The translations under genes and the position numbers were made by a program. Below are positions 1 to 64,000 of a stretch of DNA of 64,000 nucleotides, in pieces. Source of the DNA: Owenia fusiformis (lineage: Eukaryota > Annelida > Polychaeta > Sabellida > Oweniidae); assembly GCA_903813345.2 (NCBI GenBank), contig CAIIXF020000006.1:38345348-38409347 (forward strand). Reading direction: 5' to 3'. The notes beneath the pieces are model-generated. The model searched no databases. It saw nothing but the letters and a program-made list of their open reading frames with translations, and was not told where the DNA came from. How positions within the stretch are numbered: position 1 is the first letter of the stretch; each line of letters starts with the position of its first letter.

Positions 1-207
1 AATTCTACCGTTGCTGTCATCTTTACATCACCCCAAAACCTATGACTGCATTAGCCCAAATTTCTTTTTTTGTCAATCTGAAATGTTTCATGGGCTTTAA
101 ATTCCACTATTTGAAGAAATATCAAATTGAATTTAATGTTATATCAAATTTTCACTGTGCCTTTAATTTCACAGTGTCGCCTCTTCAGCGAAAATAGTGA
201 ACATTAG
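1..207. repeat. Left copy of a ~207-bp direct repeat flanking the cGAS-like gene
   Basis: This block matches 3936-4143 in the same orientation with only scattered differences. Both begin AATTCTACC and end near GCGAAAATAGTGAA. It starts at the window edge, so its true left end is unknown. Partial relatives occur near 25876-25912 and 36155-36185, so it belongs to a dispersed family and is not only a local duplication. Confidence 0.8.
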
Positions 208-1279
208 TAGATATAACTAACCAATTTGAGTCAGTGGGTCACTGGACTTTGATACCTGAGTGTACCACTTATGATGGGCGTTCCACGTACATGGGCATTC
301 CACTTACAAATGTGTTCCACTAACATGGGTGTTCCACTTGACAAATTGGATATACATGTATTGTCATACGCCATTGCAAGAATGAACATTATTGAAGTGT
401 CTTTCTTCAGAATAGAATATTTTATGAACTTAATATTTTTATAATGTTTAACATGGATTGCATTGTATAATGTAGAAAGAAACAGAATTTTGTAGAAAAT
501 TATAAGCTGTCTTTTGTTGGAATTGATTATGATTTTCATGTGAAAAGAATTACTGCACATTGAAACATTGAATTCTATATTCTTTATATGAATATGTTGT
601 TCCGTCTCACTCAAATCTAAACATTGGCATTTACATGGTGGCATGTCAACATCTTTCAAGTCAATATAACCATAAATTCTCACGTTGTCAATTCAAAATT
701 GCCTTATCTTTGTTAAAACATAATTGTTGCTAACTTAAGTACCAGTTGACAGATTTAGTTCGATTTTATTTGCTCATAAATAAATAAAGAACAAGGAGGA
801 TTGGCAACCATGATTCAAACACAATCGTCCGCTGACTGGCATGAATCATTTTTGTAATAAAGTAACCCATATGTTGAAGACTCGCACTGCCACGGGAGTT
901 TGAATTGCACAATTGCTTCACATTTGCTTCTGGGGCAACCCTCGTATTATATTGCCTCAACTCAATTTTTTGTTCTCCCTTACTTTTTATTAGATTCAGA
1001 TCCTGCCTTATGATGCCACTGGTCAGTGCCCCTGGTCAATTCACATTTATCCCATCCCATTATAAAACCTGCTCTTAAACAAAAAATACATTGAAATGTG
1101 AATGTATCTTACATATAATATTCAGAACTGTTTATGTGAAAACTTTGAATTATGAACACTTTTAATCAGTTCTAGTGGTGTTCACATTAGATATGTTAGT
1201 TAGATTTATAGAGTTTGTTGTTTTATCCTAGCTATTCAGAATCAGAATGAAGTGCTACATCTGAGAGGGAATCTGAATC
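208..1279. other. AT-rich non-coding stretch downstream of the cGAS-like gene
   Basis: No coding signal is convincing here. Positions ~266-345 hold about four degenerate ~24-bp units built around GTTCCACTTACA, which resemble the dispersed AGTGGAACACC family seen at 19.3, 21, 55 and 61 kb. I see nothing else of note. Confidence 0.5.
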
Positions 1280-3058
1280 TTAATCTGTATCCCACTCCTT
1301 AATCCATCTATATACTGTCTTGGTGTTATCCTCATGCAACCACTGTACCTCAAGCACTGAACCTTTCTTGAGATCTCTATTCCTTAGGAAATTATTCACC
1401 TGTTGTAGTGTGTCAAGCAAGGAATGAATCATATCACCCTCTTTGATATCATCTGGTTTGAGGTCTTCCTGCAACAACATGTCCCACCAGGATGTGTCAG
1501 TGGTGTGCTTCACATGCTGCATGATCCACAGTAGGGCAGCACATTCATCAGCGTTAATATTAAGTTTTATCATCCTCTTAGGGTAATTTATGTCTGGTAC
1601 TTTTAGGTGATTATAATTGTATATATTGGTTTCAATCCCATCAATACATTGTTTCTCATGTGGGAGGAACTGGTCCACTATGTCCTCAAGGCACTGTCCA
1701 ACATTCTCGTTCTGACAACCTCTTTGGTGATGGTGAAGTAACATTTTGTATGAATATGAAGAAGAAATTGTTTTTACTTTGAAATTGGTTTCAATCAGAT
1801 GTTTGATATATTTGAATGTCAGGAATAAATAATGGTGATTTGTTGATAATGTGTGTGTATTTGTATCATCCTGGAGTCCTGCATGTACAAGTGACTCGGT
1901 CCAGTGAGTAAAACGATTATTACACTTGTCACAGTCCACAAGGTACCTACCCACCATAACACACCTTCTCTGGGTGTCACTCATATTCTCCACTCCAAAA
2001 GAGAGATCTATGTCTGTTGTGCACATAGGGGCACCAATCCGTAACCATACACTGGTTCCATGACTTCCCTCATGTAGACTGATGGTTCCCAGTGGGTATG
2101 GAGACTCTGGATCATCATGATGATTTTTATCACCAATGTACTCATACTTGTCACTGTCACTCAGGTAGTGTTGAATGGCAAAATGCAATGTTTCAAGAAA
2201 GAATGTAGTCAGTTTACTTGAAACAGGTTGACTCTGAGGAATAGTCCCATCAGGTGATGATATCTGAGGTAATCTATTAATTGATCCACTCATACCAGGT
2301 TGATTCTCTTCAAGTCCATGTTGTGCAAACGACTGCTGCAGTTCAATGACCAAATGCAATATTGCGAGAAAGGTTGTAGCCATTTTACTTGAACCAGGTA
2401 GACTCTGAGGAATAGTCCCAAGTGCTGATATAGTCTCAAGTGATGATATCTGAGGTGATCTATCAATGGATCCACTCATACCAGGTTGATTCTCTACAAG
2501 ATGAAGTCTAAGTTGTGAAAACAACTGGTGCAGTTCACCATGTTGTATATTGATGAAACCATAACCCTGTCCTGCCCTATTACACATCTCCCCCACCTCT
2601 TCCACATTGACTGCTGCATCAAATGACCATGCAAAGATCGGAATGTAGTCATACTCACTTGGTGATAAAATCTTAGTTTCTTCATATGAACTGCCTCTTC
2701 TGATGATATTGCTAGATTGTAATATTGGATTAGGTTTTCCTTTGTTGGACAAATCATCTTTAGGACTGTGCATTCCAAAACCTATACATAATTCTTTCAC
2801 AAACTTCTCAACATATTCAGTGTGTTCATTAAGCTGCTCTGGTGTGTATCTGTTCTTGACATTAACTTTTGATGCAATGTACTTCACAAATTCTGTTAAA
2901 CGTTCTACTCCATCAGATGTAGAAGTTGGTATTTTGTAGCCTTTTAAAGTGTCATAGTCCTTAGGCTTAGGAAAAGGTCCAGTTAACTCAATGTTGTGAA
3001 TAGGTCTCTTTGAAGATTTAGTAAGGTACGGTTTCAAGCTAAGTTGTGAAGCTGCCAT
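1280..3058 (-). CDS. cGAS-like receptor / Mab-21 family nucleotidyltransferase, single exon
   Basis: The 592-residue protein starts at ATG 3058 (M-A-A-S); an upstream in-frame TTG at 3073 is not used. What is seen: the nucleotidyltransferase GS motif at G122-S123-S124, then E135 and D137 in a P-S-E-Y-D context, a third acidic pair D349/D351 in T-D-I-D-L, and an S-Y-S-Y-K stretch near 434-438, as in Mab-21/cGAS folds. From family knowledge, proteins with all three acidic residues make cyclic or linear dinucleotides after sensing nucleic acid and signal through STING in the cytosol. Between the second and third acidic residues lies an insertion of ~120 residues made of two tandem copies (about 185-247 and 248-304, sharing E-N-Q-P-G-M-S-G-S-I). 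I see no obvious cGAS-type zinc thumb. The ORF is uninterrupted and appears intronless. An enzymatically silent Mab-21-like protein is the alternative, but the intact acidic triad argues against it. Confidence 0.75.
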   Translation of the reverse strand: MAASQLSLKPYLTKSSKRPIHNIELTGPFPKPKDYDTLKGYKIPTSTSDGVERLTEFVKYIASKVNVKNRYTPEQLNEHTEYVEKFVKELCIGFGMHSPKDDLSNKGKPNPILQSSNIIRRGSSYEETKILSPSEYDYIPIFAWSFDAAVNVEEVGEMCNRAGQGYGFINIQHGELHQLFSQLRLHLVENQPGMSGSIDRSPQISSLETISALGTIPQSLPGSSKMATTFLAILHLVIELQQSFAQHGLEENQPGMSGSINRLPQISSPDGTIPQSQPVSSKLTTFFLETLHFAIQHYLSDSDKYEYIGDKNHHDDPESPYPLGTISLHEGSHGTSVWLRIGAPMCTTDIDLSFGVENMSDTQRRCVMVGRYLVDCDKCNNRFTHWTESLVHAGLQDDTNTHTLSTNHHYLFLTFKYIKHLIETNFKVKTISSSYSYKMLLHHHQRGCQNENVGQCLEDIVDQFLPHEKQCIDGIETNIYNYNHLKVPDINYPKRMIKLNINADECAALLWIMQHVKHTTDTSWWDMLLQEDLKPDDIKEGDMIHSLLDTLQQVNNFLRNRDLKKGSVLEVQWLHEDNTKTVYRWIKEWDTD

Positions 3059-3935
3059 TTTCTTCAATTTCAATGATTTTTTACTTCTATTTTGTTCTTT
3101 ACTAGTTCACTCAAGTATAATTATGTATGCTGAAATAGTTTTGGGTATAATATTGCATACAATTGATAAGATTTTCTGTTTTAAAGTAAACTGTTCAAGT
3201 ATCTTAACCTATTTGAGATAAGCATTTTTGAGTAAAGGGGTAAGCATTTTTATTAATATTTAACTGCTCAAAGTCTGAGCTGAGACTAACATATGATGGT
3301 CTCAGGTCTAAGTACAGTATGTGGTTTATAAAAATCTAAACATTTAAAAGAAAACCACATAGTTCATTTTGCCATTCTCTGCATAAAAGAAATAGAATAG
3401 GTTCTAGAAGAAGAGGTTCTCTTCTAGAAGAGGTTCTCTTCTAGATGAGCTAGTGAAAGGTTCTAATCAAATAAATGCCCCGCATAAAGGCTACACCTCT
3501 TTGATTAACATTGTACCTTTTTTAATTTCAAAAGTGTTTTTTGAAAGAGTTTAGTGCCACATTAGATATCGCACTTATCATTGAAAAAGTGTGTCATTTG
3601 TTCAATATTCACAATGGTTTTACAAAGATAATAGGGAGTTTAAGCTTGCATGTAAAGTCGAAACGCCAACCTATACATATGACCAATCACCCATACAAAT
3701 GCATCGCTTTAATATTTGTAACAATTCTTACAGATGCCAAACACTAAAATCAGACACCAACCAATGGTCACAAAAAATGCAACTACATTTACATGTACTT
3801 CTTGGTAGCAACCAAATAATGAAAATGTATATGCAACAATCATTTGATTATTCAAAATCTCGTATTTATTTAGATAAAATATCAAATCGTCATCACTATA
3901 TATTTTAGAATCCACATTTTTCTGAAAATCATTTT
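3059..3935. other. Upstream region of the cGAS-like gene
   Basis: AT-rich and without a convincing gene. A short direct duplication of GAAGAGGTTCTCTTCTAGA-like sequence lies at ~3409-3444. The promoter of the minus-strand gene should lie just above 3058, but I see no clear core element. Confidence 0.4.
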
Positions 3936-4143
3936 GAATTCTACCACTGCTGCCATCTTTATATCAACCCAAAACTTATTACTGCATTAGCCCAAATTTC
4001 ATTATTTTGTCAATCTGAAATGTTTCATGGACTTTAAATTCCACTGTTTGAAGAAATATCCAATTGAACTTAATGTTAAATCAAATTTTCACTGTTCCTT
4101 TCATTTCAGAGTGTAGCCTCTTCAGCGAAAATAGTGAAAATTA
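3936..4143. repeat. Right copy of the ~207-bp direct repeat
   Basis: Same-orientation partner of 1-207. The interval between them is ~3.7 kb and contains only the cGAS-like gene and flanking AT-rich DNA. No terminal TG/CA or coding capacity is visible in the repeat. Confidence 0.8.
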
Positions 4144-4435
4144 GGGCACCTTGAAAATTTGGGCTTTAACAGTATGACTTCCATCGAAAGTTAAGAATAA
4201 CCTAATGCATTAAAATAGCTTGCTGTCAAGTAAGTGTTAGAATGTTCAGTTAGAATAATGCAGGCCCATACGGGGAGGGGAATTTGGGTGTTCATTGTTT
4301 TTTTAAAGGGGATTTTTTTCAAAGTTGGGGCCCAAAATGTTTTTCTTTGCAAGTGCAGACATTTTTTGGCCCTCCCGTCTTTTGTTATGTCCCCACCACA
4401 TAGTGTGGGGCCATATTGTCGGCCTAGGCGCGTCT

Positions 4436-4482
4436 GTATGTCCGTCTGTCCGTATGTCCGTCTGTCCGTCCGTCCGTACGTC
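4436..4482 (+). repeat. GTCC/GTCT tetranucleotide tract
   Basis: Imperfect iteration of GTCY/GTAY units such as GTCCGTCTGTCC just inside the left end of the 3.7-kb element. A similar GGAC/GACT tract lies inside the element ending near 44790. Confidence 0.8.
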
Positions 4483-4656
4483 CGGCAGTTTTCTCTAAAA
4501 CCGCTACAGATATCACCTTCAAATTTTCAGGGTTAACTTATGAGTGCATCTAGATGTGGATGAAAAAAATTTAACTCGATACCTACTTCCTGTCGGCCAT
4601 TTTGAAGTCAAATGCTAAAATCCTTGTCTGCAAACTTTAAGAAAAATGGCTTCACC

Positions 4657-6866
4657 ATACCTGCCAACCTAAGACCAAAATTTTGCGGTAGATTTCTTTA
4701 AAATTGCTGTATTTTTGCGGTAGATTCTTTCAAAATACGGCAGTTTTTGCGGTATTTTTCAACAAAATTGCGGTAGTTTTTGCGGTAGATTTTAGAAAAA
4801 ACGGTAGTTTTTGCGGTAGATTTTTTAAAAAACGGTAGTTTTTGCGACAGATTTAAAAAATACGGTAGTTTTTGCGGTAGATTTTAAAAAATACTGTAGT
4901 TTCAGAGGTTTGGGGTAGATTTTTGAAAAAAGTGTAATTTTGCGGTAGAATTTTGAGAAAAGCGGTAGTTTTGCGGAAGATTTAGAATAAATGCGGTAGT
5001 TTTAAGGTAGATTTTTAAAAATGCGGTAGTTTTTACGGTAGTTTTTTGAAAAACCGGTAGTTTTGCGAAAGATTCTGAAAAAAATGCGGTAGTTTTACGG
5101 TAGATTTTAAAAAAATGCGGTAGTTTTTACGGAAGCTTTTTGAAAAACTGGTAGTTTTGCGGAAAATTTTGAAAAATGCGGTAGTTTTACGGTAGATTTT
5201 GAAAATTGCGGTAGTTTTTACGGTAATTTTTTGAAAAACCGGTACTTTTGCGGAAGATTTCGAAAAAATACGGTAGTTTTACGGTAGATTTTGAAAATTG
5301 CAGTAGTTTTTACGGTAATTTTTTGAAAAACGGGTACTTTTGCGGAAGATTTGCCAAAATGCGGTATTTTTCGGTAGATTTTGAAAAATGCGTTAGTTAA
5401 ACCTTTATACAATGCGGTTTTCTATATTAATACAATGTTTACGTGGTCATATTGTTGTTGTTATTGTGATTACATATTTTACTGCAAGAGTGCTTTTGAT
5501 AATAACAGTTTGTAAAGCAGAACTACCACCTGAGAATTATACGAAACTATTATTATCAAGAAATAATAGATACACTATTTTCAAGAATGAATAGAGACTA
5601 AACACTTTTTATTCTTCATTTACCATGCCTACAATGGACTGACAGCAACTTTGGATTTTAATGTTTCAGCAACTCTTTTACAATAAATCTAGATTGATTC
5701 AAAATACGAACACAATATTCATATCTCCACTTTTGTTCACCTTCTAACCATTTTTTTTAGATATCAGGATGTTTGGAAATACCATGAATGAAACATTTAC
5801 TGAAATACAAAATATGGATTTTACACATTTTTACTCACCATCTTAGATGATCTATCACTTTTACGAATTGACAGACATAATGTTCATATAACATTGGAAT
5901 CATATGGTATTAAATATTGATTTGTTCACTCGCAAGTCTCTAATGATATCAATGTGTTTGTCTGGCACAAATAGAAAATAAGTACAGGTCAATTGTCTTT
6001 CAAAAATAATCTGTTATGAGCATTTGCTGAAACCTTTCCCCTGAGACATCGTTCAGATTCGGATATCACAATACTTTTATAATAAACCAGAACTCAATGC
6101 TTTATTTTTCAATTATGTATTTGTTTACTGATAATGTGTTCTGATGAAAAATACATTTTATCGTTCTGTAAACAAATTGATTAAACTATGTATAATGTAT
6201 ATGTGGCGTTCATTACTGATCATAACAAATCAAACTACGCATATTTCATACGCTAAATATGCATACGCATTTCACTCATTTATTTAGATGAAGCGCATTT
6301 AAAATCATATTTTTGTTGCATTCGGAATAAAGATCTGTGTACAAAAGGGTTTGGTTAACTACAAAAATCATGGCAGAAAGAATTCTTTCTAGCAAGTGGT
6401 AGTTGGTGTTTGGACTGATTACACGCAAGCTTACTTAGATAAATGCGCAATAACCTGATAACCACAGACCTGCCGATACCTATTTATATTTGGGTTGGTG
6501 AAGGAATATTACAGGGACAGTACAGGAAGACTTCAATTTTTCAGCATTTCTCAATAACAATAACGGGAAATTTTACGGTAGTATAAAACAAAAATACTGT
6601 TGATTTTAGCAGAAATACGGTAGATTTTCGAAAATTTACGGTAGATTTTCAAAAATTTACGGTAGATTTTACGGCCGTTCTCATGGAATAAACAAGTTTT
6701 TTAAAAAGAAAATTTACGGTAGATTACGAAAAAAATACGGTAGATTTTTTTACGGGCGTTTTTACGGGAAAAAAATGGTATTTTTTTACGGCAGTTTGTC
6801 ATTTTTTACGGAAAAACGAAAAATTTACGGTAGATTCCCGTAAAAATACGGTAGGTTGGCAGGTAT
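4657..6866. mobile_element. Nested TIR element with GCGGTAG subterminal arrays
   Basis: Ends ATACCTGCCAACCTA (4657) and TAGGTTGGCAGGTAT (to 6866) are inverted copies. Flanks GCTTCAC/GCTTCAC suggest a 7-8 bp target duplication, a hAT-like size. On both sides, inside the ends (about 4680-5400 and 6550-6850), a short unit close to GCGGTAGTTTT or ACGGTAGATTTT recurs tens of times. Such subterminal motif clusters are known transposase-binding regions in hAT elements. The centre (5400-6540) is AT-rich with no transposase seen. Confidence 0.65.
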
Positions 6867-7180
6867 GCTTCACAGTTGCTTTTGAAACTTTAACAACTTG
6901 TTCAGCTCACTTCATTCTAGATCTGATTAGGTTTTGGACCTGTTAGCTCAGTCATGTCAGCCATTTTGAATGTTTTAAGAAAAGTTAGCGTGCGATAATA
7001 CTTTGTATCATATTGAATGGTGTTTTTCAGTTTTCATACTTTAACTATTTTGTAGCTTTATAAATAATTGCAGGTGTACTTTGTTGTAAAAGCCTATGTT
7101 ATTGTTAACAGTAGTTATATGTGATAATTTTGTAAAAAGAAATGGGCAAAAACTCATAATCACTTTTTTATTGTTGGCCA

Positions 7181-8030
7181 TTTTGGATTTTCCGTCCTAA
7201 AATCTTGTCTGTAAAGTCTTGTCTATGCATTTTCAGGTGAACCGTTTGGTAGATCAATTTCAAATTTTCAGGGATGATTCTTAGTATGAAAATCTAGATC
7301 TGATTAGTTTTTGGGCATTCTGGGTAAATGTCAAGGCAGCCATTTTGGATTTTCCGTCCTAAAATCTTGTCTGTAAAGTCTTGTTTACGCATTTCCAGGT
7401 GAACTGTTTGGTAGATCAATTTCAAATTTTCAGGGATGATTCTTAGTATGAAAATCTAGATCTGATTAGTTTTTTGGCATTCTGGGTAAATGTCAAGGCA
7501 GCCATTTTGGATTTTCTGTCCTAAAATCTTGCCCGTAAAGTCTTGTCTACGCATTTTTAGGTGAACTGTTTGGTAGATCAATTTCAAATTTTTAGGGATG
7601 ATTCTTAGTATGAAAATCTAGATCTTATCAGTTTTTGGGCATTCTGGGTAAATGTCAAGGCAGCCATTTTGGATTTTCTGTCCTAAAATCTTGTCTGTTA
7701 TGTTTTGTCTACGTATTTCCAGGTGAACCGTTTGGTAGATCAATTTCAAATTTTCAGGGATGATTCTTAGTATGAAAATCTAGAAGAGAATAGCTTTTTG
7801 GCATTCTGGATAAATGTCAAGGCACCCATTTTGGATTTTCCGTCCTAAAATCTTGTTTGTAAAGCCTTGTTTACATGTTTTCTGGTTAACTGTGTGAGGG
7901 ATCAATATCAAATTTTCAGGGGTGGTTCTTAGTATGAAAATCTAGAACTGACTAATTTTTTGGCATTCTGGGTAAATTTTAAAGTGGCCATTTTTGAAAT
8001 TCCGTCCTCAAATTGTGTCGGTAAAGTCTT
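7181..8030 (+). repeat. 162-bp tandem repeat, about five copies
   Basis: The marker TTTTGGATTTTCCGTCC recurs at 7181, 7343, 7505, 7667 and 7829, and a diverged form near 7991, at a regular 162-bp spacing. Copies degrade toward the right end of the host element. Confidence 0.9.
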
Positions 8031-8084
8031 GTCTACTCATTTTTAGGATAACCATTTGACGGGATCACCCATAGGTGGGGACAT

Positions 8085-8953
8085 TTTGTACACATTTGTG
8101 TTCTTGTTTTGTATTTAACATACCCTTTACACAGCCAATATAATTCGGCACTGTTTCGGCATCGAAAAAATTTGGGGCTGTTCCGGCACCATTTCCACAC
8201 AGTTCCAGCACCGAAACCTTTCGACATCAAAATTTGCCACAGACAGGACTAGTCAGTCCATTTGGTGCCGAAATGGCGTCGAAAATCAGATGGCATTTTG
8301 GGGATGTAAATTACGAAGGGACTTGGTTGAGCATGGGAAAAATGTATGTGTGAGAGTGGGTTAGAGCCATCCCCCTATCAAAAGCTGGGCATGCAATGCA
8401 CTACCATGGAAATATGTCACCACTTGTTAATTTACGGCTGCAAAAATGTAACAATTTGTTACAAACATCAAACAACAGCTACAAGAATGGTGACTTTAGC
8501 AGTACATGTAACAATTGCAACTCCTCACTTCTTGGTTGTGAAACACAACAATAACGTTACATTTAATGTATAACTTTGTTTAAGTTTGCAACCAAATGTT
8601 AATTTGAGCATTTGCTCAGTTTAGAATGATATACTGTATTTTAAAACTGTCATATATCAAAAATATATATTTCAGCTAAATTTCAGTAAAAAATTGCACT
8701 AAAATAAAGCATTTCGGCACCACTTAGTTTTCATTATTGGAATAGAAATCCTTTTGTGCAACTCTATCTCTATTGATTTTCCTTATCTCTAAAGTGCTAT
8801 ATACCCTATCTCTAGTGCTATAAACCCTGTGCCTAACTGCCTAGACCTATAAACCCTGTGCCTAGTGCTATATACTAGTAGTACCTGTCTATAGGTACTG
8901 AGGAAGAGGATAATATCATTTTCAAGTACTAAACTAGTATATACCAGTATATA
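8085..8953. other. Non-coding stretch with TTCGGCACC-like motifs
   Basis: Positions ~8145-8285 repeat CGGCACC/GGTGCCGAA motifs in both orientations, suggesting the remains of a small inverted-repeat element. Positions 8790-8880 hold short repeats around CCTAGTGCTATA. No gene is recognised. Confidence 0.4.
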
Positions 8954-9263
8954 CAGGGAGATATGCCAAGTACAAAAATAGTACTCATTGCATTTTAACA
9001 CTAACTGAGTACTCATTTCATTAGGTATTAGTACTAAATGAGCACTCATGACATGAGTACTGATTAATTGCATGTTTTAGTACTAAATGAGTACTCATAT
9101 GATGAGTGATAAAATAGTACTAATTAAATTGATTTTCCAACGTCTTGTATCATGAATTTGTACTAAATTAGCACTCGTGACATGAGTGCTCATGAGTGGA
9201 CTTTTGCCAGTGGCTAATTTAGTACTAATTTTGTACTAATTGAGTAATCAGCATATCTCCCTG
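8954..9263. mobile_element. 310-bp TIR element (MITE)
   Basis: It starts CAGGGAGATATGC and ends GCATATCTCCCTG. The interior is rich in palindromic ATGAGTACTCAT-type motifs. Flanks GTATATA/GTATACA suggest a short target duplication with one change. Confidence 0.7.
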
Positions 9264-9369
9264 TGTATACACTGTTCAGGTATTTTCTCTATTTCTATCC
9301 TTTCTCTAGTTCTTTACATCCACGATGACATGAATGATCATATGACACCAAACACTGACTCATCTCATT

Positions 9370-12300
9370 CTACTTCAACGATTGGAAAATTAATTCCTCA
9401 AACTTTTCCTGGTTCATTTTCACAATGACTTTACAGTTTGGTGGTTTCTCCAGCATTTTATCATAATCTACGATACATTGTCCCCGTGTGTACTGGCCAG
9501 TCAATTCAATTGTGACATAGGCTTCAAAACTGTCTTCTACAGTGCTGACATCTATTGCAGCTGCTACCGCACATTCATCATAAACAATCATCCTGAAATT
9601 ATGAAAAATTAATACATGTGTTATATCTCTATGATTATATGAAATAGAGTTGCTAGGAAGGAAAATTACAATTTTAAAATGAGACTGAAAAATGATAAAA
9701 TGAATGTTTTACATGTACATGTGCGGCAAATTGAATCTAACAGAGGTATATTACTATATTCCGACCCCATATCTAGGGTTTTTCTTTCAAAAAAAGACCC
9801 ACTTCAAGGTAATTTTTAAAAAACAAGACCCACTTCCGGCAATTATTGAATATTCAAAAACAGTACCTACATGTAGTTTTAGGATTTTTCAAAAAGTAGA
9901 CGCAGTTCTAGAGGTTTTCATCAAAATGGGACCCATATCTAGGGATTTTCAGGGAAAGTGACCCACTTTAGCGGCACGTCCCCATATAGCCAATATATGG
10001 GAGGGCCCCCCCCCCCTTGATTTCCGACTTCTTCCCATCATTTTAATTTAAAAAATGTCTGAATAAATATATTTCTTAAAATGTTTGTTGAGGCAAATGC
10101 CTCACCTTTGCCTCACCTGGCTCTTTTCCCTGATACTGTATAAGTTGGTAATTTTGCCTAATCATTTAATTTGCCTATTTCCTAATTTTTGCCAGGTTCG
10201 GAAAATTAAATGTCGGAAATTTTGTCTTTATAACATTATCCAATGGGAGGTTTCTTGTCATGAGGAAAATTAAAATTAGGAAAATTATGAAATTTGACCA
10301 TTCAGAAAATAAACCACTCGGATTAAATACCACTTATACAGTATGCCAATGATATGGAAAAAATGTGTACCTTTCCCCTGCTTTCCTCCTTTCACCAGCA
10401 GTATAGGCATCAATTTGTTGAGTAAAGTTATTCTTCTTGGATCCAATCTTGTTTAGTCTTTCATACACATCCTGAAACATCATAGTTTAGTTTTGTGTTA
10501 GTGCCCTTTACAGTAAAACCTGTCAAATCTAACGACCAAAAATGTTCTGATTGGCAAGGGTTCACATTTTGAGGTTTTTAACATGGGAGTATGTTGGAAA
10601 TTAAATGGACCGAAGGGTGTTCACATTGAGAGGTTTTCACATAAGAGAGCTGTTCATATATACAGGTCTTTCTATACAGACACCCGCCCCCCCCCCCCAT
10701 CCAATCCCTGAGTGGGGACGGGGTAGGTGTGCACATATTCAATCCATCCTGAGTACATGTGTTTCCCATAGCAATTAAAAAAATATTTTGTTGGCTGGGC
10801 ACAGGGGTTGTTGGATGGGCATAGGGGTACATATGGCTTATGAAATTAAAATTCACTCAAGTGAAGTTTTTAATGAGAATTTTAAACCTGGAAGCGTATA
10901 AAAGTTCAAGAATGAACGTTTTTAGTATCTATCATTTTTTAAATGTGACGCACCTATTTTAGTGTGCCATCGATTCTAAGGCATCTGTCAAATAAAATCT
11001 GTCAGATTCAATAGGAAGTTTGACATGGGCTAAATGGTATTCATCAATAATTATTCAAGCACAATGTAGACCACTAATGCCATCTATATAGCAAGTCTTA
11101 ACTTACCCACTAGTGCCATCTATATAGCAAGTCTTAACTTACCCACTAGTGCCATCTATATAGCAAGTCCTAACTTACCCACTAGTGCCATCTATATAGC
11201 AAATCTTAACTTACCAACTAGTGCCATCTATGTAGCAAGTCTTAACTTACCCACTAGTGTCATCTATATAGCAAGTCTTAACTTACCCACTAGTGCCATC
11301 TATATAGCATGTCTTAACTTACCCACAAGTGCCATCTATATAGCAAGTCTTAACTTACCCACTAGTGCCATCTATATGGCAAGTTTTAACTCACCCGCTA
11401 GTGCCATCTATATAGCAAGTCTTAACTTACCCACTAGAGCCATCTATATAGCAAGTCTAAACTTACCCACTAGTGCCATCTATATAGCAAGTCTTAACTT
11501 ACCCATGAGTGCCATCTATATAGCAAGTCTTAACTTACCCACTAGTGCCATCTATATAGCAAGTCTTAACTTACCCACTAGTGCCATCTATATAGCAAAT
11601 CTTAACTTACCAACTAGTGCCATCTATATAGCAAGTCTTAACTTACCCACTAGTGCCATCTATATAGCAAGTCTTAACTTACCCACTAGTGCCATCTATA
11701 TAGCAAATCTTAACTTACCAACTAGTGCCATCTATATAGCAAGTCTTAACTTACCCACTAGTGTCATCCATATAGCAAGTCTTAACTTACCCACTAGTGC
11801 CATCTATATAGCAAGTCTTAACTTACTCACTAGTGCCATCTATATAGCAAATCTTAACTTACCCACTAGTGCCATCTATATAGCAAGTCTTAACTTATCC
11901 ACTAGTGCCATCTATATAGCAAGTCTTAACTTACCCACTAGTGTCATCTATATAGCAAGTCTTAACTTACCCACTAGTGCCATCTATATAGCAAGTCTTA
12001 ACTTTCGCACTAGTGCCATCTATATAGCAAGTCTTAACTTACCCACTAGTGCCATCTATATAGCAAGTCTTAACTTACCCACTAGTGCCATCTATATAGC
12101 AAGTCTTATAACTTACCTACTAGTGCCATCTATATAGCAAGTCTTAACTTACCCACTAGTGCCATCTATATAGCAAGTCTTATCTTACCCACTAGTGCCA
12201 TCTATATAGCAAGTCTTAACTTACCCAGTTGAGATGTGAAATCCTACAGGATTCTAAGGGTGCTATGGTAATGGGAGATGTTGTCTTCAGCTCATTTAAT

Positions 12301-14915
12301 ACAATGTATGCTGATTCAGGATCACATGCAAAGTTGAATTCTGCACTTGTAGTTCTGTTACCACGTCCTATAAAAATACAAAATGTTCTATTTCGTTCCA
12401 AAAAATTTTTTTCGACAAAAATCTGAGGTAAGACAAAGACTAGCAAGCTATTTATACTTCTTTTTCGAGCAAGACTTGTAAATTGTTCATCAAGTGAATG
12501 TTTTTCAACCCATTTCCAATATGCCGGTTTGCTAGGTAGTGAGATATGCAACAAACGAAATGAATTTTGAGAATGAGGTAGGTTCGGACAACCTCCGCCA
12601 TATTGGAATTTGGCAGAAAAACATTCACTCGACTAACAATTACAAGTCTTGATCGAAAAGGAAGTACTTCAGCGCTCGGATACTTGCAAGGATGGATGAT
12701 ACTGATGTAGGACATAGTTAGAGAACAAAAGTAAGGAGCTGATCACATCATTTCGTGTATTAAAGGTCACTATTATTCAGCTGTCCATAGCTCCAATGGA
12801 GAGTTTCAAAAGTTTCAAAATCTAACATGGCTCCTGAAGTAAGTAAACTAGAACAAGTTACTAGTATTTGCCATCAGGTAAAGGTTTAAAACATTCCTTG
12901 GAAATCGAAAAAACATTGGGAATATGAAAATGGAATATCTTGATAGTAAGTTAGAAATCAATTATATGACTTATTGATCTTTCTGAAGCAATGATAATTA
13001 CCATGAATATTTCCTCCCATCATGAAACAGTCTTTTAATTGGCTGCCAAGAGATGGGTTTAAACGTATCGCCATAGCAACATTTGTCAGAGGACCAATGG
13101 TTATCAAGGTCACTTCACCTGAAAGCACAGAAACAACTCAATTTTATCTTCAAGATAGAGGGTCTTCATCGTCCCAAGTACGGTGAATCCTGTAAAGTGG
13201 AACACCTCTGTTTAGTGGAACACTTTTCAGAGAGTTCCAAGACCAACTGACTTAAAGGCCCACATTGCATATTTCCAATGTTTTGGGGCAAAATGGAGAC
13301 TTTTATTTGAATTTTATAGAATATCCAATGTATTGATAAGAACCTTATCTTTCATTTGACACCAACAACAGCTCAAACGGACCACATCAAAGCTTACAAT
13401 AAATTATCAAAAAATATGTTCGATCTGTCAAGCTTTATATATCAAGTTTTTATCAATGTCATTGAAAGATGGCGAAGTTGTTTGTATTACATGATACCTT
13501 CATTTTTATAGAAGTATCGCCATCTTTTAAATCAAAAGTAATTTAAAACATGTACTTTGTTTAGCATGTGCATGCACTACTAATGATCTCTGAACTTCAA
13601 ATGCTTTTTTCTATGTGAGTTTTTTTTCTTGGTTGAATATTAAAGCAAATCAAGCTTTGTTTCATACTTGAGTGAGTGTGTGAGTAGCATGTTTTAAGTA
13701 CAGCGGGCCTTTTAATGTTAAACAAACCTCTATAAATGTAAGTGGAAGACCTCCCAAGTCGAGCATTTTTAGAGGTATCACAGGTGTTCAACTTAGACAA
13801 TTTTTACAGTACCTATTTTAAGTTGATTTGAATTCTCTGCCACATACAGTATAGAAATTACCTGGATATTTTTGGACAAGGTCATTGATAGCAATGGCAG
13901 CATTTTCTTCTTTGACCATACTTTTGTCAACATCATATGTAAATACATCTCCAAATCCATCAACACCATGGTAACCAGTTTGTAGATCGTGATTGCCTAG
14001 CAACGAGCATTCTGAACCTTTGTACACTGGAATCTGAAATGAGAAAGTAAATGTATGAATATGTATGCAGTGGTCTCCCCAGCATTAAAGCAAGTGGGCA
14101 CAGTACCCAGCTGAGATTTTGAAAACAGCCTTGCATCCACCTGAAAATCCATTTGCACCCACTTAAAATGTGAATAATCATGAAAAATGGGCATATTTTC
14201 ACCAAATTTGGTCTGATTTGTGAATAAGAGAATTTTGCAAGCATCTGAAAAAAAATCCTGGGGAGAACACCGGGATGTATGATGAATCAATGTGGTGTGT
14301 CCATCTTCTATGAAGAATTAGTCATACTGATTAGGATTCTCTTTAACTTTTCAATGGTTATTCTCTGTATATTGAAATTACTATGTTATCTTACTTAAAA
14401 GAGGCCAAATATGATCTAATTTTGAAAGTACAGGTACATATACATTGATAGAAAGTAACAACTGTTGATTGAAAAAACCAAACCTCAATTCAAAAAGAAT
14501 GCAACGGGCACCAACAAACATGTATTCGGAAAAGATATGTCTTATCAATTACCTTATTTACTTTACTCCACCTTTTGGAAGCCTCAAATTTGATGATTCT
14601 GTCCCAAAATGGTGAAAACTGCATGATTCTGAAAGTACCCCCCCCCCACCCACACCCCTTGAACCCTGGATATGAACCTGATCCAAATAACAATTAAGCA
14701 AATACTGGTAATCACAATCAAAATACATTTCTCACCTCTGTTCTTTCGCAGATATGCAACAATCGAGCGATATTGTCAACTTGGTGTTTAATTTTGCAGT
14801 TCCCCGCAACAAGCGTGATTGCGAGAATTTCCCAGTCGGGTTGGGCAAGGGCCATTATAATTGCTCTAGCATCGTCCGTGCCAGGATCAGTGTCTATAAT
14901 CACCTTCCTCTTCAT
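9370..14915 (-). CDS. Inosine/uridine-type nucleoside hydrolase, six exons
   Basis: Coding exons, 5' to 3' on the minus strand: 14915-14736, 14033-13862, 13118-13002, 12367-12225, 10471-10371 and 9592-9370. They join in phase to give 311 residues, typical of the family. All junctions are GT-AG. The enzyme class splits the N-glycosidic bond of nucleosides to base plus ribose (purine/pyrimidine salvage), with Ca2+ in the active site. Seen: the D-T-D-P-G-T-D-D signature with D8, D10, D14 and D15; G-P-L-T-N-V-A in exon 3; A-E-F-N with E166 and N168 in exon 4; and L-T-G-Q-Y-T-R-G near the C-terminus. The usual His-Asp pair before the last helix is Tyr242-Asp243 here, so leaving-group activation may differ. 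There is no signal peptide, so it is probably cytosolic. A TAG lies in frame just upstream of the ATG (with a possible acceptor TTTAATAG), which supports this start and a 5' UTR exon. Intron 4 opens with a 36-bp minisatellite and intron 2 is largely a transposon. Confidence 0.9.
9755..10018. mobile_element. Probable small transposon remnant with CCCATATCTAGGG motifs
   Basis: CCCCATATCTAGGG recurs at ~9768 and ~9929 around AAGACCCACTTC-type motifs, ending in a poly-C run. It lies in intron 5 of the nucleoside hydrolase gene. Ends are not clear. Confidence 0.35.
10133..10344. mobile_element. 212-bp TIR element (MITE)
   Basis: Ends ATACTGTATAAG and CTTATACAGTAT are inverted copies. The interior holds inverted AATTTTGCC/GGAAAATT motifs. 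It lies in intron 5 of the nucleoside hydrolase gene, 26 bases from exon 5. Confidence 0.65.
10512..10860. mobile_element. ACAGTAAAACCTGT-type dispersed element, partial
   Basis: It begins ACAGTAAAACCTGTC and contains TTCACATTGAGAGG-like motifs, as does a relative at ~61320-61530. A poly-C run lies at ~10687-10699. It lies in intron 4 of the nucleoside hydrolase gene. The right end is uncertain. Confidence 0.4.
11069..12224 (-). repeat. 36-bp minisatellite starting at a 5' splice site, ~32 copies
   Basis: On the minus strand the unit is TGGGTAAGTTAAGACTTGCT followed by ATATAGATGGCACTAG. The first unit is the real donor of nucleoside hydrolase exon 4 (exon ends at 12225; intron starts GTAAGTTAAG). 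The array then repeats that GTAAGT donor about 32 times over 1.15 kb. Copies are very similar, so amplification is recent or homogenised. Because 36 is a multiple of 3, a spurious 253-residue plus-strand ORF runs through it. Confidence 0.95.
13177..13812. mobile_element. TIR element of the AGTGGAACACC family in intron 2
   Basis: The left end (~13177) reads CGGTGAATCCTGTAAAGTGG and the right end GTTCAACTTAGACAATTTTT then ACAGTAC, roughly inverted. It occupies most of the intron between nucleoside hydrolase exons 2 and 3. No ORF is seen. Confidence 0.5.
14068..14272. mobile_element. ~205-bp MITE, CAGTGRTCTCCCCAG family, copy 1
   Basis: Ends CAGTGGTCTCCCCAG and CTGGGGAGAACACCG are inverted. The flanks carry ATGTATG on both sides. 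Sister copies are at 21858-22062 and (reverse orientation) 55372-55578, sharing the TGCACCCACTT core. It lies in intron 1 of the nucleoside hydrolase gene. Confidence 0.75.
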
Positions 14916-15344
14916 GTCTGCTCGATCAACCTATTAAACATAACAGATACCGTGTACATACATGTATTGAGCTCAGAAGGCACTTTTCTATGAAGCATGA
15001 ATTTACTTTAACATTCAACCTGACCTCTTTTTTTCATCATGATCATCAACATTTGTTTTACTGAGTACATTTAATCATAGGTTCAGGGCCGATATAAAGA
15101 TGGCAGCACCAATAGTAGGTTTAATTATCTTTTTCTTTTAGGGCGGAAATGTGGATTTTAACGGTTCCCGTTGATCACCTGAAAGAGAAACATAAGATAA
15201 ACACAGATCGATTACCATGCCGTCTTTATTTGAAAATGATTTCTTTGCCCTAATTAGCCTATGCATTAAATAACTGTATTCAAAAGCTATAATTATACAA
15301 AGATAAAAGTTATAAGATTTTAAGTATGGATGTCAGGTAGTGAG
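14916..15344. other. Upstream flank of the nucleoside hydrolase gene
   Basis: No gene is seen. A 5' UTR exon may end near 14916-14934 behind a TTTAATAG acceptor. No clear TATA element could be assigned. Confidence 0.35.
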
Positions 15345-15916
15345 CCCTTGGGTCTGTTAGTAGACAAGCCTTGGACTGGTCAAAGCTCTCTGCCACTATA
15401 ATACTGTCAGGGAGACTGTTCCACTCAGGTACATGTTTGGTTTGTGGGAAAAGGGAGTTGCATGAGAAGAACTACCCCCATAAATGTGGGGTCGATTTGG
15501 CGTTTTTCTTATATTTTATCATTCTTGTGCCAAGGAGTATTGGCACTAATATATTAAAAAATAAGAAAAAACGCCAATTCGACCCCACATTTATGGGGGT
15601 AGAGAAGAACATGCGTGTACATGCATCCTTCCTACAGCTCCTGTAACGCTGAAAACTCACACTATTTGTGGTTCTTGATCTTCGCTGGAGAGGGTGAAGG
15701 TATTCTGGTGGAATTGCAATAAAATGCTGCTTGGTCTTGAACATCTTAGCTAGCTGTTGGTGCAGTCCAGACACTGCAGCGGCATACTCAAGTCTCGGCC
15801 TCATTAGAGTGAAGTAAGCCATCTGCTTTGTATGACGCGGGGCCTTCCTCAGATGTCTTCTAAGCATGCCACTGAGCTGGTTTGCAAAACGAACCCCCAT
15901 TTTGATCATGAGAGAG
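15345..15916 (-). mobile_element. LINE (CR1/Jockey-like) ORF2 C-terminal fragment, broken
   Basis: Minus-strand translation gives reverse-transcriptase tail motifs: L-R-K-A-P-R-H-T-K-Q-M-A-Y-F-T-L-M-R-P and R-L-E-Y-A-A-A-V, then I-A-I-P-P-E-Y-L-H-P, and beyond an inserted element V-P-E-W-N-S-L-P-D-S. This order matches the end of non-LTR reverse transcriptase ORFs. It is 5'-truncated near 15916 and has lost sequence between the A-A-A-V and I-A-I-P-P blocks. A 129-bp TIR element interrupts it at 15473-15601. Confidence 0.8.
15473..15601. mobile_element. 129-bp MITE inserted in the LINE, 9-bp target duplication
   Basis: Near-perfect ~38-bp inverted ends start TACCCCCATAAATGTGGGGT. GAGAAGAAC lies at both 15464-15472 and 15602-15610. 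The insertion splits the LINE reading frame, so it is younger than the LINE. Confidence 0.9.
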
Positions 15917-17597
15917 CAGGCCCGTAAGACACTTTTCTCCAAGGGGGGTGCGGTTTTAACTTAAGAGAAAAAAATTGTCAATTATTTGCCGTGTAAATCA
16001 AATTGCGTAAGTTAAAGGGGGGGGGGGTCGGTTACTCCCTATATTGGGGCCACTCTGCCTATTTTGTAGTATTTTATTGTTTTCGTATTGTTTTTAGACT
16101 AAATATAGTGTGAGCAATTTGGAGAAACACTGGAATAGGGGGAGGGTGTACTAGAAGGGCATAAATGCCCGAGAACTTTTACCAGTTCAAGATCACATTC
16201 AGTGATTTCTGGACCCTTTAAAAAATTCAGATTTTTCAATCATTTTCTTCTTAGCTTAGGGGAGTGAGGGGGCAGCAAGGAAAATTTTACTTATTCAAGA
16301 TGCTGTCTGGTTAATTCTGAGCACTTTTAATGTGTTTGAGTAAATGAATGCTTTAGTTTTTGGGGTGGGCTGCCAGAAATTTTTATGTTTTTATTATGTC
16401 ACTTAGTGACTTCTAGGCACTTTTAAAGTGTTTGAAATTAACAAATGCGACTTCCAAACTTGTGAGGAGTGACCCACTCCCCCTAGAAAATTTTACACTT
16501 TTGAGATGCCATTTGGTGCTTTCTGGGTACTTTTAAAGTGAATATCAAATTCTTTTTGGGGATGTCAAAGAGAATGAGAGGATGAAGTTGGGTGGAGTGC
16601 CAGAGAGGGAGGGGGCAAGGGGTTGTCCCCAAGAAACAATGACCATATCAAGGTGCCATTTAATGATGTCTGGGCACTTTAAAAACGTCCGAGACAATAC
16701 ATGAAATTCAGAATTTTCTCAATTGTTTTGTGGGGGATGAGGGGTGGCCAACTCTTCTAGAAAATTTTACAATTTTAAGATGATATTTGGTGCTTCTGGG
16801 CACTTTTTTTCAATTTTTGGGGGCTGTCAAAGGGGGGTGCCAGAGGGGGATGTGGGACTAGGGTGCCAGAGGGGGAGCAAGTGTTTGTCCCCCATATCTG
16901 CCCCCAGAAACATTGACCATATCAAGGTGCTATTTGATGAAGTCTGGGCACTTTGAAAGTGTCTGAGACAATGCATTAAATAAATTCAGAGTTTTTGTCA
17001 ATTGTTTTGTTGGGGATGTGAGGGGTGGCCTACTTCCCTGGAAAATTTTACAATTTTAAGATGCTATTTGGTGCTGGCTCTGGGCACTTTCGAAGTGTAT
17101 GACTCCATAAAAAATTTGAAAAAATCACAATATTTTGGGGGATGTCAAAGGGGGAGGGGGTGCCAGAGGGGAAGGTGGGGTAGGGATGCAAGAGGGCGAG
17201 TAAGTGTTAGTCTCCCAGAATCATTGACTATATCAAGGAGCTATTTGATGATGTCTGGGCACTTTACATGTGTCTGAGATGATACATAAAATAAATTCAG
17301 AACTTTTCAATTGGTTTGTTTTGGGTGTGAGGGGTGGCCCACTCCCTCTAGAAAATTTTACAATTTTAAAACGCTATTTAGTGCTCTCTGGGCACTTTCA
17401 AAGTGTATGAGTCTAGAAAATTTTACCATTTTAAGATGCTATTTGATGCTTTCTGGGCACTTAAAAGTGTATGAGATGATGAAAAAAAATTTCAAAAAAA
17501 ATATTTTTCAAAAAAAAATAAAATCTTTTTTTGGGGGTGTCAAAGGGGGGTGCGGTCGCACCCATCGCACCCCCCCCCCCCCCATCTGACGGCCCTG
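15917..17597. mobile_element. Repeat-filled element with ~290-bp internal tandem units
   Basis: It starts CAGGCCCGTAAG beside the LINE and ends near GACGGCCCTG (17597), weakly inverted, with GAGAG on both flanks. The interior from ~16150 repeats a ~280-300 bp unit four or five times (marker TCTGGGCACTTT, then GTCAAAGGGGG, then GGTGCCAGAGGGG). Plus-strand ORFs across it are products of the repetition. Confidence 0.6.
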
Positions 17598-18150
17598 GAG
17601 AGTCAGAATTTGTAACACGAGATCACAAAATGCCACGCCCCCTTTTCATACTGATGAAAATGGACATCGTAACTCGTAAGGTAAACTGATTTGATTTGCC
17701 GATCTAGTAGTTTGATGTGATCTTGGATACGTAATGTTGAAATTTTGGTGTGATCATTAATTAGTTCATTCAATCTGATTCGACAAGAAGCAATAACAGA
17801 TTGATAATGTAAACTCTCTTACTTTTGACGTTCGAAGTGAAAGTGCTGGGCCTATCTAAATTTAAAACTTGAATCGAAACAACAGTTGAACAGTTGAGTT
17901 GCTAGCAAGGTAATCACGAAGTCTCATTATGTTCAGTGTAAAATAACCTCTAGAACCGATTTATACCATTATATCAATGAAACCAATTGCCATTTATTCA
18001 ATCGTATAAGGTTATTTTCTGATTTCGTCTGACGAGTTGTAATTTTAGAAAATGCTTTCAAAATGGAGGACGTGATTATAAACAATTTCTTGACGACGCA
18101 TTAATTTTGGATTTTCACTACCCAATCTTTCTTTCAAATATATAAAAATA
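17598..18150. promoter_or_regulatory. Upstream region of the ankyrin gene
   Basis: No gene is seen. The promoter and 5' UTR of the ankyrin-repeat gene must lie here or within a few hundred bases. ATATATAAAAATA just before the ATG (18138-18150) is too close to be a normal TATA box. Confidence 0.3.
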
Positions 18151-20714
18151 ATGGAAATTAGATTACTGAATGCTGTTGAAACTGGAAATATTTCCACTGT
18201 GATTAAACTTCTGCGAAATAAAGTATCTGCCAATGTGAAAAATGATTTGGGAGTCAGTGCTTTGGCACTGGCATGCAAAGGTAAGCCAGGCTAAATGATT
18301 AATATCTACATGATGATTGCTTCCACAGGCCCTCCAGGGAGTAGGGAGGGGGGTGTCACCCAAGTTAGTCAGATAGTTTATTTGGATAGTCTATCCCTTA
18401 TCTCTACCCCCCCCCCCCCCCCACAGTAGTAAAGGTTTATCCCGTTCCCGGATAAGTAAAGGTCACCTCCCCCGCAATCTGATCCCCACTGAAGCCTATG
18501 GTTGTATGTTAGGCAAGTTAGGAGATGTACAGTTAGGATCTGATCTGCAGGACTCTTGCCTATATATACAGGCCTGTCAACTTGGGAACACCTAACATGA
18601 GTGATATGCAAATGTTGAACACCAGCAAATGCGTGACAAATACGCAAATTGCGGGACATTTGGAAGGCCTGTATATAGTTGATTTTTGCACCATGAAAAG
18701 CAGCATGTACACGAAGTTAATAATCAGAAATTGAGTTAGATCATTTAACCCTTGCCCTTACATGTATCTATCTGTATTTATTTTTTGTATAAAGGTGGAC
18801 ATACTGAGATAGTTCGGCAGTTAATCGAAGCTGGGGCTGATGTGAACGCCTACAATGGAGATTTGGTCACTCCTCTACATATAGCATCATCTGGTGAGAC
18901 TTAATTAATCGGCTTTGTATAAAAAACCTTCTATCTCATACACACCTACCCACCTACGTTGAACATGATACAGTCATTGAAGGGTTCAATTTTAAAGATT
19001 TTTAAATCTCAAAATAGCTCTAATTATAACATTTCTACAATTCCTGCTCTTTAAAATTGAACCCTTGAAAGACTGTATCATGTCCAACGTATGTGGGTAG
19101 GTGGGTATGAGGTAGGAGGTTTTTTATACAAAGCCTAATTAAACAAACCTGTCTGGTCCAGTTACAGGTAAACACTCCCTGAGTCTGAAATGTCGAACAT
19201 GTAGATCTGCGACACAGGGAGTACATAAAAATAACTAAGCCATACAGGTTTGATTAAAAGTGTTGAATGACTTGAAATAGATTTGACTTTAAACAGAGAA
19301 ACCTGTCAAGTGGAACACCTCTAGAAGTGGAACACCTCTGTTGTGAAACAATTCAAAATCCCAGGACTAACTGGGTGACTTACAAATGTTAAATGTACTT
19401 GTATAAGTGGAACACCTACCAAGTGGAACACTATTTTAGAAGAACCAACAGTGTTCCACGTAGATAGGTTCTACTGTACTTCCTAATTTTGGTGTGGAAA
19501 TGCATGAATAAAGGAAGAACGGGGTTTGTCCAAAAAGAATAATCAAGAAAGTTTGAGCAAAAATTTCAAAACATTTTGGGCAACCCTCGTAGATGGAAAA
19601 GACTGAGAACTGCAAAATGTAGGAAACAATCTTCAAAAAGCATGCCCTTTAATATTTCGATTACAACACCAATGTTATTGTCTCAAAATGAAGTGACACA
19701 TCTGATCAAATATCAATTCAACAAGTTAAACCCGATTCTGGCTTAACTTATTAATCTGAATTTTTAAATTGAAATGTTAGATAATGAATGACGCCAGACT
19801 ATGGTTTTACTTGTTGAAGTTATCAAATATAGGCCTAGAAGTTATTGAAAATTTAAGATTTTGGAGGATTGTCCTGAAGTAAAGTTATAACTGTTGGACC
19901 TTTTAGAAAATAAGCATGATATTAACTGATGAGAACAAAATGTATTTGTAAAATTGTGACTTGCATTGAAATTGTGACTTGCATTGAAATTGTGACTTGC
20001 ATTGAAGTTGTAACTTGCATTGAAATTGTGACTTGCATTGGAATTGTGACTTGCATTGAAATTGTGACTTGCATTGAAATTGTGACTTGCATTGGAATTG
20101 TGACTTGCATTGAAATTGTGACTTGCGAACTCAAATTGTGTCTAAATGAGCTATTATTTTGATCATTCCACGGTTCTAGTTGAAACAGTGTCAGAAAAAT
20201 ACATTTTCTTAGTGAGGCAAATGCCTATGCTGACTTGAATATATCATTTTAATGTCACCACCAAAACTTTTTTGTGGATTGTGTTTGGCATTTGGTGGGC
20301 GGTGGTTGGAGGATGGCATTCAGTGACTACAACAAATGGCAGGTGGTGATATTTTGCATGTTAATGCCTTGTTAATCTCTGTATTTGATTTTAAATGTTA
20401 TAATTCACCTTCCAGGTAACCATGTAGAATGCATGAAGCATCTGATCCTCGCCAATGCAAAACAAGACTGTAAATCCAAACAAGGCCTGACACCTATTGA
20501 CGTAACAGAGTATGAGTCTGATATTTGGGATATACTACACAGTGCTCAAAAAGGGGAAATGCCTGAACTTGAGGAAATAAATGACATCGCTGAAGTGCCT
20601 GCATTTGCAATTGAAGGTGCAACTAAGACTAAAAAGAAAGGAAAGAAAAAGAAAGGCAAGGGAAAGAAAGGCAAAAAGGGGAAAAAAGGAGGAAAAAAGA
20701 AAAAAAAGAAATAA
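18151..20714 (+). CDS. Small ankyrin-repeat protein with lysine-rich tail, three exons
   Basis: Exons 18151-18280, 18795-18893 and 20416-20714 join with GT-AG introns, all in phase 1, giving 175 residues. Three ankyrin repeats are seen: M-E-I-R-L-L-N-A-V-E-T-G-N with L-G-V-S-A-L-A-L-A-C; G-H-T-E-I-V-R-Q-L-I-E-A-G-A-D-V-N with T-P-L-H-I-A; and G-N-H-V-E-C-M-K-H-L with G-L-T-P-I-D-V. Exon 2 is exactly 99 nt, one 33-residue repeat. After an acidic linker (E-L-E-E-I-N-D-I-A-E) the last ~35 residues are almost all Lys and Gly. Such tails can act as nuclear or nucleic-acid-contact signals, but that is inference. The specific function is not recognised. ATTAAA at 20753-20758 is a possible poly(A) signal. 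Confidence 0.85.
18378..18670. other. Intron 1 block with poly-C run
   Basis: A poly-C run (~18406-18421) lies beside TATCCC-type motifs, possibly a decayed inverted-repeat element. No coding signal. Confidence 0.3.
18901..19144. mobile_element. Foldback MITE with ~75-100 bp arms
   Basis: The left arm (TTAATTAATCGGCTTTGTAT onward) and the right arm (ending CAAAGCCTAATTAA) are inverted over most of their length, including GGCTTTGTATAAAAAACCT and ACATGATACAGTC. It begins 8 bases after the donor of ankyrin exon 2. Confidence 0.85.
19145..19253. mobile_element. ~110-bp MITE with CAAACCTGT / ACAGGTTTG ends
   Basis: CAAACCTGT at 19145 and ACAGGTTTG near 19245-19253 are inverted, with an inner ACTCCCTG/CAGGGAGT pair. 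It abuts the foldback element. Confidence 0.5.
19295..19490. mobile_element. AGTGGAACACC-family MITE in intron 2
   Basis: AAACCTGTCAAGTGGAACAC at the left and GTTCCACGTAGATAGGTTCT then ACTGTAC at the right are inverted relatives. The same family appears at 20755-21190, 21800-22145, 55050-55205 and 60955-61330. The outer CAGTAAAACC sequence beside TA suggests a mariner-type MITE. Confidence 0.65.
19953..20128 (+). repeat. 18-bp minisatellite, ~10 copies
   Basis: The unit ATTGTGACTTGCATTGAA repeats about ten times with rare changes, inside ankyrin intron 2. The unit length is a multiple of 3, so both strands show spurious ORFs. Confidence 0.95.
20255..20372 (+). repeat. Dispersed repeat with AACAAATGGCAGGTGGTGA core
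   Basis: This block ends ...ATTTTGCATGTTAATGCCTT. Relatives are at ~36340-36410, ~57560-57700 and ~60835-60945. It sits just before the acceptor of ankyrin exon 3. No coding capacity. Confidence 0.65.
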
Positions 20715-20754
20715 ACTCAAAATATGATAGAATATTTTTAAAGCAGTATCATAT

Positions 20755-21190
20755 TAAAATGGAACACTTTTGTAAGTTGAACACCTCTATTTATCAGTGG
20801 GACATTTTTCAGAATCCCATGACTAAATGAACCTCTGTAAGTGAAACACCTCTATTTATCAGTGGGACACTTTTCAGGTTCCCATGACTAAATGAACCTC
20901 TGTAAGTGAAACACCTCTATTTATCAGTGGGACACTTGTCAGGTTCCCATGACTAAATGAACCTCTGTAAGTGAAACACCTCTATTTATCAGTGGGACAC
21001 TTTTCAGGTTCCCATGACTAAATGAACCTCTGTAAGTGGAACACCTCTATTTATCAATGGGACACTTTTCAGAATCTCATGACTAAATGAACCTCTGTAA
21101 GTCATGTAAGTGGAACACCTCCTGTCTCCCCATTAAGTGGAATACTTTTTAAAGGCACCATAGTTGTTTCACTTACACAGGTTTTATAGA
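20755..21190 (+). repeat. AGTGGAACACC-family element with ~65-bp tandem units
   Basis: Starts near GGAACACTTTTGTAAG and ends GTTTCACTTACACAGGTTTT. The interior repeats a ~65-bp unit (marker TGAACCTCTGTAAGTG) about five times. It lies just after the ankyrin stop codon and may be part of the 3' UTR or flank. Confidence 0.75.
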
Positions 21191-21799
21191 ACATAGTACA
21201 TTACCTCTCAAAGACAATCATAGTTTTATGTAAATTGACACTTTGGCGTGTCTTTTATTTGCTAAATATACATTACAATCTCATTAGCGCAATTAAAACT
21301 AAAAGGAAACACATACTTGGATTGTTTTGTTTTTCTGACATTTTCTCTTAAAGTGACTTCATCATCTTTATCAATGGACAAGATTTGTTATCAGTTAGCC
21401 GCATCCTTACATTCAAATTTTTGTACTTCCCGTCTTGACTTGTCTGTGAGCCTGATAGTGTGTATCTCTTTCCGTTATAATTAATTGTACAAAATATTGA
21501 AAATGTAATTAACAGTTTCATCTTTATTTTTTGGGTAAGATTATATGAGATGAATGCTACTTGAACTTAAGACTTCTCTTGTTATTTATAGCATAGAAGC
21601 CACAGTTAATATAGTATTAGTTAGTTTGGCAGTATCTTTTATTTCAATCAAGCTTATGTCTGTATGTCATATTAATATTGCTCAATTTTTACGCATTTTC
21701 ATTTCATAATAATTTTGAGATTATATTGAACAGTCATTGCCACATTACATTGGTTTCATACCTATCGACAAACAAAGTGTATTCAGACATTCCATATAC
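21191..21799. other. AT-rich intergenic stretch
   Basis: I see no gene, RNA or clear repeat here. Confidence 0.4.
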
Positions 21800-22145
21800 A
21801 GGGAAATCTGTTAAGTGGAACACTTCAGACCAACTGACTTAATGTTAAATGAAATTTCAGTGATCTCCCCAGATTAAAGCAAGTGGGCGCAGCACCCACC
21901 TGCGATTTTGAAAATAGGCCTGCACCCACCTGAAAATCCATTTGCACCCACTTGAAAATGTGAAAAATCATGAAAAATTGGCATATTTTGACCAATTTTT
22001 GTCTGACTTGTGAAAATGAGAATTTTGCAATCACCTGAGAATAAATCCTGGGGAAATCACTGAAGTGGAACACCTCCCAAGCAGTGGGAGTGGAACACAT
22101 TTTGAAGGTACCAAAGGTGTTCCACTTACACAGGTTTTACTGTAT
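21800..22145. mobile_element. AGTGGAACACC-family MITE with nested insertion
   Basis: Ends GGGAAATCTGTTAAGTGGAA and GTTCCACTTACACAGGTTTT then ACTGTA are inverted. A second MITE (21858-22062) is inserted in it. Confidence 0.7.
21858..22062. mobile_element. ~205-bp MITE, CAGTGRTCTCCCCAG family, copy 2
   Basis: CAGTGATCTCCCCAG at the left and CTGGGGAAATCACTG at the right. The interior matches 14068-14272 in the same orientation. Nested in a different MITE. Confidence 0.8.
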
Positions 22146-23820
22146 ATCAACATATAAAAAGTGTTTGTCTTATAATCTATCAAACATTGCATATATAAGC
22201 TTTTTGGTAGCTTATTCTGATAAGATATACAGAGCAGATAAGTAATGGAAGCACAAAATGCCTGAGAATTGCCAAGTTGATTATATGTACTTTTGGTAAC
22301 TTTGGCATTATCATATACATTTTTTGTATATAACATACATGTATTTATATTTACATTGTTGAAATGTACATCATCTGTGATTAAAATGTACATATTGTGT
22401 TGGTTAATTTTTTCAAAGCCTTATACACCATTCGACAGTTTGTATGAGGAACCCCTCCCCCATGTGGAGACTTTTGAAATCCAAATATTTTTATAATATG
22501 AGTTATTAGTATATTTGACCAGCTATTATTTTTCAAGGTCAGAAAATTGATTAGGTCACTTCCAGGTTGGGGATTTTGACAACCCGGCTTTTATTTTGTC
22601 AAGAATCCCTACCCCTTCCCACGTGGAGTTTCTCAAGACAAACCTTTGAATGATGCATTTTATTATGGACTTGAAGAAACTTAAAAGTGCAATGCTCACA
22701 TCAAATCACTTATATCCCCAACTTGTTTTGTTTGAGGAATGTTATAGGATTAAGGATCACATAAAAACAATAATGTTCGCCATTATTTTTTAATTGGTCC
22801 AGCATTGAAAACCTCTACCTCCCTTCAAAGAAATAATGTTCATGGACGGTTTATTGGACATTTTTGTTCTAATGTGATCCTAACACAGGGACTTGATTTA
22901 GTAAGGCTGTTTTCTTCTACATGAAGAAACATATACACACAATTAGTTAAAGTCTTTATAAGTTTCTTGAATCAGTTCTTGGAATCAACCAGCTTAATCA
23001 CTGTATTCTTAATGATTCATGTTAATAGCTCTCAAGGGCATTGCCAGAATCTAGAAAAGGTGAGGCAAATTAAAAAAAGGTGAGACAAATTTAAGTTAAA
23101 AGCAATATAAAATGCTATCATTAGTCTTACTGCAAGACCCTGTGTTGTGTTGGTGAAGTAGAAAAGGGGGGGGGGTCCACACTCAACAGTCTTCAAACAA
23201 GACTATGATGTGCTCTCATTAGAATTCAGTTGTTCAGAATGTCTGAATTAATATTTTCTATAAATTTTTGGCGAGGCAATAGCCTCTTTTGCCTCATGCC
23301 TGGCCTCACCTATGGTTTGGCAGTGAATGTATCAGTGTGTACATGAAGACTAAAAATATTTACACATTTCCCTTTGAGGTTACACAGTGCCTTAAATGAA
23401 ATGAGTCGAAGGAATGTTGTCGAGAAATAGATTTTTATAATAATATCCATGCATGACTTGGTCGAGAAAGAATTTCAAGTCTGTCTTGAAAATCCAAAAA
23501 GATATTTCTAAATATCTTTATCAAGCTATCTCTTAATCCTTTACTCTGTATGATTTCATAATCTTGCAGTTATTACAAACATTCCATTTTGTGTGAATTT
23601 TCACACTTCTCTAATCCAGTTCTGAGCCATAACTCCTCCATTCAACCTTTAATATTCCTCCATTTACAGTGTATTGTAATGAATTTTAATCCATTTTTAT
23701 GCATAGTTTTCATATTTGGTTTTGGAATATATTCTCCAACCTTATTCAATACTGTTTTATATATTATAATCCTTTGATTCCTGATTATAATCTCTGTATT
23801 CCTTTCACTGGTTGGTCACT
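22146..23820. other. AT-rich intergenic stretch
   Basis: No gene is convincing. A poly-G run lies at ~23167-23175 between GGTGAGGCAAAT and GAGGCAATAGCCTC motifs (23060-23300), which recur near 10090, 37055 and 40905 and probably mark another dispersed element. The 3' UTR of the Ig gene reads into this region on the minus strand. Confidence 0.4.
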
Positions 23821-23911
23821 AGTGAATGTGATCACAATAAAATGGATGTGATCCCACTAAAATGCATATGATCTGAATAAAATGCACGTTATTGTGATAA
23901 AATGCATGTGT
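23821..23911 (+). repeat. Short ~25-bp degenerate tandem repeat
   Basis: About four units of ATGTGATC...AATAAAATGC just beyond the stop codon of the Ig gene (on its 3' side). Confidence 0.6.
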
Positions 23912-23917
23912 GTCTCA

Positions 23918-26900
23918 TCAAAGATGTTTTAATCTCCAAAAACTGCATACAAGCAGTGATAATATTGTTGCTATGGTGACTATGTTTATGTTGCTATGTA
24001 CTGCTTGGCAACCTGATGTGTCATTGTTCTTGGTTGTGGTTGCTGAAGGTTCTGTTGCAGGAGCTGGAAAAGGAACATTTTGTTATTATTTGTTCAAATA
24101 ATCCCTTACTAAATGATCACCCCTCGTATATATCGATTTTTATGTCAATTTTATTTAGTCGCATGTACACATTTTAAGTTTTATTTCAAATTCTCTTCAA
24201 TTTGTTTTAATTTATACACTCGGTACTATGTTTCCATCCATGAAATATAGTATAAAGAAAACTAAAAATAAACTTTAAATACGTTAAATAAATATACTCC
24301 TGTATCTCAGTTTATATGTGTTACTCGGTACTCAATACTAAAAATAAACTTGGTTTTTACACAATGTAGAATAAATTGTCTTTTAAATTATTTTAAAACA
24401 CAACCTACTCAGCAGACAACACAAAGGAAAGAGATTTTAGTAATGAAATTATTGAGACACATGCAGACATATTAATCTAAATATTTCTTTTAAAATTATT
24501 TTAAGATGTTGGTATGTTTTAGAAATCAAATGACATGAAGATAGAAGAGAAAATAAGAAATAAAGTTAGCAAAATTAAGATTAGTGCATAGGGCCTTTTA
24601 TTAATATTATTGCAAAAGGCCTTTAATTAAGAGTATTGCAAGGCCTTTAATTAGAATTATTGCATAGGGTCTTTAATTAAGATTATTGTACACTACACAG
24701 GGCCTTTAATTAAGATTATTGGACAGGTCCTTTAATTAGGATTTTTGCATAGGACCTTTAATTAAGATTAACGAGCTGCTTACAGTCTGTACCTGGGAGA
24801 ATGTTTATCTTAACAGTGTATCCTGAGTAGTTGTCTTTATTCCTACAGGTCCACTCTCCTTGGTCTGATGACGTCACTTTATAACGTGTCATTGTGCTGG
24901 AAATAAAAATGGAATTATTTAGTAAAACTGCCAGATTTTCTCTAAATAAACCCATGGGCCATTAGTTGGGTGCTATGGCTGCACATGTAAGACCTAGGTT
25001 GCTGTTAGGTTGTAATAATTGCCCATGGTTGTTATTGTGAAAGTAATTTTAATTCATCCCCCATGGGCTATACTGGTATCGAACACAGTGGTATATTATT
25101 TAATTGAATTGAAATTGAGTTGTAGTTAAGGTATACAACATTATTTATAGGGTCAGTCTCAGAGAATATATCCAAGTGATATAAAATCATGGGCTTTCAA
25201 GATACTCTTATAAAACGACAAATAAATTATACATTCATAGTCATACACACAAACATGCGGGAACATGATTCTTGAATGTCTTTTTGTTGTAAGACAATGG
25301 GATATATTTAAATGTAACTGCATCACAGCAATGTGTCATTTGACCGCATAGTAAATAAGTTAAAGGTGTCAATCAGTTTTTTGAATCCCCTGCATGCAGA
25401 GTCTATAGTTATGAAGACGAAGCTCTCTTTTAAGAAGCAAACTCAATGAATGCAAAACGTATTTTTGAATGGATACAAAGTATTACTTATGTATTATGTA
25501 AGATTATTCCTACATATACCTATGACAAACATTTTTTATCAATCAACAACCTTATTTAGGTTACGACCCCCAAAAAATAAAATTTAATGGGAATAGCCTG
25601 GTTAACATTAATTTTCCAATGTAAAATCGCCATATTAGACTATATTCAGGAGCGGATCCGGGAACCAACAAGGGGGGGGGGCAAAATTCAGGTTAGAGAA
25701 AAAACTTTTGGGCCCCTAAAACCGAAAAGCGAGCCCAAATTTGAGGCCCATTTTCTTCAAAATTTGGCCTGAAATTATGAAAAATGCTCTCCCCCCCCCC
25801 CTGGATCCGCCACTGACATTAACACTTTTAACAAAACATGAAATACAGTGCCCAAAATAAAGTATATTAAAACCAATGCTGCCATCTTTAAATCAGCCTA
25901 AAACCTATTATGCAATAAAGACCAACCTGTGATAAGTTCTTGATTCTTCATCAATATGATCTTCTATTTCTGTAACACTGTCTGCTTGTACTACACCTGC
26001 TCCATGAACCCATTCCAACATCTCCAGTTGTGTTCCCTGGCATTTCATTATCAATGTACCCCCCGTGGTCACGACTGAAGGGTAGTCAGTGATCATTACA
26101 ACTCCTGAAAAATAGGATTATAATATTATAATCCATTAGGTATTTGTGTTCCCTGGCATTTCAAAATCAATGTACCCCCGTGGTCACGACTGGAGGGTAG
26201 TCAGTGATCATTACAACTCCTGAAAAATAGGATTATAATATTATAATCAATTAGGTATTTGTGTTCCCTGACATTTCATTATCAATGTACCCCCCGTGGT
26301 CACGACTGAAGGGTAGTCAGTGATCATTACCACTCCTGAAAAATAGGGTTATACTCCATTAGGTATCTGTGTTCCCTGGCATTTCATTATCAATGTACCA
26401 CCCGTGGTCACGACTGGAGGGTAGTCAGTGATCATTACAACTCCTGAAAAATAGGATTATAATATTATAATCAATTAGGTATTTGTGTTCCCTGACATTT
26501 CATTATCAATGTACCCCCGTGGTCACGACTGAAGGGTAGTCAGTGATCATTACCACTCCTGAAAACAGAATTTTATTGAAAATAGGATTTTTTAGATGGC
26601 TTATATTGGGCATATTAACATTAGTACCCTGTAACCCCATCCCCTCCCGTGGGGGAGGGCTTTTAGCCAGACAAGCTGTGAAACTTGCAATGGGAAAATA
26701 GTCTTACATCCATCCCTGTGGCCCATCTCTTAGCTTCTTGGGGTATAAACATGGGGAATCGGAATGATTCTAAATACAGGGTATTGAATATTGATACAAG
26801 ACGAGGCATATGTTTTGTTTAAAATGTGTACCCTGGGCACATAATCTAAAACATGTGTGTAGATGAAGCTCTCTTTTAGGAAGCAAAGTCAAACTCACAC

Positions 26901-29900
26901 CTTACAAATGTGCGGATGAGATCCGTTTTTTCAGTACAAGATCACTCATATACCTAATGATAACCCTGCTTTTGCACGGTGCTTGTCGTTAATTCTCACT
27001 GGCATGTAGCGGCCCTGATATCGATAAATTCTACACGCAATATAACCCGAGACTACATGCTTGGTTAAAACTTTACACGAAAAAGCTTCGATATCCGGGC
27101 ATTTACTCTTACACTGAACTGAAAATAGCATCGTCTAAACGTGTATGTGTTGGCTTCCGGGTAAGTTTATCAACATTTATACTCAATTGAAAGAGCAGTC
27201 GTGCTTATATCGTGTACCAGTTTGATTTATTTATATGTGTGTGTATTTATAACATGATAGCCTAGTAATACCGTGTCGTTAGAACAACTGCTAGATATCG
27301 AACTGATGACCTGAAATTACATTATTCGACTGATCACGCATCTGATATTAAATGATTAATTTGCATTGAATCTGATATTAACTTGCAACACAATACCATG
27401 ACTTTACATTTGAATGACAACACGGCCTCATATTCTAATCCATTATACGTCCATTGCAGGCCAAAAATGTTTCAATGTGGATATTGTAATGCACACGAGA
27501 ATACATTCGATTCGTATATTGATCATACATCAATTGAACATGGAGATTTTCCTGTACACTTTCCCAAACCTGTGGAATAGACAAGATGCGAGTAGAAATT
27601 ATCTTGATTTACGTCATCAAATATTCAAAATTCATTTTTTGAAAAAATTCGAAACCATCGAATATCACTTTTTAAGACGTGATATTCGATAGTTTAAAAG
27701 TGATATTCGATGGTTTGTAAATCGTTTGCTAAAATATGATATCTTGGTCCACATATCAAATATATCATCATGTGATATTCGATCTATATCATTGCAACCA
27801 TGGGATATAGAGGATATCCTATGATTTATGAGAGATATGATTTTTATCCACGAATGCATATGATATCTGCACGAGCGAGCGTAGCGAGTGGGTTTGGGGT
27901 AGATATAACCTTTACCACCTTTTCCAAATGACAAGATAGGCCTATACTGTAAAAGCACAATTTATATTTAACATTTTCATAATATTCCTTCTGTTCAATA
28001 CAATAGAATTGTAACATTTAAACTTTTTGAAAAATTTTAAACTCCTGAAATTTAAATTTTTCAAGTTTTTAAACTTTTGAAAAAATTCCCGGGAGTGGGA
28101 TGGATATAGTATATCTGCCCGCATTTGGCCTAGAGCGGGACATATACAATATATCCTGCCCGCTCCTCAGATATAATATATATTCCCGGGTGATATCTAC
28201 CCCAAACCCACTAAAGTATGAAATACATATAGGTTATTTACTGGGAGGGGTTGAATATGGGTTTTATTCCGAGGGACAATATGATATTGACTGAAGGGTA
28301 ATATAATATTGACCGAGAGCGCAGCGACCGAGTGTCAATATCATATTGCCCAAGGTCAATATCATATTTTCCAAGGAATAAAACCCATATTCAATCCTGA
28401 CCAGAAATAACCTATTTATTCCATAATACATCCCCCTAGAATGTTACATTTGGATAATGCAAACGTTATATTAAAGCAGATATGAAATGGTATTCTTAAC
28501 CTTGAGGAATCAATATAATTTTTTGATAAATGTATTTGGACATGTTTTCTCATCAGAAGTGTGAACATTATTTCACTCTAACTATCGTTATAGCTGCTTA
28601 ATAAGCAATATTCAAATTGGTTGTGACGTTATTGGCCCCCACGTGATCTCTCACTGGTCCCCACGTGGCCTGCTTTTGGTCCATTAGATCATGACGTCAT
28701 AATGCCAAAATGTTTTATTCTTTGTTTACACAACAATCCTATGGTTGCCGTGACGTTATGATTACTAAGGAACCAATAAACCAAAGCTAATTTTTTATAT
28801 GACGATACGTGGGGGCCAATTTGATTGATCAGTTAGTTTTATTTCGTTATCTATGACCGTTAGCAGTGATAACATTTATTTTATAATGGCTATCGCAAGA
28901 ACTCTACGTTGGGCTTACAATGGAGCAAACCGCATTTTTGTAGCTGCAAGTTGAGAAAAGCTATTTCAGTTGTCCTTTAATAAATGCACATTGTTTCAAA
29001 AATAAAATAAATAAATAAAATAACCGGGAAACTAAAAAATAGGTCAATACGCTCCAATACGATTTTTCACGGGGACAACACGATTTTTTCATGTAATACG
29101 CTCCAATACGATTTTTCCCGGGGACAATACGATTTTTTCATGTAATACGATTCAATACGATTTTAATTCCTTCATATTTCCCTGGAAAAACAGTAGTATT
29201 ATGGAATAAAATATATTTTCCCTCGGGACCTGCGGTCTTCGGACAGATATATTATATTTGCCTCGGGGTAATCCCAATATCCTGAACCTCATATAGGATA
29301 ATCTCTATATCTACCTGATGGACCATAGGGACCGAAGGTAGACGTGCATATCTCACGAGGGATAAACCCCATATCCAAACTGACCGCACATATCTGCTTT
29401 ATCATATACCAAGTAGTTTTCTAAAAAATTAATCTTATTTCCTTTTTTAAATTTTTAAATTTTTCATTTTTATTCTCTACTCTACTTGTCAAAGGATAAT
29501 AGACGATAAATATATGCATATAGTTTAGCATGATATGTACTTCTTTCTGTAACTGGGATACGAATCTAATATAAAGCAACACATCCGTATTCCCGGGGAA
29601 CCATAAATATTTTGTGTAGGGTGTGGACATTTTTCTTTTCATTTCTCTAAAATCAGATTATTTTCATAAAATCCATACAAAGTTGGGCCTAAGCCTCTAT
29701 TTTCGTATTCTGCATGTTAAGATATTTATAATGTAAAACCTAAGAGATTAATTCAATGTCTTCAGTTGAGAATAAGTATAAGGTAAATGTGTGAATTCTG
29801 CTTGTTGTTGCACTATTTTTATAATAAACAAGGTTCGATACGCAACACTGAATAGACTGCAGTCATAGCTTAGTTGTAAAGAAAACAAAAGAAGTTGGGA

Positions 29901-32900
29901 CGTGGTCATGCTTGATTATGATTCTTTTATATATCACCGTTTGCATTCGTTGAAATCGGCCTGCATTGATTTCAAGAGGTGGTCGGTGTACAAGGTCATA
30001 TGTTTGAGTTATTGGTTTAATGATAAATGTGACCCTTGAATGCGTTATGCTTTATGTATGCGTGAAACAAATACTCCAATGGCCTAATCTCAATTTGCCT
30101 ACAAACAATATAACATTGAAATAATGGTCATCTGCATATTAACTTCCGCACCACACGTCTAACTTCGACACAATTCAGTAAAGTATCCAGTATCGCTATA
30201 ATCGCTACATGCCAGTGAATTCTGGATTGCACCTAAAGCATAGTAGATCTACAGGGTGGTCCAAAAGGTTATTTACAAAATTAGAGGGTTGCAAGCATTT
30301 TCTTGGGTCACCCTATATTATGGCTCTATTAACAGGAAAAGTGTGTTATTGTGTAACCGAGCATAATAATTTGACCCTGCTACATTGGTCAATTTAAGAT
30401 TCGTGTGTTGCATTAGTGAATTCCTACTTTTATTCATTTTATTCACTCAATTATTCAAACAATGCCTCCTTTTTGTTGGTCCAATATACGCCTTCTCTAT
30501 AATAATATTCATATTTTTCTGAATCATAGTTTGTCTATCGTTTTCTATTGAACACTGTGTTATGCATGGTCATTTGATTTTAATATTTGATTCTAGTTGC
30601 AGTTTATTGTTATTTATCACTGACAATGGTTAAAGCCTTGTTGTAAAAACGATCGCCAGAAACAATGAATCCCTTTATCAAAAGCTTAAAAAAGATTTAG
30701 GACATAAAATGCCAAGGCTAAAGTGCGATAAAGATACCACACGGTATCACGAAGCAATTGATAGCCATGCATTCTCCGATGGTGAAACAGTTTTGGCTGA
30801 TATGTCAGAGGTCCTGATTACTGTAGACATGTAGTTAACCCGGTGATTGATGACTTACAATGCTCTGGTGGTGGCTTGGGGGAACAGACCAGGGAATAAA
30901 ATGTACATGTACTTAATAACAATATTCTGAGGAAGAACTTGAGTATACAGAAAATCGATCTCAGATGATGAAGTCCATTCTATGTGCACGAGATTTATCA
31001 GAACACAAGCATTTAACATGTTTTGTATTAAAAATATATTGGCCTGTGAACTGATATATCGTTGGAAAGCTAAATTTATTGTTGAAAGTGTAGAGCGAAC
31101 ATTGATTTTTTGAAGGGATATACCTTACAAAGATGACTTTATATATAATTAAATCATTCTTTTAAAAACGTATTTATTTAATCTATACCATTGGAAAGCG
31201 TAAAGTGATTTAGTGGGAAAAAGACGTGATTAATTCTGGGAAAATGTAATTGTTTCGTTCAAATTCTGATGGTGTTTGAAAGATAAGCTCGTTAAAAGGA
31301 AACGTTATCCAGAGATTTACAATAATTGGTTAATCGTGTTGATGTTTATTTGCAACACTGAACTAATCCCCACACACAAATATGTGGTTAGCTTTGGCTT
31401 GACAGAGATGGATTAGGCGTTAATACCAAGCTTCTACTCCCCCCCCCCACACACACTTGAAGCATAATTTTAGCCTTACTTTTGACGTAATTCAAGTGTT
31501 TTGTCTTACTTTTAATAGTAAATCGTGTGACCCACTAGATATTAGTTTAGTGTAAGCTAGTCTTGAAGTCTTGAGTGCCACTGTTTATAGTGTATATCCA
31601 AATAAAAAATATATATTAGTTAAAATTTTCAGCCTATACGAGTTAAATACATTTGTTTTTATGTTCAACTTTCAATTTTAATATGTTTAGTGTTGGAAGC
31701 ATTTATCTCTTGTGTTCCCATACAAAATTGTTTTGATGTAGAAATGGACAAAAACGTTTCACGTATGTGACATTTATTACTGGTAGCCAGGGTGGTTAAA
31801 TCTTAATTAAACAAGCATTTGAAGCTCTTAATATACCCTTTGCAATGGTGTAATTTTATTTCTTTAAAAGAGAGCGTCATCTACACTTAATTATTATTAT
31901 ATCTTTATTTTTCCATTATTCATGGATCATTTTTAACGTATTTACATATTAATAAAATTGCATAAAAATGCACGCAAAGTTTTTTTTACAAAAAGTAGTT
32001 ATTTTACATCATTAATACATTCATGTTGAGCAGGGTGCTTTTATTTCATGAAATCAGTCATTGAGACTGAATAATGTTCAAAATCTTATAACTGGCAATA
32101 AAACTTAAAGGCAGAATCAGATATATAGGGGTGACAAAATTACAAGCAACTTTTATAATTGACCTACCAATCTATTCCTTACAATCAAATACAATATCTC
32201 CCAAAATATTCACAATATGTTATAAATTGGTGAAGTTATTATTTTATTAATGATTCAAAGTGCAAAAATGAGTGGAAAATGTTTAAATTCTCAACCATTC
32301 TTATAGAAGTATAATACATTATTGTAAAAAATCTTTAGTTTTCCTGGAATAAAGTATGCACTTTTGTGATTTTTAGAAAATAGGCATGACAAGGAATGAC
32401 ATGAGTCCAAAATAATCTAAAATTGAAACAATTTTTTGTTTATCCTGCTTGCTATATCTGATTCTCTCTTTAAGTAAATTGGTAAGTTTGTTTTCATACT
32501 CAAAGTGTAGCCTACAGTTGATTAAAGTGTAGTTATGTGTACTCTATAAATGTACATCGTAAATGTTAACCATCCATCTTCGTTGATCTATTTGCTCAAA
32601 CCCAGTGCTAAACTTCTTAGGAAAATGAGCAAACACATTTTATTGACCAATGGGTCCATGAAGTAAACTACAAAGCGGGGGTTGTCACCGTACCATTAAG
32701 TGACGTTGTGACATTTATCCAACATGCGTTGACATTCTTAAACTATGAGCAGGACAAAAACAATTTAATTTTGAATTTAAAGTGAAATGTTTTGCCAATT
32801 TAGTCACATTCATTTATATTTGTTGCCAATAATATTTGTGGTTTTTAATCCATGCTCAAAAGGAAATAAATCGTTAAGTCGCCATTTATTTATTCATAAT

Positions 32901-33948
32901 ATGAAGTATACAATCGCAATCAACAGTATCCTTTCTTAAGCACAGTTCAACGCCATGCCACAAGAAAATATTGTTCAAATTAATAAATGATACTGACTTG
33001 CCCCCCCCCCCCCCCCTCTTGGTTTTACCCTAATTTTACTCTTACAAGTATACCATCTACTTGATAGGGAAGAGGAAGAAGTTATACGCGAATGGGACTC
33101 CATTTTCTTGGGTTGTGTGTTGGAACTGATACAACCCCTTGTACCATAGTGCTATACATGTGCAGAGGGGGATGGTATTGGGGGTCCAACCGAACGTGTT
33201 TTCACCCCCCCCCCCCCCACTTCCCCTTTATGCTATCCTCCCCGTTTTAGCCAACACACTGTATATTGCTTCAGATGTGAATTGCATACCAATTATGTTT
33301 TGTACTCTATGGGATGCCAAGTTAGTCAATTATACTTCGCTTAGTCATCAAACATGCCATTAACATTATATTAACATTCATATTATTGTTCCTTTATAAT
33401 GTAGTACAGTAGTTCCGCTATTGGAATGCTTTGCATTATAAGGAAATTAAATATTGATATTTATATGTGTATATTCTTCTAATATTACCAATATTGTCGA
33501 CGTTTACCTCCCGTATCTCAGATCTTTTATAGTTCATCTAAGGCTAGACTACATCGATCGTCCATTTACCCCTAAACCCTCCCCCCACCAATAATAACTC
33601 TGAGCTTGACATGAGTTTATCATCTACAACAGTAACTATGACTAGCCCGGGGCCTAGGCTTACATTGTGATACAACGATAACTGGTTTATTTTTAGAATT
33701 CGTCTAAGGCTACAGCCTATTTATAACGTCCGTTTATCCCTAAACTCTCCCCCGGGAACCCTCCCTCCCACCAATAACAACTCCCGGAACAACTCTGAGC
33801 TAGACATGTGTTTATCATCTATATAACAACTATGACTAACCTGGGACTTATTGTAATCAAAAAATTTATTTTGCCACTTACCTTGCACTAAATCCAATGC
33901 TAGGGCAAGCACCCCTGCCAGGCAGTATATCCCTAGAGAATCCATCAT
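23918..33948 (-). CDS. Single-Ig-domain surface protein, likely GPI-anchored, five exons
   Basis: Exons in coding order: 33948-33882, 27118-26954 (probable, see its own entry), 26104-25927, 24896-24793 and 24063-23918. Together they encode 219 residues (164 without the second exon); both versions stay in frame. Exon 1 is a signal peptide (M-M-D-S-L-G-I-Y-C-L-A-G-V-L-A-L-A-L) ending at a CAAG/GTAAGT donor. The Ig fold is split over two exons: C99, W109 (L-E-W-V-H-G), then D-Q-G-E-W-T-C with C154. A short Ser/Thr-rich stalk follows (A-P-A-T-E-P-S-A-T-T-T-K), then a hydrophobic C-terminus (I-V-T-I-A-T-I-L-S-L-L-V-C) a few residues from the stop, typical of a GPI signal or a very short tail. The likely place is the outer cell surface, in adhesion or recognition. 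No named family is recognised. Intron 1 exceeds 6 kb and is full of repeats; the region before exon 3 carries tandem copies of its own acceptor. Confidence 0.8.
24591..24768 (-). repeat. ~28-30 bp tandem array just inside the intron after the second Ig exon
   Basis: About six units of CCTTTAATTAAGATTATTGC (plus strand). On the gene strand the array starts about 24 bases after the donor at 24793/24792, so it is close to the splice site but does not contain it. Confidence 0.85.
25647..25815. mobile_element. 169-bp MITE with CAGGAGCGGATCC / GGATCCGCCACTG ends
   Basis: Inverted ends with poly-G and poly-C runs just inside each. Fragments with the same GGATCCGCC end occur at ~43092 and ~45001. 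It lies in the intron between the two Ig-fold exons. Confidence 0.75.
25872..25920. repeat. Truncated copy of the 207-bp repeat next to a donor site
   Basis: AATGCTGCCATCTTTAAATC and AGCCTAAAACCTATTA resemble the start of the repeat at 1-207. It ends immediately beside the donor of the first Ig-fold exon (GT at 25926-25925). Confidence 0.55.
26105..26579 (-). repeat. Four extra tandem copies of an Ig exon 5' end with its splice acceptor
   Basis: Units of ~106-119 bp repeat the last ~30 bases of the intron (ATTTTTCAG acceptor) plus the first ~75 coding bases of the Ig exon (V-V-M-I-T-D-Y-P-S-V ... K-C-Q-G-T). The marker TGTTCCCTGRCATTTC occurs in the real exon (~26031) and again at ~26149, 26262, 26368 and 26487. 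In at least one copy an in-frame TGA follows shortly after the copied coding piece, so use of such an acceptor without a further splice would truncate the protein. Confidence 0.9.
26954..27118 (-). CDS. Probable second exon of the Ig gene: 55-residue Cys-containing module
   Basis: The acceptor TATTTTCAG ends at 27119 and the donor is TTAG/GTATATG at 26953. The exon is 165 nt, symmetric phase 1-1, and fits exactly between the phase-1 end of the signal-peptide exon and the phase-1 start of the Ig exon. It encodes V-Q-C-K-S-K-C-P-D-I-E-A-F-S-C onward to C-R-I-Y-R-Y-Q-G-R-Y, with four Cys. Being symmetric, it could be a cassette exon. Without transcripts it could also be a chance open frame, so confidence is moderate. 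Confidence 0.5.
27600..27890. repeat. ATATTCGATGG-type inverted motifs
   Basis: GTGATATTCGATRGTTT recurs in both orientations between 27650 and 27720, followed by further GATATC-rich palindromic sequence. It lies in the long intron of the Ig gene. Confidence 0.5.
27888..28213. mobile_element. TIR element with AGTGGGTTTGGGGTAGATAT ends
   Basis: AGTGGGTTTGGGGTAGATAT at the left and ATATCTACCCCAAACCCACT at the right are perfect inverted copies. No ORF. Confidence 0.75.
28225..28430. mobile_element. Foldback element with AATATGGGTTTTATTCC arms
   Basis: ATAGGTTATTT...GAATATGGGTTTTATTCC is repeated inverted as GGAATAAAACCCATATTC...AAATAACCTAT. Inner AATATCATATTG motifs are also palindromic. Similar sequence occurs at ~29190-29400 and ~57070-57180. 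Confidence 0.75.
28632..28819. mobile_element. 188-bp MITE with TTGGCCCCCACGT ends
   Basis: TTGGCCCCCACGT at the left and ACGTGGGGGCCAA at the right are inverted. It lies in the long intron of the Ig gene. Confidence 0.65.
29040..29165 (+). repeat. ~58-bp tandem duplication (CCAATACGATTTTT)
   Basis: GCTCCAATACGATTTTTC and GGGGACAAYACGATTTTTTC occur twice in tandem, with a third partial unit. Confidence 0.8.
29166..33532. other. Rest of the long first intron of the Ig gene
   Basis: AT-rich. Contents seen: a relative of the 28.2-kb foldback element (29190-29400), a transposon-like end CAGGGTGGTCCAAAAGG at ~30252, a short dispersed motif AGAGAGCGTCATCTACA at ~31870, and poly-C runs at ~31440, ~33001 and ~33207. 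No exon with matching phase was found between 27119 and 33881, but short exons could be missed. Confidence 0.4.
33533..33850. repeat. Diverged direct duplication near the first exon of the Ig gene
   Basis: TCTAAGGCTACA...AACTCTGAGCTWGACATG...AACTATGACTARCC occurs at ~33536-33650 and again at ~33703-33842. The second copy ends ~30 bases from the donor of the signal-peptide exon. Confidence 0.7.
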
Positions 33949-35285
33949 TACTTGATCCCGTCCCCGGGGCACGTCCCTAAAAAGTTACACTATCGTTGCC
34001 TTCGTCTATGCCTATGATTCAGCTCGATAAAGCTTTCCCAGCTGATGTTTTAACCCAGCATATTCGGAATGATTGAACACTTGGACGTCTTGAGCTTGTC
34101 AACTAAGCTATTCCCAATCTTATTGAACGTCGTCCTCTTGGCATGCAAAATCCTCCTAATAGCTTGCACTTGAATTTGTAACGCTATGTCCAAATGGTCA
34201 TTTCCAGTGAACTTTGTCGGAACCACTGACTCACTATATATTTCGCTCCTATTATGCACAGTTCCTAAAAGCAATATGAACGCTTTATTGTGACTGTGCG
34301 ATTGAATGGCAATGAAACTGTCAGATCGTTGAATATACTCCTTTGCCAAAAATCGATTTATGAAAGCCTTAAGTTGATTTTAGGTCACTCTGTTCTAATC
34401 CGAATCATACACAATTTATTAGTAATGTTGTCTAAAAGGAACTGGTCCAAATCTCAACCACTTGTGTTAACAATAACATTGGATAAGTGTCATTACTTTT
34501 TGATGACCCTCGTATATCAATTTATGTATACACATGGCTCTACATGTTTTTATTCGTGAACTTTTTTAAGTTTAACTTTCTTAACGATATTAACCAGCGT
34601 AAACTTTTAATATGTACTTAAAGCTATTCCAAATGATTTACTTACCGTATTATGTATTATGTACAATCACGTTTAGCACCCCTTGGCGTCTTATAGGTTA
34701 ATGGCAGGTAATATGTCGCATGTGTTACCCGTTTAACTTTAATAAAATGGAAATATTCATAACAAAATGTCACCACTTATTAATAGCACGTGTCACCGTG
34801 TCCACAGTCGTGTCCAGACTTATATCCATCATTGCATAGGAATGCTTAGCCGCTCTTTTGTTGTTGATGTCATCGGTATTTGTCAATGATGATGCTGTCA
34901 TCGATTTTCCAACTTTTTGAACTTCTTTACTGTTCTTCATTAGGCGTTTCAATCACCATTGAATCATCAAGTTACGTGACATTTGTTGGTATTACCATGG
35001 ACCTCTATCCTGTATCCCCCAATTTTAAGCAACTCCTCACGATTGTAACATCTACTGTCCCTGCCTTGTGAATACCCTTTCCAGTTCATTCACCTTATGT
35101 ACTAGGCTCTAATTCGGGCTCTAATGTCTCTAATTCTCAGGGTACTTCGTGAACCAACATTGCCTGATGGTGATTTCGAATTACTCTCTTAATGTAATTG
35201 ATAGCTGTCTGCCATCAAATGCCTGTATTAATCGCGTTCAGCATGTTATAACATCATTCAGGTGTATGACAGTGAGAATGGTAAA
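33949..35285. other. Upstream of the Ig gene; possible decayed coding stretch
   Basis: A minus-strand open frame at 34050-34349 (99 residues, A-I-Q-S-H-S-H-N-K-A-F-I-L-L-L) and one at 34770-34952 look slightly protein-like, but I recognise no family and find no exon structure. Part of this stretch should hold the Ig gene promoter. Confidence 0.25.
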
Positions 35286-35294
35286 GCAGCAGAC

Positions 35295-35718
35295 CGAACT
35301 CCCGTGCAGTGATATATCACTGCGGCGGGCAGGTATCTCACCGTAAGCATGGTAACATCGTAATAAACAACTGACGTGATTGGTTCTAGTCCCATGCTCA
35401 GGTCGCGTGATTGTAAAATTTAAACAATTTCATTGGTTGAATTGCGCGTATTAACTAATAAACAACATGTGCGGTAAACTTTTATCAACACAACTTTTAC
35501 TCAGAATTCCTTCCGCGGGGATTTCCTCTTATTTCCTCTTGATTTTGGAATATTTTGACAAAATAATTATTGGTGAACATAAAAGAACATATAATTTATA
35601 AGTTGTGTGAAAAACAAGTACATCTGTGACAAAAAAGGGGGACTATCTTCCCCAAATTTTGGGGATTCCATAATCTGCCCGCCGCAGTGTCTATACCGAG
35701 ACACTGCATAGGAGTTCG
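35295..35718. mobile_element. 424-bp TIR element with 9-bp target duplication
   Basis: Ends CGAACTCCCGTGCAGTG and CACTGCATAGGAGTTCG are inverted, with GGCGGGCAG/CTGCCCGCC deeper in. GCAGCAGAC lies at 35286-35294 and 35719-35727. Confidence 0.85.
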
Positions 35719-35727
35719 GCAGCAGAC

Positions 35728-36838
35728 GATAAGTTGCTAACCCATCTGATCACCGAACCTGAACGCCCTCGTCGCTTCATATATCACGGTGATAAGTGAC
35801 GAAAACAAGCACACTGCGGTGACTTGAAGGCCGCAAGATCGAAGATCACACAATCATCCTGACATGTTTAAGTTTCTTAAAAGATGGGCATTGGCTTCGT
35901 TACTTTAGAACTAACCTACACGCGTTACTCGGGAGAAGAAATATCGTGAGTTGCGAGGAATCGCAAAACTTTGATCGTAACACACGTCCGAAATGGAAGG
36001 TGCAAAATTGCTAGACATTTAATGAAAACACATTTTTGTTTTCCGACTGGGACAGGGCGATAGAAATAGTTTTTAAATAAAGGTGGCAGTTATATGCTTT
36101 ATATGTAGAAGGAAGATACATAGGATAAATTAGGATTCCTGCCTCAATACCTGCTGACATCTTTACATCGGCCTAACACCTATCGCAAATTTAACGTCTA
36201 AAGAAGGTTACTTGTGACATCTAATGTGTTACAGTGTAACATGTGGACCACTTTTTGTTAGTTGTAAGTCATTAATTCATGTGTTGTTTCACTGCATGTT
36301 GAATTTGTTCAGCGTAATGTACATGTATGTGTTTTTGTGGACGGCGGCTGGGGTTCGGCGGTCAGTATCTGCAGCAAATGGCAGGGGGTGATATTTTACG
36401 TTGCGTAAATAGGAATTACTTTTACAATATCCTGCTTTTACGATTTTATTAAAATATTAACTTCCAACAAAATTTCAAATTGCGTACGGTTTTTTGAATT
36501 TGATTTCGGCCCGATCTTCGTGGTATAACATCTTCAGCCATCTTGGTGATATAGGCCTAAATATCTTTGACTACCTCGTGAAATAAACATCTTCGGCTGC
36601 GGTGCATCGATGCTCTCCCATTCATTATTTGAAAGCAAATACTCTAAAATCCTAACTCATCGACTGTAGAAGTACCAGCTGAAACTCTCTTTTCATGAAC
36701 TGAATCGAAACGGGTAGCTGGAAATATCCAAGGCAAAATTGCACATCCTTCGATCGCAGAGCTTTATGACCCAGAACATCTTTCTCAAAGAGGAATGACT
36801 GAGTTTGGACTGTAGCCTTGTGTTTGGAGGATGGCATA
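35728..36838. other. Intergenic stretch
   Basis: No gene is recognised. It contains a partial relative of the 207-bp repeat (~36155-36185) and a copy of the GGCAGGTGGTGA-type dispersed repeat (~36340-36410). Confidence 0.4.
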
Positions 36839-36840
36839 GC

Positions 36841-37014
36841 AAGCCCGTAGCCTGCAGGGGGGGTTCGATGGAACCAAAAAAATCTTTCAAAATCATGCAG
36901 TTTTTTACCATTCTGATCACTTTTTAAGTGATTTTGGCCATTTCTGAGCCATAATTACCCCCTCTGGAATTTTTCAAAAAGTGAACTCCCCTTGGCAAAT
37001 ACTGGCTACGGGCC
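36841..37014. mobile_element. ~174-bp MITE with AGCCCGTAGCC / GGCTACGGGCCT ends
   Basis: Inverted ends, with a poly-G run inside the left end. Flanks GCATAGCA/GCATGGCA suggest an 8-bp target duplication with one change. Confidence 0.65.
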
Positions 37015-37689
37015 TGCATGGCATCTGAGGCGTTTCCAGGATTTTAAAGTAAGCGAGGCAAAACTCAAAAGGTGAGGCAAATCTGAACTAAAGAGCCATC
37101 TATTACCAACTTTACAATTCATTTCCAGTTTTTCCTGACAAACGCCTGAGAAATATATCTCTGTACGATTTTGGTGAGGCTGTTAAATGTGTAAAATGAT
37201 TCGCTAGTGTACGGCGTTGTTAATTAATGCGTGGTGTATAGTGTACATGTATACATGTATATTACACTGATTTTATTAGAGATTACTTACATGTATAAGA
37301 ATAAGACTGATTTCTATAAGCTCAATGGATAAGAATTACAGTGTTTTTTAATAATGGCAGTAAACCCGGGCCCCAGCATGGTGTTTTCTTGATGTGTTCT
37401 TCAAAGAATGGTTTATCTTATCAATGTTTGCTCTAGTAGCGCATCTTGTTACTTTTAATTATCTTTTGTTCAAATAAGTCTTATTCTGAAATTACCCTGC
37501 GTGCAGAGTCTAGTTAAACTACACTCTGCCAAGGAGAGACCATATTACAGTTTAGTAGCCCCGCCCCCACGACGGGTACCAGTGACAGTTTGGGTAATAA
37601 ATCACTTTTGACGTACGCGCTGACCTTTCTTTCACCAATCAGCAAGCTTGAAAAACATACGCCAAATGCGTTCTAATTAAATATGCGCA

Positions 37690-37770
37690 TGACATTGGTC
37701 AATTCTGGGCGCAACGATGACGTCAGAAGGAATGACCATATATAGAACGTCGGTCAAATTTGGCCGACGA
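37690..37770 (+). promoter_or_regulatory. Core promoter of the esterase gene (CRE + TATA)
   Basis: A perfect cAMP-response element TGACGTCA at 37718-37725 is followed by TATATATAG at ~37738-37746; an inverted CCAAT (ATTGG) lies at ~37694. The spacing suits transcription from near 37770 and a ~190-base 5' UTR before ATG 37962. Confidence 0.6.
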
Positions 37771-37961
37771 ACACTGATTGGCGCGGTGAGTTCACAGGTT
37801 TATTTTAGTTTGAAAGAGTGAAGACGAAGCTCTCTTTTAAGAAGTGAAGTCAAACGAATGCAAAGGGTATTCTGAAATCGAAATCAACGTTGATTTGGCA
37901 CATAAGGAGAAGTTCAAGGTTCAAATACTACATATCAGTTGACAATTCAAATCGGGAAGAA

Positions 37962-40873
37962 ATGTCTTATTTCATATCATTACTCCTTATTTTTGGAACA
38001 ATTGCGTTGACTAACGCCGATGATGATGTTCGTACTTTGAGTAACCCCGTGATACAAACGTCCCATGGGAAAATTCGGGGAGCAACGCGCAGCAAGTCAA
38101 TCCGACCAGGTATAAAGCCTAATGACACTTTAACATTCACAGAATATCTAGGGGTACCATATGCCAAAGCGCCCCTGGGTTCTCTAAGATGGAAACTACC
38201 TGAGACCCCATCACCTTGGAATGAGACAAAAGACGCGGTTGGATATAGCGATAATTGTTACCAGGCTCCGTTAGATACTAAATTCGGAAACATTTCGGAA
38301 GATTGTCTTTATTTGAACATCTGGAGCACGCTTGATTACACCCAGGACTCGGCTGTTATTGAAAATCAGAACCTGAGTGTGATGTTTTTTGTCCACGGGG
38401 GTGGCTTCAAAACAGGCTTTGCCAGGTTCTTCGGCGGATATCTCGCCGATGCGGAGAATGTGATTGTCGTGGCGGCCAACTACAGATTGGGTTTGTTTGG
38501 ATTCATGACGACAGAGGACGCCACTATACCTGGTAACTATGGCATGCACGACTTGATTAAAGCCCTGGAATGGGTAAAGGCTAACATTCGAATGTTCGGC
38601 GGAGATCCAGACTCCGTGACAATCTTTGGTGAATCAACTGGTGCAGGCGCTGTATCACATTTGATGCTCTCTCCATTGACCAAAGGCTTGTTCAAAAGAG
38701 GGATCGCAGAGAGCGGCGAGGCTACATCTCCTTTTGCGTTTGGCGTGAACTATCAACGTCTCGTAACAATGGAGCTGTCAAATAGGGTCGGATGCGGGGA
38801 GATAGTTAACGAAGCGATGAGGACCTGCATGGAGTTGGTTCAAGCCGAGACACTTCAGACAACACTAAGCGCTATACAACAAGAGATGCAGCCGAGGAAT
38901 GACAGCAAGGCTGATTTCTACCCGACCATTGATGGTTTTTTCATGAAAGACACGCCTTTGAATGTCCTTAAAAGTGGGGACTTTGAGCCACGAGACTATA
39001 TCACTGGATTTAACAGTCACGAAAGTTACTTTCTATGGTTCATACAGTTTTCCGCAGGTTTCACAACCTCTTTGAAGGCTGGTTTAACTGAAGCGCAAAT
39101 GGACACAATGCTTAAGGGCAACGTTAAATACTTGGACAATAATGACATAACGACAGGAAATAACTTTTTTAAAACGGTCAAGCAGTTTTATGGGGATTTT
39201 GAAAGCCCTCCAGAAATGCTATCCCAGAAACGCAGCGTTGGTTTTTATAACTTCTTAACTGATTTCCTTTATGGTGCGCAAAGTCAGCGTTTTGCCGATT
39301 ACTTCTCGAGGAAATCCAGGGTGTATAGTTATTACCTTAGTGCCAAGGTCTCCCCGGATATGCGCATTCTCCCCGGGGATCCTAGTGGGCCGCCCGATTA
39401 CGTTCTCTCAAGTCATGGGGATGATTTGGCGTTTGTATTTGGTGGCGCAAAGTATATTTCGTCCTTGAATGCCACATTGGAGGAACAGAATCTAAGTACA
39501 AAGATGATGCGTGCTTGGGCGAATTTTGCCAAAACTGGGTTTGTATGTTTTGAAGAAAATATTGATGTTTGATTACCCGATGGTTTCTATAATGTTTACA
39601 TTCATAATTTTCGTGTGACGCACGTGTAGGAGCCTTTCCGAGTTCCGACTGAATATCTAGCTATGAGGTCAAGGTCGTTCAAAAGGCAAAATCCAATTTG
39701 TAAATAGGACATTTAACATTTTTCGAAAACACGAACACCGTGTCTTTAAACAGATAAAGACATTCATATTTTATTAAACTTTGTTATTTACTATAGTTTT
39801 TTAACTATTTTTTTTAAGGAATCCGAATCCAACAAACACCAGCAGCGCCCCCTTTGCTGCCCAAGATGACTGGCCGGCCTACAATGAGACACATAGGTGG
39901 TATTACTCATTAACGACACCTAGTGTGAACAATAAAGCTTTGAATGGAGTCATACCTGGAAGAATGGCTCTCTGGAAGGACTTTATATGGGAGGTCATAG
40001 ATCGACCACAAGCGGAATGTCAAGGTCAGTGCATCCACTCATAGTATTTGATATGGTATCTAAAACATATTGTATGATACGTCTATTTATGAAGTGTATT
40101 GTTTAATGTCCGGTTGGTCAAAACGTATAACCATTAAAAACAAAAACATTATTATTATGTACTAGTATCAGGTTCCCAAATATCAACCGTTTTCAGGTTC
40201 CCACTGTTCTCTACCGAGTAGTTTCATTAGTAGCCATTTATGATTGCAGCTCCCTCGACACCATCTTCACCGTTTACATCATCTGCATCATCTTTAACGA
40301 CGCCAACAGTATCTAGCGCATCCACATCAAACTGTGAGAGCGCCTGCACGGCACAGCTACGGAAGGGTGCCGGAGTATCAATTCAGCCCAGTCAAGTTGG
40401 AGCAGTGATATGGTCGCTCACAGGTACAGAGATAATACGATTTAGATATTCATTCTTGCTCTGAAGCCTCTGTCTCCTCAATATAGTTCGTAAAGTGCTA
40501 TGAAAAGATTTGTTCAAGTTAATTAAAAGACATCGGCAGAACAAGTTTTGTTTCAAATCTCTAATTTCTGATTTCATTCGGGGCCACCCTACCTCCAAGA
40601 ATACTTAGCTTCATTGGCCATTTAAAATCATTTTTTTCAATTTTTATTTTTTGAAAATTGAGTTCTCAACCATATAGCATAAAGGCGAGACGACTCATTT
40701 GTTATGGGCACCAAAACGTTAATAACCAAAAACAAAATCATATTTTTTTCATTTCAGGTCTTAGCGGCGTCCTGTTAATCACGTGTATTATATTGCTGAC
40801 CCGGGTATGCTCTAAGAAGACATCTCAGATTAGAAACATTGACTATGAGGAAGAACTCAGAGAACGTCGATAA
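37962..40873 (+). CDS. Membrane-anchored carboxylesterase / cholinesterase-like protein, four exons
   Basis: Exons 37962-39538, 39819-40024, 40250-40423 and 40758-40873 join in phase to 690 residues. The start is the ATG giving M-S-Y-F-I-S-L-L-L-I-F, a clear signal peptide; an in-frame TTG further upstream is not used. Seen: oxyanion hole H-G-G-G at 145-148, nucleophile S225 in G-E-S-T-G, acid E354 in G-F-N-S-H-E-S, and H485 in S-S-H-G-D-D. The type-B esterase triad is therefore complete and it is probably an active enzyme, unlike neuroligins, which lack it. Exon 3 gives a Ser/Thr-rich stalk (A-P-S-T-P-S-S-P-F-T-S-S). A transmembrane helix spans the exon 3/4 junction (V-G-A-V-I-W-S-L-T-G-L-S-G-V-L-L-I-T-C), then a short charged tail ends E-E-E-L-R-E-R-R. 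Topology: catalytic domain outside, tail in the cytosol. The substrate cannot be told. AATAAA occurs at 41281-41286. Confidence 0.9.
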
Positions 40874-40978
40874 TTGACCACTTTTCATAGGAGCCATATA
40901 TGAGGCAGGCGAGGCAATAGCCTCATCAAAATTTTAAAGAAAATATTTTCAGACATTTTTAGCTCACATGCTGAACTT

Positions 40979-41110
40979 TTGCAATCACTCACTTGTCCGT
41001 CTGTCTATCCGTCCGTCCGTTCGTTCGTCTGTTTCTGCATTAATTCAACCAACCAACCAACGAACGAACCAAACGAACCAACGGACCAACCAACCATCGA
41101 ACCAACCAAC
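40979..41110 (+). repeat. CCGT and AACC/AACG tetranucleotide tracts
   Basis: A GTCC/GTTC/GTCT-type tract (40985-41030) is followed by a CAAC/GAAC tract (41046-41110), together quasi-palindromic, in the 3' flank or UTR of the esterase gene. Confidence 0.8.
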
Positions 41111-42157
41111 CACTGTATTAGGTCTCATTTTGTATCCATTCTCGAGCATGTACTGTTATGGTCTTCAGTAAAAATAGTGAGGTTTCATTTCATGTTAGAT
41201 AACATTTTGGGATATTTGGGGTTTGCATTTCTTATGACTATCTGGTTATACTAAAATGTTTTATTTTCTTGCTCTCTTTTAATAAATTAATATTAGTATT
41301 TTCCCGTTGGCACGTGTGTATACATAAAAATATATATGTAAACCTTGAAAAGAAATGAACAAAGTACTAATTTGTGAGTGTTCAAATTGCCTTAAAAATA
41401 TGTGAATGTTGACCTATTTAATGTTTTTAGTGCAAACTTATTCCTCAGAGGTTGTTCATACCATGACATTGAAATATTCATACTTTCATCTAATGCAGGT
41501 ACAGCGTTCTTCGACTAAAGTGTCACATTAATTAGTTATATATAGATTATTTGTGTGTTAAGCATCAGGTGGAAGTGACAAATTAAACAGCTTACACGAT
41601 ATACAATAGATTTCAAAGTAACTATGGAATATATTTTACAAAGTAAATGTGCAACGTCTAGCCTAGTTTGATTATATTTCTAAACATTCATCACCTATAA
41701 TGGTACACTTCAAATAGCAAACGAAATAAAGAGAAGTTTAACAGTTTAATTTGGAATTTTTTTTTATTCTCATCAACCATGGCCTATTTCCCAATTATTA
41801 CGTGTCGATAAATTAATATTACTGTCGAGCAACTCGATAATTGCGAGTAACGAAATGGATAGAATTACAAAAATGGCTCCATTTTCAAAAAAATGGCGCA
41901 GCCATAGACCGGAGAATTCGACAAGTTTTTCCCTTTTCATGATCTTACAAGATATAGTTAGATTCTCGACTACCATTGGACAATCACGTGTAAGCACCGT
42001 TCGGTTCAGAAAAGCTAAGCTTTGACGAGACGCCAGAATCAGCAATCGCTCTTGCCCGACGCAAATGATTCACCAAAATATGAAAACGGCTTGATATCTT
42101 TCTTCATCGATTACCGAGCAGTTAAATTCCCAACGTATTGAACTCACTAGCACACTA
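41111..42157. other. Intergenic stretch after the esterase gene
   Basis: AT-rich, with no gene recognised. A minus-strand open frame at 41773-42045 has no family features I can recognise. Confidence 0.35.
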
Positions 42158-42552
42158 CAGTAAAATTTTAAATGTTTGGAACTACAAAAAATAAGCAATC
42201 AAATGAATATTTTGCATCAGTATATGAAACAATGGAAACATATGTACATGTACAAGTTCTAACTTTTATTTATTTCAGATAGTTATGTATAATATGCAGC
42301 AAAGCTGTGGCCTTTTGTAATTCAGGGAGTTTCATCCATGTTAATTTTTTCGAAAATAACATGGCAGAGAAGCATCAAAATATAAGAGGCCACAGATATG
42401 ATAGCTAAACTACAAAACAAATTAAAATATACAAAAGTTAGGACATGCATAAATCTTTCTATTTTTACATATTCTGTTTCAATGTGGTCTTTTAATTGCT
42501 TATTTTTTAGATTCAACGTAGTTCCAAAGTCCAAACATTTAAAATTTTACTG
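42158..42552. mobile_element. 395-bp mariner-type MITE (TA target)
   Basis: Ends CAGTAAAATTTTAAATGTTT and AAACATTTAAAATTTTACTG are inverted for >20 bp. TA flanks both sides (42156-42157 and 42553-42554), as for Tc1/mariner insertions. No transposase is seen. Confidence 0.8.
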
Positions 42553-43288
42553 TACACGCGAAATTCCAAGACGTTTTGGCTTAAATGATTTCGAAAAGTA
42601 TGAGTTTACACCACCATTTTCAAGACGTCTTACGAAATATGATTGAGTTGTTGAACGTTTTTCTACCACGTCTTAGACATATGTAGGTAAGCTTATACGA
42701 TGCAGTTCAGTACTGGTCGGAAGGACGGTTTGGGTCAATATAGCTATTCCTTCCCGCACTTCTATACTTTGTGCGAAATAATGCATCGGTTTCATAAAAT
42801 ATATCCTACAGTAAAGACAGTAGGCCAATTGTTAAAAGCATGAAAGAGGGCAGAAAGATTTTGTGCATATATTAGGGTTAATATGGTAGATCGCCAGGCA
42901 AATTGGTTCTTCTCGAATGTTGATATTTTTTGGATAATATTGGGAACAAGGGAGAAGAGAAAAGAAAATACCATATGACACATGTAAACAGAAAGTTTCA
43001 AATTTTTCGTTGATTTTGCCTTTTAATTTAATTTGGCCTCTTTTTGGTTTATTTTTTTGGCTCAAAATTTGCCCCCCCCCCCCCGTTAGCTTCTGGATCC
43101 GCCGTAAAGGTACTATATAGTCATTGTATTCAAGTAGTTTTTAGTTTTATTTTCCTCTCCTAATTTTCTTCATTTTTATGTAATAGACCACCGACCTCCG
43201 GGCACCGACCACGTGTCCCGCCACGTCCGGCGCCACGTGCACCAAAGTGTGGAGAAGTAATGACTGGTCGGTGGTCGGCGGTCGGTCT

Positions 43289-44009
43289 GGGTTTGTAGTC
43301 GGTCGAAAAAACCGGGTACCCAAAAAACGAAAAATACAAATATATTATATAATTAGATCATTAGAAAACGTGTAAGATTTGTTTTGAATTTACAAAAATG
43401 TATGTAACTTCCTTCAAAATTGAGCTAGAAGCTTCAAATAAAAAGCATTTTAAGGCTCTTTTCTTTTTCTATCATCATGGTCATATTTCCATTGGTTATG
43501 GGGGGGGGGGGTGCGATCGCACCATCAAACCCCCTCCAGGCTACGCCTATGACATTGTTACGATTGTAAGACGATTTGAAAAACATGACAAATCAATCTT
43601 ACTCTATTTTCAATAGTTCGTTCATGTATGCTGGTACGTGAATTAATCTGTAAATGCTATCGTTACTTTAGCAGACAGGTGACGTGTGTTAATTTACATG
43701 ATGTAACGTGTAAGATTTTGATTATTAATCATAATTTAAGTTATCCCAATTTTCGACGAAACGAAATTGTTACGTCTTAGATGTAGTCATGGGCGTAGCC
43801 AGGAGGGTGCGATCGCACCCCCCCCCCCTATAACTTCATTTTTGTAAATTCAAAACAAATCTTACACGTTTTCTAATGATCTAATTATGTTATATATTCG
43901 TATTTTTCGTTTTTTGGGGTACCCGGTTTTTTCGACCGGGTACCAAGTTTGAACCCATCATGGAGGATTTACTACCCGGTACCCGGTACCCGGTTTTTTC
44001 TACAAACCC
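43289..44009. mobile_element. Foldback TIR element, GGGTTTGTAG family, copy 1 (721 bp)
   Basis: Starts GGGTTTGTAG and ends CTACAAACCC with inverted arms of over 200 bp (GAAAAAACCGGGTACCC; ATTAGATCATTAGAAAACGT). Both arms reach an inner GTGCGATCGCACC beside poly-G/poly-C. GGTCGGTCT lies at 43280-43288 and 44010-44018, a 9-bp target duplication, though the target itself is rich in GGTCGGT. Copy 2 is at 58405-59085. Confidence 0.85.
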
Positions 44010-44088
44010 GGTCGGTCTCGTCCCTCTGGTACAGTAGCACTGTAGGTCTAAAATTTAAACTAGATAATGGCAACTCCGCGGAGTAGCA

Positions 44089-44791
44089 AATCCCAACGAA
44101 CAAAATATCAATTACTGAATTCCAATCAATTATACTCATTACTTTGGTTAAAATTGAAAAATTTAGATTTTAGAATTGCGAACTCATGCAAAGCAGCCAT
44201 TTTGAATTTTCTGAGGTACAAATCTGAAAAATAATACCATAATTGTGATCTACTCCAAAATTCCTTCAATTTGAGTATTATATAGCCATACTTTGAAGGG
44301 ATCGAAAAATTATTGCGAAATCGTACATTAGACCGCCATTTTGAATTTTACGAGGCTCGAATCAGAAAAAGATCTACTCTTAATTGCCTTTCATTTGAAT
44401 ATAATAAAGCTATACTTCAGAAAGATCTAAAAATTAGCGAAAATTTCTGTTTTCCTGACCCCCCATACACGGCCCCCTGGGGGTCAGGATGAAAAACACG
44501 GAATATATGTGAAATAGATAGATGTTGAATATACCACCAAAATTTCAAACAATAATATTAATTACTTTGGTTTAGAATGAAAAATTTATGATTTTTGCGA
44601 AAAAGTCCCGTCATTTTTAAAGTGGCGGCCATCTTGAAAAAAATCTTTCCACCAGATATGAAGAAAATCCGTCAACTAATATTTGAGTTATCTTCCGGAC
44701 GGACGGACGGACTGACTGACTGACGGACTGACGGACTGACGGACGGACGGAGGGCTTCACTATATCCCTACCGAACTTCGTTCGTTGGGAT
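44089..44791. mobile_element. ~700-bp element with ATCCCAACGAAC ends
   Basis: ATCCCAACGAAC at the left and GTTCGTTGGGAT at the right are inverted. A GGAC/GACT tetranucleotide tract (44697-44752) lies inside the right end. No ORF. Confidence 0.65.
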
Positions 44792-45055
44792 AATTAACGG
44801 TTGGACCCCGTGATTCTTCATACAAATTGGACCCCAGTCCTCAGTCATTAAAAATCAGATTCTTATCCATTTAGCTTATAAAAATCAGTGATAATCCAAA
44901 TTAAAAGTAAAAGAGTATATACATGTATACACCACGCAATGTACAATAGCGGACTTTTTAAACATTTTTAACGTATTCCTGGACCTCAGGATTAGACCCA
45001 CTGGCGGATCTGAGGGGGGCTTTGTTTATCAATACATGGTTTGACTGTACCTCAT

Positions 45056-47338
45056 TGTGATGATCCTCCCTTGCTTAATACAATGTTATGTGATTATTCT
45101 GGAGGATAATCACTTTGTTTGAATTGCTCTTACCTTTATTTATCAATTATGTTTGTAGATACTTCATAATTCAGGAGTTTGTTCAGAATTTTCTTATTTC
45201 ACTACTTCCTTGTTTGTTGATAGTCTCATTAAAACGTTTATATGTGAATTTCCAACACTAGGCACATTATGTCAACTTTATATCAAATGTTGGTCATGTT
45301 ATTGTTTATTTTAGCAATATTTAATGTTTATTATGTGTGATTAATTATAGGGGCCAAACTAAAGCGATTACATTTTATTTTGAGACTATATAATTTTGGC
45401 TAGATTTGCATGAATCATCAGTTCTTCAGTGAGACTTTGAATCACCGGCAAGTAACAGGAATTAACTTTCTCTCTGCATTTTGGAATTAATACACATACA
45501 TATTGGATATATAACATCTTATTAGATACACTAACCTAGGTGAACGGGTTAGTAAGGTAATGGAATTACTTTTACTCTAAAACAGAGAAACTGTTTATAC
45601 TTTTTCCTTGTTGGTGAATCTTCTGATTTCTCTCACTCATTTAGCTTCATTTACATTAGCATGAATTCATTTAAACCTTGTTGAGGGTTATTGTATCAGG
45701 TTCAAAAAGAATATTCAGGGCCATTTTGTATGATTACGACTTTGATTTCAATCTGCCTGGTCACGCCTTGAATCAAACTGTGGCTGTACGTATTTATATA
45801 GCAGATTAATTTGAACTCTCAGAATTTTATTTCTAATTAACCTTATAAGCATTGAGCGAGCTACGTGTACATTATTGTGAGAAGCATTTCTGATTCATTT
45901 GAAATTTACAGATTGACCTACATGTATATTTAAGATTCAATCGCCAACTTGGTATTTTTGGCTTTATCTTATATAATTTGAGGGTAATATCTGTTTGCCA
46001 GTGTCAATTATTTGTGTCACTGAAAATGTCCACACTTTAAAGCTAGATTACTTTAGAAACTTTCAACTTGTGAGAAACATTGGCTATATTTGTTCCCAAA
46101 GTTTTACTATTATTGCATGTAGTATTATTTCACATTTTATTCTAAATATTCCCGAGACGAGTTGGTTTGGGGTGATCAAGGCAATCTTCATATTTGCTGA
46201 CACTCTTTAGGGGATCTGTGTTGCACCTGGTTAGTATCATCAGGCATGGACTAGTTACGATTTTTTAGTTGTAAAACAGCTTCACAGCATAACCATCTTT
46301 TGAGCGCTCCATTCATTTCACTGGGCATATTTTATTTATCTTAATCGTGATTGCACGAATACTGAAATTCTGAAAGAATCTAGCAATTGTTATATTTTTC
46401 ACTTCATTACAGAGTTATTTAAATATTTCCGGGGTAAGGTCATTATACAGAGTAGGAAGGGCAATTAATTGGCTGCTACTTTTGTTTGTCCCAGGGAACT
46501 AAGCATAGCCAGTGTTGGTATTAATTTGCTCATATAAAGCCTCACAGCATTTTAAATCTTTGTGTGCCTTTGTAATTACTGTGAGAAGATCCTATTTGGA
46601 ATTTTGCATAACTGTCTTAAGTTTTTGTCCCATTTGCTACACAGTGACTATCCGACCACCTTTATATTTTCATTGCACTAATCAAACCCCTAGTCTTAGT
46701 CAGCTCCCATGTGGCCACATTATCTGTATTACATGTAAACACCTTCTGAAAACATTTGATCATTATCACTATCCCGAACAGGAGATACAATTAGCCTGTA
46801 CTCATTGTATTGATGCGTATCTGGCTATTTTAGCCCGTTCAGAACCCTTCTAAGAATTTATCTTGTATTGTTTTTATGATGACAATACAACCCCCCTTTT
46901 GCCTGTATTGAACTAATTAGACAGGTCATTTTACCAAGTGAGGAAAACTGGCAAGCAGAATTCAGAGTATCAAGTTACGTTAATAGTTTGCATTGAATTT
47001 CCTAGATACACTGAATTTCATAAGTGTATTTGACTGAAAAGAACGTTACTTTCTGTTTTATTGCATAACTGATGGTAAATCTATGTAGAATTGTATAACC
47101 AAACAAATGTATATATCTTGAAATAGAGTTGAATTATATTCATTTTATATAATTTCCCATTACATTCTCTGTTGTGTTGAATGATTGTGTAAAGTGAATG
47201 TGGATATAGATCAGTGTTTGAAAAGACCCCCATTCCCATATATTTTACAATCTATTGTCAAGCTAGACCATTAAAAATCCAAATACTTGATAGCTGGGTA
47301 ACCCAGGACCACGCTACCCAACACCCTGGGTTGCCACA
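45056..47338 (+). repeat. Left LTR of the retroelement
   Basis: Unusually long at 2,283 bp and AT-rich, with TG...CA ends. It contains a RING-like open frame at ~46512-46853, described separately. Confidence 0.93.
46512..46853 (+). other. RING-finger-like open frame inside the LTR
   Basis: The ~113-residue frame has the spacing of a C3HC4 RING finger: C-P-I-C, then L-P-C-G-H-I-I-C-I-T-C, then C-T-H-C. RING domains bind two zinc ions and usually serve ubiquitin ligases. The same frame recurs in the right LTR at 52420-52761. It is a part of this element; whether it is expressed is unknown. Confidence 0.5.
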
Positions 47339-47487
47339 GATGGTGCCAGCGGCTGGGGTCTAGATACTTTACGTATTGACTCACGCATTGGATTACGTCA
47401 TTATTTGATTCGATATAGATTGTTATTATACTGAAGTCTTTAACACTGTTTTATCAATTTATTTGAACATTCCCACTACTGCACATC

Positions 47488-49164
47488 ATGTCAGACACAT
47501 CAGAACCTTTTTATGTAGCTAGACACGGGTCATTGCCTACACCCGAATCTGGAGAAAGTTGTTCATCCCGTCCAGAGTTGAAAACGAACAATGCTGAGGG
47601 GATAACATCGGCATTCAATGACTCTGAGATGGTTTTAAGCCATCAGGAGTGCAGTGAGAAACAATTGGAATTGACAGTGGATGATGCAATACCCTTTGAG
47701 AAAACTGCTTCAAGCTTTTCGCCAATTAAAGGGAAGTCTCAATCCAAACATTTGTTGTCACATCTGAAATTGACCAAAATGCCTAAAATCCAGGAAACTG
47801 TACCCGAATCATTCCATACAGTTGACCTGACATTGAAACCATTCATCAGATCTGTTAAACCAGAAATAGCAAATCATGATTTGAGTCCAACACAAATTTC
47901 TGGTAGTAAAATTAAAAACTCATCAGTAGTATATAGTGAGCATTTCGATCCCCTTGATCCACATTCCACTGAGGTGGATCCCGGGAAGAGGAAACCATTA
48001 AGGGATATGCATGGTTGCAAACATGCAAATTTAGCTTTTGGGAAAACTATATCCTTGTATGGGGCAGTAGAAAAGGCTTCTGTTCAACAACGGGTGTTAA
48101 CCTTGCAAGCCTCCCCAGATGAAAAACCAGACAGTGGCTACCATTCACAAGAACTTGTAAGGCCAAAGTATGAATTGAAATACAGGCCAAAGTCTACCGT
48201 GTCCCATTCATTAGTCATTGAAACTAACAATATGACTAGTATGTTCTCTGATATCAGCCAGAGTGAACATTACAAATCCCATACTCCTCAATTACCAGAT
48301 TTAGAACATTCTTACATGTGTAATGAATCCAATGTATCTGGTGAAACTCATCCCTTAGAAGGTGATGGTTATTTCAGTGCTAGTAAGCATGAACAGAACA
48401 TATCCAAAAGTCCTAAAGATACTTGGTATTACACAGAATGTCCAGACAAAGCCATGGGGATCTTTTCTGAAAGAATGAATGCCAAGGCAGTGGATAGAGG
48501 ACGTCCAATTACCAGACAAACTAGAGCCCGTCCTCAATTTTCCTTGTTCCCAAAGAGAGTATATTCAGGTAGTAACCCTGTGTCCCAGCGGGTTCAGTTA
48601 TCGAGCAACTCTCTTCTGGATGACCCATCTGTTGTTGATGCAGATGTTGACAGCTGTGACAGCTCTGACTATGCAACAGCTGGTGAATTATTAGAACCTG
48701 GCAAGTGTAAAATGAAATCCAATTCTCTTCATTTCCCCAGGAAGGTAAAGCAATTTTCTGCTTTGCCTAGATTGCCAAATTCAGACTCTTCTGATGAAGA
48801 CTTACTGACAAGGTATGGCAATAAGCCTACCCAAACCAAATTGAGTCAGAGAGAAGTATATCCTTGTATCTCAGAGGCTGTAATTACTAAGTTAGTTCAG
48901 CAACAGATGATGATACTTGGTCAAAATCTGACAAAGGTTATAAAAAAGACCCTGAAAAGGAATTCCAATTCCAAGCCAAAGTCAAAGCGATATGCGTCAT
49001 ATTGCCAAATATGTGAAACAAGAAGCCATTCCATCTTTGACTGTGCCCAAAGACACCCCAACTCTAGGGTTACTGGTGTCAGAGCTTGTTTTAAATGTGG
49101 AAATGACCATCGTATAACTGATTGTCCTTCTCTAAAAGAAGGACCAGATCAGTTCGAACACTAA
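47488..49164 (+). CDS. Gag-like ORF of the LTR retroelement with CCHC zinc knuckles
   Basis: An open frame of 558 residues lies ~150 bases after the left LTR. The body is Ser/Pro/Lys-rich without a recognised fold. The C-terminus carries two zinc-knuckle-type clusters (residues ~506-519 and ~534-546), preceded by a basic stretch, as in nucleocapsid regions of gag. It is part of the fossil element and not a host gene. Confidence 0.75.
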   Translation: MSDTSEPFYVARHGSLPTPESGESCSSRPELKTNNAEGITSAFNDSEMVLSHQECSEKQLELTVDDAIPFEKTASSFSPIKGKSQSKHLLSHLKLTKMPKIQETVPESFHTVDLTLKPFIRSVKPEIANHDLSPTQISGSKIKNSSVVYSEHFDPLDPHSTEVDPGKRKPLRDMHGCKHANLAFGKTISLYGAVEKASVQQRVLTLQASPDEKPDSGYHSQELVRPKYELKYRPKSTVSHSLVIETNNMTSMFSDISQSEHYKSHTPQLPDLEHSYMCNESNVSGETHPLEGDGYFSASKHEQNISKSPKDTWYYTECPDKAMGIFSERMNAKAVDRGRPITRQTRARPQFSLFPKRVYSGSNPVSQRVQLSSNSLLDDPSVVDADVDSCDSSDYATAGELLEPGKCKMKSNSLHFPRKVKQFSALPRLPNSDSSDEDLLTRYGNKPTQTKLSQREVYPCISEAVITKLVQQQMMILGQNLTKVIKKTLKRNSNSKPKSKRYASYCQICETRSHSIFDCAQRHPNSRVTGVRACFKCGNDHRITDCPSLKEGPDQFEH

Positions 49165-50963
49165 ATCATGATAGTGTTAGTGTGTGTCTAGAATCAGGCC
49201 AGAAATATGCACCTCATTTACCATAGTACTAAAGAGTGGCCTTTATAACCATGCTACCTTAATTTTCCATGTTTCTGATGTTGATGTAAAACTATTATCC
49301 AATCAGAAGATTTATACTTAGGTATGCATTACTTTGTTTAACGTTGAAAACACTTTATTTGATTTTCAACACATGTGTTATATTTTATTCCCTTTTTTGC
49401 TTGTGTCTTTGTCTGCCATGAATTGCGGGCTGTTTTGAACTTGATGTTGTTTAAAACCTATGGCAGTGGGCTAGGTGGTAATGCAAGAACCTCGACACAT
49501 GTAAGGGAACTTTATTTATTTTTTATTGACCATTATTGTCATTGATTGCCATGCCAGAGCCTTACTTTACCCGAGCATTAGTGTTAATTGACAGCATTGG
49601 CCTGATCAACCAATGTTTGTACACATGTATACTGTTTGCTCTGGGAGGAACTAAGTAGTGAATAAAGTTTGTGAGGGCATGGTAATATGACAGTTGAACC
49701 CAGAAAACTGCTTTTGTTGAACTCCTGAGGTGGATTCATTTGCAGTGGATAACAGCTTTTGATTGACTGGGATTGAGTGACACCGTGGATAGGGCCCATC
49801 CATTGTCTTTGTTGAAGTGACATACCTGGTTTTCTGGCAGGTTGGTGATAGGTGTCTCTCATCTTGCCCACCCAGTCATGTTACCCATTTTGCCTTTTTT
49901 GGTGTACTGTAGCGTCTCCAGGAATATGACATGGTGATGCTTTCACCCGACAGAATTCCACCTCAACTTCCTTTGTATTGAAAGGGTCATTGTGACTGAA
50001 TTTGAATCATTCCCAGTACAAATGTTATGAGATATTATCTGAAAACTGCCAATCCGAAACTGATTGAGAAAGGATAAATCTTGATCATACGTTTGATTGA
50101 TTCAATCTCATTTGACAACCCTTTATTTTGGCCAATTTATATCACGTGTGTGATATTCAAGATTTAAATTTGTATTGTGTGAATAACAAGCCTTATTTCC
50201 AGGACTGTGATGATTTCTTTCCAGTCCTATATGAACAATCGTTATGACCTTCCACCTAATGAACATTTGAACACGATGATGATAATCTTTCCGGTTCAAG
50301 TTACTATTACTTATTTGGTGTACCCATGAGGTGACATGGGGAACCAGTGACAATATTGATAACCAGTGATGATTATGAACAAAGACAAAAACTTTATATT
50401 TATAAACTCGTCTATGTGATACATCTGCACTATGAGAAGCCACATGAGGAGTATCACAATCTGAACATTACCGGTATGTACTGGAATTATATCTGAGAAA
50501 CATGAAGCTGACAAGTATAACATTAATATCTGATATGATTTTGTTAGTGCACCCCATGCAGATATGGGGAACCAATGACACTTACAGCAAGCAGCCTATA
50601 TTCTCAGCAAAAACATTGATGTCTTGCTTTGGGCACTTTGATCTTATATTGCAAAACATGATATGGCATGGACAACCATAGACAATTGCCATACTATGAA
50701 CAATACTTCACATGATATGATGTTTGTAACTCCAATGACTACAACGTATATAATGGAGAATAGACTCAAGGATTACTACTGCCAACAACAATAATGATGA
50801 ACTCTAGCAGCTTATGAACACTTATTGTGTAAAAATTGTATGCAAGTTATCAAGCTTTTGCATGTTTTAGTACAAATTGGTAGATGGTGACTTTAGTAAC
50901 ATGTGTATTTGTATCTTTATATTTTCAGAGTTCGGGGTCGAACTGTTTTAAAAGGGGGAGCAG
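49165..50963. other. Internal non-coding part of the LTR retroelement
   Basis: No pol or env homology is recognised in this 1.8 kb. It ends with the polypurine stretch before the right LTR. Confidence 0.6.
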
Positions 50964-53246
50964 TGTGATGATCCTCCCTTGCTTAATACAATGTTATGTG
51001 ATTATTCTGGAGGATAATCACTTTGTTTGAATTGCTCTTACCTTTATTTATCAATTATGTTTGTAGATACTTCATAATTCAGGAGTTTGTTCAGAATTTT
51101 CTTATTTCACTACTTCCTTGTTTGTTGATAGTCTCATTAAAACGTTTATATGTGAATTTCCAACACTAGGCACATTATGTCAACTTTATATCAAATGTTG
51201 GTCATGTTATTGTTTATTTTAGCAATATTTAATGTTTATTATGTGTGATTAATTATAGGGGCCAAACTAAAGCGATTACATTTTATTTTGAGACTATATA
51301 ATTTTGGCTAGATTTGCATGAATCATCAGTTCTTCAGTGAGACTTTGAATCACCGGCAAGTAACAGGAATTAACTTTCTCTCTGCATTTTGGAATTAATA
51401 CACATACATATTGGATATATAACATCTTATTAGATACACTAACCTAGGTGAACGGGTTAGTAAGGTAATGGAATTACTTTTACTCTAAAACAGAGAAACT
51501 GTTTATACTTTTTCCTTGTTGGTGAATCTTCTGATTTCTCTCACTCATTTAGCTTCATTTACATTAGCATGAATTCATTTAAACCTTGTTGAGGGTTATT
51601 GTATCAGGTTCAAAAAGAATATTCAGGGCCATTTTGTATGATTACGACTTTGATTTCAATCTGCCTGGTCACGCCTTGAATCAAACTGTGGCTGTACGTA
51701 TTTATATAGCAGATTAATTTGAACTCTCAGAATTTTATTTCTAATTAACCTTATAAGCATTGAGCGAGCTACGTGTACATTATTGTGAGAAGCATTTCTG
51801 ATTCATTTGAAATTTACAGATTGACCTACATGTATATTTAAGATTCAATCGCCAACTTGGTATTTTTGGCTTTATCTTATATAATTTGAGGGTAATATCT
51901 GTTTGCCAGTGTCAATTATTTGTGTCACTGAAAATGTCCACACTTTAAAGCTAGATTACTTTAGAAACTTTCAACTTGTGAGAAACATTGGCTATATTTG
52001 TTCCCAAAGTTTTACTATTATTGCATGTAGTATTATTTCACATTTTATTCTAAATATTCCCGAGACGAGTTGGTTTGGGGTGATCAAGGCAATCTTCATA
52101 TTTGCTGACACTCTTTAGGGGATCTGTGTTGCACCTGGTTAGTATCATCAGGCATGGACTAGTTACGATTTTTTAGTTGTAAAACAGCTTCACAGCATAA
52201 CCATCTTTTGAGCGCTCCATTCATTTCACTGGGCATATTTTATTTATCTTAATCGTGATTGCACGAATACTGAAATTCTGAAAGAATCTAGCAATTGTTA
52301 TATTTTTCACTTCATTACAGAGTTATTTAAATATTTCCGGGGTAAGGTCATTATACAGAGTAGGAAGGGCAATTAATTGGCTGCTACTTTTGTTTGTCCC
52401 AGGGAACTAAGCATAGCCAGTGTTGGTATTAATTTGCTCATATAAAGCCTCACAGCATTTTAAATCTTTGTGTGCCTTTGTAATTACTGTGAGAAGATCC
52501 TATTTGGAATTTTGCATAACTGTCTTAAGTTTTTGTCCCATTTGCTACACAGTGACTATCCGACCACCTTTATATTTTCATTGCACTAATCAAACCCCTA
52601 GTCTTAGTCAGCTCCCATGTGGCCACATTATCTGTATTACATGTAAACACCTTCTGAAAACATTTGATCATTATCACTATCCCGAACAGGAGATACAATT
52701 AGCCTGTACTCATTGTATTGATGCGTATCTGGCTATTTTAGCCCGTTCAGAACCCTTCTAAGAATTTATCTTGTATTGTTTTTATGATGACAATACAACC
52801 CCCCTTTTGCCTGTATTGAACTAATTAGACAGGTCATTTTACCAAGTGAGGAAAACTGGCAAGCAGAATTCAGAGTATCAAGTTACGTTAATAGTTTGCA
52901 TTGAATTTCCTAGATACACTGAATTTCATAAGTGTATTTGACTGAAAAGAACGTTACTTTCTGTTTTATTGCATAACTGATGGTAAATCTATGTAGAATT
53001 GTATAACCAAACAAATGTATATATCTTGAAATAGAGTTGAATTATATTCATTTTATATAATTTCCCATTACATTCTCTGTTGTGTTGAATGATTGTGTAA
53101 AGTGAATGTGGATATAGATCAGTGTTTGAAAAGACCCCCATTCCCATATATTTTACAATCTATTGTCAAGCTAGACCATTAAAAATCCAAATACTTGATA
53201 GCTGGGTAACCCAGGACCACGCTACCCAACACCCTGGGTTGCCACA
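50964..53246 (+). repeat. Right LTR of the retroelement
   Basis: Same length as the left LTR and apparently identical in sequence. It ends 7 bases before the CACATGACAGTCACGTGAC sequence that may belong to the downstream gene's promoter. Confidence 0.93.
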
Positions 53247-53252
53247 TCATCA

Positions 53253-53313
53253 CATGACAGTCACGTGACTTCCATCAATCAAAATGGATGACAGATGAAT
53301 TCAACAAAATCAG
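53253..53313 (+). promoter_or_regulatory. Possible promoter / non-coding first exon of the arsS gene
   Basis: A CACGTGAC E-box lies at ~53262-53269. A strong donor CAG/GTAAGTC follows at 53313/53314. The next gene on this strand starts at 54810, so this could be a 5' UTR exon. It is inference only; no acceptor could be fixed with confidence. Confidence 0.3.
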
Positions 53314-53720
53314 GTAAGTCGTTTACAAATGCTTCTAAGTCGGCTGACATGGACATTGAAACATACTAGTAATTGGTTTACAAGATAGAAAGAGGCAGTC
53401 TAGAGTAGAAGTGAACATCAGTGAATTCCTAGATCATGCCCCAGTTCTATTTAGTCCACAGGAATTCGTCCATTGAAAAATTGATTTGGAATTGAAAATT
53501 ATGAAATTGGAAAAAATCCCTGTCTGAATCGTCAAACAGGAAATTATATAATGCCTTTTGTAGCTACATAAGACAAACCAGAAGATTATAATGAGCACAT
53601 TATAAAACTGTGTAATTATAAAAGTATAAGTGATTTTAGACTTTATGAAAATATAAGCACAAGTGAGAAGCACAAGTGTAAGCACAGGTGAAAAACAAGT
53701 AACACGAGACCACTTAGCGG

Positions 53721-53962
53721 AAGAGGGGGAGAAACCCCAGGGTTCAAAGATGACATACGCTTATAATGTAAATCTGTATTGAGATGACATTGTTGCCCAT
53801 GGTTTAGCGAGTCGATCGTTGATTGGTTTAAAACTAGGTCAATGTTTTTTCCTTTATGAAAGTCGCCATTTTGTAAACAAATATACGTACTGTCGTGAAA
53901 GGAGGTGCGCGAAGGAGGAAATCGTACGTCATCAACTGAATCATGTGGTTTTCCCTCCTCTT
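53721..53962. mobile_element. 242-bp MITE, AGAGGGGGAGAAA family, copy 1, 9-bp target duplication
   Basis: Ends AAGAGGGGGAGAAACC and TTTTCCCTCCTCTT are inverted. ACTTAGCGG lies at 53712-53720 and 53963-53971. Copy 2 is at 60281-60622. Confidence 0.88.
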
Positions 53963-53971
53963 ACTTAGCGG

Positions 53972-54809
53972 CATTACAGCGCATAAAAGGATACAAACAT
54001 CTCTGGCATTTTCTATACATGAAGTCTCGTCCAGTTTGTTAACTTCTTTACAGAATATGATAGAACACATCAAAGAAATAATATATACCCAATCTTGATG
54101 TCATTGAAATGAGCATAATGTGTTTTTTGTATAACTTTTTAGTAACAAATAAAGTTTATTTTTTATACCACAGGAATCTAGCCTATCACCTAAAGTGCTC
54201 ACCATATAAATGACACCTGGATTTTCTATCACCATTTCTCGACCATAGTGATTTGAGACTTCATACTTTTCAATAATGTCTAGATACACATCCCTTAAGG
54301 TTTTGTATATTTTACATTTTGTATACTCTCATTCACTGATGTACATTGTATAGCCTCTTGAAAATTCTCTTCTTTTTAACATGGGAAATCCTCACTTCAG
54401 CAAATCCAGGTATCATTTATTTATAGTGACCACTGTATCAACCTTTTTGGTCCTTCAGTTCACAGAGGTTTTAGCTCATCCTCATTCTCATTATAGGTAC
54501 TATTGAGAGTGAAGACAAGCAAAAACCTTTGTAAAGAACCCAAATGGACTTGATACAACTCCTGGGAAATAGATTTTCTGATTAGTCATGCCAAGTCATG
54601 TTGTCAAGTGTAATGCACTATTGAGCTTTTATCTGTAGTTATACTGTACTACTAAGCTCGGTTAGTTTAACCTTTGAAACATATGACAAACAAAACAACA
54701 TTTGATACTTTGTAGATTGGAGTAATAACTGAAATCATATTGCGATTCCCTGTCAAACTCAACAGAACAGTCTTGGGCATATAACAAATTGCTTGTGTCC
54801 TCGCACAAG
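53972..54809. other. Upstream region of the arsS start codon
   Basis: No separate gene is seen. It is likely the promoter, 5' UTR or first intron of the ArsS-type gene. Confidence 0.35.
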
Positions 54810-57800
54810 ATGGCGAAACTACTGAACACTCTTACGCTCGTTAAACCACAGTTAAACTCAAAGCTGTTTGATTTAACATTGAGAACATTTTCAAATTCAA
54901 AAGTTCTGGTATCAAAACAGCCTGCTTTGCCGGACTACAACACATCTGTGAACATTCATGAACACAAGCTGAAAAGACCCGATAAACCACCTCCGAAATG
55001 GACTGGATTGAAAGGCTTGGAAAAGAGAGCTAAGGTTTGGAAAACGCGACAGTAAAACATGTTAAATTGAACACCTCTAGTACAGTACCTCAAAAAAGTG
55101 TTTCATTTGGAAAAAATGTTTATGTTCAAATCTAGGCGGTATAACATGTATAACTTGTATAACATGTATAAAAATGTTCCACTTAGAGAGGTTGTTTTAC
55201 ATTTAACTGCTTGAATCCAAGGCTCTAAAATCTGTTGAAACCAGAGAACTTTTTGCCAGCTTTTGGCTTTTTATTACATCACATAAAACAATTAGATGGC
55301 ATAGATCATTTCTACACATTATTTTTGTGTGAATTGAATAAAAATTGTTCAAATAAGAGCAATTTTCAGTTCAGTGTTCTCCACAGAATCTTTTCTAAGG
55401 TGGGTGCAAAATTCCCATTTTCACTATTCAGGCCAAAATTGGTCAAAATATGCCAATATTTCATGATTTTTTTCATTTTTCAAGTGGGTGCAAATGGCTT
55501 TTCAGATGGGTGCAAGTCTGTTTTTAAAATCTCAGGTGGGTGCTGTGCCTACTTGCTTTAATGCTGGGGAGATCACTGGTTTTAATATATTTTGTATATT
55601 TCATAGGGGTCTCTCATACCAGACACTCTTAAAGAAATGGAGGAAAGTGAAGAGTTTAAATTGACAGCTGCCAGATTGAAAGAACTTGGTCAGAAAAAAC
55701 TAACGAGGGAGGAACGAAAACAACGTCAAAGAGCTTTAGATAATCTTGGAATCCCAAGTTTTGTAGAGTTTTGGCAAAAAGCAAAGCTTGAATTTGGAAT
55801 TGATGGTAAGTTTTGACCCATCTTTTCAGCCTATTTAGTACTGTACTCACTTTCTATTTGAGTGTTTTCATTCACTTTCTATTTAAGGGTTTACACTTAC
55901 TAAAAAGTTAATCAATACTAATTTTGTCATCTTATAGATCCCGCAACGGAGATAAGAAAACAACCAATCAACATTTTCCAGATCAACGTTGGTTTATATT
56001 GCAATCAGGCGTGTAACCATTGCCATGTGGAGTCATCCCCAAAACGCAAGGAGATGATGGACAGAAAGACGGCAGACAAATGCCTTGAGGTCCTGGCGAA
56101 TAGTCCCTCTGTACACACTCTGGATCTGACTGGTGAGTGGGAGTGAAAATGTGCAGTTGTTTATGTGAGTGGGAGTGAAAATGTGCAGTTGTTTATGTGA
56201 GTGGGAGTGAAAATGTGCAGTTGTTTATGTGAGTGGGAGTGAAATGTGCAGTTGTTTATGTGAGTGGGAGTGAAAATGTGCAGTTGTATATGTGAGTGGG
56301 AGTGAAAATGTGCAGTTGTTTATGTGAGTGGGAGTGAAATGTGCAGTTGTTTATGTGAGTAGGAGTGAAATGTGCAGTTGTTTATGTGAGTGGGAGTGAA
56401 ATGTGCAGTTGTTTATGTGAGTGGGAGTGAAATGTGCAGTTGTTTATGTGAGTGGGAGTGAAATGTGCAGTTGTTTATGTGAGTGGGAATGAAATGTGCA
56501 GTTGTTTATGTTAGTGGGAGTGAAAATGTGCAGTTGTTTATGTTAGTGGGAGTGAAAATGTGCAGTTGTTTATGTTAGTGGGAGTGAAAATGTGCAGTTG
56601 TTTATGTTACTGGGAGTGAAAATGTGCAGTTGTTTATGTGGCATAAAACTTAAGATTGGAGAGAGGACTTTTTTTACATGACTGGGGAGAAGTGCTACTC
56701 TAAATCTCTTAAAACTCTAAGAATTGAGGGCATACAATTGAGCAAACTGTGGTGTACTTAGACTTGTATTTATATTGCATTTAGGGTTTACAGATTAAAT
56801 TATACAGTAAATCCTGTTTTATTGAACACCTCTCTCTAATGAACACCAGTGTCTAGTGGACACCCTTTTCCCGCACTTACTAACTTCTGTTTAAATTATC
56901 CTCTCTTTAATGAATACTAACACACTGAACATTGGCTAGATTGATGATGTCATAGGTTGTAGATAGCAATCTGTCCAGGCAAAAATAGTCATGTTTTCTT
57001 ATTTTGAAAAAGTACAGTCTATGATTCTTTTAATCAATCTGGACAATATATAGATGTTATTTAATGGGAGGTTTTTGATTCAGGGATATCATATGAGGAT
57101 ATCATTCTGAGGGAAATACAATATATCTACCCGAGGGACCGTATGTTATTTACCTATAACACTACTAAGTATGGGATATATCATAGCTTCTTTGATGTAC
57201 AATAAGGGGCCAGGGTTTATTGGTAAGGTCTATTATGTTCTTCCTCCAATCACAGGGCTTCAAAATCCAGAATATATTCTTTCTTTTTACCCCCTGCGAT
57301 AAGCAGTTAGCATTTCCCCGATTAAGAACTCGCAATCTGATTGGCTGTCGCAACACTGATAGAAATCATGTATAAGTCATTACGCATAATAAGATCAAGT
57401 GATTCAGTTTAATCATGTGTTTCAAATTGGTTATAGCAGGGGGAAGAAGGAGGTACAGATTCTGGATACCTGCTTAGGAGGATGATTATGTTGGAATCGT
57501 GTATTGATCCTTGTAGACAGAACACTCAACTGAGCAAAAGTTTATACATATCTCCAATATGTCACCTTCAAGTGGTGACATATTGTCATAGTATCCAATT
57601 TTGTGACGGCGTTCAATGAGTGGCAGTTGATGTTCAGTGTTCAGCATCTGTAACAAATAGCAGGTGATGACATTTTGCATGTTTACTAATGCTACATATA
57701 TGAATTGCATATTTAGAGAAATCTAATTTTTTTGTTTCCATCTGTTGCAGGTGGGGCTCCAGAACTGTGTGATCAGTTCCGTCATCTAGCGAAGGGTGCT

Positions 57801-60800
57801 AGGGAGTTGGGCAAGACAGTCATCGATCGTTGCAACTTAACAGTTCTCGAGGAACCGGGTTAGTTTATTTAATCAATTATCATTACCCCCACAGCTTTGA
57901 ATGATAATTAGCTCCATTCTGATTGGTCTTGTTTCTAAAACTAAGTTCACACCAACGGCGCTTTAATGGCGCTTTAAAGCGGCGTGCATAGCCAGAGCTG
58001 TCAAGTGTCCCGCGAATGGCGGGATTATCCCGCGAATTCGATCAAAATTAGGCTAATTCACGTGTCCCGCAATGTCCCGCGAAGTCCCGCAAATGTGGCT
58101 TTCGACCTCCGCGAATTTCCGAAATTGTTGCAATCCCCTATATGGTGATTATCTTATCTTATATAAGAAGCTAAGTTTTTGCACTTTTGAGGAGTAAAGT
58201 TTACCTAATTTTAAGTACCTAGCATGCTGTTGTTTGGTATCAAAATAAAGAGGAAGGGTTCAACTTTCATTTTAATTACGACAATAATGTAGGTCACAAA
58301 TAGTTCCAACGTTGGCCTTTTTACTATCCGTGTGGCCTTCATCTCAGGACTGAGCAAATGTTAGCAAACGCGAGTTACAATAAATGGACGCTGATATCTA
58401 GAAAGGGTTTGTAGAAAAAACCGGGTACCGGGTAGTAAATCCTCCATGCTGGGTTCAAACTTGGTACCCGGTACCCGGTCAAAAAACGGGTACCCAAAAA
58501 ATGAAAAATACAAATATACGAGTATAACATAATTAGATTATCAGAAAACGTGTAAGATTTGTTTTGAATTTACAAAAATGTATGTAACATCCTTCAAAAT
58601 TGAGCTAGAAGCTTCAAATAAAAAGCATATTTTAAGGCTCTTTTCTTCCTCTATCGTCATGACCATATTTTCATTGGTTATGTTCACGTACCAACATACG
58701 AATTATTGAAAATAGAGTAAAATTGATTTGTCTTGTTATTCAAATCGTCTTACAATGTCATTGGCGTAGCCAGGAGAGGGTGTGATGGTGCGATCGCACC
58801 CCCCCCCCTTCATTACCAATGGAAATATGACAATGATGATACTGAGAGGAAGAAAAGAGGCTTAAATGCTTTTTATTTGAAGCTTCTAGCTCAATTTTGA
58901 AGGAAGTTACATTTTTGTAAATTCAAAACAAATCTTACACGTTTTCTGATAATCTAATTATGTTATACTCGTATATTCGTATTTTTCATTTTTTGGGTAC
59001 CCGTTTTTTGACCGGGTACCGGTTACCAAGTTTGAACCCAGCATGGAGGATTTACTACCCGGTACCCGGTTTTTTCTACAAACCCTTTCTAGAAAAGTAA
59101 CCTCATTCCCTATAATTTGATGTAGATTAATCGAACCCCTATATCATGGGCTTTCAATTGAAATCCCGCAAATTTAGGGCACTTTTTCTAGAAAATCTGT
59201 CCCTCTATGAAGTTTTTGCTGGTAAACCTGTTAACTGTCCCGCAATTAGGGTGTTTGTCCCTCGAATGGTCCCGCGAAATCCCGCGAATTTGATAAAAAA
59301 AATTGGCCTATAAGCGCAATCACGCAAATCCCTTAAATGTCCCGCGAAATCCCGCGAATTTAGTAGATGTCCCGCAAAATCCCGCGAATTTTGGGCACTG
59401 GGTCTAAAAAATCTGTCCCGCGAGAAAATCTTTGGGGGTTGACAGTACTGGCATAGCACAATATATAAGCTAATCTGAACACATTTGGTCAATCTCATTG
59501 ATGTTCAGTATAGACAGGTTTTACCGTATTAAATTGACAATTTCATTGTTACACAGGTCAAGAAGATTTGGGAGAATTCCTCGCTGAAAACAAAATCCAA
59601 GTGATCGCCTCTCTGCCTTGTTACACGGCGAAGAATGTCAACACACAGCGAGGAAGTGGCGTGTTTGACAAGAGTATATCTGCCCTTAGGAAGCTTAACT
59701 CACTTGGATTTGGTGTTGAGGGAAGTGACTTGCATCTTGATCTTGTGTATAACCCATTGGGTAAGGGCATACATTATTTTCGTAGACTTGCTTTCATTAA
59801 ACACATATTTTGGTTATCTGCCTCTAGTTATGCGCCATTCGTAGGTTTGCATTAGACCCCCCACGTGGGAAGGGTCAGGAATTTGGCAGTCCCCAGGGTG
59901 AGAGTAATAGTCCCAAGAGTAAGGGTTGGAGTCATTTAAGGTATTTTCACAATTGTTGATTGACAATTATGGTACCAATGGTCCTCCTTTGTTTTATAGG
60001 TAATTACTTACCTCCTCCACAGGAGGAATTGGCCCATCAGTATAAGACTGAGATGATGGAGAACTTTGGAGTTGAGTTCAATATGTTATTTACCATGACG
60101 AACATGCCTATTAAGAGATTTGCTGACTTTCTATACAGAAGGTAGGATTTGGTACATCTTATTCTTATTCAGTCATTCTTGCAATCCAAATGTCTATCTT
60201 ATCTGAACACGTCTCAATGTGAACACTTTTTTTCTTGGTATCAACCGTATCATTGGCTTAGATGTTTATAAACCTTGAAACAGAGGGGGAGAAACACCAG
60301 GGTTCAAAGATGACATACGCTTATAATGTAAATCTGTATTGAGATGACATCGTCACTGATTGGTCAAAAGTCGACAAACAAATGACGTCATCAATGGTTC
60401 AAATAATATTATGTTCATTTCTGGCGTGTTAACCAATATCATAGCTTCTCATTTCACATCAAGATAAGGAAAGGTGTACAGAATATGCCTATGTCAATTA
60501 AAACATCCCATCGAAGTGTAATATTTGATAACTAGCCGATGAAAATTCAAACGAACGAAGGTGGTAAGCAAGAGAGGTAATTATGTCTGTCATCTTTAAA
60601 CTCTGGGGCTTTCCCTCCTCTTACCTTGAAATGTAAACACCTACTGATCCAAACACATTGGGCTGTCCCAGAGGCGATAGGATTAGTCAGGTTTTACTGG
60701 ATAACTCGAGGTTTTGAGCAAAAGTTGAGTTTCTCTTGTTTCGCTTATTATTTTAAGGAAATTTTCAATTGGTTCCATATTAATATCTCCAATTATTTTC

Positions 60801-62089
60801 ATTGATGTTTTCATTAGTTTTGCCTGTCATGAAGTGATGACATGTTGTAATAGTCTCCAACTTTCTTCAGTGGACAGCGGTCAATGTTTGCCATCTGTAA
60901 CAAATGGCAGGTGGTGGCATTTTGCATGTTGATGCCTTGTTATCATTTATTTTTGCCTGTAAATTGGAACACCTCTCTAAGCTAAGTGGAACCCCTCAAG
61001 ACCAGTTTTCAAAGTCTAGTTTCTAATTAAGATATTGTTAAATGAACACCTTCCAAGTGGATCACTATTTTCCAAGTGGATCACTATTTTCCAAGTGGAT
61101 CACTATTTTCCAAGTGGATCGCTATTTTACAAGTGGATCACTATTTTCCAACTGGATCACTATTTTCCAAGTGAATCACTATTTTCCAAGTGGATCACTC
61201 CAAGTGGATCACTATTTTCCAAGTGGATCAATCCAAGTGGATCACTATTTTCCAAGTGGATCACTATTTTCCAAGTGGATCGCTATTTTGATGTACGAAT
61301 GTTGTTCTACTTACACAGGTTTTACTGTACAGGAAAATCTGTCTTATATGAATGCTTCTGGACCGACCAAAAGTGTTCAGATTAGCAGGTGTTCACATTT
61401 CAATGTTTTATAAACATATAAGTCAATGTGAGATAACAAATTGCAGATAGAGAAAAAGTGTTCACATGGAGACTCAGTGTTCGGATTAATTAATAATAAG
61501 TGTCCGGATATACAGGTTTCACTGTACATAATTTGTTTTCCTACTTTCTACTGTAGGAATGAACTCCAGGAATATCTTGAGCTGCTAGTGCGCAACTACA
61601 ACATTGCGACAATTGATAACCTGATGTGCCGCAATCACCTTAATGTAAGCTGGACTGGAGAACTATTTGATTGCGACTTCAATCAGCAGATGAGCCTTGG
61701 AATACATAAAGGTAAATTAAGAATCGTTTAAAACTTTCTGAAAACTAAGCTATTCAGGAATATTTTTAAGGCATCATTTCAGGCATCCTCCAAAGGATAT
61801 TTTTCAAATTATGGTTGGACCTGCATTACTGTGAAATAGTTAAATTTTGTATTTTAATGATAAAGAGAAAAAATAGTTTATTGTGATCTTTCAAATGCTG
61901 TATTGTGTGAAATTTTTTAAATGAAACAACGATAAATATTTTTTAATTTCAGAGAATGATAAAAAAGGACTGTCCGTGTTTGATATCACTTCTACTAAAG
62001 ACCTTGAAGGTCTCGTTGCAAATAACGACAACCACTGCTTTGGTTGTAGTGCTGGTATGGGGTCTAGCTGACAGGGAGTGACAGTCTAA
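54810..62089 (+). CDS. arsS: ArsS-type radical SAM selenoprotein (arsenosugar biosynthesis family), eight exons
   Basis: Exons: 54810-55034, 55607-55805, 55938-56132, 57751-57858, 59557-59760, 60000-60141, 61557-61711 and 61953-62089. They join in phase to 454 residues if TGA 62069-62071 is read as selenocysteine (448 if it stops there). The start is ATG 54810 (M-A-K-L-L-N-T-L), giving a basic, Ser/Leu-rich leader like a mitochondrial presequence. Seen: radical SAM cluster C163-N-Q-A-C167-N-H-C170, the S-adenosylmethionine-contact motif T-G-G-A-P-E (206-211), and the DUF3641-type Cys-rich C-terminus (M-C-R-N-H-L-N-V-S-W-T-G, F-D-C-D-F-N, then H-C438-F-G-C441-S-A-G-M-G-S-S-U449-Q-G-V-T-V). From family knowledge, ArsS works with the methylase ArsM on the route from arsenate to arsenosugars, and some bacterial members use selenocysteine. 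The family has S-S-Cys at the TGA position. A SECIS hairpin in the 3' UTR supports recoding. The donor of exon 1 (AAG/GTTTGG) is weak. No ArsM lies nearby. Confidence 0.9.
55050..55205. mobile_element. AGTGGAACACC-family MITE in arsS intron 1
   Basis: It opens with AAAACATGTTAAATTGAACA and closes with GTTCCACTTAGAGAGGTTGT then TTTACA, inverted relatives of the family ends. The repeat ATAACATGTATAA occurs inside. Confidence 0.55.
55372..55578. mobile_element. ~205-bp MITE, CAGTGRTCTCCCCAG family, copy 3 (reverse)
   Basis: Starts CAGTGTTCTCCACAG and ends CTGGGGAGATCACTG. It is in the opposite orientation to the copies at 14068 and 21858. It ends 29 bases before arsS exon 2. Confidence 0.8.
56133..56640 (+). 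repeat. ~32-bp minisatellite starting at the arsS exon 3 donor, ~15 copies
   Basis: The intron begins GTGAGTGGGAGTGAAAATGT, and this unit (followed by GCAGTTGTTTAT) repeats about 15-16 times from the exact exon boundary (56132/56133). Most copies keep GTGAGT; a few have GTTAGT or GTTACT. Confidence 0.95.
56810..57180. other. arsS intron 3 repeats
   Basis: A partial relative of the ACAGTAAAACC family (CAGTAAATCCTGTTTTATTG at ~56807) is followed by GATATCATATGAGG-type sequence resembling the foldback element at 28.2 kb. Confidence 0.4.
57560..57700 (+). repeat. Dispersed repeat (GGCAGGTGGTGA family) in arsS intron 3
   Basis: Contains GTGACATATTGTCATAGT, AACAAATAGCAGGTGATGAC and ATTTTGCATGTTTA. 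It is related to 20255-20372 and 60835-60945. Confidence 0.6.
57993..59450. mobile_element. TIR element rich in TCCCGCGAA motifs, with nested foldback element
   Basis: Ends CAGAGCTGTCAA and TTGACAGTACTG are inverted apart from small differences. GCATAGC lies on both flanks (57986-57992 and 59451-59457). Dense GTCCCGCGAAATCCCGCGAA motifs lie inside both ends. A second element (58405-59085) sits within it. All of this lies in arsS intron 4. Confidence 0.75.
58405..59085. mobile_element. Foldback TIR element, GGGTTTGTAG family, copy 2 (681 bp)
   Basis: The same ends and inner GTGCGATCGCACC as 43289-44009. TCTAGAAA is found on both flanks, but the palindromic target makes its exact length uncertain. 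It lies inside the 57993-59450 element. Confidence 0.88.
60281..60622. mobile_element. 342-bp MITE, AGAGGGGGAGAAA family, copy 2, 9-bp target duplication
   Basis: Starts CAGAGGGGGAGAAACACCAG and ends CTTTCCCTCCTCTT. ACCTTGAAA lies at 60272-60280 and 60623-60631. The first ~85 bases nearly match 53721 onward. It lies in arsS intron 6. Confidence 0.88.
60835..60945 (+). repeat. Dispersed repeat (GGCAGGTGGTGA family) in arsS intron 6
   Basis: AACAAATGGCAGGTGGTGGC then ATTTTGCATGTTGATGCCTT matches the copy at ~20340. Confidence 0.7.
60955..61530. mobile_element. AGTGGAACACC-family element with 19-bp tandem array
   Basis: AATTGGAACACCTCTC at the left; CTACTTACACAGGTTTTACT at ~61308 closes the first element and a second ACAGG...CACTGTAC element follows to ~61530. 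Between 61050 and 61290 the unit CACTATTTTCCAAGTGGAT repeats about a dozen times. It ends 26 bases before arsS exon 7. Confidence 0.7.
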
Positions 62090-62290
62090 AATGGCACTAG
62101 AAAGGGCCCCTTAGTAACTTAACAATTACGATATTAAAGGGGCTCGTCAGTTGCTGTTGAGGGCTGTTTAACATTTGAAATGTTTGCAAAATATTGTTTT
62201 CAGTTTTACGAGAGACAAAAATAGCCCTGTATGAGGTTATTTAATGTAAAGTGATAATGGAACACTATTTTGCAAGTCGGTGGAGAATTA

Positions 62291-62388
62291 ATTGTTGTAC
62301 ATTGTGTATAATATCCAAGTGAATGATATAATGCACTGAAATCATGTAGTGCATTATTGATGTAGCTGGTAGCACAATGCACAACAAT
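62291..62388 (+). promoter_or_regulatory. SECIS element (selenocysteine insertion) in the arsS 3' UTR
   Basis: The core 5' strand ATGAT (62323-62327) faces TGAT (62358-62361), giving the non-Watson-Crick quartet U-U, G-A, A-G, U-U. Above it, 62328-62337 pairs perfectly with 62348-62357 (10 bp). The apical loop 62338-62347 starts GAAA, placing AAA 12 bases after AUGA, the usual distance. The basal stem 62291-62306 pairs with 62373-62388 at 15 of 16 positions. It lies ~220 bases after the TGA and ends at the poly(A) signal. From established knowledge, such hairpins bind SBP2 and recode UGA as Sec. Confidence 0.9.
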
Positions 62389-62391
62389 AAA
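62386..62391 (+). terminator. Poly(A) signal AATAAA of arsS
   Basis: AATAAA directly follows the base of the SECIS stem, so cleavage near 62405-62415 would keep the hairpin in the mRNA and exclude the following MITE. Confidence 0.7.
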
Positions 62392-62420
62392 TAGAAAATT
62401 GCACACCATGTGCGTTTATA

Positions 62421-62669
62421 CAGGGTGTACCAAAAAAACTTTACCCACCTAACCATGAATATCTCTTTAACCAAATAGAGTTTGATAAAAGAAAGTTTGC
62501 AGAATTAAAGTTAGTTCAATGTTCTTTAAGTTGACAGTTTCACCACCATTTGCCGGCCATTCAAATACTGTGCTCCAAATGTGCACAGCGTCTTTTGAGA
62601 CAGACTTAAATTGTGCAGACTTTCTTTTATCGAACTCTATTGGTGGGTAACGTTTTTTGATACACCCTG
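62421..62669. mobile_element. 249-bp mariner-type MITE (TA target)
   Basis: Ends CAGGGTGTACCAAAAAAACT and GTTTTTTGATACACCCTG are inverted, as are inner TTTACCCACC/GGTGGGTAA, with TA on each flank. The sequences outside both ends share GCACACC...GTGTG/CGTTT. Confidence 0.8.
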
Positions 62670-64000
62670 TAAATGCACACCGTATGTGTTTTAAAACAGG
62701 TGATTTATCATTGTCAGCACAGTCTTTCTCTTACACATTGTACATTCAAATTTTGATTTTTAAGTGAGTGTTATTTTGATGTTTTTGGTTCATATTCTCC
62801 CTTTAATTTGAGTCTGCAGTTGTACCCAATACTGGACTCGGATCTCAAAATTAACCATTTATCACTGATTTCCTATATATCCATTTTCAGTTACAATATT
62901 GAAAGAAAGATGGTGCTAATATCTGATGTGCCATTTTAATGTACTGGTATATACATGAATACAACTTTTAAAAAAAGTAATTGCCATATTGATTTTAATT
63001 TTACAATATGTATGATAATATAGATATACACACACAACATAATTTGAATATGTTATAAGATACATGGTGTTCATGACTTTTTGAACAATCTGTATATGAA
63101 TATGTGTCATAACGTTGAAAAAACTGAATGTGATAATCCATTTTTGTAATTATTTTCTGTCTGAAATTGTAAATTTATTAGACAGTATGTCATATCACCA
63201 TATTTTGAGGAAAATATACATGCATTCAACGTAAACATTGCAAAATGATGTACTAGTTCAGAAATATTGATTTCAATTTCATTTCTTGCCTAGATACAAC
63301 TATATATGAATCAAACACACAAAACTATATTTGATAATAATGTTTTAAATTGTATTATGTCCCATATATGATTATACCATAATTTATAGAAATTAAATAT
63401 AAACATTGTATTTTGTCTGCTTAATGTTTATAGATGCAATAGCGAAATGTAATAGTCCAGACTATTGATCTTTATTTTATTTTACTTTATTGAATTACGC
63501 GCACAAAACTATTTGATAATAATGTTTAAAATTACATTGTATACCATATATATTATATTGTATAGCATATATGATCTTACCATAGTTGGTACAAATGAAA
63601 TATAAAAGTTGTATTTTATTCTGCTTAATGTAAATAATACAGCTCTTATACGTAGATACAATCGCCATAGAAACATTGTATTTTTTTGTCTAGATACACA
63701 TTATTTATAATAACAACTTAGAGCAAGATGGCTTTCAGTCAAAAAATGATCTAATACAACAGTAATGTTATAAAAAACATGAACTGCATCGCTATTTGTA
63801 TATTTTGTATCTTTTAATTGTGATAATACTGTAAATGATATACTAACTCACTAATGTTGGGAAGAATATACTTATCTTATTTTACATAACATTGTCTTCA
63901 TCAGTCAAGTTGCACAAGTTGGCTCACTTTTAAGATTTTTATAGTACTTTGAAAAAGTGCTATTTTGTCATCGTTTTGTAAATTCCAGGAAAACTGCTCA
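62670..64000. other. AT-rich region after arsS
   Basis: No gene is recognised. A diverged ~165-bp duplication is seen: AAAACTATATTTGATAATAA...TCTGCTTAATGT at ~63320-63427 and a related block at ~63506-63630. Confidence 0.45.

What the first reader, a model, noticed from the sequence alone, without database searches (positions are those of the whole stretch)
61953..62391. Animal ArsS as a selenoprotein: in-frame UGA plus a near-ideal SECIS
The last exon reads H-C-F-G-C-S-A-G-M-G-S-S then TGA at the position where the family has Cys, then Q-G-V-T-V and TAA. The conserved tail thus continues past the TGA. The 3' UTR holds a hairpin at 62291-62388 with the AUGA/UGA quartet, a 10-bp perfect helix, an AAA loop 12 bases after AUGA and a long basal stem, followed directly by AATAAA. 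Bacterial ArsS members with Sec are known to me. I do not recall a described animal one and could not search.
Basis: partly seen in the sequence, partly recalled or inferred. Interest (0 to 1): 0.95.

Follow-up and report, generated by a model that had tools for sequence, protein, structure and literature searches.

The report
Selenocysteine in an animal arsenic enzyme
A marine worm gene for an enzyme that attaches a sugar-like group to arsenic appears to use selenocysteine, the rare selenium amino acid, at its end, and database copies of this gene in many other invertebrates seem to have been cut short at exactly that spot.

Summary
The window is from the annelid Owenia fusiformis. An eight-exon gene (54810-62089) encodes a full-length ArsS (TIGR04167, 410.7 bits, cut-off 300). 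An in-frame TGA lies at codon 449, where relatives have Cys, followed by QGVTV and TAA. The 3' region holds a hairpin with eukaryotic SECIS anatomy: the only strict match on either strand of the window, and 0 of 120,000 shuffles were as good. Rfam SECIS_1 aligns its AUGA, AAA and UGAU, but at 23.2 bits, below the curated 35. The genome has three tRNA-Sec genes (UCA). Of 147 listed homologs, 89 end exactly one residue before this site, 55 have Cys there, 3 lack the tail, none has another residue. Stop-type records span eight animal phyla; seven echinoderms and Priapulus have Cys. Forty-seven bacterial stretches carry TGA at this codon. Sec in bacterial TIGR04167 is published. Two animal surveys that I could read in part do not list it; an algal 'FeS oxidoreductase' selenoprotein may be the same family. 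Not shown: ortholog stop codons and SECIS elements, transcripts, selenium incorporation, enzyme activity.

The parts
54810..55034 (+). exon 1: start codon; looks like a mitochondrial targeting sequence (inference, not computed)
   Evidence: same protein annotated as P0002
55607..55805 (+). exon 2
   Evidence: GT-AG introns
55938..56132 (+). exon 3: radical SAM motif C163-x3-C167-x2-C170
57751..57858 (+). exon 4
59557..59760 (+). exon 5
60000..60141 (+). exon 6 (DUF3641 begins near the exon 5/6 boundary)
61557..61711 (+). exon 7 with conserved C382 and C397
61953..62089 (+). exon 8: tail HC-F-GC-SAGMGSS-U-QGVTV and TAA
62069..62071 (+). TGA proposed to be read as selenocysteine, residue 449
62087..62089 (+). 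TAA, proposed true stop
62291..62388 (+). SECIS-like hairpin with basal stem
62323..62361 (+). SECIS core: ATGA, helix II, AAA in apical loop, TGAT
62386..62391 (+). AATAAA polyadenylation signal

Best explanation
The gene encodes an animal ArsS, a radical SAM enzyme, that is a selenoprotein. A ribosome reaching UGA codon 449 inserts selenocysteine, directed by the SECIS in the 3' UTR acting through SBP2, eEFSec and Sec-tRNA (recalled general mechanism), and ends at TAA after five more residues. The mature enzyme has the usual [4Fe-4S] cluster on C163/C167/C170 and, by analogy with characterised ArsS, joins a 5'-deoxyadenosyl group to methylated arsenic. I infer that Sec449, near the invariant C438 and C441, forms a C-terminal selenol/thiol site that holds or reduces the trivalent arsenic substrate or renews the enzyme. 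Shown: gene, TGA, Cys/stop pattern, hairpin, tRNA-Sec. Inferred: Sec insertion, arsenic chemistry in the animal, role of Sec449. The Sec form was probably early in animals and became Cys at least twice, in echinoderms and in the Priapulus line.
For: Full-length match to TIGR04167 reaching residue 452, past the TGA (query written with C at 449). Tail classes 89 stop / 55 Cys / 3 no tail / 0 other among 147 listed proteins. Of 31 named animal records, stop-type in 21 (Owenia, Lingula, 10 bivalves, Lineus, 3 Branchiostoma, Ptychodera, Saccoglossus, Sycon, Tigriopus, Oithona), Cys in 8 (7 echinoderms, Priapulus), no tail in 2. TGA at the same codon in 47 bacterial stretches, 46 of 47 related to this protein by tblastn, all 47 with Gly two codons later, as in Owenia (the scan asked for TGA, so this is no rate). 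SECIS scan and shuffles, fold, Rfam SECIS_1 alignment. Three tRNA-Sec matches above cut-off, all with anticodon UCA by ARAGORN. In a tree of 46 chosen rows, the 29 named animals with a tail plus 4 unnamed rows form one clade, support 97/88. Function: passages of PMC12159101 state that a radical SAM enzyme adenosylates arsenic in oxo-arsenosugar biosynthesis, citing work on ArsS.
Against: Rfam SECIS_1 is below its gathering score (23.2 against 35), was missed in wider searches, and ranked behind a microRNA family (MIR5298, 28.8 bits, also below its own cut-off of 70). DNA of no other eukaryote could be read, so the codon after GSS there is unseen. An ATTAAA at 62133 could end some transcripts before the SECIS. 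No transcript, protein or selenium data. SECIS elements of other Owenia selenoproteins could not be fetched as a positive control, and SBP2/eEFSec were not searched, because the genome search was mostly unreachable. The role of Sec at the C-terminus is inference only.
Confidence: 0.92

Rival explanations
1. TGA is an ordinary stop. The protein ends at residue 448, the tail is dispensable, and the five codons beyond are a relic.
For: The public Owenia record ends at 448 residues; 21 of 31 named animal records end at the same place; ATTAAA at 62133 could remove the hairpin.
Against: Among 144 listed proteins with a tail, the ends fall at the one residue that is otherwise always Cys, in animals and algae, and bacteria have TGA there. 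A relic tail would hardly keep QG and its stop in register, and a SECIS-like hairpin would not be expected.
Confidence: 0.04
2. UGA is read through by a near-cognate tRNA or as another amino acid, not as Sec, giving a short C-terminal extension.
For: Readthrough extensions are known in animals (recalled), and no direct Sec evidence exists.
Against: Only Cys alternates with the stop in the listed relatives. tRNA-Sec genes are present and a SECIS-like hairpin lies 3'.
Confidence: 0.03
3. The hairpin is a chance or transposon-derived palindrome unrelated to the TGA.
For: The region is repeat-rich: an element with inverted ends lies at 62410-62680, just downstream. The Rfam score is below the curated cut-off, and a microRNA family scored better by bits and E-value (also far below its own cut-off).
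Against: Quartet, spacing and unpaired AAA all fit. No strict match in 200 kb of other Owenia DNA, both strands, and no shuffle as good in 120,000.
Confidence: 0.04

Closest known systems
Bacterial TIGR04167 radical SAM selenoprotein (rSAM_SeCys, GxxU, AAR34688.1), tables of PMC13188914 and PMC9312934 (passages seen)
   Same: Same family, same codon, GSS/GST-U-x-G tail
   Different: Bacterial SECIS lies in the coding region (PMC13188914 passage); here a 3' UTR SECIS-like hairpin, introns and a long N-terminal extension
ArsS / DUF3641 with Cys (echinoderms, Priapulus, brown algae, cryptophytes)
   Same: Whole protein alignable, near-identical tail apart from Cys
   Different: Cys instead of the TGA position
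Algal 'FeSoxR' / Aureococcus 'Fe-S oxr' selenoprotein (PMC7539508, PMC5917014; passages seen)
   Same: Possibly the same family: 'Fe-S oxidoreductase' is the database name of several algal ArsS homologs, some of stop type
   Different: Identity not checked; not among the 19 families that PMC7539508 names as also reported in animals
Known animal selenoprotein families (PMC3473315 Table 1; SelenoDB 2.0 Table 2, PMC3965025)
   Same: UGA plus AUGA..AA SECIS in the 3' UTR
   Different: ArsS is in neither list as seen, although Branchiostoma floridae, surveyed in the first, has a stop-type record (P0024)

Membership tests
ArsS, TIGR04167 | score above curated cut-off over the model | tested here: met
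   410.7 bits against 300, model 2-302 of 303
ArsS, TIGR04167 | radical SAM CxxxCxxC and DUF3641 domain | tested here: met
   C163, C167, C170; PF04055 31.5 bits (cut-off 29.5), PF12345 161.8 bits (24.9)
ArsS, TIGR04167 | adenosylation of methylated arsenic | not testable with these tools
   needs an enzyme assay
eukaryotic selenoprotein | in-frame UGA with homology continuing beyond it to a proper stop | tested here: met
   the stretch beyond is only five residues
eukaryotic selenoprotein | homologs with Cys at the Sec position | tested here: met
   55 of 147 Cys, 0 other residue
eukaryotic selenoprotein | SECIS in the 3' UTR: AUGA/GA quartet, helix of about 10-13 bp, unpaired AA 10-13 nt after AUGA, basal helix (definition recalled) | tested here: met
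   SECISearch3 not available
Rfam SECIS_1 (RF00031) | curated gathering score of 35 bits | tested here: not met
   23.2 bits, E 0.0076, full model, key bases aligned
eukaryotic selenoprotein | tRNA-Sec in the genome | tested here: met
   three matches over cut-off, anticodon UCA
eukaryotic selenoprotein | SBP2, eEFSec, SepSecS, SPS2 in the genome | not tested
   never sent; the genome search was mostly unreachable
eukaryotic selenoprotein | TGA and SECIS conserved in orthologs' DNA | not testable with these tools
   no DNA of other animals was on hand
eukaryotic selenoprotein | selenium in the protein | not testable with these tools
   needs 75Se or mass spectrometry

The most novel reading that the evidence does not exclude
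ArsS is an overlooked selenoprotein family of animals, present as the Sec form in the common ancestor of living animals and kept by many marine invertebrate lineages. These animals would make arsenosugar-type organoarsenicals themselves by a selenium-dependent enzyme instead of only taking them up from algae, tying arsenic detoxification directly to selenium supply.
Probability: 0.4. Interest if true: 0.85.

Novelty: new member of a known kind. Interest (0 to 1): 0.68.

Why it matters
If true it adds a family to the animal selenoproteome that the surveys I could read in part do not list, explains why records from eight animal phyla end at the same residue, and makes two open questions testable: whether marine invertebrates synthesise arsenosugars themselves, and whether that chemistry depends on selenium.

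Full report
WHAT IS THERE. The window lies in a 498-Mb assembly at G000:C6:38345348-38409347. A public Owenia fusiformis protein is 100% identical to the gene described here (P0002), on a contig of the same length as C6, 40,838,847 bases, so I take the source to be that annelid (taxonomy). The gene has eight exons, 54810-62089; all seven introns are GT-AG. It has 454 codons with one internal TGA, codon 449 at 62069-62071, and ends at TAA 62087-62089. The public record stops at 448 residues, just before the TGA.

WHAT PROTEIN IT IS. TIGR04167, 'arsenosugar biosynthesis radical SAM (seleno)protein ArsS', matches at 410.7 bits (cut-off 300), residues 147-452, through the TGA position (C was written at 449). 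Pfam gives Radical_SAM and DUF3641. In an alignment of 45 homologs, chosen by me from the 120 listed, the radical SAM cysteines and those that correspond by motif to Owenia C382, C397, C438 and C441 are invariant.

THE UGA POSITION. Two protein searches (query Owenia; query Tigriopus) listed 147 different proteins. Sorted by tail: 89 end exactly at the residue before position 449, 55 have Cys there, 3 have no tail, none has another residue. Among 31 named animal records 21 are stop-type, 8 Cys and 2 without tail (an isoform and a short record). The stop-type animals are an annelid, a brachiopod, ten bivalves, a nemertean, three lancelets, two acorn worms, a sponge and two copepods; the Cys animals are seven echinoderms and Priapulus (group names are mine). 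Some algae are stop-type too (Triparma, Chrysophaeum, Bigelowiella), others Cys. Only the best 120 rows of 7998 and of 7995 proteins were listed, so these are not family-wide rates, and the DNA of these records could not be read.

BACTERIA. A DNA pattern for C-[FY]-G-C-T-A-G-x-G-x-x-TGA, with the two codons before TGA partly restricted, was run over the collection of one genome each for 84,980 prokaryote species and gave 47 stretches. 46 of 47 are related to the Owenia protein by tblastn at E up to 1e-3; the other (L043) has the site near a contig end. A few come from the same assembly. In all 47 the second codon after TGA is Gly, as in Owenia. The pattern demanded TGA, so this shows that Sec-form relatives exist in Nitrospirota, Bacillota, Thermodesulfobacteriota and others, not how common they are. 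The published bacterial motif for TIGR04167 is GxxU (PMC13188914 table, passage seen); Owenia has G-S-S-U.

THE SECIS. A scan for ATGA, helix II of at least 9 pairs with at most one mismatch, unpaired AA 9-13 nt after ATGA, and the GA partner finds one site on both strands of the window: 62323-62361, 254 bases after the TGA. The same scan finds none in 200 kb of other Owenia DNA, both strands; a looser setting finds 4 in the window. Dinucleotide shuffles of 62090-62450: 1 of 3000 and 27 of 120,000 contain any site; 0 of 120,000 one as good. The 108-nt stretch folds at -34.5 kcal/mol, z -4.29. Rfam SECIS_1 aligns over its whole length with AUGA, AAA and UGAU on the consensus ones, 23.2 bits, E 0.0076. 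This is under the curated 35 bits; the wider searches did not list it, and MIR5298 ranked above it, also below its own cut-off. AUGA..AA is the usual form in the invertebrates surveyed, sponges apart (PMC3473315, section read).

MACHINERY. The genome has three tRNA-Sec matches above the Rfam cut-off (76.1, 76.1, 74.1 bits); ARAGORN calls all three tRNA-SeC with anticodon UCA. Other factors were not searched; the tool left 36 calls unanswered.

EVOLUTION. With the tail columns removed, a quick tree of 144 homologs and 12 bacterial Sec rows needs 14 changes between stop-type and Cys. In a careful tree of 46 chosen rows, which needs 6, all 29 named animals plus four unnamed rows form one clade (97/88), with Sycon as its first branch (next fork 91/58); echinoderms form one clade (99/98), and Priapulus pairs with an unnamed Cys row (100/98). 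Strictly, the 'metazoa' label needs four changes there because of the unnamed rows, which I take to be animals too. Vertical descent with the stop-type as the early state, and at least two changes to Cys, fits best; rooting and deep branches are weak, and several bacterial rows have long branches.

HOW IT MAY WORK. A radical SAM enzyme adenosylates arsenic in oxo-arsenosugar biosynthesis (PMC12159101 passage, citing Cheng et al. 2021 on ArsS). The predicted fold of the Acanthaster ortholog is that of radical SAM enzymes. The Sec/Cys sits eight residues after the invariant C-x-x-C of the tail. I propose that the three make a selenol/thiol site for trivalent arsenic or for resetting the enzyme; this is inference. 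The N-terminus looks like a mitochondrial presequence, also inference.

IS IT KNOWN. Nine literature searches in an open-access PMC library listed no paper that I recognised as reporting an animal Sec-ArsS; I saw listings and starts of abstracts, and opened ten papers in part. Table 1 of a survey of six invertebrates (PMC3473315, sections 5, 6, 11, 12 read) lists 21 families without it, although it covers Branchiostoma floridae, whose record P0024 is stop-type. SelenoDB 2.0 (PMC3965025, passages) does not show it. The algal survey PMC7539508 (passages) has a family FeSoxR, and Aureococcus has 'Fe-S oxr' (PMC5917014, passages); several algal ArsS homologs carry the database name Fe-S oxidoreductase, so the algal Sec form may already be in print under that name. 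I did not see their sequences. Subscription journals and preprints were not searchable.

VERDICT. Direct proof (ortholog DNA, transcripts, selenium) is still missing.

Noticed in passing
56133-56640: A 32-nt unit repeated about 16 times (97% matches) starts exactly at the exon 3 donor GTGAGT, so intron 3 opens with many copies of its own splice donor.
   Followed up: partly
58397-59093: Near-perfect long inverted repeat (186, 47 and 22-nt arms, 95-99%) inside intron 4, probably a foldback element.
   Followed up: no
62410-62680: Short element with inverted ends (28 and 38 nt, 82-89%) right behind the polyadenylation signal.
   Followed up: no
46509-46853 and 52417-52761: Two copies of the same 114-aa reading frame, a duplicated repeat; no Pfam match for the first copy.
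   Followed up: partly
37848-39572: Carboxylesterase-family open frame of 574 aa (PF00135, 387.9 bits).
   Followed up: no
1280-3106, minus strand: Open frame of 608 aa without a Pfam match.
   Followed up: partly
L079, L080, L081 (own genome): Three tRNA-Sec genes, two of them with identical scores on different contigs.
   Followed up: no
L016, L019, L026, L030, L036, L042, L047, L051: Gemella records carry TGA at the Sec codon of ArsS with a GGET tail; whether they have Sec machinery was not checked.
   Followed up: no
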